In this document: piece by piece, positions 1-58,803 of the stretch
Layout: every line of letters begins with the position of its first letter
Numbering within the stretch: the stretch's first letter is position 1
NCBI GenBank assembly: GCA_003228095.2
Contig: QGNM01000007.1
Span: forward strand, 1-58,803
Source: Chloroflexota bacterium
GTDB lineage: Bacteria; Chloroflexota; Dehalococcoidia; Lucifugimonadales; UBA2962
Direction of reading: 5' to 3'
Length of the DNA: 58,803 bases
Made by a program: the position numbers and the translations under genes
The notes under the pieces: generated by a model
The model's input: the letters and a program-made list of their open reading frames with translations, nothing else
Told to the model about the DNA's origin: nothing
Databases searched by the model: none

Positions 1-166
1 ATCACGCATATATCCCATGAAAGCCTAGTATAGGCCTCATAAAAAACGATTGTCAACGCGTAAATCAGCTACTTAGACACATCCATCACTCACACTAAAT
101 TGATTAAGTTTATTTTCACGCAATAGAAAGCAGACATGTCTTATATAAAATTAATACTTAAGAAAG

Positions 167-1048
167 TTAAATTTGGCTAAGGGCTTCCATTGTGGTCGTC
201 CCAATATCAGCCGGGCTTGGAACAATAAATGCGCCGGCTTTTTCTAATGATTTAACTTTTGATGAAGCGAGCGCTGCAGTGCCAGTGATAATAGCTCCAG
301 CATGTCCCATACGTCGACCAGGAGGGGCGGTTTGACCAACAATTAGTGATATTACAGGTTTTGAAACATTAGACTGAATAAACTCTGCTGCCTCCTGCTC
401 TTTAGTGCCTCCAATTTCTCCAATCATGACAATAGCATCAGTAGCTTCATCTTTTTCAAACAAACCGAGTACATCTACAAAATCTGAACCACTTACAGGG
501 TCTCCGCCAATACCAACGCAAGTTGACTGGCCAATACCTAGTGGAGTTAGCTGACCCACTGCTTCATAAGTTAATGTGCCGCTTCTTGATACTACTCCCA
601 CTCGACCCGGGGCATAAACATGCCCAGGCATTATGCCAGCTTTAACCTTATCAATAGGTGAAATTATTCCAGGGCAATTTGGCCCAATCAATCGAGCCCC
701 AGATCGGTTAACATATTCACAAACCTTTATAGCATCTGACACCGGTACTCCCTCAGTAATACAAATAACAATCTGAATCCCTGCATCAACGGCCTCTATA
801 ATGGCTTCTGCTGCAAAAGCTGGAGGAACGAAAACTAAGGACGTATTAGCATTTGTTTCGTCAACTCCTTGCTTCACTGTGTCATAAACTGGAACTTTCT
901 CTTCAAACAACTGTCCTCCTTTTCCAGGAGTAACCCCAGCAACTACATTAGTTCCATAATCTATGCATCTAGCCGTATGGTAGCTTCCTTCTTTCCCCGT
1001 TATACCTTGAACTAATAATCTTGTGTCTTTTCTTACAAAAATACTCAT
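167..1048 (-). CDS. sucD: Succinyl-CoA synthetase, alpha subunit
   Basis: Alpha subunit of ADP/GDP-forming succinate-CoA ligase, which interconverts succinyl-CoA and succinate with substrate-level phosphorylation in the TCA cycle. At 293 residues it is normal length. The N-terminal CoA-binding fold (about 1-125) has VQGITGKEG near residue 13. The phosphohistidine loop GHAGAI places the phosphorylated His at residue 249, and GPNCPG lies near 122. It follows sucC by only nine bases on the same strand, so the two subunits are surely co-transcribed. No clear terminator is visible in the 166 bases between its stop and the window edge. Confidence 0.97.
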
Positions 1049-1057
1049 TGTTTAAAA

Positions 1058-2215
1058 TTAAGATAGAGACTTTATAGTCTTAGTCGCCTCAGTAAAATCA
1101 TTTACTAGATGCACGCCTATCTTTGCTTCCTTTAAAATTTTTCTACCCTCATCTGCGTTGGTACCCAACATTCTGACTACAATCGGAGGTGTATGGGTTT
1201 TTCTCGATTTAGTAGCAGCAACTATTCCTTCTGCAACAACATCGCATCGCAATATTCCGCCAAATATATTAACAAAAACTTTTTTTACCCCTGAGTCCGA
1301 CAACAGTATATCAACAGCTTTATGAACCTTATTAACATCTGCTCCACCTCCAACATCTAAAAAGTTTGCTGGTGTCGCCCCGGCGGCCATAATGACATCC
1401 ATTGTTGCCATTGCTAAGCCAGCTCCATTCACCAAGCAACCGACATCTCCGTCTAGCTTCACGTAACTTAACCCGCTAGCTCTAGCCAAGTTCTCTATTT
1501 CAAGTTCTTGTCGAGAATCATAATTAAATGATTCATCTTTTTGCCTGAACAACGCATCGTCATCAATGCTGGCCTTCGCATCAATAGCTAATAATTGACC
1601 TTGAGAAGTAATTACTAACGGATTGATTTCTATCAAAGAACAATCAGTTTGGATAAAAGCATTGAAAGCGCCCAACAGAAGTTTGATAAATTGGCTATGG
1701 AATTCCCTGTCTAAACCTAAACCTATAGATAAGTTCCTTGCCTGGTAAGCCATTAGTCCAATATTCGGGTCTATCACTTCTTTTAATATCTTATCTGGGC
1801 TATCCTCTGCAACCTTCTCAATATCCATACCTCCAGCCTCACTTGCCATTACAATCACCCTTCCTAATCCACCATCAACAAGAATCGATAAGTATAGTTC
1901 TTTCGTTACATCTAAAGCTTCTTCAATTAATAGTTCATTAACAGGCACGCCTTCTGCTGTAGTTTGAATAGTTACTATGTTTCCAGATAACATTTGTTCA
2001 GCCACTGCCACGGCACTATCAACATCCTTAACCAATTTGACTCCTCCAGATTTTCCACGACCTCCTGCATGTACCTGGACTTTTACTACACAGTTACCTT
2101 CAAAGCTCTTGGCAATCCTGCGAACCTCGCTCAAACTAGAAGCTACTTCACCTCTAGGGACCGGCACTCCATACTTAGATAGTAATGCTTTTGCTTGATA
2201 TTCATGCAGTTTCAT
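1058..2215 (-). CDS. sucC: Succinyl-CoA synthetase, beta subunit
   Basis: Beta subunit of succinate-CoA ligase (385 residues, usual length). It starts MKLHEYQAK, the family hallmark, followed by an ATP-grasp domain (about 1-240) that binds the nucleotide and a C-terminal ligase-CoA domain (about 240-385) with GLAMATMD and NIFGGI. It pairs with sucD immediately downstream. It lies 53 bases downstream of the tRNA-Ser gene on the same strand, so it may be transcribed from the same upstream region. Nothing unusual is seen. Confidence 0.97.
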   Translation of the reverse strand: MKLHEYQAKALLSKYGVPVPRGEVASSLSEVRRIAKSFEGNCVVKVQVHAGGRGKSGGVKLVKDVDSAVAVAEQMLSGNIVTIQTTAEGVPVNELLIEEALDVTKELYLSILVDGGLGRVIVMASEAGGMDIEKVAEDSPDKILKEVIDPNIGLMAYQARNLSIGLGLDREFHSQFIKLLLGAFNAFIQTDCSLIEINPLVITSQGQLLAIDAKASIDDDALFRQKDESFNYDSRQELEIENLARASGLSYVKLDGDVGCLVNGAGLAMATMDVIMAAGATPANFLDVGGGADVNKVHKAVDILLSDSGVKKVFVNIFGGILRCDVVAEGIVAATKSRKTHTPPIVVRMLGTNADEGRKILKEAKIGVHLVNDFTEATKTIKSLS

Positions 2216-2268
2216 AAATTAACTAATTACACCATTTCCTTCATTTCTATAAAGTTTGTTTGAAGCGG

Positions 2269-2355
<87 letters not shown>

Positions 2356-2383
2356 AAATCATCATTTTATGTATTACTAGAGT

Positions 2384-2397
2384 AAGTAATATTACTT
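2384..2397. promoter_or_regulatory. 14-bp perfect palindrome in divergent promoter region
   Basis: AAGTAATATTACTT is a perfect self-complementary 14-mer. It lies between the leftward tRNA-Ser/sucCD unit and the rightward fbp unit, where a dimeric regulator site would be expected. It is AT-rich and could arise by chance. Confidence 0.25.
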
Positions 2398-2477
2398 CTC
2401 CAATGTAAAACAATATAATCATACTGTATAAAACGTGTTAATTGAAACAAATATGTGCAATTAAAATTCCGTATTCC

Positions 2478-2507
2478 TTGACACTGGTTTTTACCGATTG
2501 TTACACT
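2478..2507 (+). promoter_or_regulatory. Sigma70-like promoter for fbp
   Basis: A perfect -35 box TTGACA (2478-2483) is followed after 18 bases by TACACT (2502-2507). A TG one base before the -10 makes it an extended -10 promoter. Transcription would start near 2514, leaving a leader of about 33 bases to the TTG start at 2547 with AGGA at 2537-2540. Inferred from sequence only. Confidence 0.5.
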
Positions 2508-2546
2508 CACAAACTAGAATAGTAACGATAAAAAATAGGATCTAAT

Positions 2547-3536
2547 TTGACTTCTTCTTCTTCTTCACACATAACGCTGACTAAATTCTGTGAAACTCAA
2601 TATAAAGGTTCTGACACATATGATGGTCTTGAAGCAGTAATAAATGCTATCGCATCAGGCGCTTATGAGCTTGAAAGTCAAATTCGAAATGGGAATTTAC
2701 TTGGAATGCTTGGCTCTACTGGTGATATAAATATACAAGGTGAGATTGTACAGCAATTAGATTCAATCAGTTCAGACACATTTGTGCGAAAATTTCAAGA
2801 TTCGATGCACGTGGCAATGGTTGGGTGTGAAGAAATTGAACATCCGGTACTATTTGAAAATAGCGACCAGAGCGATCAGCATGATTATATTGTTTTAATG
2901 GACCCTTTGGATGGGTCATCTAATATAGACGTGGCTGTAAGCATCGGGTCTATATTTGGAATTTGGAAACGGCAAAACTCAAAGACCTTAAGTCCAGAGT
3001 CATTGCTTAGACCAGGAGCAGAACAAATTGGAGCTGTGTATGTTGTATATGGTTCTTGTACAGTTTTAGTAGTAGCAACACAGGATAAAGTAAATGAATT
3101 CACAATGAACCCCGCAAATGGAGAGTTTCATTTGACTTCAGCTGACATTAGCTATCCAAATAAAACTCCTTACTATAGTGTTAATGACGGGAATACAGCA
3201 CGGTGGATTAATGGAATTGTGCAAGCCGTAGATGAACTGAGAGATGGACGCTCGCAAAGATACATTGGTTCTCTTGTAGCTGACTTTCACAGAAACCTCA
3301 TAAAAGGTGGTGTTTTTCTATACACTGCGGATACCAAAAACACGGATGGCCGTCTAAGATTAATGTATGAAGCCAACCCTTTGGGATACGTCTCTGTGCA
3401 AGCTGGAGGAGCTGTTTCAGACGGGATGAATAATATCTTGGAAATTCAACCTGTTGAGCTCCATCAAAGAGTGCCATTAATTATCGGAGATAAGGGATTG
3501 GTAAATCAGGTTATTAAGACTATTAAATCTAGTTAA
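2547..3536 (+). CDS. fbp: Fructose-1,6-bisphosphatase, class I
   Basis: Hydrolyses fructose-1,6-bisphosphate to fructose-6-phosphate, the committed step of gluconeogenesis. The metal-binding motif DPLDGSSN is at residues 119-126, and the C-terminal substrate region has MYEANPL and a GG-containing loop, all class I (eukaryote-like) features. The length of 329 is normal. The start is TTG, preceded by AGGA at six bases, with a serine-rich first eight residues. The aldolase that makes its substrate follows 25 bases downstream, so the pair forms a gluconeogenic unit behind the promoter at 2478. Confidence 0.96.
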   Translation: MTSSSSSHITLTKFCETQYKGSDTYDGLEAVINAIASGAYELESQIRNGNLLGMLGSTGDINIQGEIVQQLDSISSDTFVRKFQDSMHVAMVGCEEIEHPVLFENSDQSDQHDYIVLMDPLDGSSNIDVAVSIGSIFGIWKRQNSKTLSPESLLRPGAEQIGAVYVVYGSCTVLVVATQDKVNEFTMNPANGEFHLTSADISYPNKTPYYSVNDGNTARWINGIVQAVDELRDGRSQRYIGSLVADFHRNLIKGGVFLYTADTKNTDGRLRLMYEANPLGYVSVQAGGAVSDGMNNILEIQPVELHQRVPLIIGDKGLVNQVIKTIKSS

Positions 3537-3561
3537 TATTAACTTATTCCAGGAATTAAAA

Positions 3562-4587
3562 ATGAAAAACAAAAGCTTAGAACAAATAGCCGCTTCCATA
3601 GTGGCTCCAGACAAAGGGATCTTAGCTGCTGATGAAAGTTCCCCAACGATAAAAAAGCGCTTCGATTCTATAAATGCGGAATCTACTGAAAAAAATCGTC
3701 GCGACTATCGTGAAATGTTATTCAAAACCAAAAATATTTCTCAATATATCAGTGGAGTCATTCTGTTTCATGAAACTATCTATCAAAAAGATTCCAATGG
3801 CAAACCTCTTGTTGAGGTTCTCACGGATCAGGGGATAGTCCCAGGAATCAAAGTTGATAAAGGGGCCAAGCCATTAGCAGGTCATCCGAATGAAACTATA
3901 ACTGAAGGTTTAGATGGATTGAGAGAACGACTTGATGAGTATTCGAAAGCAGGTGCACAATTCACAAAATGGAGAGCCGTTATATCAATTGCAAATTCCA
4001 TTCCATCTAATTACTGCATTCAAGCAAACGCACACGCTTTGGCTCGATATGCAAGCCTAAGTCAAGAGGCTGGGCTTGTGCCAATTATCGAGCCGGAAGT
4101 CTTAATGGATGGAGCCCACAATATAGACGAATGTTATAGAGTTACAGAATCTGTTTTAACAGAAGTTTATGCGCAGTTAGCAGATAGTAAGGTTGAACTT
4201 AAAGGCACGCTTTTAAAGCCAAATATGATTATGAGCGGAAAATCAGCCGTCAATCGTGCTACTCCTGAAGAAGTTGCTCAAGCCACAGTATCTTGTTTTC
4301 AAAATACGGTACCTTCCACAGTTCCAGGTATAGTTTTTCTTTCTGGCGGGCAAAGTGATAGTGAAGCAACAATTAATTTAGATGCTATTAATAGGCAGGC
4401 CAAAGAAACTGGCGCCCCTTGGCAATTAAGTTTTTCCTATGGTAGAGGGCTTCAATCAGCGCCATTAAATGCATGGAGAGGCAAAAAAGATAACATGGCA
4501 AAAGCACAAAATGTTTTTTTCCAAAGAGCCCTGTTAACTAGCGCAGCTCGGAATGGAGCATACGATATAGGCATGGAGGCAGTATAG
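3562..4587 (+). CDS. Fructose-bisphosphate aldolase, class I
   Basis: Cleaves or condenses fructose-1,6-bisphosphate with dihydroxyacetone phosphate and glyceraldehyde-3-phosphate through a lysine Schiff base. GILAADES (19-26) is the class I signature, TKWRAV is near residue 135, and LLKPNM places the Schiff-base Lys at 219. At 341 residues it matches the eukaryote-like class I family, not the zinc-dependent class II enzyme. It sits directly after fbp, supporting a gluconeogenic role. Its last codons contain the Shine-Dalgarno sequence of the next gene. Confidence 0.96.
   Translation: MKNKSLEQIAASIVAPDKGILAADESSPTIKKRFDSINAESTEKNRRDYREMLFKTKNISQYISGVILFHETIYQKDSNGKPLVEVLTDQGIVPGIKVDKGAKPLAGHPNETITEGLDGLRERLDEYSKAGAQFTKWRAVISIANSIPSNYCIQANAHALARYASLSQEAGLVPIIEPEVLMDGAHNIDECYRVTESVLTEVYAQLADSKVELKGTLLKPNMIMSGKSAVNRATPEEVAQATVSCFQNTVPSTVPGIVFLSGGQSDSEATINLDAINRQAKETGAPWQLSFSYGRGLQSAPLNAWRGKKDNMAKAQNVFFQRALLTSAARNGAYDIGMEAV
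4575..4586 (+). promoter_or_regulatory. Shine-Dalgarno and AUA start that fix the rdgB 5' end
   Basis: GGAGG at 4575-4579, inside the last aldolase codons, lies four bases before ATA at 4584-4586. The ATA overlaps the aldolase stop TAG (4585-4587). No ATG, GTG or TTG exists in frame between there and the conserved THNAGK motif, so ATA is the best start. Confidence 0.6.
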
Positions 4588-5189
4588 AACTTCTAATAGC
4601 AACTCATAATGCAGGCAAATACCGGGAATTTGCTAGTGCCCTTCAGTCGATGAGGATAAATGCACTAAGTTTAAAGGCGCTAGGAATATCACAAAAAGTT
4701 GAAGAAACCGGACTTACTTTTCAAGAAAACGCGACACTCAAAGCTACCGAATATTACTCTATTAGCAATATTCCAACCCTAGCAGATGACTCGGGTCTAA
4801 TTGTTGATGCTCTTAAAGGAGCCCCAGGAATCAGATCTGCTCGATATGCAGGGGAAAATGCGACTGATCAACAAAACCGAGATAAGCTTCTTTATGAAAT
4901 GACAAACATTCCATTGCACATGCGAAAGGCTGCCTTCGTTTGCGCAATTGCAGTTATCGTATTGCCAAACAAAATTAAGGTGTTTCAAGGGAGAGTAAAT
5001 GGCAGCATTGCCTCTGGAGAAACGGGTGCAATGGGTTTTGGATACGATTCAATATTTATCCCAAACGATGAGCAACGTACGATGGCTCAATTAACAGATT
5101 TAGAAAAAATAAAAATTAGCCATCGAGGCATTGCACTACGAAAAACTAGTAATTGGCTCAGAAACTCTCGTATATTAGAAGAAGGATAA
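4584..5189 (+). CDS. rdgB: Non-canonical purine NTP pyrophosphatase (RdgB/HAM1)
   Basis: House-cleaning enzyme that hydrolyses dITP, ITP and XTP to the monophosphate and pyrophosphate, keeping deaminated purines out of DNA. The family's N-terminal nucleotide motif ATHNAGK lies upstream of the first ATG (4650), which would give a truncated 179-residue protein. Reading from ATA at 4584 gives 201 residues, the usual family size, beginning (M)ELLIATHNAGK. Other family motifs are LADDSGL, GAPGIRSARYAG and the C-terminal ISHRGIAL. GGAGG four bases upstream and overlap with the aldolase stop suggest translational coupling. ATA is a rare but accepted start codon; a sequencing error at that base cannot be excluded. 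Confidence 0.9.
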   Translation: MELLIATHNAGKYREFASALQSMRINALSLKALGISQKVEETGLTFQENATLKATEYYSISNIPTLADDSGLIVDALKGAPGIRSARYAGENATDQQNRDKLLYEMTNIPLHMRKAAFVCAIAVIVLPNKIKVFQGRVNGSIASGETGAMGFGYDSIFIPNDEQRTMAQLTDLEKIKISHRGIALRKTSNWLRNSRILEEG

Positions 5190-5196
5190 TTGTAGA

Positions 5197-6222
5197 TTGA
5201 AGCGTAAAAAAGAAATAATAGACCAATTAAAACGGCCAATTAAAGATCTTAGGATATCAGTTACGGACCGCTGTAACTTCCGATGCGCTTATTGTATGCC
5301 AGCTGAAATATATGGGGAACGATACGAATTCCTCGATCAAGAAAAACTCCTAACATTTGAGGAGATTAACCGCGTCACACGACTGTTAGTAAGTCTTGGC
5401 GTTCGAAAAGTTAGAATAACTGGTGGAGAACCATTAGTAAGAAGGGATATTAATGTTTTAGTTAAGCTTATATCTAGCATAGATACTCTCTCAGATATAG
5501 CAATGACAACCAACGGTTATTTATTACCCAAAATGGCTCAATCACTTAAGACAGCTGGTCTTACGCGATTGACGGTTAGCCTGGACACTCTTGATGATGA
5601 AATTTTTCGAAAAATGAATGGACGTAACTTTGGAGTAGAAAGTGTGCTGCAAGGAATCGAAGCCGCTAGCAAAGCTGGATTTCATCCAATCAAAATTAAC
5701 TCCGTTGTGCAAAAAGGAGTTAATGACCATACGATAACTACTTTAACTGAATATTTTCTAGAAAAAGGACACATCGTGCGTTTCATTGAATACATGGATG
5801 TAGGCACTCTCAATAACTGGAACATGAAACATGTAGTACCCGGAAACGAAATTGTTGCTAAAATCAACGAAACCATTCCGATTGAACCCATTGGCCCTCT
5901 CTATAAAGGTGAGGTAGCCAAGCGGTATCGGCAAAAAAATGGAACGGGAGAGATAGGCATTATTGCTTCCGTCACAAATCCATTCTGCGGTGATTGTACT
6001 AGGCTACGACTTTCTCCAGAAGGTAGTTTATACACCTGTCTATTCGGATCAAAGGGTACAGACCTAAGGACACCTTTAAGAGATGGCGCGTCAGACCCAG
6101 AACTTGTTGAAATAATTTCTAATACATGGCTCAGCAGGAACGATAGATACTCTGAGACACGTAGCGTCAATGCTAGTAATAGTAATAACAAAAAGGTCGA
6201 AATGTATCATATAGGCGGATAA
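5197..6222 (+). CDS. moaA: GTP 3',8-cyclase MoaA
   Basis: Radical-SAM enzyme that starts molybdenum cofactor synthesis by converting GTP to 3',8-cyclo-7,8-dihydro-GTP. The SAM [4Fe-4S] cluster motif is C26-x3-C30-x2-C33, followed by TGGEPL near residue 75. The C-terminal substrate-binding cluster is visible as CGDCTRLRLSPEG with a third Cys in YTCLF. The protein ends in Gly-Gly, as functional MoaA proteins do. The start is TTG, seven bases after the preceding stop. The next gene carries MoaC, the following step, so the two act together. Confidence 0.97.
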   Translation: MKRKKEIIDQLKRPIKDLRISVTDRCNFRCAYCMPAEIYGERYEFLDQEKLLTFEEINRVTRLLVSLGVRKVRITGGEPLVRRDINVLVKLISSIDTLSDIAMTTNGYLLPKMAQSLKTAGLTRLTVSLDTLDDEIFRKMNGRNFGVESVLQGIEAASKAGFHPIKINSVVQKGVNDHTITTLTEYFLEKGHIVRFIEYMDVGTLNNWNMKHVVPGNEIVAKINETIPIEPIGPLYKGEVAKRYRQKNGTGEIGIIASVTNPFCGDCTRLRLSPEGSLYTCLFGSKGTDLRTPLRDGASDPELVEIISNTWLSRNDRYSETRSVNASNSNNKKVEMYHIGG

Positions 6223-6249
6223 GTAAAAATATAAATCAATGAGTGCAAA

Positions 6250-7152
6250 GTGATAGACATATATACAGATGGAGCATGTTCAGGCAACCCAGGGCCAGGG
6301 GGTTGGGGTGCCGTTGTCATTATTGAAGGGCAACAAACTATCTTGAAAGGTGGGGTAGGTGACACGACCAATAATCGTATGGAGTTGATTGCTGTTATTG
6401 AAGGACTGAAGTGCCTATCACCTAAATCAAACGTAACTGTACATACTGATAGCACTTATATAACCAACACAATGACAAAAGGGTGGCGAAGAAAAGCTAA
6501 TAACGACCTTTGGCAAGAATTAGATGCTGTGGTATCCAAACAATCCGTAACATGGGAGTGGGTCCGAGGGCATTCTGGAAATCCTCTCAATGAACTAGCT
6601 GATTCAATAGCTTTCAAAGAATCGCAATCACGAATCACACAAAAAACGCAGAGTCCAACAAAAAAAAACCGAATGCAGATTGATGGCAAATTAAGTCATG
6701 TGGATGATACAGGTAATGCAAGTATGGTAGATGTTAGTTTAAAAGCCACCACTTTTAGGATAGCAAAAGCCGAAGGGTGGGTTTACATGAAGCCTTCAAC
6801 TCTTGCATTAATTAAAGAAAATGCAATTAGCAAGGGTGATGTTTTAAGCGTAGCTAAAGTAGCCGGAATAATGGCTTCTAAAAAAACCTCTGATTTAATT
6901 CCATTATGTCACCCAATTCCAGTAGATAAAGTTTCGCTAGAACTGTCAATCGATGAAAATGAAAATGCTATCCATGTTATTTCAGAAGTTTCAACAAATG
7001 GTAAAACTGGGGTTGAGATGGAGGCTTTAATGGCTGTTTCAATTTCGTGTTTAACAATCTACGACATGTGCAAATCTGTTGAACGAACAATAAAGATAGA
7101 TGGCATTAGATTGTTAAAAAAGACGGGTGGCAAGCATACCTACAGCGTATGA
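6250..7152 (+). CDS. Fusion of ribonuclease HI and MoaC (cyclic pyranopterin monophosphate synthase)
   Basis: One continuous 300-residue frame joins two unrelated enzymes. Residues 1-125 are RNase HI, which cuts RNA in RNA-DNA hybrids; the catalytic set D7, E45, D67, D118 and the flexible-loop His108 are all present. A polar linker of about 20 residues follows. Residues 145-300 are MoaC, the step after MoaA in molybdenum cofactor synthesis, with LSHVDDTG, LCHPIP, the ME motif in GVEMEAL, and KTGGKHTY at the end. There is no stop or frameshift between the halves. An ATG at residue 142 could in principle start MoaC alone, but no Shine-Dalgarno precedes it. MoaA lies just upstream, so the MoaC half fits its neighbours; why RNase HI is attached is unclear. 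Confidence 0.93.
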   Translation: MIDIYTDGACSGNPGPGGWGAVVIIEGQQTILKGGVGDTTNNRMELIAVIEGLKCLSPKSNVTVHTDSTYITNTMTKGWRRKANNDLWQELDAVVSKQSVTWEWVRGHSGNPLNELADSIAFKESQSRITQKTQSPTKKNRMQIDGKLSHVDDTGNASMVDVSLKATTFRIAKAEGWVYMKPSTLALIKENAISKGDVLSVAKVAGIMASKKTSDLIPLCHPIPVDKVSLELSIDENENAIHVISEVSTNGKTGVEMEALMAVSISCLTIYDMCKSVERTIKIDGIRLLKKTGGKHTYSV

Positions 7153-7189
7153 CTCCTAGTATTTCAATAAAAATTAATAAGATTTAATT

Positions 7190-7822
7190 ATGATCAATCC
7201 TTCTGAATTAAGAGGTTTAATACCTCGATTATCAAAAAGAAGAAAACTTAATACTCCTAAATTAATTGTTTTAGGGATTGGAAATCCTGGAAACGAATAT
7301 CACAATACGCGGCATAACGCAGGGTTTTGGGCGATAAAAACAATAATTGATAAATACCAATTAGACTTGAATTCAAATAAGACTTCGTATGATTCCTGGA
7401 TAGGTAAGCTATATAGCGAAACAATAGTAATTGGAAAATCAAAAACTTATATGAATGATAGCGGCTTGGCGGCAAAAGCCTTACTTAAAGAGTACAAGGC
7501 GTCTTCAAAGTGCTTATTAGTAATCTATGATGATATGGATATCGAGCCAGGTAATATTAGATTGAAAAAGCAGGGTGGCCCTGGCGGACACAACGGCATG
7601 AAATCCATCATCGAACGTATCGGAACTAATGATTTTCCAAGGTTAAGAATTGGAATTGGACGCCCATCAAGATACCAAGATACTGTATCTTATGTTTTAT
7701 CTAGCCCGCGTACAACAGAATCCCAAGCAATAGCATTAATCTTGGATCAAACTGATGAAATTTTAAATGGCATCGTATCCAAAGGGTTAAATGCAACAAT
7801 GGAGTGGACTAATAGGTCTTAA
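7190..7822 (+). CDS. pth: Peptidyl-tRNA hydrolase
   Basis: Releases tRNA from peptidyl-tRNAs that drop off the ribosome. GIGNPG (30-35), the catalytic His42 in TRHNAGF and the GGPGGHNG loop are all intact. At 210 residues it is slightly long because about 22 basic residues precede the usual beta strand LIVLGIGNPG. It is the last rightward gene before a convergent junction with a Kelch lipoprotein gene, 23 bases away. Confidence 0.96.
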   Translation: MINPSELRGLIPRLSKRRKLNTPKLIVLGIGNPGNEYHNTRHNAGFWAIKTIIDKYQLDLNSNKTSYDSWIGKLYSETIVIGKSKTYMNDSGLAAKALLKEYKASSKCLLVIYDDMDIEPGNIRLKKQGGPGGHNGMKSIIERIGTNDFPRLRIGIGRPSRYQDTVSYVLSSPRTTESQAIALILDQTDEILNGIVSKGLNATMEWTNRS

Positions 7823-7823
7823 G

Positions 7824-7848
7824 TAAAATCAACTGCTATACGATTTTA
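7824..7848. terminator. Short hairpin at pth/Kelch convergent junction
   Basis: TAAAATC (7824-7830) pairs perfectly with GATTTTA (7842-7848) across an 11-base loop. It lies between two convergent genes and overlaps the end of the Kelch gene. The AT-rich stem gives A/T tracts on both strands, so it could end transcription both ways. Weak on its own. Confidence 0.3.
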
Positions 7849-9018
7849 ACGACTAAATCTTTCAACTTCAGACAAAATCATTTCTTTGCCGTTACCACCA
7901 AGTACAAGTACAGTCCCGTCATTCAACATTACAGAAGCATGTCTAAATCTTGGTTCTTCCATATTAGCCAAAACTGCCCAGGTATCGGTTTCCGGGTCAT
8001 ATATTTCAGATGAACTTCGATTACCCATACCCCCAGCAACGATTACCTTGCCGTCTGCTGTAATTACAGCTGTATGTTGTCCTCGAGGCTCTGATAAATC
8101 TGGAGTCCTTGTCCATGTGTTAGCTGCCGGATCAAATATCTCAGCATTATTTCTCTTTCCTCGACCACCAACCACCAATACTCGTCCATCTTGCAATAAG
8201 GTCGCCGTATGGGAATGTCTGCTTATTGCCATTGGTGAAGCGGTTGTCCAAGTGTCTGATTCGGAGTCATAAATTTCGGCTGATTTAAGATAAGGGCCAT
8301 CTTCCTTACCGCCTCCAGTTACTAGCACCCTTCCGTCTTGCAATACAGTAACGGTATGATTAGCCCTTTTATCAACCAGAGAAGATATTTCTGTCCAAGT
8401 GTCAGTTGCTGGATCATATATCTCGGCCGTTTTATGCAGGCCATAGTTCACGTTGTAACCCCCGGACACAAAAAACCTTCCATCACTCAAAACCGCTCCT
8501 TTAACTTCGTCTCTGGGTTCTAACATAGGTGCTATAGATTCAAATTCTCCTGTTGCAGAATCCCATATCTCTGCATCAGGATATGCATGAGTTAGAATAC
8601 CTCTGCCTCCAGCGACTATAACCCTTCCATCAGGCAGCAGCCCCGATGCAAAAGCATATCGGTTTATAGCCATCACGCCAGTAAATGTCCAAGTATCTGC
8701 GCTCGGGTCATATATTTCTGCGGTTTCAAAAATATATGTGTTATGGCTTGTTTTCTCCCCAAGTCCTTTGCCTCCCATCACCAATACTTTTCCATCATCT
8801 AGCAAAATTGCCGAGTGTTGTATTCGGAAATTTTTCATATCTGCGACCCGTACAAATTCACCAGGCGGCGTAGACTCAGATGAACCGCTATCTGAAACTT
8901 CTTCTTCTTGTTGATTGTTATTTGTCGGATTTGTCACCTCCGGATCACCGGAAGAACCACAAGAATAACTGAAAACAAAAAGAGCACATAACGTTACAAT
9001 TAAAAATAAAACTTTCAT
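7846..9018 (-). CDS. Kelch-repeat beta-propeller lipoprotein
   Basis: A secreted lipid-anchored protein by sequence: a hydrophobic signal segment (about 3-19) ends at C20 (SYSC), although the lipobox is not ideal. A Ser/Glu-rich linker follows, then seven Kelch repeats of 45-50 residues from about residue 58. Each repeat has the pattern DGxVLVxGG, then AEIYDP, then DTW; the last is shorter and would close a seven-bladed propeller. No catalytic motif is seen, so the role may be carbohydrate or protein binding at the cell surface. The upstream neighbour is a clear paralogue. Confidence 0.85.
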   Translation of the reverse strand: MKVLFLIVTLCALFVFSYSCGSSGDPEVTNPTNNNQQEEEVSDSGSSESTPPGEFVRVADMKNFRIQHSAILLDDGKVLVMGGKGLGEKTSHNTYIFETAEIYDPSADTWTFTGVMAINRYAFASGLLPDGRVIVAGGRGILTHAYPDAEIWDSATGEFESIAPMLEPRDEVKGAVLSDGRFFVSGGYNVNYGLHKTAEIYDPATDTWTEISSLVDKRANHTVTVLQDGRVLVTGGGKEDGPYLKSAEIYDSESDTWTTASPMAISRHSHTATLLQDGRVLVVGGRGKRNNAEIFDPAANTWTRTPDLSEPRGQHTAVITADGKVIVAGGMGNRSSSEIYDPETDTWAVLANMEEPRFRHASVMLNDGTVLVLGGNGKEMILSEVERFSR

Positions 9019-9032
9019 ATTTGACTCGCTTT

Positions 9033-10244
9033 TTATGGTGTAAACAACTCTGTTTCAGCCAGTAGCCCCTCTTTACTATTGCCGCCAATGACTAAAATTT
9101 TTCCACTGTCTAGTACGATCATCTGATGTCGATACCGAGTATCATGCATATCCAGGGTTCTTGTCCAGTTGCCTGTATCATGGTTAAATATTTCGCCTGA
9201 AATTCTTAAACCTATGCCACCCGTAACCAACACTCTTCCATCTTGCATTAATATTGCAGAAGCCTCAGACCTTGGTATTTCAGTATTTCCTACCTTAGTC
9301 CAAATATCGGTTATAGGGTTGTAAATTTCAGTAGTTAATTTTTTCCCACGACCGCCCACTATTAGAACATTTCCGTCTGAAAGTTTTACGGCGCTATGCG
9401 AAGCCCGGCCTGTACTCATCTCTGCGGTGGGCGCCCAAGTATCAGTTGTTGGATCGTAAATCTCACTAGTTTTTTCGTACGGTGGATCCAGCTTTCCACC
9501 TCCAGTAACTAACACTCTCCCATCATCAAGCAGAGTTGCGGTGTGTCGCGCTCTGGCCACCGACATAGGCGCAGCTTCAGACCATTTACCGGTAGAAGGA
9601 TCCCAGATTTCTGCAGTTACCTCCATGGCATAATCTCTTTCTTCGCCACCCATAATCAATACACGTCCATCATTTAGAGTTAGGCATGGCATGTAATCGC
9701 GTCCTGTATTTAAGTTTCCAGTCTGAGACCACTCTCCCGTTTCAGGGTCCCAAACTTCAGCTGTAGCCATGGCCATATTAAGTTTTCCTCTTCCTCCGGC
9801 AGCTAAAACTTTTCCGTCCTGTAATAAAGAGGCACAAAGATCATGACGTTGATCCACCATAGATCCAGTCAAGCTCCATTCATCGGAATCAGAGTTATAA
9901 AGTTCAGCTGACTCATAAATCGTATTGTTCAGATTGGCTCCTGGGCCACGTCCGCCTACCACAAAGACTCGACCATCGGACAATTTAATTGCACTATGTA
10001 ATTGCCTGGCAGCTTTCATTTCATCAACGAGAACAAACTCGCCTTGAGACCCCTCTGGCGCAGGCATTTCACCACTTTCAATCACTACTGAATCGCTCGG
10101 GTCACTGACGCCAACAGAGTCGCCTGATTCTGAATTGCCTCCACACCCATTAATTACAATCAATAAGCCTACTGCCCAAACTAAAGCGATCAACTTGATA
10201 ACGCTATAACTTCGTATATTTAATATTCTTAAACTCGTTCGCAT
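9033..10244 (-). CDS. Kelch-repeat beta-propeller lipoprotein (paralogue)
   Basis: Same architecture as the gene just downstream: a hydrophobic leader ending VINGC (lipid-modified Cys at residue 34 of this start), a short acidic linker, then seven Kelch repeats with DGRVxVxGG, AEIWDP or SEIYDP, and W motifs. I place the start at the ATG at 10244 because GGAG lies five bases before it; a TTG at 10262 would add six residues. The stop is 14 bases from the next gene's start, so the pair is probably one transcript from a tandem duplication. Ligand unknown. Confidence 0.85.
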   Translation of the reverse strand: MRTSLRILNIRSYSVIKLIALVWAVGLLIVINGCGGNSESGDSVGVSDPSDSVVIESGEMPAPEGSQGEFVLVDEMKAARQLHSAIKLSDGRVFVVGGRGPGANLNNTIYESAELYNSDSDEWSLTGSMVDQRHDLCASLLQDGKVLAAGGRGKLNMAMATAEVWDPETGEWSQTGNLNTGRDYMPCLTLNDGRVLIMGGEERDYAMEVTAEIWDPSTGKWSEAAPMSVARARHTATLLDDGRVLVTGGGKLDPPYEKTSEIYDPTTDTWAPTAEMSTGRASHSAVKLSDGNVLIVGGRGKKLTTEIYNPITDIWTKVGNTEIPRSEASAILMQDGRVLVTGGIGLRISGEIFNHDTGNWTRTLDMHDTRYRHQMIVLDSGKILVIGGNSKEGLLAETELFTP

Positions 10245-10282
10245 CTTTACTCCAAGAAACAATGGTTTCTGCTTTAAAAAAA

Positions 10283-10302
10283 TTTATTTATTTATTTATT
10301 TA
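10283..10302. repeat. TTTA tetranucleotide repeat, five units
   Basis: Five perfect TTTA units run without interruption, followed by TTA. They lie about 40 bases upstream of the Kelch lipoprotein start, on its promoter side. Such repeats can change length by slippage. Confidence 0.7.
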
Positions 10303-10363
10303 TTAAAAGTAATGTATATAATTTGAATCTACAGATAAATTACTAAATAATATGTGTTGGATT

Positions 10364-10378
10364 TTAACGATACGTTAA
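10364..10378. promoter_or_regulatory. Inverted repeat between Kelch and gatC genes
   Basis: TTAACG and CGTTAA flank a three-base spacer (ATA), forming a perfect inverted repeat in the divergent intergenic region. The form fits a dimeric regulator site, but no family can be named and the arms are short. Confidence 0.3.
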
Positions 10379-10454
10379 GCAGCTTACAAGTTAACTGCAA
10401 ACTTAATGCCCAAATTTACAAAATAACTAATGGTCAAATATAAAAAATAATAAA

Positions 10455-10742
10455 ATGAAATTATCAAACGATGAAGTAAGACATATAGCTAGTCTTGCAA
10501 AAGTTGGAATGACCGAAGAGGAGTTTGAGGTCATTGGAGCTCAACTTTCGCAAATACTAGAGCAGTTCCAATCACTAAGTACATTAGATACCGAAAATTC
10601 CGAAACCACAGCTCACCCAACGAGCCTTAACACAGTTTTAAGAAATGACGAAATAATAAATCCAAAAGCAGGTAAAGACATGTTAAATAATGTCCCAAGA
10701 AAGGAACATGGTTTTGTTCGAGTAAGGTCGGTGATCGAATAA
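10455..10742 (+). CDS. gatC: Asp-tRNA(Asn)/Glu-tRNA(Gln) amidotransferase subunit C
   Basis: Small subunit of the GatCAB amidotransferase, which turns mischarged Glu-tRNA(Gln) and Asp-tRNA(Asn) into Gln- and Asn-tRNA. At 95 residues it has normal length and the usual start pattern, with VRHIASLAKVGM (8-19) and a C-terminal RKEHGFVRV. It ends one base before gatA. gatB is not in this window and must be elsewhere. Confidence 0.95.
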   Translation: MKLSNDEVRHIASLAKVGMTEEEFEVIGAQLSQILEQFQSLSTLDTENSETTAHPTSLNTVLRNDEIINPKAGKDMLNNVPRKEHGFVRVRSVIE

Positions 10743-10743
10743 A

Positions 10744-12207
10744 ATGACTTTACCAAATCCTTGGTCCCTAACAATTTCAGAAGCCCATCGTCTATTGGTC
10801 AATAAAGAATTATCTGCAGTCGAACTTACCGAGTCCGTTATAGAACGTATAAAGCATACAGATTCAAAAATTAACTCTTTTATCACGATTACTGAAGAAT
10901 CAGCCCTTGAATCTGCCGCAAATGCAGATTCAATTATTTCCAAAGGTGAAGCATCCATGTTGACTGGTATACCTTTCCAAGCCAAGGATAATATCTGCAC
11001 AACTGGAATTAACACCACATGCGCTTCAAAAATGCTCGAGAATTTCAGGCCAAATTATGATGCTACTGCCATAACTAAACTTAAGTCAGAAGGAGCAGTA
11101 CTTTTAGGTAAAGGCAATCTAGATGAATTCGCTATGGGATCTTCAACCGAGAATTCTGTGTTTTTCCCAACCAAAAACCCCCATGACCTTAGCGCTGTAC
11201 CAGGCGGTAGCAGCGGCGGTCCGGCTGCTTCTGTGAGCGCAGAACAATGTCTTTTTTCCATTGGATCTGACACCGGCGGTAGCGTGCGTCAACCAGCCTC
11301 ATTTTGCGGGGTAGTCGGATTAAAACCAACCTATGGACGTGTCAGTCGTTTTGGACTAGTTGCTTTTGCAAGCTCCTTAGATCAAATAGGACCATTGACT
11401 AAAAATGTGGAGGATTCAGCTTTTGTGTTAGAAGCAATCTCGGGTAATGATCCAAAAGATAGCACATCGAATACAGAGGATGTTCCTAACTATAGTAAAT
11501 ATTTAAACGACGATATAAAAGGCCTAAAAATTGGAGTTCCAAAAGAATACTTCGTCGACGAAATGGATTCAGCTGTGGCAAGCACTGTAAGGTCGTCTAT
11601 CAAAATACTAGAAGAACTTGGTGCTGATATTTCAGAGGTATCTCTCCCGCACACTTCCTATGCACTAGCTGTCTACTATATTATCGCTCCGGCAGAAGCG
11701 TCTTCAAATTTATCTAGATATGATGGAGTGAAATTTGGTTACTCTCATTCCGAATCTACTGATATTTGGGATGCTCTTGAAAAAACAAGGCAACACGGAT
11801 TTGGGCCTGAGGTTAAAAGGCGTATTTTGCTAGGCACCTACGCTCTGTCATCCGGATATTACGACGCTTATTATTTAAAGGCACAAAAAGTTAGGTCACT
11901 AATACGACAAGATTTCGTAAACGTATTCAAGGATGTGGATATTCTGATAGCCCCATCAACTCCAACAGTAGCTTTCCCCTTGGGAGAAAAAACATCAGAC
12001 CCGGTACAAATGTATCTGAACGACATCTTTACGATTCCCGCAAATATTGCAGGAATTCCAGCGATCTCTATACCAGCAGGGTTAATAAAAAATATGCCGA
12101 TCGGCGTGCAATTAATGGGCTCACATCATTCAGAAAAAATGCTACTAAAAACTGCACATGCTTATGAAACAGCCGCCAATCATGGCTTTTTAAAGCCCTC
12201 GATTTAG
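10744..12207 (+). CDS. gatA: Asp-tRNA(Asn)/Glu-tRNA(Gln) amidotransferase subunit A
   Basis: Glutaminase subunit of GatCAB; it frees ammonia from glutamine for transamidation in GatB. The amidase-signature triad is Lys81 (AKDNI), cis-Ser156 (GGSSGG) and nucleophile Ser180 (TGGSVRQP). At 487 residues it is full length, with the C-terminal GIPAISIPAG and PIGVQLMG motifs. The gatC-gatA order and the TGGSVRQP variant distinguish it from the general amidase at 24331. Confidence 0.97.
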   Translation: MTLPNPWSLTISEAHRLLVNKELSAVELTESVIERIKHTDSKINSFITITEESALESAANADSIISKGEASMLTGIPFQAKDNICTTGINTTCASKMLENFRPNYDATAITKLKSEGAVLLGKGNLDEFAMGSSTENSVFFPTKNPHDLSAVPGGSSGGPAASVSAEQCLFSIGSDTGGSVRQPASFCGVVGLKPTYGRVSRFGLVAFASSLDQIGPLTKNVEDSAFVLEAISGNDPKDSTSNTEDVPNYSKYLNDDIKGLKIGVPKEYFVDEMDSAVASTVRSSIKILEELGADISEVSLPHTSYALAVYYIIAPAEASSNLSRYDGVKFGYSHSESTDIWDALEKTRQHGFGPEVKRRILLGTYALSSGYYDAYYLKAQKVRSLIRQDFVNVFKDVDILIAPSTPTVAFPLGEKTSDPVQMYLNDIFTIPANIAGIPAISIPAGLIKNMPIGVQLMGSHHSEKMLLKTAHAYETAANHGFLKPSI

Positions 12208-12216
12208 GAGTCGATT

Positions 12217-13029
12217 ATGAAAGAACTGTCAGGTAAAGTCGCAATAGTAACAGGCGCAGGTAGAATGAGAGGAATAGGAAGAGCTACTGCTGTTAGATTG
12301 GCTGAACTAGGTGCACACGTAGTTGTAACAGGCACAGGCCGGAATCCTAAAACATTCCCTGATGATGAGAAAAAAGCTAATTGGAAAGACATAGAAAGTA
12401 CAGCTGATCAGGTCCGTGCTCATGGAGTAAAAGCTTTAACTTTAATAGTAGATGTTACCGATCAAACTCAAGTTGAAAACATGATCAATGCGACTATTTC
12501 TGAGTTTAGCCACGTCGATATTCTTATTAACAACGCTGCGGCTCCTATCGGCGACGATAGAGTTCCAATAATCGAAGTTCAACCTGATGTGTTCCAGCGA
12601 GTTATTGATATAAAAATACGGGGCACTTATCTATGTACTCAAGCATTCCTAAAAGCAAATCTAAAACAAAATAATGGAGGTAAAATAGTAAACATCTCCT
12701 CAACTGCAGGGAAGCGCGGGGTTCCAAATACTTTTGCTTATAACGCTGCTAATTTTGCGATAGTTGGAATGACGCAATCAGCTGCGAAGGAATTGGGGCC
12801 AAATAATATTAATGTTAATTGTGTTTGCCCTGGTGCGACGGAAACCGCTAGGATGGATGAGCTGCAAAAACGTGGTCAAATGGACATAATTGCTGAGCAA
12901 ACTCCGATAGGGCGTAATGGGACTGATGAAGAAGTAGGACATTTGGTAGCACACCTGTGTACAGAAGCAACCAGCTGGATAACCGGACAATCTATCAATA
13001 TAAATGGCGGAACAGTAGTCGAACACTAA
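12217..13029 (+). CDS. Short-chain dehydrogenase/reductase with altered active site
   Basis: NAD(P)-binding Rossmann protein of the SDR family, 270 residues. The cofactor loop reads TGAGRMRGIG (12-21), two residues longer than the usual TGxxxGxG. NNAA follows at 105-108, active-site Ser161/Ser162 are in NISS, and Tyr175 is present. The catalytic Lys four residues after Tyr is Asn179 (YNAAN), from an unambiguous AAT codon. Either the protein is not a typical oxidoreductase or another residue takes over. AGGAG overlapping the gatA stop drives translation, so it appears coupled to gatA; a second SDR follows. Substrate unknown. Confidence 0.88.
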   Translation: MKELSGKVAIVTGAGRMRGIGRATAVRLAELGAHVVVTGTGRNPKTFPDDEKKANWKDIESTADQVRAHGVKALTLIVDVTDQTQVENMINATISEFSHVDILINNAAAPIGDDRVPIIEVQPDVFQRVIDIKIRGTYLCTQAFLKANLKQNNGGKIVNISSTAGKRGVPNTFAYNAANFAIVGMTQSAAKELGPNNINVNCVCPGATETARMDELQKRGQMDIIAEQTPIGRNGTDEEVGHLVAHLCTEATSWITGQSININGGTVVEH

Positions 13030-13089
13030 TATATTAAAACTTATATTAATTTTAATAGTAATTAATTCAGGTCAATAAGGAAAACACAT

Positions 13090-13866
13090 ATGGATCTCAA
13101 ATTAAATGGGAAAAATGCCTTAATTACAGGTGGGAGTAGGGGCCTAGGAAGGGAGTGTGCGCTGTCGCTAGCTAATGAAGGAGTCAATGTTGCAATTTGT
13201 GGACGTACTCCTGAGACACTGAAAAAAACGAAGACGGATTTAAAAACTACTGGAGCAAAAGTAATAACGATTGTCGGCGATATTTCAGTACCTGACAAAG
13301 CTAAAGAAATTCATGCAGAAGCCACTTCAGAATTAGGACATATAGACATTCTGGTCAACAATGTTGGTGGTACTCTTTCAAGAGAGGACATCTCAGGTAC
13401 AAATCTAGATGACTTCAGGGGTACTTTCGATATAAACCTCTTCGGCGGCTATGAATTAATGAGATTAGTGATACCACACATGCAAAAACAGTCGTGGGGA
13501 CGAATTATAAATATTGCTTCGATTTGGGGCCGTGAATATGGAGGCAATATATCCTACATGTCAGCCAAGGCGGCTCTCATAGGAGCCACAAAGCATGCCG
13601 CAGTTTCGCTTGGAAAATATGGCATTTTGGTGAACAGTATCGCGCCTGGATCGATAGCACATCCACAAGGATCCTGGGAAAGATTTCAAAATAACAATCC
13701 ACCAGAAGTTGTAGAAAAATTTATAAAGGACAATCTTCCTCTAGGCAAATTTGGATGGCCTGAACCTGTTGGTGACTTAGTAGCTTTTCTATCCTCGGAT
13801 CGGGCAGGCACAATAACAGGCACTTGTATTCCAGTTGATGGTGGCCAAGGAATCTCCATGATATAA
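13090..13866 (+). CDS. Short-chain dehydrogenase/reductase (SDR)
   Basis: Classical SDR of 258 residues, probably an NAD(P)-dependent alcohol or ketone oxidoreductase. TGGSRGLG (13-20) binds the cofactor; NNVGG (90-94), Ser144, Tyr156 and Lys160 (YMSAK) form the full catalytic set, unlike the preceding SDR. The C-terminal GTCIPVDGGQG is typical. R38 after the second beta strand (CGRT) suggests NADP preference. It lies 60 bases after the first SDR and converges with a 2-hydroxyacid dehydrogenase. Substrate not predictable. Confidence 0.93.
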   Translation: MDLKLNGKNALITGGSRGLGRECALSLANEGVNVAICGRTPETLKKTKTDLKTTGAKVITIVGDISVPDKAKEIHAEATSELGHIDILVNNVGGTLSREDISGTNLDDFRGTFDINLFGGYELMRLVIPHMQKQSWGRIINIASIWGREYGGNISYMSAKAALIGATKHAAVSLGKYGILVNSIAPGSIAHPQGSWERFQNNNPPEVVEKFIKDNLPLGKFGWPEPVGDLVAFLSSDRAGTITGTCIPVDGGQGISMI

Positions 13867-13877
13867 AGTTCTATATC
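13860..13877. terminator. Small hairpin at SDR/dehydrogenase convergent junction
   Basis: GATATA (13860-13865) pairs with TATATC (13872-13877) over a six-base loop, spanning the four-base gap between two convergent stop codons. A weak two-way terminator candidate. Confidence 0.25.
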
Positions 13878-14866
13878 TGTGCTCGTGTTTTTCCGATTAC
13901 CTCTTTATTGTACAAATTTTCAGGCATTTTCCCGGAAAGCACATCAGATATTGAACCTGCAGCTCTTGATTGAAGCTCAACTGTAGATTCAGGTGAGTAG
14001 AAAGCTACATGCGGTGACACAATGACATTATTCATTTTAAATAGTTTGTTGTCTTTTTCCGGTTGATCTGATTCCAGCACATCAAGTCCAGCTCCAGCAA
14101 TCTCACCTGATTCTAATGCGCTAATTAAAGCAGTTTCATCAATAAGTGGGCCTCTGGCACAATTTATAATAAAGCAGTTTTTCTTCATGATTTTGAACTC
14201 ATTAATACTAATCATTCCTTTAGTTTTATTATTGAGAGGAGAGTGGATTGTGACGAAATCAGATTTTTCCAGTAGGTCTTTTATAGGAACAATATCTATG
14301 TTTTTACCAACTGAATCACCTGTGACAAAAGGATCTGTAACTAACACTTGCATCCCGAAAGCTTTGGCTTTCTCGGCAACATTACGGCCAATACGACCAA
14401 ACCCTATTACACCTATCGTGCTGCCTCGCAGCCTATTCATAGGTAAATTCAAATCTACCGAACCCCATCCTTCCACCTTTGTATTGTAGTCAAAGTTGAT
14501 CACCTGTCGATTCCAGGCAAGCAAAAATGAAAAAACATGATCCGCAACCTCATCAACACAATAATCGGGAACATACGTCACAGCAATGCCTAACTCAGTA
14601 GCTTTATTAACAGCAATGTTATCTACTCCTACTCCATATCTTGCAATTACTTTTAGATTAGGTGCGTTCTCCATAACCTTATCTGTAACTTTTGCAAAGC
14701 AGGTCAATATCCCATCAACGTCACTAGCTAATGCGGTTAAAGTTTCTTCACTTCCATCAGGAGCAATAACCAACTGAATATCATTTGGCCGTAGAACTTT
14801 TTTCTCTGGTTCTAAATTTGGCCAAACATAATCAGTTATCAAAATTTTCATACTTTTTGACATCAT
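13871..14866 (-). CDS. D-isomer specific 2-hydroxyacid dehydrogenase
   Basis: NAD(P)-dependent dehydrogenase of the phosphoglycerate/glyoxylate/CtBP family, 331 residues. The cofactor loop is GFGRIG (155-160). Catalytic Arg238 (NCARGP) and His286 (SPHVAF) are present. The usual catalytic Glu region reads LESDQP, so Asp267 may stand in for Glu. N-terminal ARYGVGVDNI is the substrate-side motif. It starts 26 bases after the activator gene of the corrinoid cluster on the same strand and may be its last gene; a link to C1 or glyoxylate metabolism is a guess. Confidence 0.9.
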   Translation of the reverse strand: MMSKSMKILITDYVWPNLEPEKKVLRPNDIQLVIAPDGSEETLTALASDVDGILTCFAKVTDKVMENAPNLKVIARYGVGVDNIAVNKATELGIAVTYVPDYCVDEVADHVFSFLLAWNRQVINFDYNTKVEGWGSVDLNLPMNRLRGSTIGVIGFGRIGRNVAEKAKAFGMQVLVTDPFVTGDSVGKNIDIVPIKDLLEKSDFVTIHSPLNNKTKGMISINEFKIMKKNCFIINCARGPLIDETALISALESGEIAGAGLDVLESDQPEKDNKLFKMNNVIVSPHVAFYSPESTVELQSRAAGSISDVLSGKMPENLYNKEVIGKTRAQI

Positions 14867-14892
14867 TTCCCTTAGTTTCAGATCTCACATAA

Positions 14893-16512
14893 CTATAATT
14901 TAAAATTCATCCTCTTAAACTGACATCCCTCAACGAATAGGTCGAAGAAATCTTCAGTTGTCTCCAATTCTATATGTTCCACTTTCAACACCAAGTCTTC
15001 TATACGACTTCTTAATTTACCTGACAGTAGCATAATCGTCGCTCCCTCCAGTGAGGCATTACCAACCTTTTCAATATTTTCCAAATTAACATCTGCCAAG
15101 AAGCCAATTTCGATAGCATTTTTTTCATTTATATAATTTGCAAAACCGCCAGCTAAATAAAATTTAGCAAGATCGGTAATTGGCTGTCCAAATTCACGCA
15201 AAACAATCCATTGCCCACAATAATTTGCTGATTTTGCTTGTGATAAGGCCGATATATCTGCTCTAGATAATGTTAATTCTTGTTCACTGGCAAAGGTGAA
15301 TTCATATTCTCCATTTTTAAATACGCCCAATTCAGTCATTTTTTCTGTTCTTCTCAATTCAGCTAGCAAATCAATTAAACCTGATCCACATATACCTTCT
15401 GGATCTATGTCACCGATTGTGTCGATTTCTATGTCAGCATCACCTATTTTGACTGCCTCAACTGCTCCTTCATATCCTGCCATTCCGAATTTAATTTCCC
15501 CACCTTCAAAAGCAGGCCCTGCAGGACACGAAGCTGCTAAAATCCGATCCCTGTTTCCAATAATTACTTCAGTATTTGTTCCAATGTCAACTAACATAAC
15601 ATTTTCTTCCATTTCATCCATTCCGATAGCCAAAAGGTCTGCCGAAACATCAGAACCGACATGGCTTGCAATTAAAGGTCCTCCGTAAATGTTGGCCTTT
15701 GGAAAAATCCTAATCCCAAGATCTTCAGCAAGAATATTTAAAGCTGTTGACTTACGCTCGCCTTCAATAAATTCCTGTTCTATTTTTGACTTATAAGGCT
15801 TCTCTCCAATTGATTGCACGTCAACTCCAAATACCATGTCTCTCATGGTAGAGTTACCAACCAATACCACTTCGTATATCCGCCTTCTGTGTAAATTGAG
15901 CTTGCGGCACATGTCTCCTATTTCAAAATTGATCGATGACAGAATAACTTTTCTTAATTCACCCTGATATGGTCCACCATCGTAAGAAATTCGATTCATC
16001 ACATCACTGCCACCAAACTTTTGTGGGTTTTCAAAGGAAGCCGTATAGATAGTGACATGTTTTTCCATATCAACTAAATTCATTGCTACAGTGGTTGTCC
16101 CTAAATCTATAGCTAAGCCGAATATAGAACCTTTATATTCCTCTAGTTTACGGTCTCCATAACACACAAAATTATCAACTTTACAAGTGATAGGATCAGC
16201 TGTGATTTTCCGGTTGATTGAAGTAGTAAGGATTTTAGGCTGTCGTCTCAACACTGAAAACTCTAGGTTTGTTGAAGGGTCCGAGATTTTTGCCTGACAT
16301 GCAAGCCTATATCTATCTTTCAGGAATTTTTCTGATTCTGTTCTATGTGTTAAAGCGTCAGCACCTTGTTTAATCTCAACAATACACTCATGGCACTCAC
16401 CGGTTCTTCCACAAGAAGTTGGAACTCTTATCTTTAGGTCATCTGCATAATCAAAGACTGTTTTGCCTTGATCCAGAGGTATCTTTTTTGAGCCATGGAT
16501 TAGTGGAGACAA
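14893..16512 (-). CDS. [2Fe-2S]/ASKHA corrinoid-protein reductive activator (RamA/RACE-like)
   Basis: Predicted to reduce inactive Co(II)-corrinoid back to Co(I) using ATP. The N-terminal ferredoxin domain (about 1-95) has C34-x5-C40-x2-C43 and C72 for a [2Fe-2S] cluster. A linker leads to the ASKHA domain with LAIDLGTTTVAMNLVD near 131 and LVDIGTNTEVI near 305, both actin-like phosphate loops. At 539 residues it fits the DUF4445 activators next to corrinoid methyltransferases. The start is TTG; an in-frame stop lies just upstream, which rules out a longer form. It is downstream in the cluster holding its expected partner, the corrinoid protein at 18272. Confidence 0.92.
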   Translation of the reverse strand: MSPLIHGSKKIPLDQGKTVFDYADDLKIRVPTSCGRTGECHECIVEIKQGADALTHRTESEKFLKDRYRLACQAKISDPSTNLEFSVLRRQPKILTTSINRKITADPITCKVDNFVCYGDRKLEEYKGSIFGLAIDLGTTTVAMNLVDMEKHVTIYTASFENPQKFGGSDVMNRISYDGGPYQGELRKVILSSINFEIGDMCRKLNLHRRRIYEVVLVGNSTMRDMVFGVDVQSIGEKPYKSKIEQEFIEGERKSTALNILAEDLGIRIFPKANIYGGPLIASHVGSDVSADLLAIGMDEMEENVMLVDIGTNTEVIIGNRDRILAASCPAGPAFEGGEIKFGMAGYEGAVEAVKIGDADIEIDTIGDIDPEGICGSGLIDLLAELRRTEKMTELGVFKNGEYEFTFASEQELTLSRADISALSQAKSANYCGQWIVLREFGQPITDLAKFYLAGGFANYINEKNAIEIGFLADVNLENIEKVGNASLEGATIMLLSGKLRSRIEDLVLKVEHIELETTEDFFDLFVEGCQFKRMNFKL

Positions 16513-16560
16513 ATTAATTCAAACTCTTTGTACGCAAATGTTCTATCTCATATTGTTCTA

Positions 16561-16806
16561 TCAATCCCATGCTCCCCTATAATCAAGTTCATCACTACCG
16601 ATACACAAAGCCATTTTACCTTTTCCATCTACAAAGTCTTGATTGCGACATCCAAATTTGGCCGTGCATCTATTTTTAACATTTTTGTAGGGACAACGTT
16701 TTTTAGAAATGTCAGTGGCAGAGTCTGAAATGCTTTGATAAATCTTCTGTAATTTATTAATACTTGACTCATAGCGAGCTTTATTCATTTTATTTTCGTC
16801 GTTCAC
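16561..16806 (-). CDS. Small four-cysteine protein of the corrinoid cluster
   Basis: An 81-residue soluble protein starting at GTG, ten bases after metF, with AAGG upstream. The first 35 residues look helical. C38, C47, C53 and C68 (CPY, RCTAKFGCRNQ, LCIG) could bind zinc or an iron-sulfur cluster, and the end reads SDELDYRGAW. From memory, small proteins with this pattern accompany ASKHA activators in other methyltransferase clusters, so I think it is real, but no function is known to me. It might help assemble or electron-couple the activator; that is a guess from position. Confidence 0.75.
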   Translation of the reverse strand: MNDENKMNKARYESSINKLQKIYQSISDSATDISKKRCPYKNVKNRCTAKFGCRNQDFVDGKGKMALCIGSDELDYRGAWD

Positions 16807-16816
16807 GCTTTACCTT

Positions 16817-17752
16817 TTAATATTTCTCAGTGCGAGAATTGAGTATGCCCGATTCTGTGATTAATTCTGCCACCAATTCTTCCTGACGATAAGCCATAAC
16901 ATGCACTCCGCTAACTCCTTTTATTTCGAGCACCTCTTCGATAATTTCCAAACATATTTTCTTTCCTTCATTCGCCTGACTTTGTGCCCCCTTCAGTCTC
17001 TTTATAACCACATCCGGTATTACTACTCCAGGCACATTAGATCTAATCCATTCAGCTGACTTAGCCGATTTTAATGGGCCAACTCCTATCAGTACAAAGA
17101 CTTTATCAGTTAATCCCATATCATTTACTTCTTGCATGTAGGCTTTTAATCTGGCCACGTTAAAACAATACTGTGTTTGAATAAATTGCGCACCAGCATC
17201 AATCTTCTTCTTTAACCTCAAAGGCCGAAAATCAAAAGGAGGTACAAAAGGGTTGGCTGCTGCGCCTAAAAACAACTGTGGGTTCGTATCAAGTTTTCTA
17301 CCAGAAAGAAACGTTCCTTTTTCTTTCATTCTCTTTGCTGTCTTTAGTAAGGTAATGGAATCTAGATCAAAGACTGGTTTTGCATCTGGATGGTCTCCAG
17401 CTTGAACTCCATCTCCTGTTAAACACAATATGTTTTTTATGCCTAGCGCTGATGCTCCTAACAAATCGCCCTGAATCGCAATCCTATTCCTATCCCTACA
17501 AGACATCTGCATAACCGGCTCATACCCAGCCTTTGATAATAACGCAGATGTAGCGAAACTAGACATGTGCACATTGGCTCCGGCAGCATCAGTAGTATTT
17601 ATAGCGTCACAAAGAGTAGCAAGAACCAAAGCGTTTTCATATACCGAATCAGGTGACGCGCTATCGGGTGGATTTAGTTCCGCAGTAACTGCTATTCTGC
17701 CAGAGCGTAAAACTCGTTCTAATCTTGATTGCCCTTCAGCTTGACCACTCAT
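16817..17752 (-). CDS. metF: Methylenetetrahydrofolate reductase (MetF-like)
   Basis: TIM-barrel flavoprotein that interconverts 5-methyl- and 5,10-methylene-tetrahydrofolate. Family marks are AVTAELNPP at the first strand, NTTDAAGA, ILCLTGDG (flavin side), GAAANPF and QFIQTQYCF. At 311 residues it is a catalytic domain only. Its first 17 bases overlap the end of the MetV-like gene, so the two are co-translated and probably form a complex as in acetogens. Here it most likely runs toward methylene-THF, oxidising methyl groups delivered by the corrinoid system. Confidence 0.94.
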   Translation of the reverse strand: MSGQAEGQSRLERVLRSGRIAVTAELNPPDSASPDSVYENALVLATLCDAINTTDAAGANVHMSSFATSALLSKAGYEPVMQMSCRDRNRIAIQGDLLGASALGIKNILCLTGDGVQAGDHPDAKPVFDLDSITLLKTAKRMKEKGTFLSGRKLDTNPQLFLGAAANPFVPPFDFRPLRLKKKIDAGAQFIQTQYCFNVARLKAYMQEVNDMGLTDKVFVLIGVGPLKSAKSAEWIRSNVPGVVIPDVVIKRLKGAQSQANEGKKICLEIIEEVLEIKGVSGVHVMAYRQEELVAELITESGILNSRTEKY

Positions 17753-18191
17753 CTTGAATTATCTCCATTCTGCCCGACAACTCGTTTACCCATGCAGATG
17801 TACCTTGTAATCGACGATCTAATGGAGCCATGATTACATTTATTTTAGATCCATGTACCGACATTTGCTTCGATCTTTCCCAGGCATTTACCCATACGCA
17901 CGCCATTTCAGGTTTAATTTCGCAATTACCATTGTTTCTAACGCCGCCGCAAGGTCCGTTTCGCAAATTTTTTGGACAAGTCATTGGGCAGGTCATGCCC
18001 GTATTGTGCAATACACATTGCCCACACATCTGACAATCAAATACAGGTTTTTTAAATAATTGTTCAGTGATAATTAACGATCTTTGAATCATACGACTCC
18101 GTAAAATAAGAGGTTTTGAGAGGTTTAAAAAGATCGCTGTTACCCGATAAAAGTGTTCGAGTAAAGCTGGGTATGATTGAAATAGTCTCAT
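17736..18191 (-). CDS. MetV-like cysteine-rich methylenetetrahydrofolate reductase partner
   Basis: A 151-residue protein whose core is the methylenetetrahydrofolate reductase C-terminal/MetV domain. It has eight cysteines, C53-x2-C56-x2-C59, C68, C72, C81, C90 and C98, in QMCGQCVL, CPMTCPK and GPCGG. In acetogenic bacteria MetV binds iron-sulfur and/or zinc and pairs with MetF to pass electrons. The first 50 residues are helical and basic; a start at Met34 is possible. It overlaps metF by 17 bases. The 80 bases upstream hold a pair of direct repeats. Confidence 0.88.
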   Translation of the reverse strand: MRLFQSYPALLEHFYRVTAIFLNLSKPLILRSRMIQRSLIITEQLFKKPVFDCQMCGQCVLHNTGMTCPMTCPKNLRNGPCGGVRNNGNCEIKPEMACVWVNAWERSKQMSVHGSKINVIMAPLDRRLQGTSAWVNELSGRMEIIQDEWSS

Positions 18192-18197
18192 AATAAG

Positions 18198-18232
18198 CTG
18201 GATTCACTAAATATAAACTGGTTTCACTAAAT
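18198..18232. repeat. Two 15-bp direct repeats, 20 bp apart
   Basis: CTGGATTCACTAAAT (18198-18212) and CTGGTTTCACTAAAT (18218-18232) differ at one base and are spaced 20 bp start to start, two helical turns. They lie in the 80-base gap between the corrinoid protein gene and the MetV gene, the only sizeable gap inside the cluster. This fits tandem regulator sites controlling an internal promoter. Confidence 0.55.
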
Positions 18233-18271
18233 GCATTAACTTATTTATATAAACAGTTTGTCGAGACGATT

Positions 18272-19003
18272 TTATTTAACTAGAACCATCTCTTTTACTA
18301 AATCAACGCATTCCATCGCGTCTTTACCATAGCCGTCCGCACCCATGTCTTCAGCAAATTCCTGGGTTACTGGAGCTCCTCCTATTATCATTTTAAATTC
18401 TTCACGAATACCATTCTCTTCAAAAAATTCTATTGTCCGGCCCATATTTGGCATTGTAGTAGTTAATAATGCTGACATGCCAACAACTTGAGCTTTATGT
18501 TTAAGAGCTGCATCCATGAATTCATCAGGTTTTGTATCAACCCCGAGATCCTCCACTACAAACCCTGCTCCCCTTAACATCATTATGCACAAGTTTTTGC
18601 CAATATCATGTAAATCACCTTTGACTGTCCCCATAACCACGATCCCCATGGGTTTCACGCCTGAAGCTGATAAAACAGGTTCAATATAAACCATGCCTGC
18701 TTTCATGGCTCTCGCAGCAATTAAAACTTCAGGAACGAATATAATATTATCTCGAAACTTAATCCCTACTATTGCCATGCCTGATATCAATCCATTATCA
18801 AGAACATCATTAGCTGAATAGCCTTCATCGAGCGCCTTTTTTGTTAATTCATCAATTTTTCCTTTATTTCCATATATAAGGTTGAATGCCATTTCCTGCA
18901 TAAGCATGTCATCTTTTTCAAATAACTCTTTAATATGGTTCTGTTCAAAAGACTTGGATATGTATTGCATCTCCCCAAGCAATCCTTCATGGATTATTGC
19001 CAT
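18272..19003 (-). CDS. Corrinoid-binding methyl carrier protein (MtaC/MtbC-like)
   Basis: Carries the methyl group on a bound cobamide between the two methyltransferase reactions. The N-terminal cap domain (about 32-115) matches B12-binding-2. The C-terminal Rossmann-like domain (about 118-243) has the cobalt-coordinating motif D130-L-H132-D-I-G135, with His132 as lower ligand, and the GAGFVVEDLG and GGAPVTQEFA loops. The length of 243 is slightly over the usual ~215 because of an N-terminal extension. It lies just after the pterin methyltransferase and UroD-type genes. Confidence 0.95.
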   Translation of the reverse strand: MAIIHEGLLGEMQYISKSFEQNHIKELFEKDDMLMQEMAFNLIYGNKGKIDELTKKALDEGYSANDVLDNGLISGMAIVGIKFRDNIIFVPEVLIAARAMKAGMVYIEPVLSASGVKPMGIVVMGTVKGDLHDIGKNLCIMMLRGAGFVVEDLGVDTKPDEFMDAALKHKAQVVGMSALLTTTMPNMGRTIEFFEENGIREEFKMIIGGAPVTQEFAEDMGADGYGKDAMECVDLVKEMVLVK

Positions 19004-19065
19004 TTATGTTGTCTCCTCATAAGGCTTTAGTAGCACACTTAAAATGTTACTTAGATTTACAGCTA

Positions 19066-20103
19066 TCATTTTACTACTAGCTGGCCCTGGTTATAAGCCT
19101 TTATGTAATCCATGCAAAACTCGTCTTCACCCAAAAGCATATTCCGTGCAAATCGATGCGGTTCAATATCTAGATCTAAAGATGAAGCTTTAATCAAATT
19201 AGTTTGTACGGGATCTACAATTCCGCTATCAACACCGGCCTCCAAGGAAAGCTTTATGAATGTCTCATTAATGATCTTTCTCTTTGGGAGTCCGAATGAG
19301 ACATTACTAAGCCCACCGGTAATTTTAATGGCGTCACCTTTTTCTTCCCTCAGCATCTTAACAGCGTTTAAATAATCCGTTCCAAAAGAACTGTCAACAG
19401 AAATCGGGAATACTAAAAGGTCTACAAACATATCTTCTTCTTTTACCCCCCTGCGCTCAGCCTCTTCTAATAACCTTAAAACATTTTCTACCCTTTCAAT
19501 GTCATTTTTGGGCATCTGCGACTCACCAGCAGCTGTAATTATGGTTTTTGTACCGTATTTTTCTACAAGGTCAAATGTCTCAAGCCTTTCAAGTGCAACT
19601 GAATTTATTAAGGTGTTATCCTGGGAAGAGTCTATCTCTGAAAGTCCAGCTGCAATAATTTCAGAATTAGAGGAGTCAATACTTAGGGGCACGGTGGAGG
19701 TTTCCTGCACCGTATTTACAAGCCACCGCATAGATTCTTTTTGTATGTCTAACTTGTATGATACTTCATCAACATTTAGATCAAGAAAATCAGCCCCGGC
19801 ACTTATCTGACGCAAGACCTCTCCTTGAATAAAAGAGGCGCATTCACGTTGTTTGTTTTTATTTCCATTAATAGCTTCTAAAACCGCTATCATGAAATGT
19901 TTTATTTGGCCTTGTTCATAGGGTTGGGTTTTCTTAAACCAATCGGGAACAGGTATGTTTCTTGTATTACCGTCATTATCTATATACAGGATTGCTTCAG
20001 CGCCATTTTCTAAAGTTTTATGTCTTTTCCCATCCCGCAAAACAATCCTGCTAGTATGAATATTTTCGCCAATAACTACAAAGTTTTCATTTATTGAAGT
20101 CAA
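19066..20103 (-). CDS. Methyltetrahydrofolate:corrinoid methyltransferase (pterin-binding)
   Basis: TIM-barrel of the pterin-binding (DHPS/MeTr) family, predicted to move a methyl group between the corrinoid protein and tetrahydrofolate. Seen motifs are VVIGENIHTSR at the first strand, ADFLDLNVDEV, LSIDSSN, NSVALE and KITGGLSNVSFGLP. At 345 residues it is longer than MeTr (~260) because of an insert around 30-85. Its TTG start overlaps the stop of the UroD gene (TTGA), so they are translationally coupled. Together with MetF/MetV it links the cluster to the folate C1 pool. Confidence 0.9.
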   Translation of the reverse strand: MTSINENFVVIGENIHTSRIVLRDGKRHKTLENGAEAILYIDNDGNTRNIPVPDWFKKTQPYEQGQIKHFMIAVLEAINGNKNKQRECASFIQGEVLRQISAGADFLDLNVDEVSYKLDIQKESMRWLVNTVQETSTVPLSIDSSNSEIIAAGLSEIDSSQDNTLINSVALERLETFDLVEKYGTKTIITAAGESQMPKNDIERVENVLRLLEEAERRGVKEEDMFVDLLVFPISVDSSFGTDYLNAVKMLREEKGDAIKITGGLSNVSFGLPKRKIINETFIKLSLEAGVDSGIVDPVQTNLIKASSLDLDIEPHRFARNMLLGEDEFCMDYIKAYNQGQLVVK

Positions 20104-21122
20104 TTTGATTTATTACCTTTTTTCCATTCACGGACTGCTTTGGGTATTTCCATAAGGTTCTCTAGTCGTGTAGCTAAAGGAATAGCGCATTCAGGAGCTA
20201 TCATATCTACTCCGGCTTCCAAGCATTTGTTAACTTCTTTCCGAACATCTTCAGGGCCCTTAGAATACAAAGTTACTGGATTGTTTATATTACCAACAAG
20301 TCCAATTCTTCCATTAGCAATTTTTACTGCCTCAGCGGGATCGTTCTTCGAGTCAAAATGAAAACTTGCCATTCCACTCTCAGCAATATGATCTAGCCTA
20401 TCTAAGGTATATCCACAAATATGCAATATCAATGGAACTTCCAACCTCTCAGCCATTTCTTGATGAAGTTCTAAGAGAAATCTACTGTAATATTCTCCAG
20501 AAACCAGATCTCCTGTTGCATGATCAGGAAACGTTAAAACATCAGCTCCTGCTGCAATCTGAGCTAAACCAAAAAGAACTGAAATCTCTTTGAGTTTATC
20601 TAATGCTCGTTTAGTCATTTCAGGGTCATCTATGGTCATCAACAAGAATTTCTCAACCCCAAAAACATGATACGCCAGAGTCCAGGGGCCCATCGTCTTA
20701 CCAACGATAGCCACTTCTTTTTTAAAATTTTGTGCCAAGATTTCAATGGATCTAATAATAGTTGAGGTGTCTTTATGTTCTAAGAATCCTGAAGGTATTT
20801 TCACATCTTCGGGAGTATCCCAAATTGGATTACCCATACGTACGGTCGGCCAATTGTCTTTCTGTTCCCACTGCATTTCACAACCCAGCGCCGAAGATTC
20901 TTGTATTATCGAAAAATACGGGGATATAGAGTCAAATCCTAATTCAGTGTATCCAGTAGCAGCAAGGCTAGCATTTAGTTCAGGATTCCTGTTAGCTTCA
21001 GGGAAGGGCGCACCCACCAAATCCATTAGCTCGACAGTAGCTATATTTGTCGGATTACATACAGGAGTTCGATCAACTTTTCTCCCAGCTAACGCTGCCA
21101 AGACTCGATCACGTGAATTCAT
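20100..21122 (-). CDS. UroD-family methyltransferase, copy 1 (MtaA/CmuA-type fold)
   Basis: Uroporphyrinogen decarboxylase-fold protein of the corrinoid methyltransferase branch, not a heme enzyme. It keeps the zinc motif of MtaA-type methyltransferases: HICG in the centre and a Cys in APECA about 75 residues later. I start it at the ATG at 21122, which aligns with the paralogue's MNSKERVLAAL and has AAAGGA just upstream; a TTG at 21143 would add seven residues. It overlaps the pterin methyltransferase gene. The role is probably first methyl transfer from a donor to the corrinoid protein; the donor is unknown. Confidence 0.9.
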   Translation of the reverse strand: MNSRDRVLAALAGRKVDRTPVCNPTNIATVELMDLVGAPFPEANRNPELNASLAATGYTELGFDSISPYFSIIQESSALGCEMQWEQKDNWPTVRMGNPIWDTPEDVKIPSGFLEHKDTSTIIRSIEILAQNFKKEVAIVGKTMGPWTLAYHVFGVEKFLLMTIDDPEMTKRALDKLKEISVLFGLAQIAAGADVLTFPDHATGDLVSGEYYSRFLLELHQEMAERLEVPLILHICGYTLDRLDHIAESGMASFHFDSKNDPAEAVKIANGRIGLVGNINNPVTLYSKGPEDVRKEVNKCLEAGVDMIAPECAIPLATRLENLMEIPKAVREWKKGNKSN

Positions 21123-21202
21123 TTTTTCCTTTATTAAAGACAAAATATTTTCCTTATTAATGTGAACATATTACAAATTTCTTATTTTTTATAAACAACT
21201 TA

Positions 21203-22249
21203 TTAATTATTTCTACCATTGATGTAAATGCTTTTGGGGTTCGCATCACTCCATGCTTTGACTGCTTTTGGTATTTCTAATATATTTTCCAACTTTGTCT
21301 GCAAGGGCAATGCACATTCAGGCGCGATCAAATCTACACCTGCATCCAAACAACTTGTTACTTCATTACGAATCTCATCTGGGCCTTTTGAAAACATTGT
21401 TATCGGGCAATTAATATTGCCAACAAGTCGTATTCTTCCAGATGCTATATCCATGGCTTTTTGCGGATCATTTTTTGAATCAAAATGAAAGGATGCCATT
21501 CCAGTGTCACAAATGTAATCTAATCTATCTAAGGTGTATCCGCATATGTGCAAAATCAACGGTACGGGCAACCGCTCGGCCATTTCAGCATGCAAATCCT
21601 TCAAAAATGTCTTGTAATATTCTCCGGAAACCAAGTCTCCTGTAGCATGGTCAGGAAACATCAAAACGTCAGCGCCAGCTGCAATCTGTGCCAAACCAAA
21701 CATCACCGATACTTCTTTAAGTTTATGTAAAGCAACCTTAGTTAGTTCAGGGTCATCAACACTCATTAATAAAAAATTTTGGACTCCAAAAGTATGGTAT
21801 CCCAAAGACCATGGCCCCATAGTTTTACCGATGATACAAGCCTCAGAACCTATTTCTGTTTTAAGTATTTCTGTTGCTTTCAACACACATAATGTATCAG
21901 GGTGCTCTAAAAATCCAGGAGGTATTTTAATTTGATCAGGATGATCCCAAATTGGCCTACTCATAACAACAGTTGGCCAGTTATCTTTTTGCTCCCATTG
22001 GATTTCGCAACCCAAGGCAGAAGATTCTTGGACGATTGTATAATGATGGTAGGTGGAATCAAATCCAAGCTCATTAAACCCGGTTGACGCTAAAAGAGCA
22101 TTTAATTCAGGGTCCCTACATGCCTCAGGAAAAGAAGCATTCACGAAATCCATTAACTCCACGGTCATTATTGAGCCGGGGTTAATAACTGCGGGCCTAT
22201 CTACAGGATCTCCTCTTAGTGCTGCCAACACTCTTTCTTTTGAATTCAT
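21203..22249 (-). CDS. UroD-family methyltransferase, copy 2
   Basis: Tandem paralogue of the next gene; by eye roughly two thirds of residues match. Length is 348. Zinc ligands of the MtaA type are His234, Cys236 (HICG) and Cys312 (PECA). Long shared blocks include QWEQKDNWPTV, GKTMGPW, FPDHATGDLVSGEYY and SFHFDSKNDP. The differences cluster in the first 30 residues and around 60-75, where the substrate pocket may lie, so the two copies may take different methyl donors or form a heterodimer. Confidence 0.9.
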   Translation of the reverse strand: MNSKERVLAALRGDPVDRPAVINPGSIMTVELMDFVNASFPEACRDPELNALLASTGFNELGFDSTYHHYTIVQESSALGCEIQWEQKDNWPTVVMSRPIWDHPDQIKIPPGFLEHPDTLCVLKATEILKTEIGSEACIIGKTMGPWSLGYHTFGVQNFLLMSVDDPELTKVALHKLKEVSVMFGLAQIAAGADVLMFPDHATGDLVSGEYYKTFLKDLHAEMAERLPVPLILHICGYTLDRLDYICDTGMASFHFDSKNDPQKAMDIASGRIRLVGNINCPITMFSKGPDEIRNEVTSCLDAGVDLIAPECALPLQTKLENILEIPKAVKAWSDANPKSIYINGRNN

Positions 22250-22264
22250 TTAGATAAATCGCCT

Positions 22265-22930
22265 TTATTGAGAGAATCCTAACGTTCCAGTATTCATTTG
22301 TCCCCTGGAATCATCCGCCTCAAGCATGTCTTCGGTGCCACTGACATTACGAGCATATGGCATTACACTTCTCACTAATTGATCATACCTGCTCGAACAC
22401 GGAAACTTTAACTCTTCATCGCCCACTTTCTCCATTTCTCCGTATCTAACTAAACCAGCTACGGTTGCTCTAATTCGAAGTTGAGGTCTTTCAGCATCTC
22501 CCTCCCCTCCAACAGTGTAAATCCAAGTACCATTTTCTTCTCTGGGCGTTGCAAACAAAACCATGTCGCTCTTTAAATCCTTCACTTCAATTCTTCCATC
22601 AGGTATCGGTATGAGTGGCGATTTTTCAACTGCATTTCTAGCAATAAATTTAAAAGCTCGAGGATAAACGGTGCCTCCAGGAAAATAAAATTCATGAGGA
22701 TTAGTTCTTGATCTAGACAAACCTCCTAAACCGACGATGCGATTACGAATCTCTTCTAATCTTGTATCAACATCCCTTCCTTCCCTAAAACTCCATACAG
22801 TTATTACTCCATCCTTTTCATAAAAACCAACTGACATTTCATTTCCATAAGGGTCCATTGGAATCAATTCTAAACATCTACCAAGCCTTGCAAGAATTTG
22901 AACTACTGTCTCGTTAAAAGTCGTTGCCAT
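22265..22930 (-). CDS. Uncharacterised protein of the corrinoid cluster
   Basis: A 221-residue soluble protein I do not recognise. It has no signal peptide, membrane segment or Cys-rich motif. Residues 1-75 look alpha/beta (ARLGRCLELIPMDPYGNEMSV); 80-180 are mostly beta, with PHEFYFPGG and GTWIYTVGGEG. It lies 15 bases upstream of UroD copy 2 and 32 bases after the BHMT-like gene on the same strand, so it is part of the operon. It could bind the substrate or assist the UroD enzymes; that is inferred from position only. Confidence 0.75.
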   Translation of the reverse strand: MATTFNETVVQILARLGRCLELIPMDPYGNEMSVGFYEKDGVITVWSFREGRDVDTRLEEIRNRIVGLGGLSRSRTNPHEFYFPGGTVYPRAFKFIARNAVEKSPLIPIPDGRIEVKDLKSDMVLFATPREENGTWIYTVGGEGDAERPQLRIRATVAGLVRYGEMEKVGDEELKFPCSSRYDQLVRSVMPYARNVSGTEDMLEADDSRGQMNTGTLGFSQ

Positions 22931-22962
22931 TTAACCTTCCTTATATTTCTAGTTCTGGATAA

Positions 22963-23847
22963 CTATAAGTTTGCAATTTGTCTAATATGATCAGGCGTTG
23001 TTCCACAACACCCCCCTACGATATTAACACCCATATCAATCAATTTAGAGAACCCGTCTAACATATATTCTGGAGTTTCTGGATATATAATTTGCCCTTG
23101 TTGTATCTGGGGAATCCCAGCATTGCAGTTAATCCATACATGCCCGTCACCACATTCTCGAAATCTTTGCCCTAATTCAATCATAATGTCTATGCCATTT
23201 CCGCAATTGGCCCCTACGATATCAGCATCAGACAAAAACAATTCTTCGTAACATTTCTCTGGCGTGTCTCCCATCATAGTAAAAAACCCACGAGGTCCTT
23301 TGTCGAATGTGGTCAGTGCAGCTACCGGAAGTTGAGTATTTTCCTTTACGGCACTGATTGCAATCTTCGCTTCTTCCAGCGAAATCATTGTTTCAATAAC
23401 AATTCCATCTACCCCACCTTTTTCTAATGCTAATACTTGTTGCTTGAAAGCAGCATACACATCTTTGGCGCTAGTCGTTCCAACCGGTTCAATCAACTCA
23501 CCTGTTGGACCAACAGATCCAAACACATATCGTTCCTTTACTTTTGAATTAATATTAACCGCCTCAGATTTAGCTAACTGAGCTGCTAGAAAATTAATCT
23601 CATCAACTTTGGCTCCTTGATCATATCTGCTTTGAACATAAAAATTTCCACCGAAAGAATTTGTTTGAACCAAGTCGCTGCCTGCTTTAAAATAATCCCT
23701 TGCCATCTGTTTTACAATATTTCCATCGGTAATATTCATTAGTTCAGGGTCTCCACCGGGCTCCAAGCCTCTAGCCTGCAAATATGTACCAGTAGCCCCG
23801 TCCGCTAGCAAAATATTGTTATCTGTTAATTTCGATAGGACATTCAT
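22963..23847 (-). CDS. Homocysteine S-methyltransferase family protein (BHMT/MetH N-terminal type)
   Basis: TIM-barrel of the homocysteine methyltransferase family, 294 residues. The zinc-binding cysteines are all present: Cys215 (GANCGNG) and Cys280-Cys281 (GGCCGTTPDHI). The start LADGATGTYLQ and the QTNSFGGN block are typical. It lacks the folate, B12 and activation domains of MetH, so it acts alone or with the corrinoid protein of this cluster. It could make methionine from the methyl groups released here, or act on another thiol. Confidence 0.92.
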   Translation of the reverse strand: MNVLSKLTDNNILLADGATGTYLQARGLEPGGDPELMNITDGNIVKQMARDYFKAGSDLVQTNSFGGNFYVQSRYDQGAKVDEINFLAAQLAKSEAVNINSKVKERYVFGSVGPTGELIEPVGTTSAKDVYAAFKQQVLALEKGGVDGIVIETMISLEEAKIAISAVKENTQLPVAALTTFDKGPRGFFTMMGDTPEKCYEELFLSDADIVGANCGNGIDIMIELGQRFRECGDGHVWINCNAGIPQIQQGQIIYPETPEYMLDGFSKLIDMGVNIVGGCCGTTPDHIRQIANL

Positions 23848-23876
23848 TTATAAAAGCCTTTGTTAATTTATCTAGC

Positions 23877-24221
23877 CTAAGATTCAAACCAATGATCAAT
23901 AGCCCCGGGACTGGGATCGCGTTTTTCTTCTCTGTGTAGGTCTCTCAGCCTAGAAACCAAATCTGTGGGAAATCCATTATTGTAATATTCTTGAGTTTTC
24001 TTTGCTGTCCCCTTTGCATGACCTTCAACTTGGACTTCCTCGCTCCATTGCCAGCCATCTAAATAATCATCCGTACCATATGAGCCTTCAAGCATTGCTA
24101 TTGAGTCAACTGCCTCTTGAAAACAAGGGTTAAGTAAAATGGAGATTTTCTCAGATTTATCTTGTGTTTGAATTTGTATCGGTATCTCTTTCCAATACAA
24201 AATTCGTATCTTAGTATTCAT
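23877..24221 (-). CDS. Small 'virulence factor' family protein (PF13769-like)
   Basis: About 114 residues, starting MNTKIRILYWKEIP. This opening, plus a middle with GTDDYLDGWQW, resembles what Pfam calls the Virulence_fact family; despite the name, members often sit beside folate/corrinoid methyltransferase genes in marine bacteria (from memory). No catalytic motif is clear. I prefer the ATG at 24221 because it places the conserved strand at the N-terminus; an ATG at 24245 would add eight residues, and neither has a clear Shine-Dalgarno. It is the first gene of the leftward cluster, divergent from the amidase. Confidence 0.65.
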   Translation of the reverse strand: MNTKIRILYWKEIPIQIQTQDKSEKISILLNPCFQEAVDSIAMLEGSYGTDDYLDGWQWSEEVQVEGHAKGTAKKTQEYYNNGFPTDLVSRLRDLHREEKRDPSPGAIDHWFES

Positions 24222-24330
24222 AATTATTAAACCCAATGATAACATCGTGAAATGTGATTGAATCTACTTGAATAGAGTTAACTAAAAGTTTAATTACAAT
24301 TTTTACAAAGATATTTAAAATTAATGTTAT

Positions 24331-25773
24331 ATGAACTTATCATCCTCTGATCAAAGCTTAGCATTCGAACCAGCAGTGAATCTAATTTTGATGTTAAGAA
24401 AAAAGGAAATCTCTTCGGTTGACTTAACACAGCTTTTTCTCCAGAGAATCGAAAAGCTAGATGGTCGCCTTCATTCTTTCTTAACAGTTGACGCTGAAAA
24501 TGCAATCGCTGAAGCAAATAAAGCTCAAAATCGACTGATGTCAGGCGATATTTTAGGCCCTCTTGAAGGACTGCCTATTTCGATAAAAGATTTAGAGATT
24601 ACCAAAGGATTAAAAACCACAGGCGGGTCTCAGATATTCAAGGATCGAGTGCCTCAAGAAGACTCCGTTGTCGTGGAAAGAGTTAAGGCCGCTGGAGCTA
24701 TAATCCTTGGCAAAACAAATACCCCTGAATTTGGGCTCCTTGGCGTCACTTCAAATTCGCTTGGAGAAGATTGTCGAAACCCATGGAACATTAATAAAAC
24801 CTCGGGTGGGTCTTCCGGCGGTGCAGCCTCAGCTTTAGCCGCAGGTCTGTGCCCGGTATCGATTGGAGGCGACGGCGGAGGTTCTATAAGAATACCGAGT
24901 AGTTTTTGTGGCGTATTTGGCTTAAAGCCAACTCAAGGAAGAGTGCCAAAATATGGGGGCGCTGGGTTACCTATAGCAGCTAATCACCTATCACAAACAG
25001 GCCCAATTAGCAGGAGCGTAGCCGACTCTGCCTTAATCATGGAGATTGTTTCAGGATTTGATGTGCGTGATCCTTCAGGCTTTATGGACAAAATAACTAA
25101 TGATACTTTTTCTCCAACTAGTACCGTCGATGGACTAAGGATCGGCTGGAGCTCTGATCTGGGGTTTGCGGCTGTTGATAATGAGGTTTTAAATATATGC
25201 CAGAAAGCAACTAATTCGCTGAAAAATGCGGGCTGTGAAATTGATAATGCAGATATTGTGTTGAATGAACCTTTTGAGCCTTTTAGAACCCTGTTCTCAG
25301 CTATGGCTTACACTGCTTACAGTAAATTATTAGAGAACTTTCCTACACATCTTACCGACTACGCGGCTAATTGTATTGAACATGGGGCCTCTGTAACCGG
25401 CGCGGAATACGCTGCTGCCCTAGGATATGTAGATCAAATTAAATCCATCTTTAACTCCGCGTTCGAACGATTTGATGTAATAATCACTCCAACTCTAGCA
25501 GTTGAAGCATTCGATGCATTAGGGCCCTTGGAAACCGTAAACGAAATAGATGGAAAGGAAGTCGATCCTTGGTGGGGCTACTTCCCATTCACTTTTCCAA
25601 TAAATTTAGCAGGGCTACCCGCATCATCGGTACCTGCGGGGTTCAGTAAAAACAAACTTCCAATAGGGCTGCAGGTAATTGGGCGTCCTCGAGATGAACG
25701 GACTGTTTTAAGTGTCTCGGCAGCCCTAGAAAAAATAAGCCCTTGGGCCGATATCAAACCCACCTTAAGTTAA
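24331..25773 (+). CDS. Amidase-signature family hydrolase
   Basis: Amide hydrolase of 480 residues with the Ser-cisSer-Lys triad Lys86 (SIKDLEI), Ser161 (GGSSGG) and Ser185 (GGGSIRIP). The C-terminal GLPASSVPAGF and PIGLQVIG motifs are intact. The active-site text GGDGGGSIRIPSS differs from GatA's DTGGSVRQP, and there is no gatC neighbour, so it is a stand-alone amidase. It is read away from the corrinoid cluster across an 85-base gap; it might supply substrate to that cluster from an amide, but nothing proves this. Confidence 0.93.
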   Translation: MNLSSSDQSLAFEPAVNLILMLRKKEISSVDLTQLFLQRIEKLDGRLHSFLTVDAENAIAEANKAQNRLMSGDILGPLEGLPISIKDLEITKGLKTTGGSQIFKDRVPQEDSVVVERVKAAGAIILGKTNTPEFGLLGVTSNSLGEDCRNPWNINKTSGGSSGGAASALAAGLCPVSIGGDGGGSIRIPSSFCGVFGLKPTQGRVPKYGGAGLPIAANHLSQTGPISRSVADSALIMEIVSGFDVRDPSGFMDKITNDTFSPTSTVDGLRIGWSSDLGFAAVDNEVLNICQKATNSLKNAGCEIDNADIVLNEPFEPFRTLFSAMAYTAYSKLLENFPTHLTDYAANCIEHGASVTGAEYAAALGYVDQIKSIFNSAFERFDVIITPTLAVEAFDALGPLETVNEIDGKEVDPWWGYFPFTFPINLAGLPASSVPAGFSKNKLPIGLQVIGRPRDERTVLSVSAALEKISPWADIKPTLS

Positions 25774-25787
25774 CTTGGCTTAACTTA
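25766..25787. terminator. Two-way hairpin at amidase/DUF4395 junction
   Basis: TAAGTTAA (25766-25773) pairs perfectly with TTAACTTA (25780-25787) over the loop CTTGGC. The stem contains the amidase stop and ends one base before the stop of the opposite gene. Followed by TTTAT on the + strand. A compact, AT-rich bidirectional terminator candidate. Confidence 0.45.
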
Positions 25788-25788
25788 T

Positions 25789-26271
25789 TTATGGTTCAAA
25801 ATTTGCACAAGCCTCACAAACTGATTCTGGTATCAGGTTCCACTTCATTAAGTAACCAAAAACGAAACAGCCAGCACAAAAACCAACAATAGATTCCAGA
25901 AACGCAAATCCTGCTAGAAATGCAAGAACAATACGGTATGGCAGAGACGAATCAACAACAACAAAAAGAATCAGTGCAGTTAGAGAAAAGATTAATCCCA
26001 CAAATTGGGCAAATCTTTTTGGGGGGCCTGCAACGGGACGATTTTTACCAATGACGGGCACCAGCAAACGTGTAGCTATCTGGCCTATCGGGCTTAAAGT
26101 GGGCCCAGTTGCTACGCGAGCGCAAAATCCATAAAGCAATACTGCAATGATGATCCATTGACCTGTAAATATTGCAGACAATGTTAATGCCATTACCATT
26201 CCTGCTACACAACGAGCTGCCCACTCATTCACTGGGTTTGGGAAACTAAACACCTTGGTTAAATTAGACAA
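25789..26271 (-). CDS. DUF4395 integral membrane protein
   Basis: A 160-residue membrane protein with about four hydrophobic segments (roughly 20-35, 37-52, 88-106, 110-140). It ends with two cysteine pairs, FCAGC and VCEAC, and begins FSFPNPVNEWAARC; these match DUF4395 as I remember it. In that family the cysteine pairs suggest a thiol redox role alongside thioredoxin-like proteins, but the function is not established. It converges with the amidase gene. Confidence 0.85.
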   Translation of the reverse strand: MSNLTKVFSFPNPVNEWAARCVAGMVMALTLSAIFTGQWIIIAVLLYGFCARVATGPTLSPIGQIATRLLVPVIGKNRPVAGPPKRFAQFVGLIFSLTALILFVVVDSSLPYRIVLAFLAGFAFLESIVGFCAGCFVFGYLMKWNLIPESVCEACANFEP

Positions 26272-26392
26272 TTTTCAATCACACTTTAATGAATTACTTT
26301 AAACTACTAAGCCACTAGAAAACCCTACTATACAATAGGACAAATTCAAACTAGCCATCATTATGTTTAATACCAGCGATTAAGGTTTATAA

Positions 26393-28195
26393 ATGGAACT
26401 GAAAGAAGAACGTGATTATCAACTTGAACAAGGGGCCTCTCACCTTCCTTCAACAGGGCGACCGGTAGTAATGGGGTCGAATGGCATAATATCGACTGGT
26501 CATTACCTGACTTCCATGGCTGGCATGCGTATTTTACTAAACGGAGGTAACGCTTTTGACGCTATGGTTGCTGCAACATTTGCTGCAGCGGTTATAGAGC
26601 CAATGGCTTCTTATTCTATTGGGGCGGAAAGTGTTTTTATGCTTTACGATTCTAAGACAAAGAAATTGATATCTTACAGCGGGCAAGGAGGCGCACCTGC
26701 TCTGGCTAGCGCTGAATACTATCTTTCACGCGGATTAAATGCCATTCCAACTGGTCCTGGGAAATCCGCCCATCTTTCCTTTACAGTACCAGGAATAGTC
26801 GGAGCCTTGACATCTATTTTGGCCAGATTTGGAACAAAAACAATAAGGGAAGTAATCGACCCATCAATCTGTTATGCAATTGATGGAATACCCAATTACA
26901 AATATATGACTCAAGCCTTAAAATCTCCTGGTATATTAACCCAGTTCAATAATTATCCCCCAGGAGGATCAAGAATTTTTTTTCAGGACGGAAATATACC
27001 TGAGCCTGGCTCAATTCTTGTGCAAAAAGCCTTAGGCTCAAGCCTAGATTCACTAATTGGTGCTAATGAAGGAATATCGGGAGATCGAGTCAAGGCAATT
27101 AATGCAGCTAATAATAACTTCTATAACGGCGAGATATCTGAGCGAATTGATACTAATGTTTCTAAGCTTGGGGGATTACTCACATATAAAGATCTGAATC
27201 AATACAAAGCAAAATCAGAAGAGCCAATAAACACAACATTTCATAAGTACAAAGTACATGGACAAGGCACATGGTCGCAAGCAGCAGTACTTTTACAATC
27301 CCTAAACATATTAGAGCGCTTTGATTTGCGTCACCTCGGACATAATACTCCCGATTACATTCATACGGTAGTAGAAGCAATGAAGTTATCAATGGCTGAT
27401 AGAGAAGCATATTATGGCGATCCAGACTTTACTGACGTACCTATTGACGGCTTACTTTCAAAGGAATATTCGGATGAAAGACGCGAGTTGATTGATAAAG
27501 ACTATCCTTCGGTTAAAATGCCGAGCCATGGTGACCCTTACTTATATTCAACCCTGAATGGAGTAAAGCCAAAATTTGTAAACCCTACTTATAATCCCGG
27601 TAATCTAGATAGGCAATCTGGAACCACACATATAGCCGTGCAAGATAAGCACGGTAATCTTGCGTGTTCGACTCCGTCTGGTGGTTCATTTGAAAAGTCA
27701 GTATTTTTTGATGACCTAGGATTTGCTTTAAGTACCCGTATCGAAATGTTTAATCTGCAGGCCGGACATCCCAATTTAATTGAACCCAGAAAACGACCTA
27801 GAACAACTTTGGTTAACTACATAGTAGAAATCGAAGGTCACCCATTTGCTACCTTTGGTTGCCCTGGAGGGGACCATCAAGTTCAAGGCAATCTACAACT
27901 AATGCTTAATTTACTTGTGTTTGGCATGAATCCACAAGAAGCTGTTGAGTCACCAAGATTCGCCACGGATAGTGTTCCAAATTCTTTCTACCCTCACGCA
28001 TATTATCCAGGGCAATTATCCGTAGAAGAAGGTATTGATCCAGACACAATTTACGAACTAAAGGTAAAGGGTCACAAAGTAGTTAAATCAACAGTGTGTG
28101 GACTTGGGGCAACAGTTACAACTAGGAACACCGATACCGGCGTAATGAGCGCAGGTGCCGACCCGAGGAGGTCATGCTATACGCTAGCTTGGTAG
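26393..28195 (+). CDS. Gamma-glutamyltransferase family protein, probably cytoplasmic
   Basis: Ntn-hydrolase of the gamma-glutamyltranspeptidase superfamily, 600 residues. GGNAFDAMVAA (51-61) opens the large subunit. The autocleavage and nucleophile Thr411 is in QSGTTHIAV, followed by CSTPSGGS. The later glycine motif is CPGGDHQ, where classical enzymes have PGGSRI, so it belongs to the divergent YwrD-like branch and may not use glutathione. No signal peptide is present, unlike secreted GGT. It stands alone, with 121 bases upstream and 153 downstream. Confidence 0.92.
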   Translation: MELKEERDYQLEQGASHLPSTGRPVVMGSNGIISTGHYLTSMAGMRILLNGGNAFDAMVAATFAAAVIEPMASYSIGAESVFMLYDSKTKKLISYSGQGGAPALASAEYYLSRGLNAIPTGPGKSAHLSFTVPGIVGALTSILARFGTKTIREVIDPSICYAIDGIPNYKYMTQALKSPGILTQFNNYPPGGSRIFFQDGNIPEPGSILVQKALGSSLDSLIGANEGISGDRVKAINAANNNFYNGEISERIDTNVSKLGGLLTYKDLNQYKAKSEEPINTTFHKYKVHGQGTWSQAAVLLQSLNILERFDLRHLGHNTPDYIHTVVEAMKLSMADREAYYGDPDFTDVPIDGLLSKEYSDERRELIDKDYPSVKMPSHGDPYLYSTLNGVKPKFVNPTYNPGNLDRQSGTTHIAVQDKHGNLACSTPSGGSFEKSVFFDDLGFALSTRIEMFNLQAGHPNLIEPRKRPRTTLVNYIVEIEGHPFATFGCPGGDHQVQGNLQLMLNLLVFGMNPQEAVESPRFATDSVPNSFYPHAYYPGQLSVEEGIDPDTIYELKVKGHKVVKSTVCGLGATVTTRNTDTGVMSAGADPRRSCYTLAW

Positions 28196-28348
28196 TGTAT
28201 TAGCTCAGCCATTATCTGATTAAACTGTTTGTTTCGTTTTCACTAAACATAGGACTAAAACTGGTTTCCATAATTAATCATTACATCTATGATTCAATAA
28301 CTTAAGACTTGAGCGAACGAGATAGTTCCGGCAAATTTCCTATTAAAA

Positions 28349-29350
28349 ATGCGAAAATATCAGGCCAGTTTTTATACGACAGTACTCATATCATTGTTAA
28401 CATTGATTGTCTTAATGGGATGCAATGGAGATGAAGTTGATCTAATAATATTCACTTCCGATCGGAATGGTAATTTAGATCTATATTCGATTAATCCTTT
28501 AACAAAAGAGGAATCCAATTTAACTTCATCATCAATAGATGAATTTGAACCATTGATTTCTCCAGATAATTCTACTATCGCATTTTTATCGAGAGAAAAT
28601 GGCAAAACAACTATTGAAACTCTCAAAATGGTTGGTGAAAGTAAAGATAGAATACGCATAACACAAGAGCCAGGAAATAACGGTAGCCATCAATGGGATC
28701 CTTCTGGAAACAGGATAGCTTTTCTATTAGAACATAACGATTCGAAAACAATATACACGATAAATTTATTAGAAAATCGTCCAGTGAGATTAACAACAGT
28801 TAAGGCAGACGAAGTTGGAGAATGGTCTCCAAATGGAGAATATCTTTTATTTACAGTTTATACTGGCGATCGTAAAGGGATTTATAAGCGTAACCCAGAC
28901 GGCGTAAATGAAGAACGTTTAACAACAGAATCTGATTCGAGTCCAATCTGGTCTCCGGATTCCAAAAAAATTGCTTTCATCTCTTTAAGGGATGGCAATA
29001 AAGAAATCTATGTCATGAATTCCGATGGACTGGAAGCACGTCGATTAACTAATAATGATGCAGCTGAAAAAGATATCGCTTGGTCCCCTAATGGAAATAG
29101 GATTGCATTTGTTTCAGAAATCGACGGCAACAATGAAATATATTCAATTCGCCCTGATGGGTCAGACAAAAGAAGACTTACTATAAATTCTATCCGCGAC
29201 GAAAACCCAGTTTGGTCTAATGACTCGAGTAAAATAGCTTTTATATCATATCTAGATGATGATTCAGAAATTGTAATCATGAATGCAGATGGTTCAAATC
29301 AACGTAGGCTAACTAATAATGACTTCAACGACCGAAACCCACAGTGGTAA
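28349..29350 (+). CDS. TolB-like beta-propeller lipoprotein
   Basis: A 333-residue secreted protein. The signal segment (about 10-24) ends in a good lipobox VLMGC with Cys25 as the lipid site. The rest is seven PD40/WD40-like blades of about 42 residues, each with WSPDxxxIAF followed by EIY and MNxDG. This is the TolB C-terminal fold, but there are no tol or pal genes nearby, so a Tol-Pal role is unlikely. It is probably a surface binding protein, comparable in layout to the Kelch lipoproteins at 7846-10244. Confidence 0.9.
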   Translation: MRKYQASFYTTVLISLLTLIVLMGCNGDEVDLIIFTSDRNGNLDLYSINPLTKEESNLTSSSIDEFEPLISPDNSTIAFLSRENGKTTIETLKMVGESKDRIRITQEPGNNGSHQWDPSGNRIAFLLEHNDSKTIYTINLLENRPVRLTTVKADEVGEWSPNGEYLLFTVYTGDRKGIYKRNPDGVNEERLTTESDSSPIWSPDSKKIAFISLRDGNKEIYVMNSDGLEARRLTNNDAAEKDIAWSPNGNRIAFVSEIDGNNEIYSIRPDGSDKRRLTINSIRDENPVWSNDSSKIAFISYLDDDSEIVIMNADGSNQRRLTNNDFNDRNPQW

Positions 29351-29454
29351 CAAAGTATTAAAAAATTTCACCTCTAATATAATTAATATCTTTATCAGAT
29401 AATCAATCCGAGTATGAGTTGAAAGGAATTATAGCTTTTCAACCTTTATGATCA

Positions 29455-30630
29455 ATGGGTTTAACTATGTCTCAAGATAAGATCAGAAAAAAATTTAATG
29501 AACCATTATCAGCTAAGCGTATCGTAGTAAAAATCGGCAGCGCCTTACTTACCCACAAAACTGAAGCTATTAACAAGTCTATAGTTGAGCGCCTGGCGAG
29601 TGAAATCGCATTGCTTTCAAAAAATGGTATCGAGGTTATTTTGGTGTCATCAGGTGCAATTGCTTCGGGACGAATTGCACTAAACATATCAGGGAGAGTT
29701 CATGATGTCCCTTTAAAGCAAGTGTTAGCTGCTGTCGGACAGGGGCTGCTATTACAGATGTACGAACAAATATTTCACTCTCATGGAATACGAATAGCCC
29801 AAGCATTGCTAACAAGACATGACATGGAGGAACGTTTAGGGTATCTGAACGTGAGAAATACGTTACTTAAACTAATCGAATTAGATGTTATACCTATTGT
29901 AAACGAAAACGATGTTGTGAATATTGAACAACTTTCTGAAACAAAAATTGGTGATAATGACACTCTGTCTGCTTTAGTCACAAATCTTGTTGATGCCGAT
30001 TTATTAATCATGCTGGGTAAGCTTGATGGCTTATATAGTAACGATCCCCACATAGATAAAGACGCTCAGTTCATTGCTAGCGTTGATAACATTAATAAAT
30101 CTATCCTCAATATGGGAGGGGATTCATGGTCAGAAGATGGCGTGGCGGCAGGTTACGGGGGCATGTCAGCAAAATTAAAGGCTGCCAAGATGGTTACCTC
30201 AGCTGGAGCTACAGCAATTATGGCTAGTGGATTGCAAGAAAATATTTTAACTAGACTGCTGGCTGGCGAAAATTTAGGAACTCGCTTTTACCCAACAGGA
30301 GACAGGCTAGAAAGTCGAAAACGGTGGATGCTAAGTGAAATCGCACAAAAAGGCTATATAGTGATAGATAATGGTGCTGCAGGAGCACTTCGCCTTGAAG
30401 TAAATAGCCTTTTACCGGCTGGCATTGTAGATGTAACTGGAGTGTTTTCTCGGGGAGACGTGATAATCATTTCGGATAAGAGCGGAGTAAAGATTGCCGT
30501 AGGAATTAGTAATTACAACTCAGAAGAAATAAATCAAGTTAAAGGGAAGCATTCCGGGAAAATCAAAACCACGTTAGGATACGACTATGGTGATGAAATA
30601 GTGCATCGCAGCAATATGGTTAAATTATAA
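29455..30630 (+). CDS. proB: Glutamate 5-kinase
   Basis: First step of proline synthesis: ATP-dependent phosphorylation of glutamate. The amino acid kinase domain (about 15-275) has VVKIGSALL, LVSSGAIASGR, NENDVV and GGMSAKLKAA. The C-terminal PUA domain (about 295-385) is present, as in long bacterial forms. At 391 residues it is normal. The start could also be the ATG at 29467 (four residues shorter). proA follows 18 bases later. Confidence 0.96.
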   Translation: MGLTMSQDKIRKKFNEPLSAKRIVVKIGSALLTHKTEAINKSIVERLASEIALLSKNGIEVILVSSGAIASGRIALNISGRVHDVPLKQVLAAVGQGLLLQMYEQIFHSHGIRIAQALLTRHDMEERLGYLNVRNTLLKLIELDVIPIVNENDVVNIEQLSETKIGDNDTLSALVTNLVDADLLIMLGKLDGLYSNDPHIDKDAQFIASVDNINKSILNMGGDSWSEDGVAAGYGGMSAKLKAAKMVTSAGATAIMASGLQENILTRLLAGENLGTRFYPTGDRLESRKRWMLSEIAQKGYIVIDNGAAGALRLEVNSLLPAGIVDVTGVFSRGDVIIISDKSGVKIAVGISNYNSEEINQVKGKHSGKIKTTLGYDYGDEIVHRSNMVKL

Positions 30631-30648
30631 AAAAGTAAATAAATAATT

Positions 30649-31917
30649 ATGAACCCTAATCTAATACAAATTGGCGAAGAATCCAAAGCTTCTTCACGAA
30701 AACTCGCTAACGTAGATGCCACAACAATTGACAATACCTTGGGTAGCATTGCGCAGAGCCTTCTTGATAGATCCAATCAGATTATAGAAGCAAATTTAAT
30801 AGACATTAATGCAGCCAAGAATTTGAGTCTAGATGAGCACATTATCGATAGGCTCCTTCTAAATAAAGAGCGTATACAAAAAATGTGTGAAGGAATTATG
30901 AGCATATCTAGATTACCAAGTCCAATTGGAATCGAATATGAATCTAAAGTGTTAGAAAATGGCATTGAATTATCTCAAAGAAGTGTTCCGTTAGGTGTTA
31001 TTGGAGTGATCTACGAAAGCAGGCCAAACATTACTGTTGATATTTCTGCTTTATGCCTAAAATCCAACAATGCAGTAATTTTACGCGGTGGAAAAGAATC
31101 TATAAATTCAAATATATGTCTGACCAGCATAATAAAGGATTGTTTATTAAAAGCAAATTTACCTGAAAATTCTGTTCAATTAATCACCGATACAGACCGT
31201 AGAGTAATCGATGAGCTTTTGAAAATGGATAAGTATATAGATTTTTTGATCCCAAGAGGTGGCAGTGAATTAGTAAATAAAGTGGCCACAGAATCACGAA
31301 TGCCTACTGTGGTGGGAGGCATAGGTGTTTGCCATACTTATGTTGACAAAAGTGCCGATCTGGAAATGGCGAACAGGATAATCTTAAATGCAAAAACGCA
31401 GCGTCCATCTGTTTGTAACGCATTAGATACAGTGTTAATACACTCTCACGCAGCTCCTCAATTTTTGCCTCTTTTATTGCAAGGATTCTCTGATAAAAAC
31501 GTAGAGATGCGATGCGACACAAGGACTTTAAGTATTATTGGAAAAACAGATAACCCATTAATCATAAAAGCTTCTGAAGATGACTTTGGAACAGAATTTC
31601 TGTCTCTAACAGCGGCTGTAAAAATTGTCGACTTACTAGAAGATGCAATTGAGCATATAAATAATCACGGATTTGGACATTCAGAGGCTATAATAACAGA
31701 AGATCAGTCATCGGCTTTAAAATTCGTGAATGAGATTGATGCTAGTGCAGTTTTTGTTAATGCTAGTACACGTTTAAATGACGGAGGTGAATTCGGGTTA
31801 GGGGCAGAAATAGCTATAAGTACTGGCAAAACACACGCGCGTGGACCGATGGGATTAAAGTCACTGACTTCATATAAATGGATTGCCTTGGGGTCGGGTC
31901 AAATCAGAATAGATTGA
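30649..31917 (+). CDS. proA: Gamma-glutamyl phosphate reductase
   Basis: NADPH-dependent second step of proline synthesis, giving glutamate-5-semialdehyde. It is an aldehyde dehydrogenase fold of 422 residues with the catalytic Cys256 in QRPSVCNALD, plus VIYESRPN, LRGGKE and the C-terminal FGLGAEIAIST and HARGPMG blocks. It forms an operon with proB and is followed 30 bases later by a small unknown gene. Confidence 0.97.
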   Translation: MNPNLIQIGEESKASSRKLANVDATTIDNTLGSIAQSLLDRSNQIIEANLIDINAAKNLSLDEHIIDRLLLNKERIQKMCEGIMSISRLPSPIGIEYESKVLENGIELSQRSVPLGVIGVIYESRPNITVDISALCLKSNNAVILRGGKESINSNICLTSIIKDCLLKANLPENSVQLITDTDRRVIDELLKMDKYIDFLIPRGGSELVNKVATESRMPTVVGGIGVCHTYVDKSADLEMANRIILNAKTQRPSVCNALDTVLIHSHAAPQFLPLLLQGFSDKNVEMRCDTRTLSIIGKTDNPLIIKASEDDFGTEFLSLTAAVKIVDLLEDAIEHINNHGFGHSEAIITEDQSSALKFVNEIDASAVFVNASTRLNDGGEFGLGAEIAISTGKTHARGPMGLKSLTSYKWIALGSGQIRID

Positions 31918-31947
31918 TACAATAAATTACCTAATCTGGAGAAGTAA

Positions 31948-32265
31948 ATGGCTGGGTTTGAATTTGAAAGAGAGTGCAGAACACCTTCTTCTGAATGTTA
32001 CGCTATTGTAGAAGAAGACGTTGCTCTTGGTAGAGTTGATCTTCATTTTACTAATGGCATCGTGCATGGAACCATAAACGTATCTGAAAGCCTCACGATA
32101 GACGCAATACGTGAGTTAATTGAATCAATTGATCAACAAATAATCGATGCTGCAGGCATCGCCAGAGATGAAGTAATCATGCACGTACACCAAGGTAGAG
32201 ACCTTGGCGTATTTTCAGGCCTTAAGTATGAGGACCCGACAGATATAGACCCTCAAATGGCTTAA
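31948..32265 (+). CDS. Small conserved-looking protein after proBA, function unknown
   Basis: A 105-residue acidic soluble protein with a clear GGAGAAG before the ATG, so it is very likely translated. I do not recognise the family. It has beta strands (YAIVEEDVALGRVDLHF), a helix around 48-70, and the block VIMHVHQGRDLGVFS near 84-98. Codon use resembles its neighbours. It is co-oriented with proA at 30 bases and probably in the operon. No membrane segment or signal is seen. Confidence 0.7.
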   Translation: MAGFEFERECRTPSSECYAIVEEDVALGRVDLHFTNGIVHGTINVSESLTIDAIRELIESIDQQIIDAAGIARDEVIMHVHQGRDLGVFSGLKYEDPTDIDPQMA

Positions 32266-32311
32266 ATAAAGCTTCCTGCTCCAATTTGAAATGATGCTAA
32301 CATAACAGGAA

Positions 32312-33163
32312 TCAGTTAAGAAGTTTATCTGCAAAACCATTCAATTGAGACAGTGCCTCATCTTCAGAAGCCGTTTCAAGTTCTAAAATCACCCTATCGG
32401 CGCCGCTTACAAATAAATCTTTTATTAATTTTGGGTCCGCCGGTTGATGAAAGGCTGATATTTCAAATCCGGCTGGATCAACCCCAGCCTGATTAGCTAA
32501 CTCTGTGATTGTTGCTCGACCAGTACGTATTTCCTCAACTGTAGCTCCAGTCGGCATCCAACCATTTCCGTATTCGATAATTCTTTTAAATACATTACGC
32601 GCATTACCTCCTAACATAATTGCAGGATGAGGGCGTTGAACTGGCCGAGGGAACGAATATACTTTAGGAAAATCATAAAACTCTCCGTGGAATTCACTTT
32701 CAACTTGTGTCCATAATTCCTTCATGGCTAAAACGGATTCTCGTGTCTGGCTCCAGCGCCTCTCAAAATTACCTCCCATAATTTCTGTTTCTTCTTTACA
32801 CCAACCAGCACCTATCCCAAAAATAAATCTTCCATTTGAAAGAAGATCCAGCGTAGCCACCTCTTTAGCCAACAATAGCGGATTTCTTTCCGGAACTAAA
32901 CATATTCCTGTAGCTAGGTTTATTTTTGTAGTGACACCACTTGCTTTGCCTAAAGTCACGAAGGGGTCTACAGTATCGTAATAATGTTTCGGTAATTCTG
33001 CAGTTTCTTCGCTCCCTGGATAGGACCGCCTTGTTCTGGTCTTTGGAATAATCGGATGTTCAGGAAGCCATAACGATTCAAATCCCAAGTTTTCGGCTTC
33101 CACAGCTAATTTAGCAACGTCTATGGAGTAGTCTGTCAAGAAACAATATATACCTATTTTCAA
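32312..33163 (-). CDS. LLM-class flavin-dependent oxidoreductase
   Basis: Luciferase-like TIM-barrel monooxygenase or F420/FMN-dependent oxidoreductase, about 283 residues. It begins MKIGIYCFLTDYS, with ESLWLPEHP, ATGICLVPERNPLLLAKEVATLD, FIFGIGAGW and MLGGNA, all family marks. I choose the TTG at 33163 because AAGGA lies seven bases before it and homologues start at this strand; a GTG at 33196 would add eleven residues. SAR202-type bacteria are reported to carry many such enzymes for oxidising resistant organic matter; the substrate is unknown. Confidence 0.92.
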   Translation of the reverse strand: MKIGIYCFLTDYSIDVAKLAVEAENLGFESLWLPEHPIIPKTRTRRSYPGSEETAELPKHYYDTVDPFVTLGKASGVTTKINLATGICLVPERNPLLLAKEVATLDLLSNGRFIFGIGAGWCKEETEIMGGNFERRWSQTRESVLAMKELWTQVESEFHGEFYDFPKVYSFPRPVQRPHPAIMLGGNARNVFKRIIEYGNGWMPTGATVEEIRTGRATITELANQAGVDPAGFEISAFHQPADPKLIKDLFVSGADRVILELETASEDEALSQLNGFADKLLN

Positions 33164-33247
33164 ATCTTTTTCCTTGCTAATTTCATGTAATAACACTTAA
33201 ATGGATAATAAGAATTTTTATATTATATTTATGCTAAGCTGGTTGCA

Positions 33248-33265
33248 AGAATTACTGGTAATTCT
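33248..33265. promoter_or_regulatory. 18-bp palindrome between LLM monooxygenase and exonuclease III
   Basis: AGAATTAC and GTAATTCT form perfect 8-bp arms around a two-base centre. The site lies in the divergent region about 85 bases before the monooxygenase start and 75 before the exonuclease start. The size and symmetry fit a dimeric repressor or activator. No regulator family can be named from the sequence. Confidence 0.4.
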
Positions 33266-33340
33266 GAATGATCAGCAATAAAGAACTGTCTTTACCAGTT
33301 TTACAGAAAATGATTAAGAATGCCTTAAAGTTATTATTTA

Positions 33341-34102
33341 ATGAGATTAATTAGTTGGAATATAAATGGAATAAGGGCAGCATTTAGAAAAGGTTCTCTA
33401 GACAAACTTAAGCATCTCTGTCCCGACATACTTTGTGTACAAGAGCTTAAGGCACAAAAACATCAAATTGGAGAAGGCTTTGATGCGCCCAGCGGATACA
33501 ACGCTCATTGGTCTTTTGCTGAACGCAAAGGGTATAGTGGCGTAGCGACATTCACAAAACAAAAACCATTGTCTTTTCAAGAAGGTTTTGGTTACGATGA
33601 ATTTGATTCTGAAGGCAGAACAGTAATCACTGAATTTAAAGATTTCAGTTTATATAATATTTACTTCCCAAATGGTCAATCCAATCCTGACCGATTGGAT
33701 TATAAATTATCTTTTTATAATACTTTTCTGAGTCACTGTAAAAAAGAGTTGGAGAATGGGAAAAAGTTAATTGTTTGCGGTGATTTTAATACCGCTCATA
33801 AGGAAGTTGATTTAGCAAGGCCAAAAGAAAATAAAAAGAACTCTGGATTTCTTCAGATCGAACGAGACTGGATTGACTCTTTCCTTGAAAATGGATTCGT
33901 GGATGTTTTTCGTGATTTTAATAAAGACCCAAATTGGTACACCTATTGGGATCAAAAATCTCGCGCAAGAGATAGAAATGTTGGATGGCGTATAGATTAC
34001 TTCTTCGTGCACAAATCTGCTATTAGTTTAGTAAAGGACGCTAGAATTTTAAACAAGGTTGAGGGTTCAGACCATTGCCCTATTATGTTGGATTTGGTTT
34101 AA
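33341..34102 (+). CDS. xthA: Exodeoxyribonuclease III / AP endonuclease
   Basis: DNA repair nuclease that cuts at abasic sites and trims 3' ends. Metal and catalytic motifs are present: Asn7 (SWNINGIRA), Glu35 (VQELKA), GDFNTAHKEVDLARP, GWRIDYFF and the final SDHCPI with the catalytic His. At 253 residues it is typical. The ATG start has no strong Shine-Dalgarno. It stands as a single gene. Confidence 0.96.
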   Translation: MRLISWNINGIRAAFRKGSLDKLKHLCPDILCVQELKAQKHQIGEGFDAPSGYNAHWSFAERKGYSGVATFTKQKPLSFQEGFGYDEFDSEGRTVITEFKDFSLYNIYFPNGQSNPDRLDYKLSFYNTFLSHCKKELENGKKLIVCGDFNTAHKEVDLARPKENKKNSGFLQIERDWIDSFLENGFVDVFRDFNKDPNWYTYWDQKSRARDRNVGWRIDYFFVHKSAISLVKDARILNKVEGSDHCPIMLDLV

Positions 34103-34144
34103 ACTGATTTTTAAATTGTTATAAGAACGATAGTGGCCTATATT

Positions 34145-34174
34145 TTGTACAAGCCAATTAAGGTAAAATATATA
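34145..34174 (+). promoter_or_regulatory. Candidate promoter for the L25 gene
   Basis: TTGTAC (34145-34150) and TATATA (34169-34174) are 18 bases apart. A start near 34181 would give a leader of about 100 bases. Within it AATTCAGC (34195-34202) can pair with GCTGAGTT (34216-34223) with one G-U, a possible leader hairpin. Confidence 0.35.
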
Positions 34175-34277
34175 TAAACGAAATGATATTCATGAATTCA
34201 GCTAACTGACATCTGGCTGAGTTTATTAAGGTTATATCACCTCGTTTCGGATGGATAACAAGCTGGAGGATCCCGTA

Positions 34278-34979
34278 ATGACAATTGCAAGTAATACTAG
34301 TAGTGCTGATACTTCAAAAAACAGCGCTGAAATAACATTAAGTAAACGTTCAATATATGGCAAAAAGGTCGCTAACCTAAGAAGGACTGGCATAATGCCA
34401 GTGCATTTATATGGAGGTGACAGCGAATCATTATCTCTACAAGGAGATTCTGCTGAATTAAACAAACTTCTGCCTCGCATAGGCTTGAATATACCAGTAT
34501 CAGTGACAGTAGATGATGACAATTCTAAACAAATCTGTTTTGTCAGAGAGGTTCAGCGCCATCCTCTAACCGAAAATATTCTGCATGTAGACTTTCTGCG
34601 TGTTGACGTAAAATCTAAGATTACAGCTAGTGTCCCAATAGAGATACTGGGTGATTCTCCTGCAGTACGATTGTTAGGTGGCACAGTAATCCTAAACATG
34701 AATGGAATAACCGTTGAAGCTTTGCCTTTAAACGTGCCTGAAATAATATCTATCGATATTAGCTCACTTGAAGATTTTGAGACTGCAATACACATATCCG
34801 ATATCTCCGTAGGGGATGATGTAACCATTGTTAATCCTTCAGATGCACTCGTTGTAAGAGTTGCTCCGCCTCGCGTTGAGCAGGAAGTGTCCGATGAAAC
34901 TACCGAAGACGATACTGATGGAACTGAAGCTGCAGTAGATGGAGATGATCCGGGCCAGGAAAATGAAGAGGAAGGTTAA
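34278..34979 (+). CDS. rplY: Ribosomal protein L25 (TL5/CTC form)
   Basis: 5S rRNA-binding protein of the large ribosomal subunit in its long two-domain form. The N-terminal L25 domain (about 15-100) has GKKVANLRRTGIMPVHLYGG; the C-terminal TL5-type beta domain (about 105-195) follows; a very acidic tail of about 35 residues ends the protein. I prefer the ATG at 34278 because GGAGGA lies seven bases upstream; an ATG at 34251 would add nine residues without a ribosome site. It starts a two-gene unit with the P-loop-like protein. Confidence 0.92.
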   Translation: MTIASNTSSADTSKNSAEITLSKRSIYGKKVANLRRTGIMPVHLYGGDSESLSLQGDSAELNKLLPRIGLNIPVSVTVDDDNSKQICFVREVQRHPLTENILHVDFLRVDVKSKITASVPIEILGDSPAVRLLGGTVILNMNGITVEALPLNVPEIISIDISSLEDFETAIHISDISVGDDVTIVNPSDALVVRVAPPRVEQEVSDETTEDDTDGTEAAVDGDDPGQENEEEG

Positions 34980-34988
34980 TAAATATTA

Positions 34989-35810
34989 ATGGTTGAACGA
35001 ATAAAAAGACGTGCAGCAGAATGGTGGGGCGGTTCAGGCAAAGAGTCAAATAGGCCTAACCTTCTTTCTATGATAAAAAATGGTACTTTAGACACCAGGT
35101 TAGCTGCAATACTTTGGCTCTTATTTGAGAGAGGTTCCTCAGTAATATTTGCGTCGGAGGATAAATCAGCTGGCAAAACAAGCATGCTGTCTGCGTTGAT
35201 TGATTTTATTCCACCGTCCTACCAGAAATCTTATGTATATGGCCCAAAATTCGAGAGCCCTGAACAAGAAGGTGATTTTAAAAAAACATATCTCTTAATG
35301 CCAGGCATTAGTGCTAAAGGAGAGGCAGATTTTTGGGGTGCTAATGTCGCCAAAATGTTGAAGTGCTCAAAAGATCTTGGTCCGTTTAGCACAACAATGT
35401 ATGGAGGTTCACCTGAAGATGTATTAAGAATTTTTAACGCTAGTCCACTAAAAATCCCTAATATAGTCTTAAATACAATTGGTGTAATTGTCATAGTTGA
35501 TGCTATTAATACATCTGGAAGAAGTGTTTCCAGAAGGGTTAGACAGCTAGTATTAGTCGTCCCTGAAAAATCTGGAAAACCTAAGATCATAACACTAGTT
35601 GGATTTGAGCCTGACTTGGATAAATATATATTTATGGACAGTCAATCAGTAATTTCAAATTTATCTAAACATCTAAAATTAGACGTAGATAAACTAGAAC
35701 CTGAAATAAATCGCCTCCGAAGAAGAATTGAAGCATGGATAGCTATTGGCACCTCTACTAGCTCCGAAGTTAGAAAAGCTGTTAACCAATATTACATAAG
35801 TCAGGAATAA
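34989..35810 (+). CDS. Uncharacterised protein with degenerate P-loop
   Basis: 273 residues, nine bases after the L25 gene. A hydrophobic strand leads to SEDKSAGKTSM (56-66), a Walker A-like loop that keeps GKT but not the first glycine. A possible Walker B is VIVIVDAIN near 165-172. The C-terminus (about 235-273) is helical and basic. The layout recalls secretion or pilus ATPases of the PilT/VirB11 type, but no Asp-box or His-box can be identified, so I leave the function open. It converges with ltaE. Confidence 0.75.
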   Translation: MVERIKRRAAEWWGGSGKESNRPNLLSMIKNGTLDTRLAAILWLLFERGSSVIFASEDKSAGKTSMLSALIDFIPPSYQKSYVYGPKFESPEQEGDFKKTYLLMPGISAKGEADFWGANVAKMLKCSKDLGPFSTTMYGGSPEDVLRIFNASPLKIPNIVLNTIGVIVIVDAINTSGRSVSRRVRQLVLVVPEKSGKPKIITLVGFEPDLDKYIFMDSQSVISNLSKHLKLDVDKLEPEINRLRRRIEAWIAIGTSTSSEVRKAVNQYYISQE

Positions 35811-35826
35811 CGATTGAGTCAATGTT
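35809..35826. terminator. Hairpin at P-loop gene/ltaE junction
   Basis: AACGATTGA (35809-35817) pairs with TCAATGTT (35819-35826) with one bulged G, in the 18-base gap between convergent genes. A run of T-rich sequence follows on the + strand. A modest two-way terminator candidate. Confidence 0.3.
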
Positions 35827-35828
35827 TT

Positions 35829-36875
35829 CTACACAAATTTTTTGAAAGTTTTATCAATAATCGATAATGCCCAATCGATATCTTCTTCTGTTATTCCGTA
35901 ATGAGTAACAAAACGCCAGCCCTCATCTAAAATCAGTCCTCGTACGCCATTATTTTCTAATTCATCTAGAATTTCTGATTGATTAATCAAATTAACATTG
36001 AAGTAAACCTGATTCGTTTCAACATCTTCAGGATTCAGATTTATTCCTGGAACCTCTGCCAGGCCTATGGCTAAATTGTGTGCATTTTGATGATCTTCAG
36101 CAAGTCGACCTACCATCTCGTTTAAAGCAACTATACCTGCTGATGCCATTACTCCTGCTTGCCTCAAGCCTCCGCCTAACGATTTTTTTATTAACCTAGC
36201 TCTTTCTATATCCTCTCGTTTCCCGCAAAGCATAGAGCCAAAAGGCGCAGCAAGGCCTTTGGAAAGACAAAATGTAACCGTATCTACACTCTGAGCTAAA
36301 TCAGATAGAGATATATCTAAAGCAACGGTTGCATTAAAAATCCTTGCTCCGTCAATATGGACAGGAACATCGTGGCTATGGGCCAATTGCGATACCTTTA
36401 AAATATCGGCCTCTGTCAGAACACGCCCGCCTGTAGATCCATGAGTGTTCTCTATCTCAACCATACCAGTTTTCGGCTGCGGCTCATCCTTAGGGTTTAG
36501 CAGCTCATATACCTGATCTAAATCAATCATTCCTCTTTCATTATTATCAACTAGCCTAAAAATTACCCCGCCATGCACCGATGCTCCTCCCATTTCTCCA
36601 ATGTAGCAATGAGCTCGATGGCCTACAATCATCTGTTCTCCTCTATCGCAATGAAGAAGGGCTGCCAATAAATTACCCATTGTTCCACTGCTTACCAACA
36701 AACCAGCTTCCTTACCGGAAATTTCAGCCGAAAGTTCTTCTAATTCATTGATGTTTGGGTCGTCACCATACGCCTCATCACCAAGTTCGGCATCTGCCAT
36801 TGCATTTCGCATTGATCCTGTTGGCAAAGTGACGGTATCGCTTCTAAGATCAACAATTCTTTTGTTAGTTATCAT
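35829..36875 (-). CDS. ltaE: Low-specificity L-threonine aldolase
   Basis: PLP enzyme that splits L-threonine or allo-threonine to glycine and acetaldehyde. It has LRSDTVTLPTGSM at the start, GDEAYGDDP (33-41), ENTHG at 142-146, HIDGAR and the PLP Lys206 in CLSKGLAAP. At 348 residues it is normal. It is divergent from mfd and alone in its unit. The glycine and C1 units it yields could feed folate metabolism, a possible but unproven tie to the corrinoid cluster. Confidence 0.95.
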   Translation of the reverse strand: MITNKRIVDLRSDTVTLPTGSMRNAMADAELGDEAYGDDPNINELEELSAEISGKEAGLLVSSGTMGNLLAALLHCDRGEQMIVGHRAHCYIGEMGGASVHGGVIFRLVDNNERGMIDLDQVYELLNPKDEPQPKTGMVEIENTHGSTGGRVLTEADILKVSQLAHSHDVPVHIDGARIFNATVALDISLSDLAQSVDTVTFCLSKGLAAPFGSMLCGKREDIERARLIKKSLGGGLRQAGVMASAGIVALNEMVGRLAEDHQNAHNLAIGLAEVPGINLNPEDVETNQVYFNVNLINQSEILDELENNGVRGLILDEGWRFVTHYGITEEDIDWALSIIDKTFKKFV

Positions 36876-36944
36876 TTAAATAAATTCCCTTAAAATCCAT
36901 ATTGACTAAAATTTTAGCATCACCTCTGTTAAAATTGATGACTA

Positions 36945-36968
36945 GGCAAGCAATCTGCTTGCCCTTTT
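36945..36968 (+). other. Hairpin in mfd leader, terminator-like
   Basis: GGCAAGC (36945-36951) and GCTTGCC (36957-36963) form a perfect 7-bp stem with a five-base loop, followed by CTTTT on the + strand. As no rightward gene lies upstream, it would be in the mfd leader, about 35 bases before the start, and could act as an attenuator or shield. Confidence 0.45.
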
Positions 36969-36998
36969 GACGTTTACTTTTAAAAGGTATGGTATTTG

Positions 36999-39900
36999 AT
37001 GAGACCAGAAAACTTTGGATTATTTCTTGAGAGTATCATTGAATATAAACAATTTCTAAAGAAATTAAAATCGAAAAACCACCAATACATACTTCAATCT
37101 GTCAGCGAGAGCATCCCTTTTACATTAGCAAAACTATCTATTGACCTTCAACGCCCAATGCTAATTTTGACTTCAAAACAAGACCAAGCTCAACAAATTT
37201 ATGAACAAATGCAATATTGGGGGGCCATTAACACAACTCTATTCAATGAAACAGAGGTCTTGCCATTTGAAAGAATATCACCGGATTTAGAAACAGGGTA
37301 TAAAAGAATTTCTTTATTAGATTCATTGGTTGATGCTAAAAGGACACCCATAGTAGTAAGTTCAGCATCAGCGATAATGCAAAAGACAGCCTTGCCTCGG
37401 GACTTTAGCAAGACAAAAACCGTACTCACCAAGGGGGAATCATATGAACTTCGGTCTTTGTTGGATTTATGGGTTTCAGCAGGATACAGCGTTGAGTCTA
37501 TTGTGGAACATCCAGGACAGGTAAGCTATCGAGGTGGCATCATCGATATATTTCCTCCAAATTCACAAATGCCATTCAGGGTAGAATTTGTGGGAGATAT
37601 TATCGAAACAATAAGGTTGTTTGACCCTATTTCACAAAGATCAATTGAACAGGTTGAATCATTTAATGTAAGCCCCGCAACAGAATTTCTTATTCCAAGT
37701 GGATTCTCTGCCAAACTTAAAAATTCACTTTCTAACCCCAAACTTTCACAAGTCGAAAAAAACCGAATCGAAGAAGATTTATACCTTATAAACAATAATC
37801 AAATTACAGCTTTGGTAGAAAGTTTAAACTTATATGCAGGATTTTTGAATGAAGGCTCATTATTTGATTACCTCCCACAAAAATCTTTACTGGTGATATG
37901 TGACCCTGTTAACTTCAATAAAACGGTTAAAAAATTTGATAAAAGAATAAAAGAGATTCGTCTTAAAAAACAAAAACGGAAACAAATCACTGATGACTTT
38001 CCGTCGCCTCACCTTTCACCAAGCGAAATTAAGTCAAAACTAGATTGTTTTAATCAAAAAATCAACATCGTTCCCTGGGGCACATTGAGTCATAAAGATG
38101 ATGGCTATTTAAACATGCCAATCACAACAAGTGAATCTTTTTTTGGAAACCTGGAACGAGTCGCGTCAAGGATCCTCGATTTATCTAAATCTGGTTCCAT
38201 TGTAGCCATAATAACTAATCAATCAAAACGAATAAAAGAGATTTTAAATGAACACAGCGTAAAACTTTCAAAGCAATCATATTCCAAGTTAAAGCTAGAT
38301 CCTGGAGAAGTAATTATCATGAAAGCTTCTGAAACTTGCGATATAAATGGATTATCTATTAAGTCTGAACAGCATCACGTTGTACTTCTCAGTGACACAG
38401 AAATTTTTGGGAACACAAAAATTAGTCGTGCAAACACAAGGCGATCAAAAAGAATGCATAAATCTCTTATTAGAGACTTGCAGCATGGAGATTATTTAGT
38501 ACATATTGATCACGGCATCGCTAAGTTTTCCGGAACCCATGTCGACCAAACAACCCAGAATGAATATATGATTCTTCAATATGCTGCTGATGATAAATTA
38601 TATGTTCCCATGGAGAGTCTAGAAAGAGTAGGGCCTTACATTGCGCCACTAGGACGCTCTCCAAATTTAACAAGACTTGGGTCTCAATCATGGAATAACA
38701 CTAAGGACAAAGCTACTGCTTCGACAAAAGAATTGGCAAGTGAACTACTTAAGATTTATGCTACTAGGGATACGATTAATGGTTACAAGTTCAAAGTCGA
38801 CACTGCCTGGCAGGCTCAGCTAGAAGACTCATTCAAATATAAAGAAACTGAAGATCAAATGGATGCATTGCTAGCTATCAAAACAGATATGGAAAGTGAA
38901 AAGCCGATGGACAGGCTGATATGTGGTGATGTGGGTTATGGAAAGACAGAGATTGCCTTAAGGGCAGCTTTTAAGGCCGTTATGGAAGGCAAACAGGTAG
39001 CATTATTAGCCCCTACTACCGTATTAGTTCAGCAACATTTTTCGACTTTTTCAGAGAGACTTTCAGCCTACCCAATTAATATTCAATCCTTGAGCAGGTT
39101 TAAAAACACAAAAGAGCAAAAACAGATAATAAATGATTTGACCACAGGCAAGGTAGATATATGCATCGGCACACATATGTTAACTCAGCCAAATATTAAA
39201 TTCTCAGATTTAGGGTTGCTGATAATTGACGAGGAACAAAGATTTGGAGTATCTCAAAAAGAGCAGATGAAGAAAATTAGGGCTGAAGTCGATGTAATCA
39301 CTCTAACCGCAACCCCAATCCCCAGAACATTGCAGATGTCAATGGCTGGAATTAAAGACATTAGCATGATTATGACGCCTCCTGAAGAACGTATTCCTAT
39401 AAAAACATACGTCACTGAACGCTCTGATGAGCTTATACGAGATGCTATCGTTAGGGAATTAGACCGAGATGGACAGGTTTATTTTGTACATAACCGTGTA
39501 CATGACATACATTCAGTAGCTGAAAAAATAATAAACATTGTTCCAGAGGCAAAAATAGCAATTGGCCACGGTCAATTAAATGAAATCGAACTTGAAAAGA
39601 CCATGTTAGATTTTTCAAACGGGAAAATCGACGTGCTTATCTGTACCACAATAATTGAATCTGGATTAGATATTCAAAATGCCAATACAATCATTATCGA
39701 TAGAGCTGATACATTCGGCCTCGCGCAACTATATCAACTTCGAGGGCGTATCGGACGTGGTCGAAAAAGAAGTTATGCATATTTCTTAGTGCCTGCCAAT
39801 GTAGCTATGAATGAATCTGCTAGCAAAAGACTTAAAACCATGTTGGCTGCAACCGATTTGGGGGCCGGATTTCAAATAGCAATGGCTGACTTAGAAATAC

Positions 39901-40517
39901 GAGGCGCCGGAAACATTCTAGGAGGACAACAAAGTGGCCATATACATGCGATTGGATACGACCTTTATTCCAGAATGCTTTCAGAAGCCACAGAACAACT
40001 TAGGGCTTCAAACTTAAATGCTGATATCAAACCAATTAATAAAAATTTCACCTCAATTGATTTAAACATGCCGGCAAATATCCCTTCAAGCTATATCTCA
40101 GAGCTGAATATCCGAATTGATATCTATGAATCCATAATGAAAGCCCATAATGAAAAATCCTTAAAAGAAATCGAAGACATGTTATTAGATAGGTTTGGCA
40201 ATATGCCCTTGCAATTAGAAAACCTTTTATCTATTTCTAGATTAAAGATTATATCGACTGCTGCTGATATACGTTCGATATTTAAAAGAGGCAATACTGT
40301 AGTTATAAAAATGAATTATGACTTAAATAATATGAGGTTAGTTCTGCAAAAACGATTTAAAACAAATGTGGAAATTGGTAATCGAGAAATTAGACTTCCA
40401 GCAAATGATGGTAACGCTACATGGATGAAAGAACTCTTTAATTTAATTAATGATATCTATATATTCCAGGTTGACTTAAACAAGCACTTGGAAAACACTC
40501 AAAATGCCGCACAATAA
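36999..40517 (+). CDS. mfd: Transcription-repair coupling factor
   Basis: ATP-driven DNA translocase that removes stalled RNA polymerase and recruits UvrA to lesions. Domains in order: UvrB-like region (about 1-340, with PGQVSYRGGIIDIFPP near 170), linker, RNA-polymerase interaction domain near 495 (HGDYLVHIDHGIAKFSG), helicase core with Walker A GDVGYGKTE near 645 and the DEEQ box near 745, RQ-type motif LRGRIGRGRK near 910, and the C-terminal TRCF domain near 1010-1110. At 1172 residues it is full length. I use the ATG at 36999; a TTG directly before it (36996) is less likely. Confidence 0.97.
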   Translation: MRPENFGLFLESIIEYKQFLKKLKSKNHQYILQSVSESIPFTLAKLSIDLQRPMLILTSKQDQAQQIYEQMQYWGAINTTLFNETEVLPFERISPDLETGYKRISLLDSLVDAKRTPIVVSSASAIMQKTALPRDFSKTKTVLTKGESYELRSLLDLWVSAGYSVESIVEHPGQVSYRGGIIDIFPPNSQMPFRVEFVGDIIETIRLFDPISQRSIEQVESFNVSPATEFLIPSGFSAKLKNSLSNPKLSQVEKNRIEEDLYLINNNQITALVESLNLYAGFLNEGSLFDYLPQKSLLVICDPVNFNKTVKKFDKRIKEIRLKKQKRKQITDDFPSPHLSPSEIKSKLDCFNQKINIVPWGTLSHKDDGYLNMPITTSESFFGNLERVASRILDLSKSGSIVAIITNQSKRIKEILNEHSVKLSKQSYSKLKLDPGEVIIMKASETCDINGLSIKSEQHHVVLLSDTEIFGNTKISRANTRRSKRMHKSLIRDLQHGDYLVHIDHGIAKFSGTHVDQTTQNEYMILQYAADDKLYVPMESLERVGPYIAPLGRSPNLTRLGSQSWNNTKDKATASTKELASELLKIYATRDTINGYKFKVDTAWQAQLEDSFKYKETEDQMDALLAIKTDMESEKPMDRLICGDVGYGKTEIALRAAFKAVMEGKQVALLAPTTVLVQQHFSTFSERLSAYPINIQSLSRFKNTKEQKQIINDLTTGKVDICIGTHMLTQPNIKFSDLGLLIIDEEQRFGVSQKEQMKKIRAEVDVITLTATPIPRTLQMSMAGIKDISMIMTPPEERIPIKTYVTERSDELIRDAIVRELDRDGQVYFVHNRVHDIHSVAEKIINIVPEAKIAIGHGQLNEIELEKTMLDFSNGKIDVLICTTIIESGLDIQNANTIIIDRADTFGLAQLYQLRGRIGRGRKRSYAYFLVPANVAMNESASKRLKTMLAATDLGAGFQIAMADLEIRGAGNILGGQQSGHIHAIGYDLYSRMLSEATEQLRASNLNADIKPINKNFTSIDLNMPANIPSSYISELNIRIDIYESIMKAHNEKSLKEIEDMLLDRFGNMPLQLENLLSISRLKIISTAADIRSIFKRGNTVVIKMNYDLNNMRLVLQKRFKTNVEIGNREIRLPANDGNATWMKELFNLINDIYIFQVDLNKHLENTQNAAQ

Positions 40518-40553
40518 AGTTTATATATGTAATTAAGAAAGATAAACTTTATT
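40513..40553. terminator. 12-bp two-way terminator hairpin, mfd/HAD junction
   Basis: AATAAAGTTTAT (40513-40524) is the exact reverse complement of ATAAACTTTATT (40542-40553), with a 17-base loop. It contains the mfd stop codon and overlaps the last codons of the convergent HAD gene, with T-runs on both strands. A good bidirectional terminator candidate, though GC-poor. Confidence 0.5.
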
Positions 40554-41246
40554 TATCACCCCTGGTAACTGAAATAAATTTGTAATCCTTGGTCCATCTA
40601 TGAATGTTTCATTTACACAGTACCTGTCGATAAGAATGTAGTTGGTACCAATTTGCTTTGCTCCGTATATATCTGACAACACTTGATCTCCAACATGAAT
40701 ATTTTGCTGAGGCTCACATTTAATTCTATTGAAGGCAATCTCAAATATTCGTTGGTCTGGTTTTTCTGATTTCGCTTCTAACGATGTTATAGCGAAATCT
40801 ATATCTCCACTCAGCTTTAATTTGCTTAATATTTCAGACCCAGTGGTATTCATGTTTGTTATTATTCCAAGAATAAAACCTTGGTCCTTAAGCATTTTTA
40901 ATACGGGCTTAACATCATTAAAAATAGCGAGTTTGTAAGATGTCTTTTGCGTTTCAATCCACACATCTGCAGATATTTTTAACCCTATTGAAGGATCTGT
41001 CTCTGAAAGAATTAGCCTTTCGTATTCAGTAAAAAATTTCAACTTTTCATTAGCATCCATCAATCTAATAGGGTGGTTGGCATTTTGTTTAGACATAAAT
41101 TCATCCGCCTTGAAATAACCCTTTAACACATTATCTTCAGTCAAAGTTAATCCAAATTTAGCTGCTGCTTTTGATTGAATCTCATATCTGCCGGGGGTAA
41201 ACCTAGCTAATGTTCCATATAAATCAAAAGTTATTGCCTTGATCAT
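40533..41246 (-). CDS. HAD-superfamily hydrolase
   Basis: 237-residue phosphatase of the haloacid dehalogenase superfamily. Motif I is FDLYGTL (7-13), where the usual second Asp of DxDxT is Tyr; motif II is IITNMN; motif III has SEKPDQRIFEIA; motif IV is HVGDQVLSDIYGAK. The second motif I Asp normally marks phosphatases, so its loss may point to a dehalogenase-like or other activity. The substrate is unknown. It ends 15 bases from mfd, convergently. Confidence 0.9.
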   Translation of the reverse strand: MIKAITFDLYGTLARFTPGRYEIQSKAAAKFGLTLTEDNVLKGYFKADEFMSKQNANHPIRLMDANEKLKFFTEYERLILSETDPSIGLKISADVWIETQKTSYKLAIFNDVKPVLKMLKDQGFILGIITNMNTTGSEILSKLKLSGDIDFAITSLEAKSEKPDQRIFEIAFNRIKCEPQQNIHVGDQVLSDIYGAKQIGTNYILIDRYCVNETFIDGPRITNLFQLPGVINKVYLS

Positions 41247-41325
41247 TTAATTACATGCTATCCTTTTATGATTAATTAATAGTTTATATTGGTCCAAATG
41301 TCTAATATCTTATAGGGTACCCAAA

Positions 41326-42336
41326 TTGAAAATTAAATCAGGAAAACTACCTGCTCCATTATTAAAAAAACTTCTAAGCAAAATAAAGCAAAAAGACCAA
41401 AGAGTTTTGTTGGGGCCAAAACTGGGAGAAGACGCTGCTTTAATTGACTTTGGCAATACAATATTGGCTGCAAAAACAGACCCAATTACGTTTGCGACGG
41501 ATTTGATAGGTTGGTATTTGGTACAAGTGAACATCAATGACCTTGCAGTAGTCGGGGCAACTCCAAAATGGATGCTAGCAACTTTATTATTACCCGAGGG
41601 AACTAATGAGTCCCAAGTAACTAATATTTTTAATGACCTAATTGATGCAGCTGAAAAACAAGGTGTGACTTTAATTGGCGGACATACTGAGGTCACTCCA
41701 GGCATTACTAAGTCTATTGCTGTCGGAACTCTATTAGGCGAATTGGACCCGAAAGACATAATTATGACTGCGGGGATAAAAGATGGGGACAACATAATAC
41801 TTACCAAAGGCGTTGCCATCGAAGGAACTTCACTTCTATGTAGAGAATCTGAAAATGCATTACTAAATGCCGGAGTTCATAAAGATATTATAGATTCAGG
41901 CAAAGCAATGCTTTTTGAGCCTGGTATAAGTGTGCGTTTAGATGCTGAAATAGCAAGAAAAACTGTTACAGTTAATGCTATGCATGACCCAACCGAAGGT
42001 GGGTTGGCGACTGCTCTGCATGAGATGGCATCAGCCTCAGGACTTGGTATTACTGTAAAGAGTTCTGAAATTAGTATTTTTAAAGAATCAAAAATTGTGT
42101 GTGATGCTCTCGGATTAAATCCTTTGGGATTAATTTCTTCTGGAGCACTATTAGTGACTGTAAGCCCAGATGAATCCCAAAAATTAATAACCGCGTTCAA
42201 AAAACATGACATTATGGCAAAGATCATTGGGACAGCTACAAAAGAACATGAAGAAGTTAGAATTATAAAGAATAATGTTATAAATAAGATAGAAGTCTTT
42301 GAGCGTGACGAGCTAGCTCGTTATTACGACGATTAA
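41326..42336 (+). CDS. AIR synthase-related / HypE-like ATP-binding protein
   Basis: 336 residues with the PurM/HypE two-domain fold. GPKLGEDAALIDFG (30-43) and TDPITFATDLIGWYLVQVNINDLAVVGATPKWM form the nucleotide-binding start, GGHTEVTPG is in the middle, and AMHDPTEGGLATALHEMA opens the second domain. HypE makes the hydrogenase cyanide ligand, but its C-terminal PRIC-type motif is not seen here and no hydrogenase genes are near. It is therefore best left as an AIR synthase-like enzyme of unknown substrate. The start is TTG. It lies 134 bases before the nuo operon, separated by a large inverted repeat. Confidence 0.85.
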   Translation: MKIKSGKLPAPLLKKLLSKIKQKDQRVLLGPKLGEDAALIDFGNTILAAKTDPITFATDLIGWYLVQVNINDLAVVGATPKWMLATLLLPEGTNESQVTNIFNDLIDAAEKQGVTLIGGHTEVTPGITKSIAVGTLLGELDPKDIIMTAGIKDGDNIILTKGVAIEGTSLLCRESENALLNAGVHKDIIDSGKAMLFEPGISVRLDAEIARKTVTVNAMHDPTEGGLATALHEMASASGLGITVKSSEISIFKESKIVCDALGLNPLGLISSGALLVTVSPDESQKLITAFKKHDIMAKIIGTATKEHEEVRIIKNNVINKIEVFERDELARYYDD

Positions 42337-42346
42337 CGCAACTTTA

Positions 42347-42409
42347 CTTAATAATAGTGCTTATCAATCTAAGGGTGAAGGAGTTAGAATTATAAGCACT
42401 ATTATTAAG
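42347..42409. repeat. 18-bp perfect inverted repeat ahead of nuoA
   Basis: The arm at 42347-42364 (CTTAATAATAGTGCTTAT) is the exact reverse complement of 42392-42409, with a 27-base loop. It fills the gap between the HypE-like gene and the complex I operon. No T-run follows, so it is not a standard terminator; a regulator site, processing hairpin or small mobile-type repeat are possible. Confidence 0.75.
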
Positions 42410-42470
42410 CTGGCATCAATTGAAAATTTTTGGCTGGCAAAACGCTAAAACCTTAGCTTAGGTGGTTTAA

Positions 42471-42839
42471 TTGCCTGAAGGGTACGATGCAAATTGGATA
42501 GTGGTTCTAATACTACCCATAATGGGTACTTTAGCAATTGGGACTTTATTCTTTGTATCAAAATTTATAGCCCCTAAACGCATTTCAAAAGTAAAGAATG
42601 AGCCCTATGAGTGCGGCATGCCTCCGGAACCATTTAGATGGTCTCAAATCAGAGTACGTTATTACATTTTCGCCATACTCTTTATTATTTTCGACATAGA
42701 AGCAGTATTTTTATTCCCATGGGCGGTTATATACCTGGAATCTGGGTCAATGATTTTCTACGAAATGCTAATATTTATTGGAATTCTATTTTTTGGTATT
42801 ATTTACAGTTGGCGTAAAGGTGTATTGCAATGGAGATGA
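42471..42839 (+). CDS. nuoA: NADH-quinone oxidoreductase subunit A
   Basis: Small membrane subunit of complex I, 122 residues, with three hydrophobic segments (about 11-30, 65-85, 92-112). The conserved loop YECGMPP (with the reactive Cys) and [19 protein letters not shown] are clear. The start is TTG with AGGTGG five bases before. It overlaps nuoB by ten bases and is the first gene of the operon. Confidence 0.96.
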
Positions 42840-43423
42840 ATCAGGACAAATACTCAGACCTAACAAAAGGGTATGATCAAGATTCAGACAAACGCGGAAA
42901 CATACCAGCTGAGAGTGTGTTTGAGGAAGTACTGCCAAACGTTATTGCAGCAAAGTCTAATGAATTATTTGCACTAGCAAGAAAATCATCTTTATGGACA
43001 CTGTCATTTGGCCTTGCATGCTGCGCAATTGAAATGATGTCAGCCCACATGTCTCATCATGATATTGACCGCTTTGGTATTGTGACCTGGCCATCTCCCC
43101 GACAATCTGATGTTATGATCGTGGCAGGGACAGTAGTGAAAAAGATGGCGGACCCGATAAAACGTTTGTATGAGCAAATGCCTGAGCCAAAATGGGTTAT
43201 TGCTATGGGTGCATGCGCCACTAATGGAGGGCCTTACTACCGCTCATACTCCGTGGTCATGGGAGTTGATCATTTAATTCCAGTGGATGTTTACGTTCCT
43301 GGATGTCCTCCTAGACCAGAAGCTTTAATGTACGGAATAATGGAACTACAAGATAAGATTTCTTCAGATGCAAAAAACCGTGCTAATTTAATAAGTAAAA
43401 AACACCTAAATAATGAAAATTGA
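42830..43423 (+). CDS. nuoB: NADH-quinone oxidoreductase subunit B
   Basis: Peripheral subunit holding iron-sulfur cluster N2, the last electron carrier before quinone. The ligands Cys64-Cys65 (LACCAIEMM), Cys129 (GACATNGG) and Cys159 (PGCPPRPE) are present. At 197 residues it is normal, with polar tails at both ends. An alternative ATG two codons later exists. A hairpin lies in the 69-base gap before nuoC. Confidence 0.97.
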
Positions 43424-43430
43424 TTTTAGA

Positions 43431-43453
43431 TTTATTGCCCCCTGGGCAATAAA
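43431..43453. other. 10-bp hairpin between nuoB and nuoC
   Basis: TTTATTGCCC (43431-43440) and GGGCAATAAA (43444-43453) form a perfect 10-bp stem with a three-base loop. No T-run follows, so read-through to nuoC is expected. It could set mRNA stability or processing inside the operon. Confidence 0.6.
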
Positions 43454-43492
43454 CACAAATGCCTACTTTCGCTGCATACCTTTATCATAACA

Positions 43493-43987
43493 ATGGAAGA
43501 CCAGGCAAATAAAACTACCGCTCTAAATGCAGCATCGCAGAAACTGTTAGGAATTTTGCCTTCCATTTTGAATCAACCTACCCTACAGTACCGGACGAAC
43601 ATCGACGAATTAACCGTTAACCTACCAGGTGATCTTGTTCATACAATATGCAAAATCCTTAAAACCCATACTGATACAGCTTTTGATTACTTAACGTGCC
43701 TTTCCGTAGTTGATTATGAAGACATACTTGAAATCAATTACCATCTTTTCTCATACACAAAGCGCCATAAAATGGTACTTAAGTGTGAACTTAAGTCAAC
43801 CGATCCTACTATATCTTCAATATCCAATATTTGGAGAGCTGCTAATTGGTTTGAAAGAGAAGCCCACGATCTTTTTGGTGTGTTATTTGAAGACCATCCA
43901 AGTTTAGATCGCTTGCTTTTACCAGATGATTTCGAAGGAAATCCTGGCTTAAAGTCATATCCCTTACACGAATATAAAGAGTGGTGA
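43493..43987 (+). CDS. nuoC: NADH-quinone oxidoreductase subunit C
   Basis: 30-kDa-type subunit of the peripheral arm, 164 residues. The signature NWFEREAHDLFGV (about 122-134) and the end LKSYPLHEYKEW are typical. It contains no cofactor. A stand-alone nuoC, not fused to nuoD. A gap of 71 bases to nuoD holds nothing notable. Confidence 0.95.
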   Translation: MEDQANKTTALNAASQKLLGILPSILNQPTLQYRTNIDELTVNLPGDLVHTICKILKTHTDTAFDYLTCLSVVDYEDILEINYHLFSYTKRHKMVLKCELKSTDPTISSISNIWRAANWFEREAHDLFGVLFEDHPSLDRLLLPDDFEGNPGLKSYPLHEYKEW

Positions 43988-44058
43988 ATCATCTTGTAGT
44001 TAGTTACACATAATAGTTATTTAAATAAAATCAGACACATTCCGGACTGTAAATAAAA

Positions 44059-45183
44059 TTGAAAATTAGCGAAAACATAAATGAATCAGGCTCTACGGTC
44101 GACATGTTAATCAACATGGGACCTCAGCATCCAAGCACGCATGGTGTGTTTCGTTTAGTTTTACAACTAGATGGCGAATTGATTGTCGATGCTGAACCAC
44201 ATATCGGTTATCTACATCGTGGTTCGGAAAAATTATGCGAAACCGAAAGTTACTCTCAAGTGGTAACCCTATTTGATCGGCTCGACTATGTTGCCAACTT
44301 AAATAGCGAATTGGCATATTGCATGGCAGTGGAAAAATTACTTGAATTACAAATTCCAGACCGTGCTTGGTATATCAGAACTATCCTATGTGAACTCAAT
44401 CGTATTTCCAGTCATATGTTGTTTTATGGCGTTTATGGTTTGGATGTAGGTGCAATGACTCCTGTACTTTACGGTTTTAGAGAAAGAGAAAGGATTCAAT
44501 CTTTATTCGAACAAGTTACTGGAGCAAGAATGATGCACAATTATATTAGGATAGGAGGCGTCAAGGAAGATACACCTCCAGAATTCAATGAAAACCTACA
44601 TGCAGTCGTACTTGAACTAGAGAAAGCTATTGAAGAATGTGATGAACTATTAACTCAAAATGAAGCTTTTCTGGCCCGCACCAAAAATATTAGCTGTTTA
44701 ACAATAGAGGATGCTATTGATTTTGGAGTGACCGGTCCCATTTTGCGATCGACTGGACTCGTTGAAGACGTCAGAATATCTGAACCTTACGGAATATATG
44801 ACAGATTTGATTTTGGTATCCCCATTGGCAGTACTGGTGACTGCTGGGATCGATATTACATACGTATGCAGGAAATGCGTGAATCTTTATCTATTATTAA
44901 GCAAGCTATAAAACAGATGGAACCTGGCGAAGTTCAAGCAAAAATGAGACGGATTGTTAGGCCTCCAAAAGGGGAATGTTTTGTCAGGACTGAATCTCCT
45001 AGAGGAGATTTAGGGGTTTTTCTAGTTAGTGACGGCAGCCAAAACCCTTATAGGGTAAAGGTTAGGGCTCCATCATTTGCAAACCTGCAAGCTATAAAAC
45101 ACATGCTAGAAGGTGTTTATGTTGCAGATGCTGTGGTCATTTTAGGTTCATTAGACATTGTTTTAGGGGAAGTTGATCGATGA
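44059..45183 (+). CDS. nuoD: NADH-quinone oxidoreductase subunit D
   Basis: 49-kDa subunit that forms the quinone site with NuoB. MGPQHPSTHGVFRLVLQLDGE opens the domain, with HIGYLHRGSEKLCE and the C-terminal PRGDLGVFLVSDGSQNPYR and DIVLGEVDR. At 374 residues from a TTG start, it is normal. Its stop overlaps the nuoH start (ATGA), so no nuoE, nuoF or nuoG lie between as in the usual order. Confidence 0.97.
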   Translation: MKISENINESGSTVDMLINMGPQHPSTHGVFRLVLQLDGELIVDAEPHIGYLHRGSEKLCETESYSQVVTLFDRLDYVANLNSELAYCMAVEKLLELQIPDRAWYIRTILCELNRISSHMLFYGVYGLDVGAMTPVLYGFRERERIQSLFEQVTGARMMHNYIRIGGVKEDTPPEFNENLHAVVLELEKAIEECDELLTQNEAFLARTKNISCLTIEDAIDFGVTGPILRSTGLVEDVRISEPYGIYDRFDFGIPIGSTGDCWDRYYIRMQEMRESLSIIKQAIKQMEPGEVQAKMRRIVRPPKGECFVRTESPRGDLGVFLVSDGSQNPYRVKVRAPSFANLQAIKHMLEGVYVADAVVILGSLDIVLGEVDR

Positions 45184-46331
45184 CGTGGGAAGCTATAGGT
45201 TGGTACGTGATCGGTGCTTTTGGATTATTCATATTCTTATCAATAACTGTTATGTTTTTAACTTGGATAGAACGCAAGTTTCTTGCTCGCATTCAACAAA
45301 GAATGGGACCTATGAGAGTCGGTCCTCACGGCACACTACAACCCATAGCTGATGTAATAAAATTAATCACTAAGGAAGATATTCTCCCTAGCTGGACTGA
45401 CAAGCCAATATATTGGCTTGCTCCACTCGCAATTTTTATTCCTGCGATAGCCATATGGGTCACAATTCCTTTTTCAGAAACACTAGTACTGCAAAATTTG
45501 GACTTGGGCCTGCTTTATATAGCTGCGATATCTGTGCTATCTGTATTAGGTTTAGTAATGGCTGGATGGGGGTCAGCCAATAAATACTCGATGTTAGGGG
45601 GCCTCAGGGCTGTCGGACAACTAATCAGTTATGAAATTCCATTTATTATGGCGATACTTGGCGTTGCTATATTAAGCCAATCATTAAGCTTAATAGATAT
45701 AGTTAATGATCAATCAGCTATAGCAAATATCATTGTGCAACCTCTTGGGTTCCTTATTTTTCTAGCAGCTGGACTTGCTGAATTAGGTAGAACTCCATTT
45801 GATATCCATCATGCAGAATCTGAGGTCGTCGGCGGCCCTTTTGTTGAATATAGTGGAGCACATTGGGCAATCATTCAATTGGCTGAGTACGTAAACACAT
45901 TCGCTATCGCTGCATTAATCGCCATTTTGTTCTTAGGCGGGTGGAGCTGGCCTTCTATGCCATTTACAGGAATCACTAATGATTTCCTGTCTTTAGTATG
46001 GTTCTTAATAAAAATATATGCCGTGATCTTATTAATATTTTGGATCAGAGGCACTTTCCCTCGACTAAGAATAGATCAACTAATGTCTTTTGGCTGGAAA
46101 GTTTTAGTTCCAGTGTCATTTATCAACATAGTATTCACCGCAATTATACGTTTCTATAATCTTCATTGGTCAATATTGACGGTTATTTCTTTAATATCAA
46201 TCGGTATAATCTTTTACCTGATATATAAAACTCCCCAGAAATCCCGCAAAAAAGATTCCATAAGAATTATCTCTGCTAAAGATGCAGTAAATAATCCACC
46301 TAAAAACTACGGAGATATAAATGTTAGGTAG
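45180..46331 (+). CDS. nuoH: NADH-quinone oxidoreductase subunit H
   Basis: Membrane subunit joining the peripheral arm to the proton-pumping arm and lining the quinone channel. It has eight or so hydrophobic helices in 383 residues, with ERKFLARIQQRMGPMRVGPHG (near 31-50), AELGRTPFD and AESEVVGGP (quinone-site acidic loop), and RGTFPRLRIDQLM. It overlaps nuoD by four and nuoI by 11 bases. Confidence 0.97.
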   Translation: MTWEAIGWYVIGAFGLFIFLSITVMFLTWIERKFLARIQQRMGPMRVGPHGTLQPIADVIKLITKEDILPSWTDKPIYWLAPLAIFIPAIAIWVTIPFSETLVLQNLDLGLLYIAAISVLSVLGLVMAGWGSANKYSMLGGLRAVGQLISYEIPFIMAILGVAILSQSLSLIDIVNDQSAIANIIVQPLGFLIFLAAGLAELGRTPFDIHHAESEVVGGPFVEYSGAHWAIIQLAEYVNTFAIAALIAILFLGGWSWPSMPFTGITNDFLSLVWFLIKIYAVILLIFWIRGTFPRLRIDQLMSFGWKVLVPVSFINIVFTAIIRFYNLHWSILTVISLISIGIIFYLIYKTPQKSRKKDSIRIISAKDAVNNPPKNYGDINVR

Positions 46332-46908
46332 TATCAAAGGCCTTAAAGTCACTTTATCAACTATGATGCGCAAGCCAGTAACCGCACAATATCCGATTGC
46401 GAACAAGCGGCTAGATATAAAAAAGCGCTTTATGGGATTCCCGGCCTTGTTATGGGATGACTCTAATAGTGAACCATATTGTACCGGCTGCATGGTATGT
46501 GTAAGAGAGTGCCCTACTCAATGCATGACTGCCACAATGGCAGATAACAAAAAGTTTTCTGAAGGAAAATCAACTAGGAAAAAAATCATAGATTCATTTG
46601 GGATAAACCTTTCCCGATGTATAGTTTGCGGTATATGCGTAGATGTGTGTAATTTTGATGCAATTGAAATGAGTCATGAGCATGAGTTGAGTAAATTTCA
46701 ACGTAATGCCAATCGAGCCAATCTAAAATCTTTGCTAGCTATGGGTAAAACATTCCAGTCAAAAATTAAGTGGGAACCAATTCAAATAAAAAATATAGGT
46801 AATCCAGACCTTAGAGAAAGACTTCAAGCTGCCGCTAAGGCCCAATCAGAAAAAATTAATGCTAATGAAGGTAAGATGGACGGAAAACCGGAAGGTTCGT
46901 CACTATGA
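46321..46908 (+). CDS. nuoI: NADH-quinone oxidoreductase subunit I
   Basis: Subunit with two [4Fe-4S] clusters (N6a and N6b) that feed cluster N2. Ligand sets are Cys54, 57, 60 and 64, and Cys100, 103, 106 and 110. The last is followed by Asn where most family members have Pro. At 195 residues it has a long polar C-terminus. Its end overlaps nuoJ in an ATGA. Confidence 0.96.
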   Translation: MLGSIKGLKVTLSTMMRKPVTAQYPIANKRLDIKKRFMGFPALLWDDSNSEPYCTGCMVCVRECPTQCMTATMADNKKFSEGKSTRKKIIDSFGINLSRCIVCGICVDVCNFDAIEMSHEHELSKFQRNANRANLKSLLAMGKTFQSKIKWEPIQIKNIGNPDLRERLQAAAKAQSEKINANEGKMDGKPEGSSL

Positions 46909-47402
46909 CTTCACTAGTTTTTTTCTATTTGGCCAGTGTAATCATATTAGGTGGAGGATTGACGGTTATATTGTCGAGCAATATTATTTACGCAGCTCTC
47001 GGCCTTATGGCGTCGCTTATTGGAGTTGCAGGGATATTTATCCTTTCATTTGCTCCATTTCTTGCATTGGTACAAATATTAATATATGGCGGAGCAATAG
47101 TTATTGTGATTATATTTGCCTTGATGTTAACTAAGCTTGAGGATTTTAGAACACTTTCCGATCATAAACACTGGCCAATCGCCCTTATTGCTTCATTGGT
47201 TACCTTAGGCACCATAATAGCAGCTGCCTTTTACACACCCACTAATTTAGTATCAAGACGTGGAGTAGATTTTGATAAAATAGCCCACGAGCTTTTTTCA
47301 CAATGGGCCATTCCTTTTGAAGTAGCGTCCCTCGTTTTATTAATTGCCCTAATGGGTGGAGTGATAATGGTTCGTAAAACAAATTCCAGGGATGATAAAT
47401 GA
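46905..47402 (+). CDS. nuoJ: NADH-quinone oxidoreductase subunit J
   Basis: Membrane subunit of 165 residues with five hydrophobic helices. The conserved ALVQILIYGGAIVIVIIFALML (helix 3, with its pi-bulge glycines) is clear near 54-75. Overlaps nuoI and nuoK by four bases on either side. Confidence 0.95.
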   Translation: MTSLVFFYLASVIILGGGLTVILSSNIIYAALGLMASLIGVAGIFILSFAPFLALVQILIYGGAIVIVIIFALMLTKLEDFRTLSDHKHWPIALIASLVTLGTIIAAAFYTPTNLVSRRGVDFDKIAHELFSQWAIPFEVASLVLLIALMGGVIMVRKTNSRDDK

Positions 47403-47716
47403 TCGAGTTAACGCATTTTCAAATTCTTAGTGGGTTTCTTTTTGCTATTGGCCTATACGGAGTTCTTGCACGTAGAAATGCGATCTTAGTATTAATGTCA
47501 ATTGAATTAATGTTAAACGCTGTCAATATTAACTTAATCGGCTATTCTATTTTTATGAATGCTAGTGAGTCCCACAGGGCCTTAGGCCACGTCATAATTA
47601 TATTTGTCATTACAGTTGCAGCTGCCGAACTAGCTTTAGCTATAGCTATAATATTAAGACTTTATCGCAATAAATCTTCTATAAATACGGATGATATAAA
47701 CATTATGAAATGGTAA
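47399..47716 (+). CDS. nuoK: NADH-quinone oxidoreductase subunit K
   Basis: Small three-helix antiporter-like subunit of 105 residues. The two conserved membrane glutamates are in MSIELMLNAVN and AAAELALAIAI. A 74-base gap to nuoL includes a weak AT hairpin (ATTTTAA/TTAAAAT at 47731-47748). Confidence 0.96.
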   Translation: MIELTHFQILSGFLFAIGLYGVLARRNAILVLMSIELMLNAVNINLIGYSIFMNASESHRALGHVIIIFVITVAAAELALAIAIILRLYRNKSSINTDDINIMKW

Positions 47717-47790
47717 TTTGCGGTGAGGAAATTTTAAACAATTAAAATCGACCATGAATTCGGATTTTATTAAAAATTTAAAAGACATTA

Positions 47791-49695
47791 ATGGACTCAA
47801 ATAACACAATTGGATTACATGCTGCTTGGGTAATACCTTTACTCAGTGCGGCTGCATTTTTAATCATAGTCTTCTCTATGCGACTAGTTGGGTTTTTCTT
47901 TTCGGATAGAAACAAACTGGCCATGTTAGCCCCTATAGTGTCTATTACTGCTATATTGGCTGGGTTTATTTTGTTTTGGCTAGTTCTCTTAGATGTCCTT
48001 AATTTCGATGGCGGTTCCATTTCAATGGCTTGGCTAATCGTCGGTCCAGCTGAAATTCGATGGGGAATATTTGTAGATAAGATATCAGTTGCGATGATTG
48101 GACTGGTTACATTCATTTCTTTGTTAGTCCAGGTGTATTCAATTGGATACATGAAAGGTGACCGACATTTTGAATGGTATTTTGCAATCCACGCCCTTTT
48201 TGCAACGGCCATGCTAACGCTGGTATTGGCTGATAATTTATTATTCCTGTACTTTGCTTGGGAATTGGTTGGGCTTGGGTCTTATCTGTTGATAGGATTT
48301 TGGTGGGAAAAGCGTTCAGCAGCTGAAGCCGCTAAAAAAGCTTTTATAACTACTCGAATCGGTGATGTTTGCTTGCTTATTGGCATCATACTTTTATTTA
48401 GAGAAACAGGCACTTTTAATATATCAGAGATTTTTCATATAGCTGAGTCAGGTGAAATTAATAATGCCATATTAAACAGCTCAGTCTTATTGATTTTTAT
48501 AGGAGCAATGGGTAAATCAGCACAATTTCCTTTTCATGTTTGGCTACCAGACGCCATGGAAGGACCTACTCCAGTATCTGCACTGATACATGCAGCCACA
48601 ATGGTAGCAGCAGGTGTATATTTGGTAGCTAGAATGATGCCCATTTTTGAGCTGGCCCCAGAAATAATGCTCATAGTTATGATAATAGGATTGATAACAT
48701 TTATCTTTGCAGGGTCTATGGCTTTGGTGATGAATGATATTAAAAAAATTCTCGCCTACTCGACTATAAGTCATTTAGGATTAATGATGTTATGTTTAGG
48801 TACTGGCGGAGTAGCGGCAGCAATATTTCACCTTATTGTGCATGGAATTGCTAAGGCGTTATTGTTCCTTGGTGCGGGCTCATTAATGCACTCTATCTCT
48901 AATGAAACAAATATTTGGAAAATGGGCGGTCTAAGGCATCGTATGCCAATTACTGCCGTAACATTCTTTATCGGTGCAGCGTCTCTAGCTGGATTGCCTC
49001 CGCTAGCCGGATTTTTTTCCAAAGATGAACTACTATTATCTGTTCTTCATGACGGGCAATATGTAGTCTTTGCAATCACGCTTTTAGGTGTATTTTTGAG
49101 CGCATTATATATGGCAAGAGTTGCTATAGTCCCATTCTTCGGCTCTGTGCCAAAGAATTTAGCACAGAGCCATGAAAGTGGTTCAATAATTTGGGTACCT
49201 TTAGTTATATTAGCGACTCTTTCTGCTGGAGTAGGGTTTTTAATCTTACCGCTAGGTTCAACTTATCCAGGATGGGCTGAATTCATAAACCCAAAACATC
49301 ATTTTGAAATTAAACCATGGCTCATGATTTTATCAATAATTTTAACTTTAATAGCTTTAATTTTAGGGTGGTCTATTTATGTAAAAAAATTAGTTTCAGC
49401 AAAACAAATTAGTCAATTTATCCCTTACTTGCATAAAACGATCCTAAACAAATATTATATTGATGATTTTTACCAATGGGTTATTGATAAATGTATATTA
49501 ACATTCGGACGCTTAGTAGCATTATTTGACCGTGTTGTAATTAACGATACAGTTGTGGATGGTTCAGCAATATCAATATATTTATCAGCCCTCAAAACTC
49601 GCGTTTTTCAGACTGGCTATCTTTTTACATATGGTGCAGCTATGGCAATAGGAGCAAGCGGACTGACTATATTATGGTGGGTGCTACTTGATTAA
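47791..49695 (+). CDS. nuoL: NADH-quinone oxidoreductase subunit L
   Basis: Largest proton-pumping subunit, 634 residues and about 15-16 helices. Seen are FFAWELVGLGSYLLIGFW (as YFAWELVGLGSYLL near 152), KSAQFPFHVWLPDAMEGPTPVSALIHAATMV (near 233-262) with its essential Lys and His, KKILAYSTISHLG and LAGLPPLAGFFSKDE. The long lateral helix and final helix follow near 540-634. All key ionisable residues are present. Confidence 0.97.
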   Translation: MDSNNTIGLHAAWVIPLLSAAAFLIIVFSMRLVGFFFSDRNKLAMLAPIVSITAILAGFILFWLVLLDVLNFDGGSISMAWLIVGPAEIRWGIFVDKISVAMIGLVTFISLLVQVYSIGYMKGDRHFEWYFAIHALFATAMLTLVLADNLLFLYFAWELVGLGSYLLIGFWWEKRSAAEAAKKAFITTRIGDVCLLIGIILLFRETGTFNISEIFHIAESGEINNAILNSSVLLIFIGAMGKSAQFPFHVWLPDAMEGPTPVSALIHAATMVAAGVYLVARMMPIFELAPEIMLIVMIIGLITFIFAGSMALVMNDIKKILAYSTISHLGLMMLCLGTGGVAAAIFHLIVHGIAKALLFLGAGSLMHSISNETNIWKMGGLRHRMPITAVTFFIGAASLAGLPPLAGFFSKDELLLSVLHDGQYVVFAITLLGVFLSALYMARVAIVPFFGSVPKNLAQSHESGSIIWVPLVILATLSAGVGFLILPLGSTYPGWAEFINPKHHFEIKPWLMILSIILTLIALILGWSIYVKKLVSAKQISQFIPYLHKTILNKYYIDDFYQWVIDKCILTFGRLVALFDRVVINDTVVDGSAISIYLSALKTRVFQTGYLFTYGAAMAIGASGLTILWWVLLD

Positions 49696-49719
49696 CATAT
49701 TTCTAATAGCAAATAACTT

Positions 49720-51273
49720 ATGAATACATTTAATTCTTGGCTCTTATTCATAATAATTCTGATTCCTCTAATTGGCGCCGCGTCCCTAATTTTTATACCA
49801 AAGGAACAAAAGAACTGGATTCAATGGATAGCTACTACTCTTGGCTTTATAACAATGGTTTTGTCCATATACGCTTTTGCAGCTTACAGCCATGATGCCG
49901 GAGGGTTTCAGTTTGCGAATAGTTGGGTCTGGCTAGAACTTCCAAGTAATCCATTATTTGGTCAGCAAGCAATCGAATTAAATTTGGGAATAGACGGGAT
50001 TTCTGCACCGATGATTATGCTGACCGGCATTGTAATGTTCACTGGCATTCTCGCTTCTAGATCTATACAAGAGAGCCACAAGGAGTTTTTTGTACTTTAC
50101 TTTTTGTTAATTTCTGGAGTATTTGGCGTGTTTGCTTCATTAGATTTATTCTTCTTATTTTTTTTCTATGAACTTAGTGTTTTACCAATGTATCTCCTAA
50201 TCGGAATATGGGGTAGTAGTACTGACTTTAAAACATTCATACGCACTAAAGAGTACGGAGCAATGAAATTAATGCTTTACCTTGTGGCAGGTAGCGTTCT
50301 AATATGGATATCCATATTAGCTATATTTACTGAATCTGGATTGGGAACATTCTCAATTCCCGCTTTAGCCAAAGTAGGATTTGACACTACTTTCCAATTG
50401 ATAGTTTTTCCTCTAGTTACTTTGGGGTTTGGTATTTTGGCTGGATTGTGGCCATTTCACACTTGGTCTCCTGATGGACACGTAGCTGCGCCAACTGCTG
50501 TAAGTATGGTGCATGCCGGTGTATTAATGAAATTAGGCGCATACGGAATTATTCGGGTTGGACTGTTTCTTTTGCCTGAAGGCGCTGAACAGTGGGCCCC
50601 CGTTTTATTAGGCCTAGGCACAGTGAACGTTATATATGGCGCTTTATCTGCCCTTGGGCAACGAGACTTAAAATATGTAATAGGGTATTCATCTGTCAGC
50701 CATATGGGGTACGTATTAATGGGGATAGCAACTTTAAATGTAATTGGACTCTCTGGCGCAGTTTTACAGATGTTTTCACATGGTATTATGACCGCCCTAT
50801 TTTTTGTTGTTGTTGGTGTAATTTATGAAAGAACTCACACCCGTGATATCGAGGTTTTGGAAGGGATCGCAAAACATATGGGATGGGTCGCTGTATTGTT
50901 TTTAATTGCAGGTTTAACCTCTTTAGGATTACCAGGATTATCAGGTTTTGTGGCAGAGTTACTAGTTTTCATTGGATTATTTCAAACGTATCCAATTGCT
51001 GGTATTTTAGGAATAATAGGTGCAGGGATTACAGCAATATATATTTTACGCCTAGTCGCTAAAGTATTTTTTGGCAAACTAAATGAGAAAGTTTGGAACA
51101 GTTTATTAGATAACAAATTCTCTAAACAGCCTGATTCTAATTACTGGGAACGAGCCTCTTCAGTAGTTTTAGCAATAACAATATTGATAGTTGGTTTATT
51201 CCCTTTCCCATTCATGGAGGTAATTAATACCGGGGTGAATGAAATTTTGGCGTCTATGGCTGGATCTTTATGA
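49720..51273 (+). CDS. nuoM: NADH-quinone oxidoreductase subunit M
   Basis: Antiporter-like proton-pumping subunit, 517 residues and about 14 helices. YELSVLPMYLLIGIWG contains the key Glu, WPFHTWSPDGHVAAPTAVSMVHAGVLMKLGAYG the key Lys and His, and DLKYVIGYSSVSHMGYV and GFVAELLVF complete the pattern. It overlaps nuoN by four bases (ATGA). Confidence 0.97.
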   Translation: MNTFNSWLLFIIILIPLIGAASLIFIPKEQKNWIQWIATTLGFITMVLSIYAFAAYSHDAGGFQFANSWVWLELPSNPLFGQQAIELNLGIDGISAPMIMLTGIVMFTGILASRSIQESHKEFFVLYFLLISGVFGVFASLDLFFLFFFYELSVLPMYLLIGIWGSSTDFKTFIRTKEYGAMKLMLYLVAGSVLIWISILAIFTESGLGTFSIPALAKVGFDTTFQLIVFPLVTLGFGILAGLWPFHTWSPDGHVAAPTAVSMVHAGVLMKLGAYGIIRVGLFLLPEGAEQWAPVLLGLGTVNVIYGALSALGQRDLKYVIGYSSVSHMGYVLMGIATLNVIGLSGAVLQMFSHGIMTALFFVVVGVIYERTHTRDIEVLEGIAKHMGWVAVLFLIAGLTSLGLPGLSGFVAELLVFIGLFQTYPIAGILGIIGAGITAIYILRLVAKVFFGKLNEKVWNSLLDNKFSKQPDSNYWERASSVVLAITILIVGLFPFPFMEVINTGVNEILASMAGSL

Positions 51274-52757
51274 ACAATTTAACCTTATTACTACCAGAAA
51301 TTTTTGTGGTAATACTGGGCTTTAGCATCCTAACTATCGATTTCTTTATTCCTAAAAATAAAAAGTGGATACTGCCATGCTTTGCAATTTTATCCTTAAC
51401 CGGAATATTGATCTTCACTTTGGTGTTTTTGTCGGGGAAAACTGATGAGCTATATGGCGGAATACTTAGAATTGATGGGTATTCTTTATTCTTTAAGTCA
51501 GCATTCTTAATCTTAGGTGGAATTCTTATTGTTTCTTCTGTCGAATATGTGAATAAAAACCTGTCTAATCAAGGTGAGTATTATTCAATATTAATTTTCA
51601 CTGTTTTGGCAATGATGTTGATGTCATCATCCGGGGAGTTGTTGATGGCATATATCTCTCTTGAAGCCCTTAGTTTTGGCTTGTACGTTTTAGTTGCATT
51701 TGACCGCTATAACATTAAATCTAACGAGGCTGGGACTAAATATATAATTCTTGGCGCTTTATCATCTGCCATATTACTCTTTGGCATTAGTCAAATCTAC
51801 GGGTTATTAGGAACCACTCAGTTTAATGAGATGGCAGATATTTTAGGCAATACAAGTTCAATTAACCCAGGATTGTTAATCGGCTTTTTATTTTTAATCG
51901 CAGGCCTTGGCTTTAAGGTAGCCGCAGTTCCATTTCATATGTGGGCCCCAGATGTATACGAAGGTGCGCCAACGCCCATAACGGCCCATCTGGCTGTAGG
52001 ATCTAAAGCTGCTACATTTGCTTTAATATTAAGATTTTTTATAAGCGGCCTAATGCCATTAATGATAGACCTCCAAATAATACTTATTATCATGGCTGCG
52101 CTTACTATGACTTTAGGAAACCTTATGGCCCTAGTGCAGTCGAATATTAAACGGCTTCTGGCCTATTCATCTATAGGTCATGCAGGGTATTTACTTCTAG
52201 GGTTATCGGCGTTAGTCAGTATAAATCAAAGTGGCAACTTTAATTTGGCCTTTATTTCAAACACCAATTTTGTGGTGAGTGGAATTATTCTACATACGAT
52301 AGCTTACGGCATATCAAATTTAGCAGCATTTTTATGCATTTCAATAATTTATAAAAAAACAGGACACGAAAATATTGAGGATTTAGCCGGTATCGGGAAG
52401 AAGTCTCCATTTCTGTCTATGGTTTTTGCAGCTTCAGTTTTTTCATTAGCTGGGTTACCTATATTTGCAGGGTTTATAAGTAAATTCTATTTATTTACGG
52501 GCGCCTCCATGCAAGGTCTTATTTGGCTTGTCGCAATTGCTATTTTCACAAGCCTAATTTCCCTGTATTACTATCTAAGAATATTAAAATATATATATAT
52601 CGAAAAATCTAAAGACAGCCAACAGATCAACCTGTCTGTCATATCATTTGGCCTACTTTCAGTTTTATTTATTGCGATGATATTTATCGGCATATACCCT
52701 GCACCTTTGATGGATGCAATCCATCACGCGACAGACGCACTCAGTATGTTAAATTAA
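51270..52757 (+). CDS. nuoN: NADH-quinone oxidoreductase subunit N
   Basis: Third antiporter-like subunit, 495 residues and about 14 helices. AYISLEALSFGLYVLVAF, FKVAAVPFHMWAPDVYEGAPTPITAHLAVGSKAA and IKRLLAYSSIGHAGYLL are the family blocks. The last gene of the operon; a PIG-L gene follows 58 bases later with no visible terminator between. Confidence 0.97.
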   Translation: MNNLTLLLPEIFVVILGFSILTIDFFIPKNKKWILPCFAILSLTGILIFTLVFLSGKTDELYGGILRIDGYSLFFKSAFLILGGILIVSSVEYVNKNLSNQGEYYSILIFTVLAMMLMSSSGELLMAYISLEALSFGLYVLVAFDRYNIKSNEAGTKYIILGALSSAILLFGISQIYGLLGTTQFNEMADILGNTSSINPGLLIGFLFLIAGLGFKVAAVPFHMWAPDVYEGAPTPITAHLAVGSKAATFALILRFFISGLMPLMIDLQIILIIMAALTMTLGNLMALVQSNIKRLLAYSSIGHAGYLLLGLSALVSINQSGNFNLAFISNTNFVVSGIILHTIAYGISNLAAFLCISIIYKKTGHENIEDLAGIGKKSPFLSMVFAASVFSLAGLPIFAGFISKFYLFTGASMQGLIWLVAIAIFTSLISLYYYLRILKYIYIEKSKDSQQINLSVISFGLLSVLFIAMIFIGIYPAPLMDAIHHATDALSMLN

Positions 52758-52815
52758 TGAACCTTAAATCTATAGGGTTTGCTTTCTAAAAAATATAAAA
52801 AGAAAAGAGGATCCG

Positions 52816-53580
52816 ATGACGTTATATATTGAACCAAATGAGGATGGGTACGGTAGGGCTATGGTGGTTTTTGCACACCCAGATGATGCTGAGTGGGGAA
52901 GCTCTGGTACCGCATCAAAGTTAGTTGCTGACAAATGGGATGTTACCTATGTGGTTTGCACAGACGGCTCAAAAGGAACTGCAAACCGTGACATTACTTC
53001 AGAACAATTATCTAAAATTAGGCACAAAGAACAAATTAATGCCGGAAAGATTATTGGCCTAAAAGATGTAGTGTTTTTGGACTATCCAGACGGGTACTTA
53101 GAACCGTCTCTTAATTTAAGGAAGGATATTGCCAGAGAAATTCGCAAACACAAACCGGGAATATTAATATGTCCATATCCAATGAGATCTTTAGATGGTC
53201 CCTATCAGGGAAGTGGACACCCTGATCACATCGCTGCTGGTGAAGCTACTCTATCAGCTGTATTTCCATCGGCAAGAGATTATTTAACTTTTCCAGATCT
53301 TTTACAGGAAGGATTAGAGCCATGGGCAGTAAAAGAAGTATGGATAGTAGGCCACCCTTCACCTGATTTATTTATCGATATATCATCAGAATTTGAAAAG
53401 TCAGTATCAGCTCTGCTTGCACATAAATCACAGATGTCCATGACTAATGATGAAGTTAGACAGCACCTTATTAAGTGGAAAGGCGCTACACAGCAAAATG
53501 ACTCTGATTTTAGATTTAAAGGACGTGCACACGGACAAGGCATGAAATTCGCAGAGTCATTTAAGCGTCTACGGTATTAA
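52816..53580 (+). CDS. PIG-L family (LmbE-like) zinc deacetylase
   Basis: 254-residue N-deacetylase of the PIG-L family. Zinc ligands are seen in AHPDDAEWG (His21, Asp24) and SGHPDHIAAG. It starts with GAGG before the ATG. Family members deacetylate GlcNAc-type sugars, such as in mycothiol or bacillithiol synthesis, but no partner genes for those pathways are here, so the substrate is open. Confidence 0.93.
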   Translation: MTLYIEPNEDGYGRAMVVFAHPDDAEWGSSGTASKLVADKWDVTYVVCTDGSKGTANRDITSEQLSKIRHKEQINAGKIIGLKDVVFLDYPDGYLEPSLNLRKDIAREIRKHKPGILICPYPMRSLDGPYQGSGHPDHIAAGEATLSAVFPSARDYLTFPDLLQEGLEPWAVKEVWIVGHPSPDLFIDISSEFEKSVSALLAHKSQMSMTNDEVRQHLIKWKGATQQNDSDFRFKGRAHGQGMKFAESFKRLRY

Positions 53581-53596
53581 ATTAAACTCTTTGGGA

Positions 53597-54490
53597 TCAT
53601 GAGATAGTCTCGTCGTTAATTTTCTCGGCAAAATTTGATATTGCTGAATGATCTAACTCACCTTTTCCTTCATTAACCAATGAAACTATTATCTGCTGTA
53701 CCAATGATGTAATAGGTAGGGAAACGCCAAGATCAGATCCGGTTAACATAGAATTTCGAATATCTTTATGATGTAACTTAATTCTAAATCCTGGGTTAAA
53801 ATTTCCAGATATCATCATAGGACCTTTTGCGTTTAACACATTGCTCCCTGCTAACCCACCTTTTATAGCGTTAAAGACTTTTTCAGGATTAAGTCCAGCT
53901 TTTTTCACCAAAACAAGAGCTTCTGCAACTGCAGCTATATTCGTTGCAACAATGATTTGATTAGCTAGTTTGGTCGTATTCCCAGCACCATAATCGCCAC
54001 ATAAAACATAACTTGAGCCAATGACTTCGAATATAGATTGACTATCATCAAAAACTTTCTGTTTGCCACCAACCATAATTGCTAGAATCCCTTCGATGGC
54101 TCCTGGCTCGCCTCCACTAACAGGGGCATCCAAAAACTCTATTCCGCTTGCTTCACAAGATTGAGCGATTTTCTGAGATATTCCGGGTGCTATCGAACTC
54201 ATATCAATAATAATCGCACCTTTTTTAGCTCCCACTAAAACCCCCTTGTCTCCCAATATTACAGTTTCTGAATCTGGGCCATCCGGAAGCATGGTAATCA
54301 CGGCGTCCATGTTTTTAGCGCATTCTGCAGGAGTGCTTGTCTCTTTTGCGCCTAAGGCAACTAATTCCTTAACAGGTCCATTAGAGCGACTATGCACTTG
54401 CAATCCAAATCCTGCTTTAATTAAGTTCTTGGCCATGGGGTTACCCATAATCCCCAAGCCGATAAATCCAATTTGTTTTAAATCTGACAA
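53597..54490 (-). CDS. NAD(P)-dependent 3-hydroxyisobutyrate dehydrogenase family enzyme
   Basis: Beta-hydroxyacid dehydrogenase of 297 residues. The cofactor motif is IGFIGLGIMGNPMAKNL (7-23), the substrate loop DAPVSGGEPGA (121-131), and the catalytic Lys174 is in GAGNTTKLANQI. Such enzymes act on 3-hydroxyisobutyrate, tartronate semialdehyde (GlxR) or 4-hydroxybutyrate-type substrates; the sequence alone does not decide which. It is transcribed leftward, convergent with the PIG-L gene. Confidence 0.93.
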   Translation of the reverse strand: MSDLKQIGFIGLGIMGNPMAKNLIKAGFGLQVHSRSNGPVKELVALGAKETSTPAECAKNMDAVITMLPDGPDSETVILGDKGVLVGAKKGAIIIDMSSIAPGISQKIAQSCEASGIEFLDAPVSGGEPGAIEGILAIMVGGKQKVFDDSQSIFEVIGSSYVLCGDYGAGNTTKLANQIIVATNIAAVAEALVLVKKAGLNPEKVFNAIKGGLAGSNVLNAKGPMMISGNFNPGFRIKLHHKDIRNSMLTGSDLGVSLPITSLVQQIIVSLVNEGKGELDHSAISNFAEKINDETIS

Positions 54491-54602
54491 AGGTTTCTCC
54501 TTGTTTAGATAAAAGTTTTATTAATTCATATAAAAACAGTTAAATAATTGTAACAATCTGCGTTCCAAAATACTTAAATCTTTATTACTTGGATTATAAC
54601 GG

Positions 54603-54631
54603 TTGACGTATCTGGTGTCTCAACCTACGAT
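54603..54631 (+). promoter_or_regulatory. Candidate promoter with very short leader
   Basis: TTGACG (54603-54608) and TACGAT (54626-54631) are 17 bases apart. Transcription would begin near 54638, only about four bases before the ATG at 54642, giving an almost leaderless mRNA. Confidence 0.4.
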
Positions 54632-54641
54632 GTAAATTAAC

Positions 54642-55604
54642 ATGTCTAATGTAGCACTTGTCCACTCAGTAAGCCCTCAAATATATAATGAAATTGCCGG
54701 ATATACACCCAGAGGGATTTCAACTATAAACATAGATTTAACAAAAAGTTTTACTAGCCAAAAATCTCTCTTAAAAGATGTTGAGTTTATTATGCTATGC
54801 GGGAGTGTACTACCTGATGAAATAATTGAGGAACCAGACAATGTTAAGCTCATTCAATTACTATCAGCAGGGTGGGACTTCTTAAATATACCTTTAATTA
54901 AAAAGCTTAATTTGCCCGTATCCACCAATGGTGGGGCAAATTCATGGGCAGTCTCAGATCACACCATAATGTTAATACTTTCCATATATCATCATTTAGT
55001 TGAAGTCGACAAGGCTACTAGGGCGGGTAAATGGGGTTATCCTTTAGACGGGACCAATGTGTTCGAGCTATCCGGTAAAAAAGTAGGGCTGTTGGGATTA
55101 GGGAATATTGGAAAGCAAGTTGCAAAACGCTTGATACCTTTTGAAACACAAATTCAATACCACGATTTGACTCGTTTAAATAAGGATGAGGAAGATATTT
55201 TGTCAATAAATTATGTGGATTTAGAAACTTTATTTTCTACCTCAGACATTGTTAGTATTCATGTTCCCTTAGTTGATTCAACTTACCATTTAGTCGGCAA
55301 AAATCTGATTGACTTAATGAAACCTTCATCCGTAATTATAAACACAAGCCGAGGGTCCATTATCGACGAGAAGTATTTAATTGAGACACTTATTAACAAA
55401 CGAATTGCTGGTGCAGGACTCGACGTTTTTGAGCAAGAACCTATAGAAAAAAATAATCCTTTACTGTTAATGGAAAATGTAATAGTTACCCCTCACTGTG
55501 CAGGAAATAACTGGGATGCTTGGGCTAGGCGAGCCAAGTTTGGTTATTCAAATATACAAAGTATAGTTAAAGGAGGCGAACCTAGGTCAATAGTGCCGCT
55601 TTGA
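54642..55604 (+). CDS. D-isomer specific 2-hydroxyacid dehydrogenase
   Basis: 320-residue NAD(P)-dependent dehydrogenase. The cofactor loop is GLGNIG (152-157), and the catalytic triad Arg237 (NTSRGS), Glu266 (FEQEP) and His285 (TPHCAG) is complete, unlike the related enzyme at 13871. Likely substrates are glyoxylate, hydroxypyruvate or another 2-keto acid. It is divergent from the 3-hydroxyisobutyrate-type gene and 44 bases before dgt. Confidence 0.93.
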   Translation: MSNVALVHSVSPQIYNEIAGYTPRGISTINIDLTKSFTSQKSLLKDVEFIMLCGSVLPDEIIEEPDNVKLIQLLSAGWDFLNIPLIKKLNLPVSTNGGANSWAVSDHTIMLILSIYHHLVEVDKATRAGKWGYPLDGTNVFELSGKKVGLLGLGNIGKQVAKRLIPFETQIQYHDLTRLNKDEEDILSINYVDLETLFSTSDIVSIHVPLVDSTYHLVGKNLIDLMKPSSVIINTSRGSIIDEKYLIETLINKRIAGAGLDVFEQEPIEKNNPLLLMENVIVTPHCAGNNWDAWARRAKFGYSNIQSIVKGGEPRSIVPL

Positions 55605-55648
55605 TTTTTTCTTAAATAAAATGTTACACATAGACAAAAAGATACAAA

Positions 55649-56755
55649 ATGAGCATTAATATCAGTGTTCGAAAAAGGATTGAGGCAGGAGAACTTACAT
55701 TATCGCCTCATGCTCAAAAAGCCGCTAACTCTGCAGGCAGACAAAGAATAGAAACCCCATGCAATCTGCGTACAGATTTTCAAAGAGACAGAGACCGCAT
55801 AATTCATTCTAAAGCTTTTAGAAGATTGAAACACAAAACTCAGGTGTTCATATCTCCACAAGGAGACCATTATGTGACACGCCTGACGCACACTTTAGAA
55901 GTAAGTCAAATTGCAAGAACAATTTCAAGGGCCTTAAATCTAAATGAGGATTTGACAGAAGCAATAGCTTTAGGTCATGATCTTGGGCATACTCCATTTG
56001 GGCACGTAGGCGAAGATGAAATGGATATCCTAGTGAGAGGAGATGGCTTGCCCGCTACCGGTTTCAGGCATGCGCGCCAAAGCCTAAGGGTAGTAGAAAC
56101 CATTGAACGGGAAGGTAATGGCCTCAATTTAACTCATGAAGTCCGGCAAGGTATCAAAAACCACTCTAAGCCTCAAGGTGATTTTATGTCCCAAAACATG
56201 GTTGAAGATCTATCTTTGGAGGCACAAATTGTACGTATATCAGATGCAATAGCTTACCTCAACCATGATCTACTAGATGCATTTAGAGCAAATGTTTTAG
56301 AGCCTGGAGATATACCAAAATCTATCTTTTTACATTTAGGGGCATCTCATGGGGAAAGAGTCGATACAATAGTTAATGATATTGTTAAAGAATCTTGGTA
56401 TGTATCTGGAATAAATACAATTAAATCAGTAGATAATGATCCTAAATGCATGATCAAAATGGGCAATAATATTCGACATGTAGTTAACGAATTTAGAAGC
56501 TTTATGTTCAATCGGGTTTATGTTCCAGAAGACAAAGGCAAGCAAGGCCATACAGCAAGAGAAATTATACGATTACTTTTTAATTATTATTTAAAAAATC
56601 CTGAAAGTGTCCCTGAACAATACAGCAGAATAAACAGTGATAGAGAGCAAGCAGCCGTGGATTATATAAGCGGAATGACTGACCAATATGCTATAAATAC
56701 AGCTGAAAAAATGCAAAAAGGGATAGGGTTAGCATTACGTGAAGGTGTTTCTTAG
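55649..56755 (+). CDS. dgt: dGTP triphosphohydrolase-like protein
   Basis: HD-domain hydrolase of 368 residues, splitting dGTP (or other dNTPs) to nucleoside and triphosphate. The start region has DRDRIIHSKAFRRLKHKTQVF, then metal ligands His81 (RLTHTLEV), His110-Asp111 (LGHDLGHTPFGH) and a later D in ISDAIAYLNHD. This matches the shorter bacterial dGTPase branch often found before dnaG. It controls dNTP levels near replication genes. Confidence 0.95.
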   Translation: MSINISVRKRIEAGELTLSPHAQKAANSAGRQRIETPCNLRTDFQRDRDRIIHSKAFRRLKHKTQVFISPQGDHYVTRLTHTLEVSQIARTISRALNLNEDLTEAIALGHDLGHTPFGHVGEDEMDILVRGDGLPATGFRHARQSLRVVETIEREGNGLNLTHEVRQGIKNHSKPQGDFMSQNMVEDLSLEAQIVRISDAIAYLNHDLLDAFRANVLEPGDIPKSIFLHLGASHGERVDTIVNDIVKESWYVSGINTIKSVDNDPKCMIKMGNNIRHVVNEFRSFMFNRVYVPEDKGKQGHTAREIIRLLFNYYLKNPESVPEQYSRINSDREQAAVDYISGMTDQYAINTAEKMQKGIGLALREGVS

Positions 56756-56806
56756 AAAATTATTTGCATGGCATCTTTATTTAAGCAGAAGGATCGTTGA
56801 TACCAA

Positions 56807-58621
56807 GTGACACTAGTTGATGAAATAAAATCTCGCCTTGACATCGTAGATGTTGTGTCAGGATATATTGGCTTGATACAAGCAGGAGGTAATTTTAAAG
56901 CTCCCTGTCCATTTCATGATGAAAAGACTCCCTCATTTATTATCAATCCAGGCCGACAAACATGGCATTGTTTTGGGGCATGTTCGACGGGGGGTGATTT
57001 AATTTCGTTTGTAATGAAAAGAGAGTCCTTGGAATTTGGCGAAGCAATTAAACTGCTTGCAGATAGAGCTGGAGTTTCAATAGGAACTCCGAATATTAAG
57101 ACAAAATCCACATCTTTATACGAAATAAATGAATCGGCATCTAAATTTTTTTCTAACCTTCTATACTCAACAACGGGTGAAATTGCACGAGATTATCTAA
57201 AGTCTCGTGGAATAGATCAATTAACTGCACAAAGCTTTGGCCTGGGCGTAAGTCCGTCCTCAGCCACTAAGCCAAATCTTTACGCTCACCTTAAAGCAGA
57301 AGGGTTTAATGAAGAACAAATCCTAGAATCTAAATTAATTAATAAATACGAGGATGGAAATGTTGGAGAATTCTTCAGGAACCGAATAATGTTTCCTATT
57401 AGAAACCGCCGAGGCAAGATCGGAGGGTTTGGGGCGAGATCATTTGACAACTCAGAGCCCAAATATATCAACACCCCTAAAACAGATGCTTTTGATAAGA
57501 GCAGCATTCTCTATGCATTAGACATTTCACATCAATCTATAATTGCTGAACGACAAGCAATTGTTGTAGAAGGATACATGGACGTTATCGCTGCTCATCA
57601 AAATGGTAATAATAACGTCGTAGCCTCTATGGGAACAGCTGTTACAGACACACAGCTTTCGCAAGTAAAATCGTTGTGCGACACACTCATTCTTGCCCTT
57701 GACCCTGATACTGCAGGCAAAGAAGCAACGTTAAGAAAATTGGAAGAGGTCTTAATACATTCAGCTGACAAAAATATGATGGGTTTTAATCGACGGATTG
57801 GTCCAATTATTCGAAGAGATTCGGTCGAAATCAAGATATGCCTCTTACCGGAAGGCAGTGATCCAGATGAATTAATAAGAAATGATCTCCCATTATGGGG
57901 GAAGCACATTAAAGAATCAGTTACGGCACAGGAATTTATGATTGAATCATTGCCACTTCGTTTCGACCTACAATCTGGATCCGGCAAAACATCTGCCTTA
58001 GAGTGGGTATCTAGACTAATTTATGCCTCGAATCCATTTGACCAACAAAGATACAAAGACAAGATCGCCGAAAAATTAGACATTAATTCAAGCAAGCTTG
58101 ATCCTATATTACGTGAAATGGGAAGGAAATCTAAAAATTACAGAGGCGCAAGAAACCCTAAGCGATCACAATACAGTAGATCAGAAAATATAACTTCCCG
58201 CGAAATTACTCTTTCTGAGGTTTCTCTAGACGAATATACCCTTGCAATTATGCTTAAATCACCAAATTTAACAGAGATTCCTGACAACTTCTCTTCTGAA
58301 TATTTTATTCGAAGTGAGGACAGAGAGATATTTACCCAATGGCTGAAGACAGGTAAAATAGAAGTGTTAAAATCAATTATAGATGATTCCCTTAAGCCTA
58401 GGCTTGAACAAATTTTAGATATTCAACTGAAACCTATCGATTTAAGGCAGTCAACTAACAGTTTAAAACAATGCTTTTCCCGGATTGAAGAAAGGCATTT
58501 AAGAAAACTACAAGAAGGATTATTGTCTGCTGAATCTTCATTTACTGGATCAAAAGGCCTAGAAGAGGCAATTGTGGAAATGAACAGGCGACTCAAAGAA
58601 ATTCACTCTCAACGAGGATAA
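56807..58621 (+). CDS. dnaG: DNA primase
   Basis: Makes RNA primers for DNA replication. The CHC2 zinc finger has Cys34, His37, Cys55 and Cys59 (CPFHDEKTPSF ... HCFGACSTGGD). The catalytic core with the Toprim domain (about 245-340) has VVEGYMDVIAAH and LALDPDTAGKEA. The C-terminal helicase-binding region (about 450-604) is helical. At 604 residues it is full length, starting at GTG. It follows dgt and precedes a likely sigma factor, the usual macromolecular synthesis layout. Confidence 0.97.
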   Translation: MTLVDEIKSRLDIVDVVSGYIGLIQAGGNFKAPCPFHDEKTPSFIINPGRQTWHCFGACSTGGDLISFVMKRESLEFGEAIKLLADRAGVSIGTPNIKTKSTSLYEINESASKFFSNLLYSTTGEIARDYLKSRGIDQLTAQSFGLGVSPSSATKPNLYAHLKAEGFNEEQILESKLINKYEDGNVGEFFRNRIMFPIRNRRGKIGGFGARSFDNSEPKYINTPKTDAFDKSSILYALDISHQSIIAERQAIVVEGYMDVIAAHQNGNNNVVASMGTAVTDTQLSQVKSLCDTLILALDPDTAGKEATLRKLEEVLIHSADKNMMGFNRRIGPIIRRDSVEIKICLLPEGSDPDELIRNDLPLWGKHIKESVTAQEFMIESLPLRFDLQSGSGKTSALEWVSRLIYASNPFDQQRYKDKIAEKLDINSSKLDPILREMGRKSKNYRGARNPKRSQYSRSENITSREITLSEVSLDEYTLAIMLKSPNLTEIPDNFSSEYFIRSEDREIFTQWLKTGKIEVLKSIIDDSLKPRLEQILDIQLKPIDLRQSTNSLKQCFSRIEERHLRKLQEGLLSAESSFTGSKGLEEAIVEMNRRLKEIHSQRG

Positions 58622-58628
58622 TTACATA

Positions 58629-58803
58629 ATGGACCAAGACCGTGTTAATGAAAATATAAGCCAAGATGAAGAAGCAAGTTTAATAAAAGGCCTTGTTGAT
58701 AACGCTACTGGACCTGGTGATTTCAATCGACTTAATAATGAAGACGTCGATGGAGCCGATCTTATAAATTTGCCGGATCGCTCACTAGGCAACGTGGCAG
58801 GGG
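58629..58803 (+). CDS. Start of next gene, probably primary sigma factor (partial)
   Basis: An ATG at 58629, preceded by GAGGA inside the last dnaG codons, opens a frame that runs off the window end (58 codons). The peptide is acidic (MDQDRVNENIS...), matching no motif I can recognise; conserved sigma regions would lie further on. The dgt-dnaG-rpoD order in related bacteria makes rpoD the likely identity, by position only. Confidence 0.5.
   Translation, partial: MDQDRVNENISQDEEASLIKGLVDNATGPGDFNRLNNEDVDGADLINLPDRSLGNVAG

Follow-up and report, generated by a model that had tools for sequence, protein, structure and literature searches.

The nearest known kind of protein to the one described here is the actinobacterial RNase HI-CobC fusion (Rv2228c, MSMEG_4305 and SCO2299; PRK07238), with background on Rv2228c given in PMC4429107. 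As described in PMC7466739, these proteins consist of an N-terminal RNase HI, a variable linker and a C-terminal cofactor-biosynthesis enzyme and are confined to one lineage, all of which resembles the protein reported here, and the RNase HI of Rv2228c is likewise without the basic protrusion. They differ in the partner, which is CobC (cobalamin) there and MoaC here, as well as in the better-conserved half, which is the RNase H in RNase HI-CobC (PMC7466739) and the MoaC in RNase HI-MoaC. Removal of the partner domain from MSMEG_4305 had little effect, and the authors concluded drift (PMC7466739). RelZ (MS_RHII-RSD) of Mycobacterium smegmatis also combines an N-terminal RNase H with a nucleotide-metabolising enzyme, but its RNase H is an RNase HII, its partner is a (p)ppGpp synthetase and its isolated domains are reported to be inactive (PMC7591505). 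The RNase HI of B. halodurans and eukaryotic RNase H1 likewise carry an extra domain, and the RNase HI is handle-less in B. halodurans (PMC1950709). That extra domain binds dsRNA or hybrids, whereas MoaC is an enzyme. To our knowledge, MoaC has no known nucleic-acid binding.

With respect to MoaC, fusions with MoaB, MobA or MOSC are represented by profiles (PRK03604, PRK14500, PRK14499) and share with the present protein that MoaC is joined to another protein, but their partners come from the same or a neighbouring pathway and MoaC forms the first part of the profile. For Archaea, MoaC itself, MoaE and MoaB are named as partners of MoaC (PMC11237513), and the accessible part of PMC6147048 reports molybdoprotein fusions without RNase HI-MoaC among them. 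Here we describe an RNase HI-MoaC fusion encoded in a 58,803-nucleotide stretch of Chloroflexota DNA (the window). We found no paper on RNase HI-MoaC among the literature matches listed, judged by titles and abstract openings, and no model of this pair among the NCBIfam profiles matching the protein, and we therefore take the pairing to be new as far as searched, RNase H-enzyme fusions and fusions of MoaC with pathway partners being already known. Wider sequence databases may already contain such proteins under automatically assigned names.

Gene organization and integrity of the reading frame

A first-pass annotation of the window had proposed that RNase HI and MoaC are encoded in one frame with intact catalytic residues in both halves, and this is borne out by the present analysis. 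The 300 codons run without an internal stop (Table 1), Pfam recognizes RNase_H at residues 4-124 (PF00075, 119.9 bits, cut-off 25.8) and MoaC at residues 159-294 (190.5 bits, cut-off 27), and both the D/E/D/H/D residues of RNase H and the MoaC set are all present. The window genome (G000), which is metagenome-assembled (1.36 Mb, 77.5% complete), contains one RNase HI match and one MoaC match, both inside the fusion gene. Profiles of known fusions fit the protein poorly: PRK07238 scores 52.5 bits (cut-off 326), with no acid phosphatase/CobC domain in the protein, and the MoaC-MoaB, MoaC-MOSC and MoaC-MobA profiles match through their MoaC part only, at 191.2, 189.3 and 138.1 bits against cut-offs of 285, 457 and 606.

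The annotation had also feared a sequencing error hiding a stop between the domains, and the window does come from an incomplete metagenome-assembled genome. However, four genus-mates match the protein over its full length at 72-81% identity, and the search for the same domain pair in other genomes finds the frame open in many further assemblies, with full-length identities of 42-81%, and 41 of 60 sampled genomes of the order are fused. An assembly or sequencing error is thereby refuted for the family, and we regard it as a practically negligible explanation.

Table 1. Features of the fusion locus (positions in the window).
Feature	Position	Strand	Remarks
Class 1 fructose-bisphosphatase	2547..3536	+	Pfam/NCBIfam matches
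Class I fructose-bisphosphate aldolase	3562..4587	+	Pfam/NCBIfam matches
rdgB (XTP/dITP diphosphatase)	4584..5189	+	Probable ATA start 4584 rather than ATG 4650
moaA (GTP 3',8-cyclase)	5197..6222	+	Directly upstream of fusion gene
RNase HI-MoaC fusion gene	6250..7152	+	300 aa, GTG start, stop 7150-7152
N-terminal RNase HI domain, residues 1-125	6250..6624	+	Handle-less, catalytic D/E/D/H/D present
Linker, approximately residues 126-146	6625..6687	+	Length and charge vary among relatives
C-terminal MoaC domain, residues 147-300	6688..7149	+	Catalytic residues present
pth (peptidyl-tRNA hydrolase)	7190..7822	+	Downstream of fusion gene

The genes follow each other in the order fructose-bisphosphatase, aldolase, rdgB, moaA, fusion and pth, with 27 bases between the end of moaA and the start of the fusion gene, and pth is found downstream in 17 of the 70 fused loci having the DNA to tell. 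The rdgB gene appears to begin at an ATA codon. This codon (4584-4586) overlaps the aldolase stop (ATAG) and lies 4 bases past a GGAGG (window 4575-4650); a start at the first ATG (4650) would lose the conserved IATHN-GK motif, and the relative L032 has an identical rdgB start sequence without an in-frame upstream ATG, GTG or TTG. Known RNAs in the window are limited to one tRNA (2269-2355, minus strand), with no moco riboswitch. Two adjacent similar frames on the minus strand (7846-10262) have, by eye, the look of Kelch-repeat lipoproteins.

The RNase HI half

The RNase H of the window is of the type without the basic "handle", a point that went unremarked in the first-pass annotation, whose identification of the fusion otherwise stands: the equivalent of D70 is separated from the conserved W of helix D by 21 residues, versus 34-35 in handle-bearing proteins. 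Its score against the NCBIfam RNase HI equivalog (PRK00203, NF001236) is 146.1 bits, 14 bits below the cut-off of 160, which the missing handle may explain. The equivalents of D10, E48, D70, H124 and D134 (E. coli RNase HI numbering) are all five present. Every fused RNase H examined is handle-less or nearly so, with a spacing of 27 in G025 and G058 and an intermediate one of similar size in G087.

In 75 fused loci, of which 70 remain once five duplicates of other rows are removed, E48 and D70 are kept in all 75, D10 in 73 of the 74 with a letter at that position and H124 in 71, being lost in the other four. The D134 position is more variable, being D in 47 copies, N in 22, H in 5 and W in 1; an N at this position can be compatible with activity. 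The NPGPGG loop is missing in about 12 of 70 fused copies (15 flagged, including one X, one fragment and one insertion), and in three genomes (G172, G090 and G098) the RNase H half is weak and no second RNase HI was found. Since the RNase H half is eroded in some copies, its activity should not be assumed for every one of them. For the window genome, where the fused copy is the sole RNase HI found and D10, E48 and D70 are kept, it probably supplies the working RNase HI. This genome (77.5% complete) gave no RNase HII match, whereas 56 of the 60 genomes sampled in the order gave one.

In 54 of 62 scored genomes, no RNase HI other than the fused copy was found. RNase_H scores below 100 bits are observed in four of the eight genomes with a second RNase HI versus three of the 54 without (Fisher, P = 0.004; Mann-Whitney rank comparison of the scores, P = 0.04), in a test that ignores relatedness, uses a threshold picked after viewing the scores, omits the fragment G147 and was run once including and once excluding G020, which has a divergent second copy. 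The fused protein of G047 (L111 3862-4902) has D10 replaced by A, has lost H124 and D134 and carries a 75-aa acidic linker; this genome also has a separate handle-bearing RNase HI, and its family-mate G010 has the separate copy only. Four further genomes (G182, G143, G157 and G110), related to genomes with an eroded RNase H half in the fusion, have moaC after moaA without RNase H between, their RNase HI being represented by weak matches only (47-57 bits) located elsewhere. A different arrangement, with two tandem RNase_H domains in one 323-aa frame, is seen in another Chloroflexota class (G321, contig C15 122278-123183).

The MoaC half and the cofactor pathway

The MoaC half passes the cut-off of its equivalog (TIGR00581, 201.6 bits, cut-off 141.5) and has residues aligned with E. 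coli K51, H77, E112, E114, D128 and K131, of which K51, H77, D128 and K131 are catalytic in MoaC. The positions of E. coli K51, K67, H77, E112, E114, D128 and K131 are identical in all 75 fused copies, and mean pairwise identity is higher for MoaC than for RNase H (57% versus 51%; 2415 pairs, 70 fused proteins). Solved MoaC relatives are hexamers. MoaE is found in 53 of 60 relatives, including three of five genus members, indicating that the cofactor pathway is generally present, and we therefore put its absence from the matches of the window's own genome down to incompleteness. Ten further proteins of the window were scanned, with no molybdoenzyme among them.

Distribution across Chloroflexota

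Among 60 sampled genomes of the order (that of the window is one of them), each classified from fetched DNA, 41 have the two genes fused in one frame and 15 have RNase HI as a separate frame immediately before moaC, usually with a stop and a start that abut or overlap, while one has RNase HIII before moaC (G028), one has moaC but no RNase H neighbour (G010) and no MoaC match was found in two (G029, 74% complete; G051, 71% complete). RNase H is thus immediately upstream of moaC in 57 of the 58 order genomes having MoaC. Of 148 genomes drawn evenly from the class, 139 belong to other orders, and at least 22 of these 139 carry the fusion. Among the matches listed, no full-length fusion is seen in 263 genomes of other classes, where weaker fusions could escape, and the full-length fusion rows listed for 301 phylum genomes are those of G000, G076 and G025. 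No RNase_H match lay beside moaC in any of 30 genomes selected because their MoaC frame is long or their moaC has no RNase H neighbour (15 from other classes, 15 from the same class). The gap between moaA and moaC in G094 (L152) holds, by eye, a glyoxalase-like frame and not an RNase H.

These counts modify two aspects of the initial interpretation. The fused pair itself stands, but as a lineage-wide architecture rather than a local oddity; and while MoaC does fit beside moaA, the view that it is the only half to fit does not hold, since RNase H is the regular neighbour of moaC in this order.

Types of RNase H upstream of moaC

We observe three kinds of RNase H before moaC, namely handle-less RNase HI, either fused or separate, handle-bearing RNase HI, invariably as a separate gene, and in a single case RNase HIII. 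Of the 48 handle-less proteins in the order sample, 41 are fused, versus none of the eight handle-bearing ones, which lie directly before moaC in 8 of the 60 genomes. Handle-less RNase H is found unfused beside moaC in seven of the 60 and in three fetched from another order. In typing these loci, L001, L124 and L032 were skipped as repeats of others (L032 being judged a repeat of L003). The handle-bearing proteins form a group apart from the handle-less ones (SH-aLRT 100), which also holds a Pedobacter row, and in G010, G026, G032, G042 and G047 a handle-bearing RNase HI occurs alone elsewhere in the genome. Within families f11 and f28, the place taken by a handle-less fusion in one genome is taken in another by a handle-bearing gene (G050 and G014; G155 and G031, G108).

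In G028 the place is occupied by a 301-aa RNase HIII (L089 5834-6739; TIGR00716, 217 bits, cut-off 161.2) that meets moaC in a TAATG junction, with the rdgB-moaA context retained, and no RNase HI was found in this genome (90% complete). RNase HIII stands in for RNase HI at this one locus, and the two enzymes have been described as inherited mutually exclusively (PMC1950709). This swap of occupant is the strongest indication that RNase H is retained next to moaC by more than chance, although recombination into a conserved operon could also explain the replacement.

Origin of the fusion

The proposal that the fusion started as an in-frame join of neighbouring genes is supported by the unfused loci: in 11 of 22, the moaC start codon lies at most 2 bases from the RNase H stop, six at -1 (ATGA/GTGA overlap) and five at +2 (TAATG), and the remaining 11 have a possible moaC start within approximately 20 bases of that stop. 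The sister loci L034 (fused) and L044 (split) are closely alike throughout the region, and at the L044 junction one inserted base and a deletion of three bases, together with substitutions, give an rnhA stop overlapping the moaC ATG. Such unfused neighbours appear to show the step before, or after, fusion. The source would be adjacent rnhA and moaC genes inside the moaA operon, the stop of one overlapping the start of the other, and a frame change at their junction would have removed the stop and left one frame.

In the RNase H tree, 51 of 102 inner branches are open and the label "fused" changes 9 times; in the MoaC tree, the corresponding figures are 61 of 118 and 26. The repeated changes on both trees suggest that fusion and splitting happened more than once, with a number that is not reliable, and neither tree, both being poorly resolved, demonstrates a single clean origin. 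The RNase H tree is a quick tree without bootstrap, from which five duplicates and five fragments or odd rows (L086, L115, L123, L142 and L165) were taken out and for which 14 Nitrospira-type rows were thinned; for the MoaC tree, identical rows were merged (127 to 121).

Linker and predicted structure

Linkers of the fused proteins span 2-75 aa with a median net charge of 0 (22 positive, 31 negative and 17 zero of 70), indicating that the linker is not a conserved functional element; a basic linker acting as a nucleic-acid binder is ruled out by the same median. An AlphaFold2 monomer model from a 36-row alignment (mean pLDDT 90.0, pTM 0.53) has two confident domains, with pLDDT below 50 at residues 134-146, in line with a disordered linker. 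The handle helix is missing from the model, in which helix 69-77 is directly followed by helix 85-95. Among PDB structures, the model best matches cPMP-bound E. coli MoaC (4pyd), and its RNase half is matched best by E. coli RNase HI (1rbs). The low pTM would fit two domains without a fixed mutual arrangement.

Functional interpretation

We consider it likely that the fusion is a working two-activity protein derived from a translationally coupled gene pair, with domains that are probably independent. The N-terminal handle-less RNase HI would degrade the RNA of RNA-DNA hybrids, and the C-terminal MoaC, expected to form a hexamer, would form cPMP from the 3',8-cH2GTP made by MoaA, the product of the upstream gene, with a flexible, unconserved linker tying together domains that probably act independently. 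The fusion would persist because the genes were already co-translated, by operon economy or drift. The fusion and its spread, the intact catalytic residues, the unfused pairs that overlap and the fused and split sisters are read directly from the genomes; the two activities, the independence of the domains and co-expression as the reason for persistence are what we infer. By analogy with MSMEG_4305, drift or operon inertia would be the sober default for this fusion. However, 57 of 58 genomes have an RNase H ahead of moaC, and of differing types, which exceeds what simple drift would predict. This counts against our preferred explanation, as do the erosion of the RNase H half in some copies, the sub-threshold score of the window copy against the RNase HI equivalog and the lack of a MoaE match in the window's incomplete genome. 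One answer would be an "RNase H slot" kept by selection, in which RNase H activity must be made together with MoaC and in which a handle-less occupant can become fused, giving a multi-copy RNase H displayed on MoaC; we think this unlikely. A slightly more doubtful idea is that the MoaC hexamer serves as a scaffold for six handle-less RNase H domains, with avidity or contact replacing the substrate-binding handle. The restriction of fusion to handle-less or nearly handle-less proteins (41/48 versus 0/8) is in line with this idea, as are reports that the isolated RNase H of Rv2228c is slower than the full protein, with the partner suspected in the role of the handle (PMC7466739), and that the hybrid-binding domain of the B. 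halodurans enzyme has been proposed as a handle substitute (PMC1950709). However, the handle-bearing proteins are one clade, so that the contrast may reflect a single historical event; unfused handle-less RNase H genes stand next to moaC as well (7 of 60, plus the three from another order), sister genomes switch between fused and split (L034/L044) and the linkers are not basic.

Returning to the two-activity reading, one may ask whether each half matters. That the RNase H is a passenger on its way out and MoaC alone matters would be in line with the lower identity of the RNase H half (51% versus 57%), the decay in G047 beside a retained handle-bearing RNase HI, the presence in its family-mate G010 of just the separate enzyme and the lower scores where a second RNase HI exists (4/8 versus 3/54). 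We nevertheless find this very unlikely, with the fused copy being the sole RNase HI found in 54 of 62 scored genomes and D10, E48 and D70 being kept in most. It is slightly less credible still that MoaC is also made alone from a start inside the linker, which would make the fusion partly nominal. An in-frame ATG does occur in the linker region of 31 of 70 fused genes, including MQIDGK in the window, and 23 have some start codon with a purine-rich stretch ahead. However, ATG, GTG and TTG are all missing from this region in 22 of 70, for which reason a conserved internal MoaC start is dismissed as a general feature, 47 of 70 are without any start preceded by a purine-rich stretch, and two linkers are just 2 and 5 aa long.

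As far as the tests reach, RNase HI-MoaC adds, from another phylum, a second example of a cofactor-biosynthesis enzyme joined to a handle-less RNase HI. Chloroflexota provide natural controls in the form of fused, overlapping and split close relatives, decayed copies and loci in which the RNase H has been replaced in place, making functional coupling versus gene-order inertia in such fusions directly testable. For the organisms themselves, the arrangement means that the molybdenum cofactor genes probably share their expression with RNase HI and, through it, perhaps with R-loop control.
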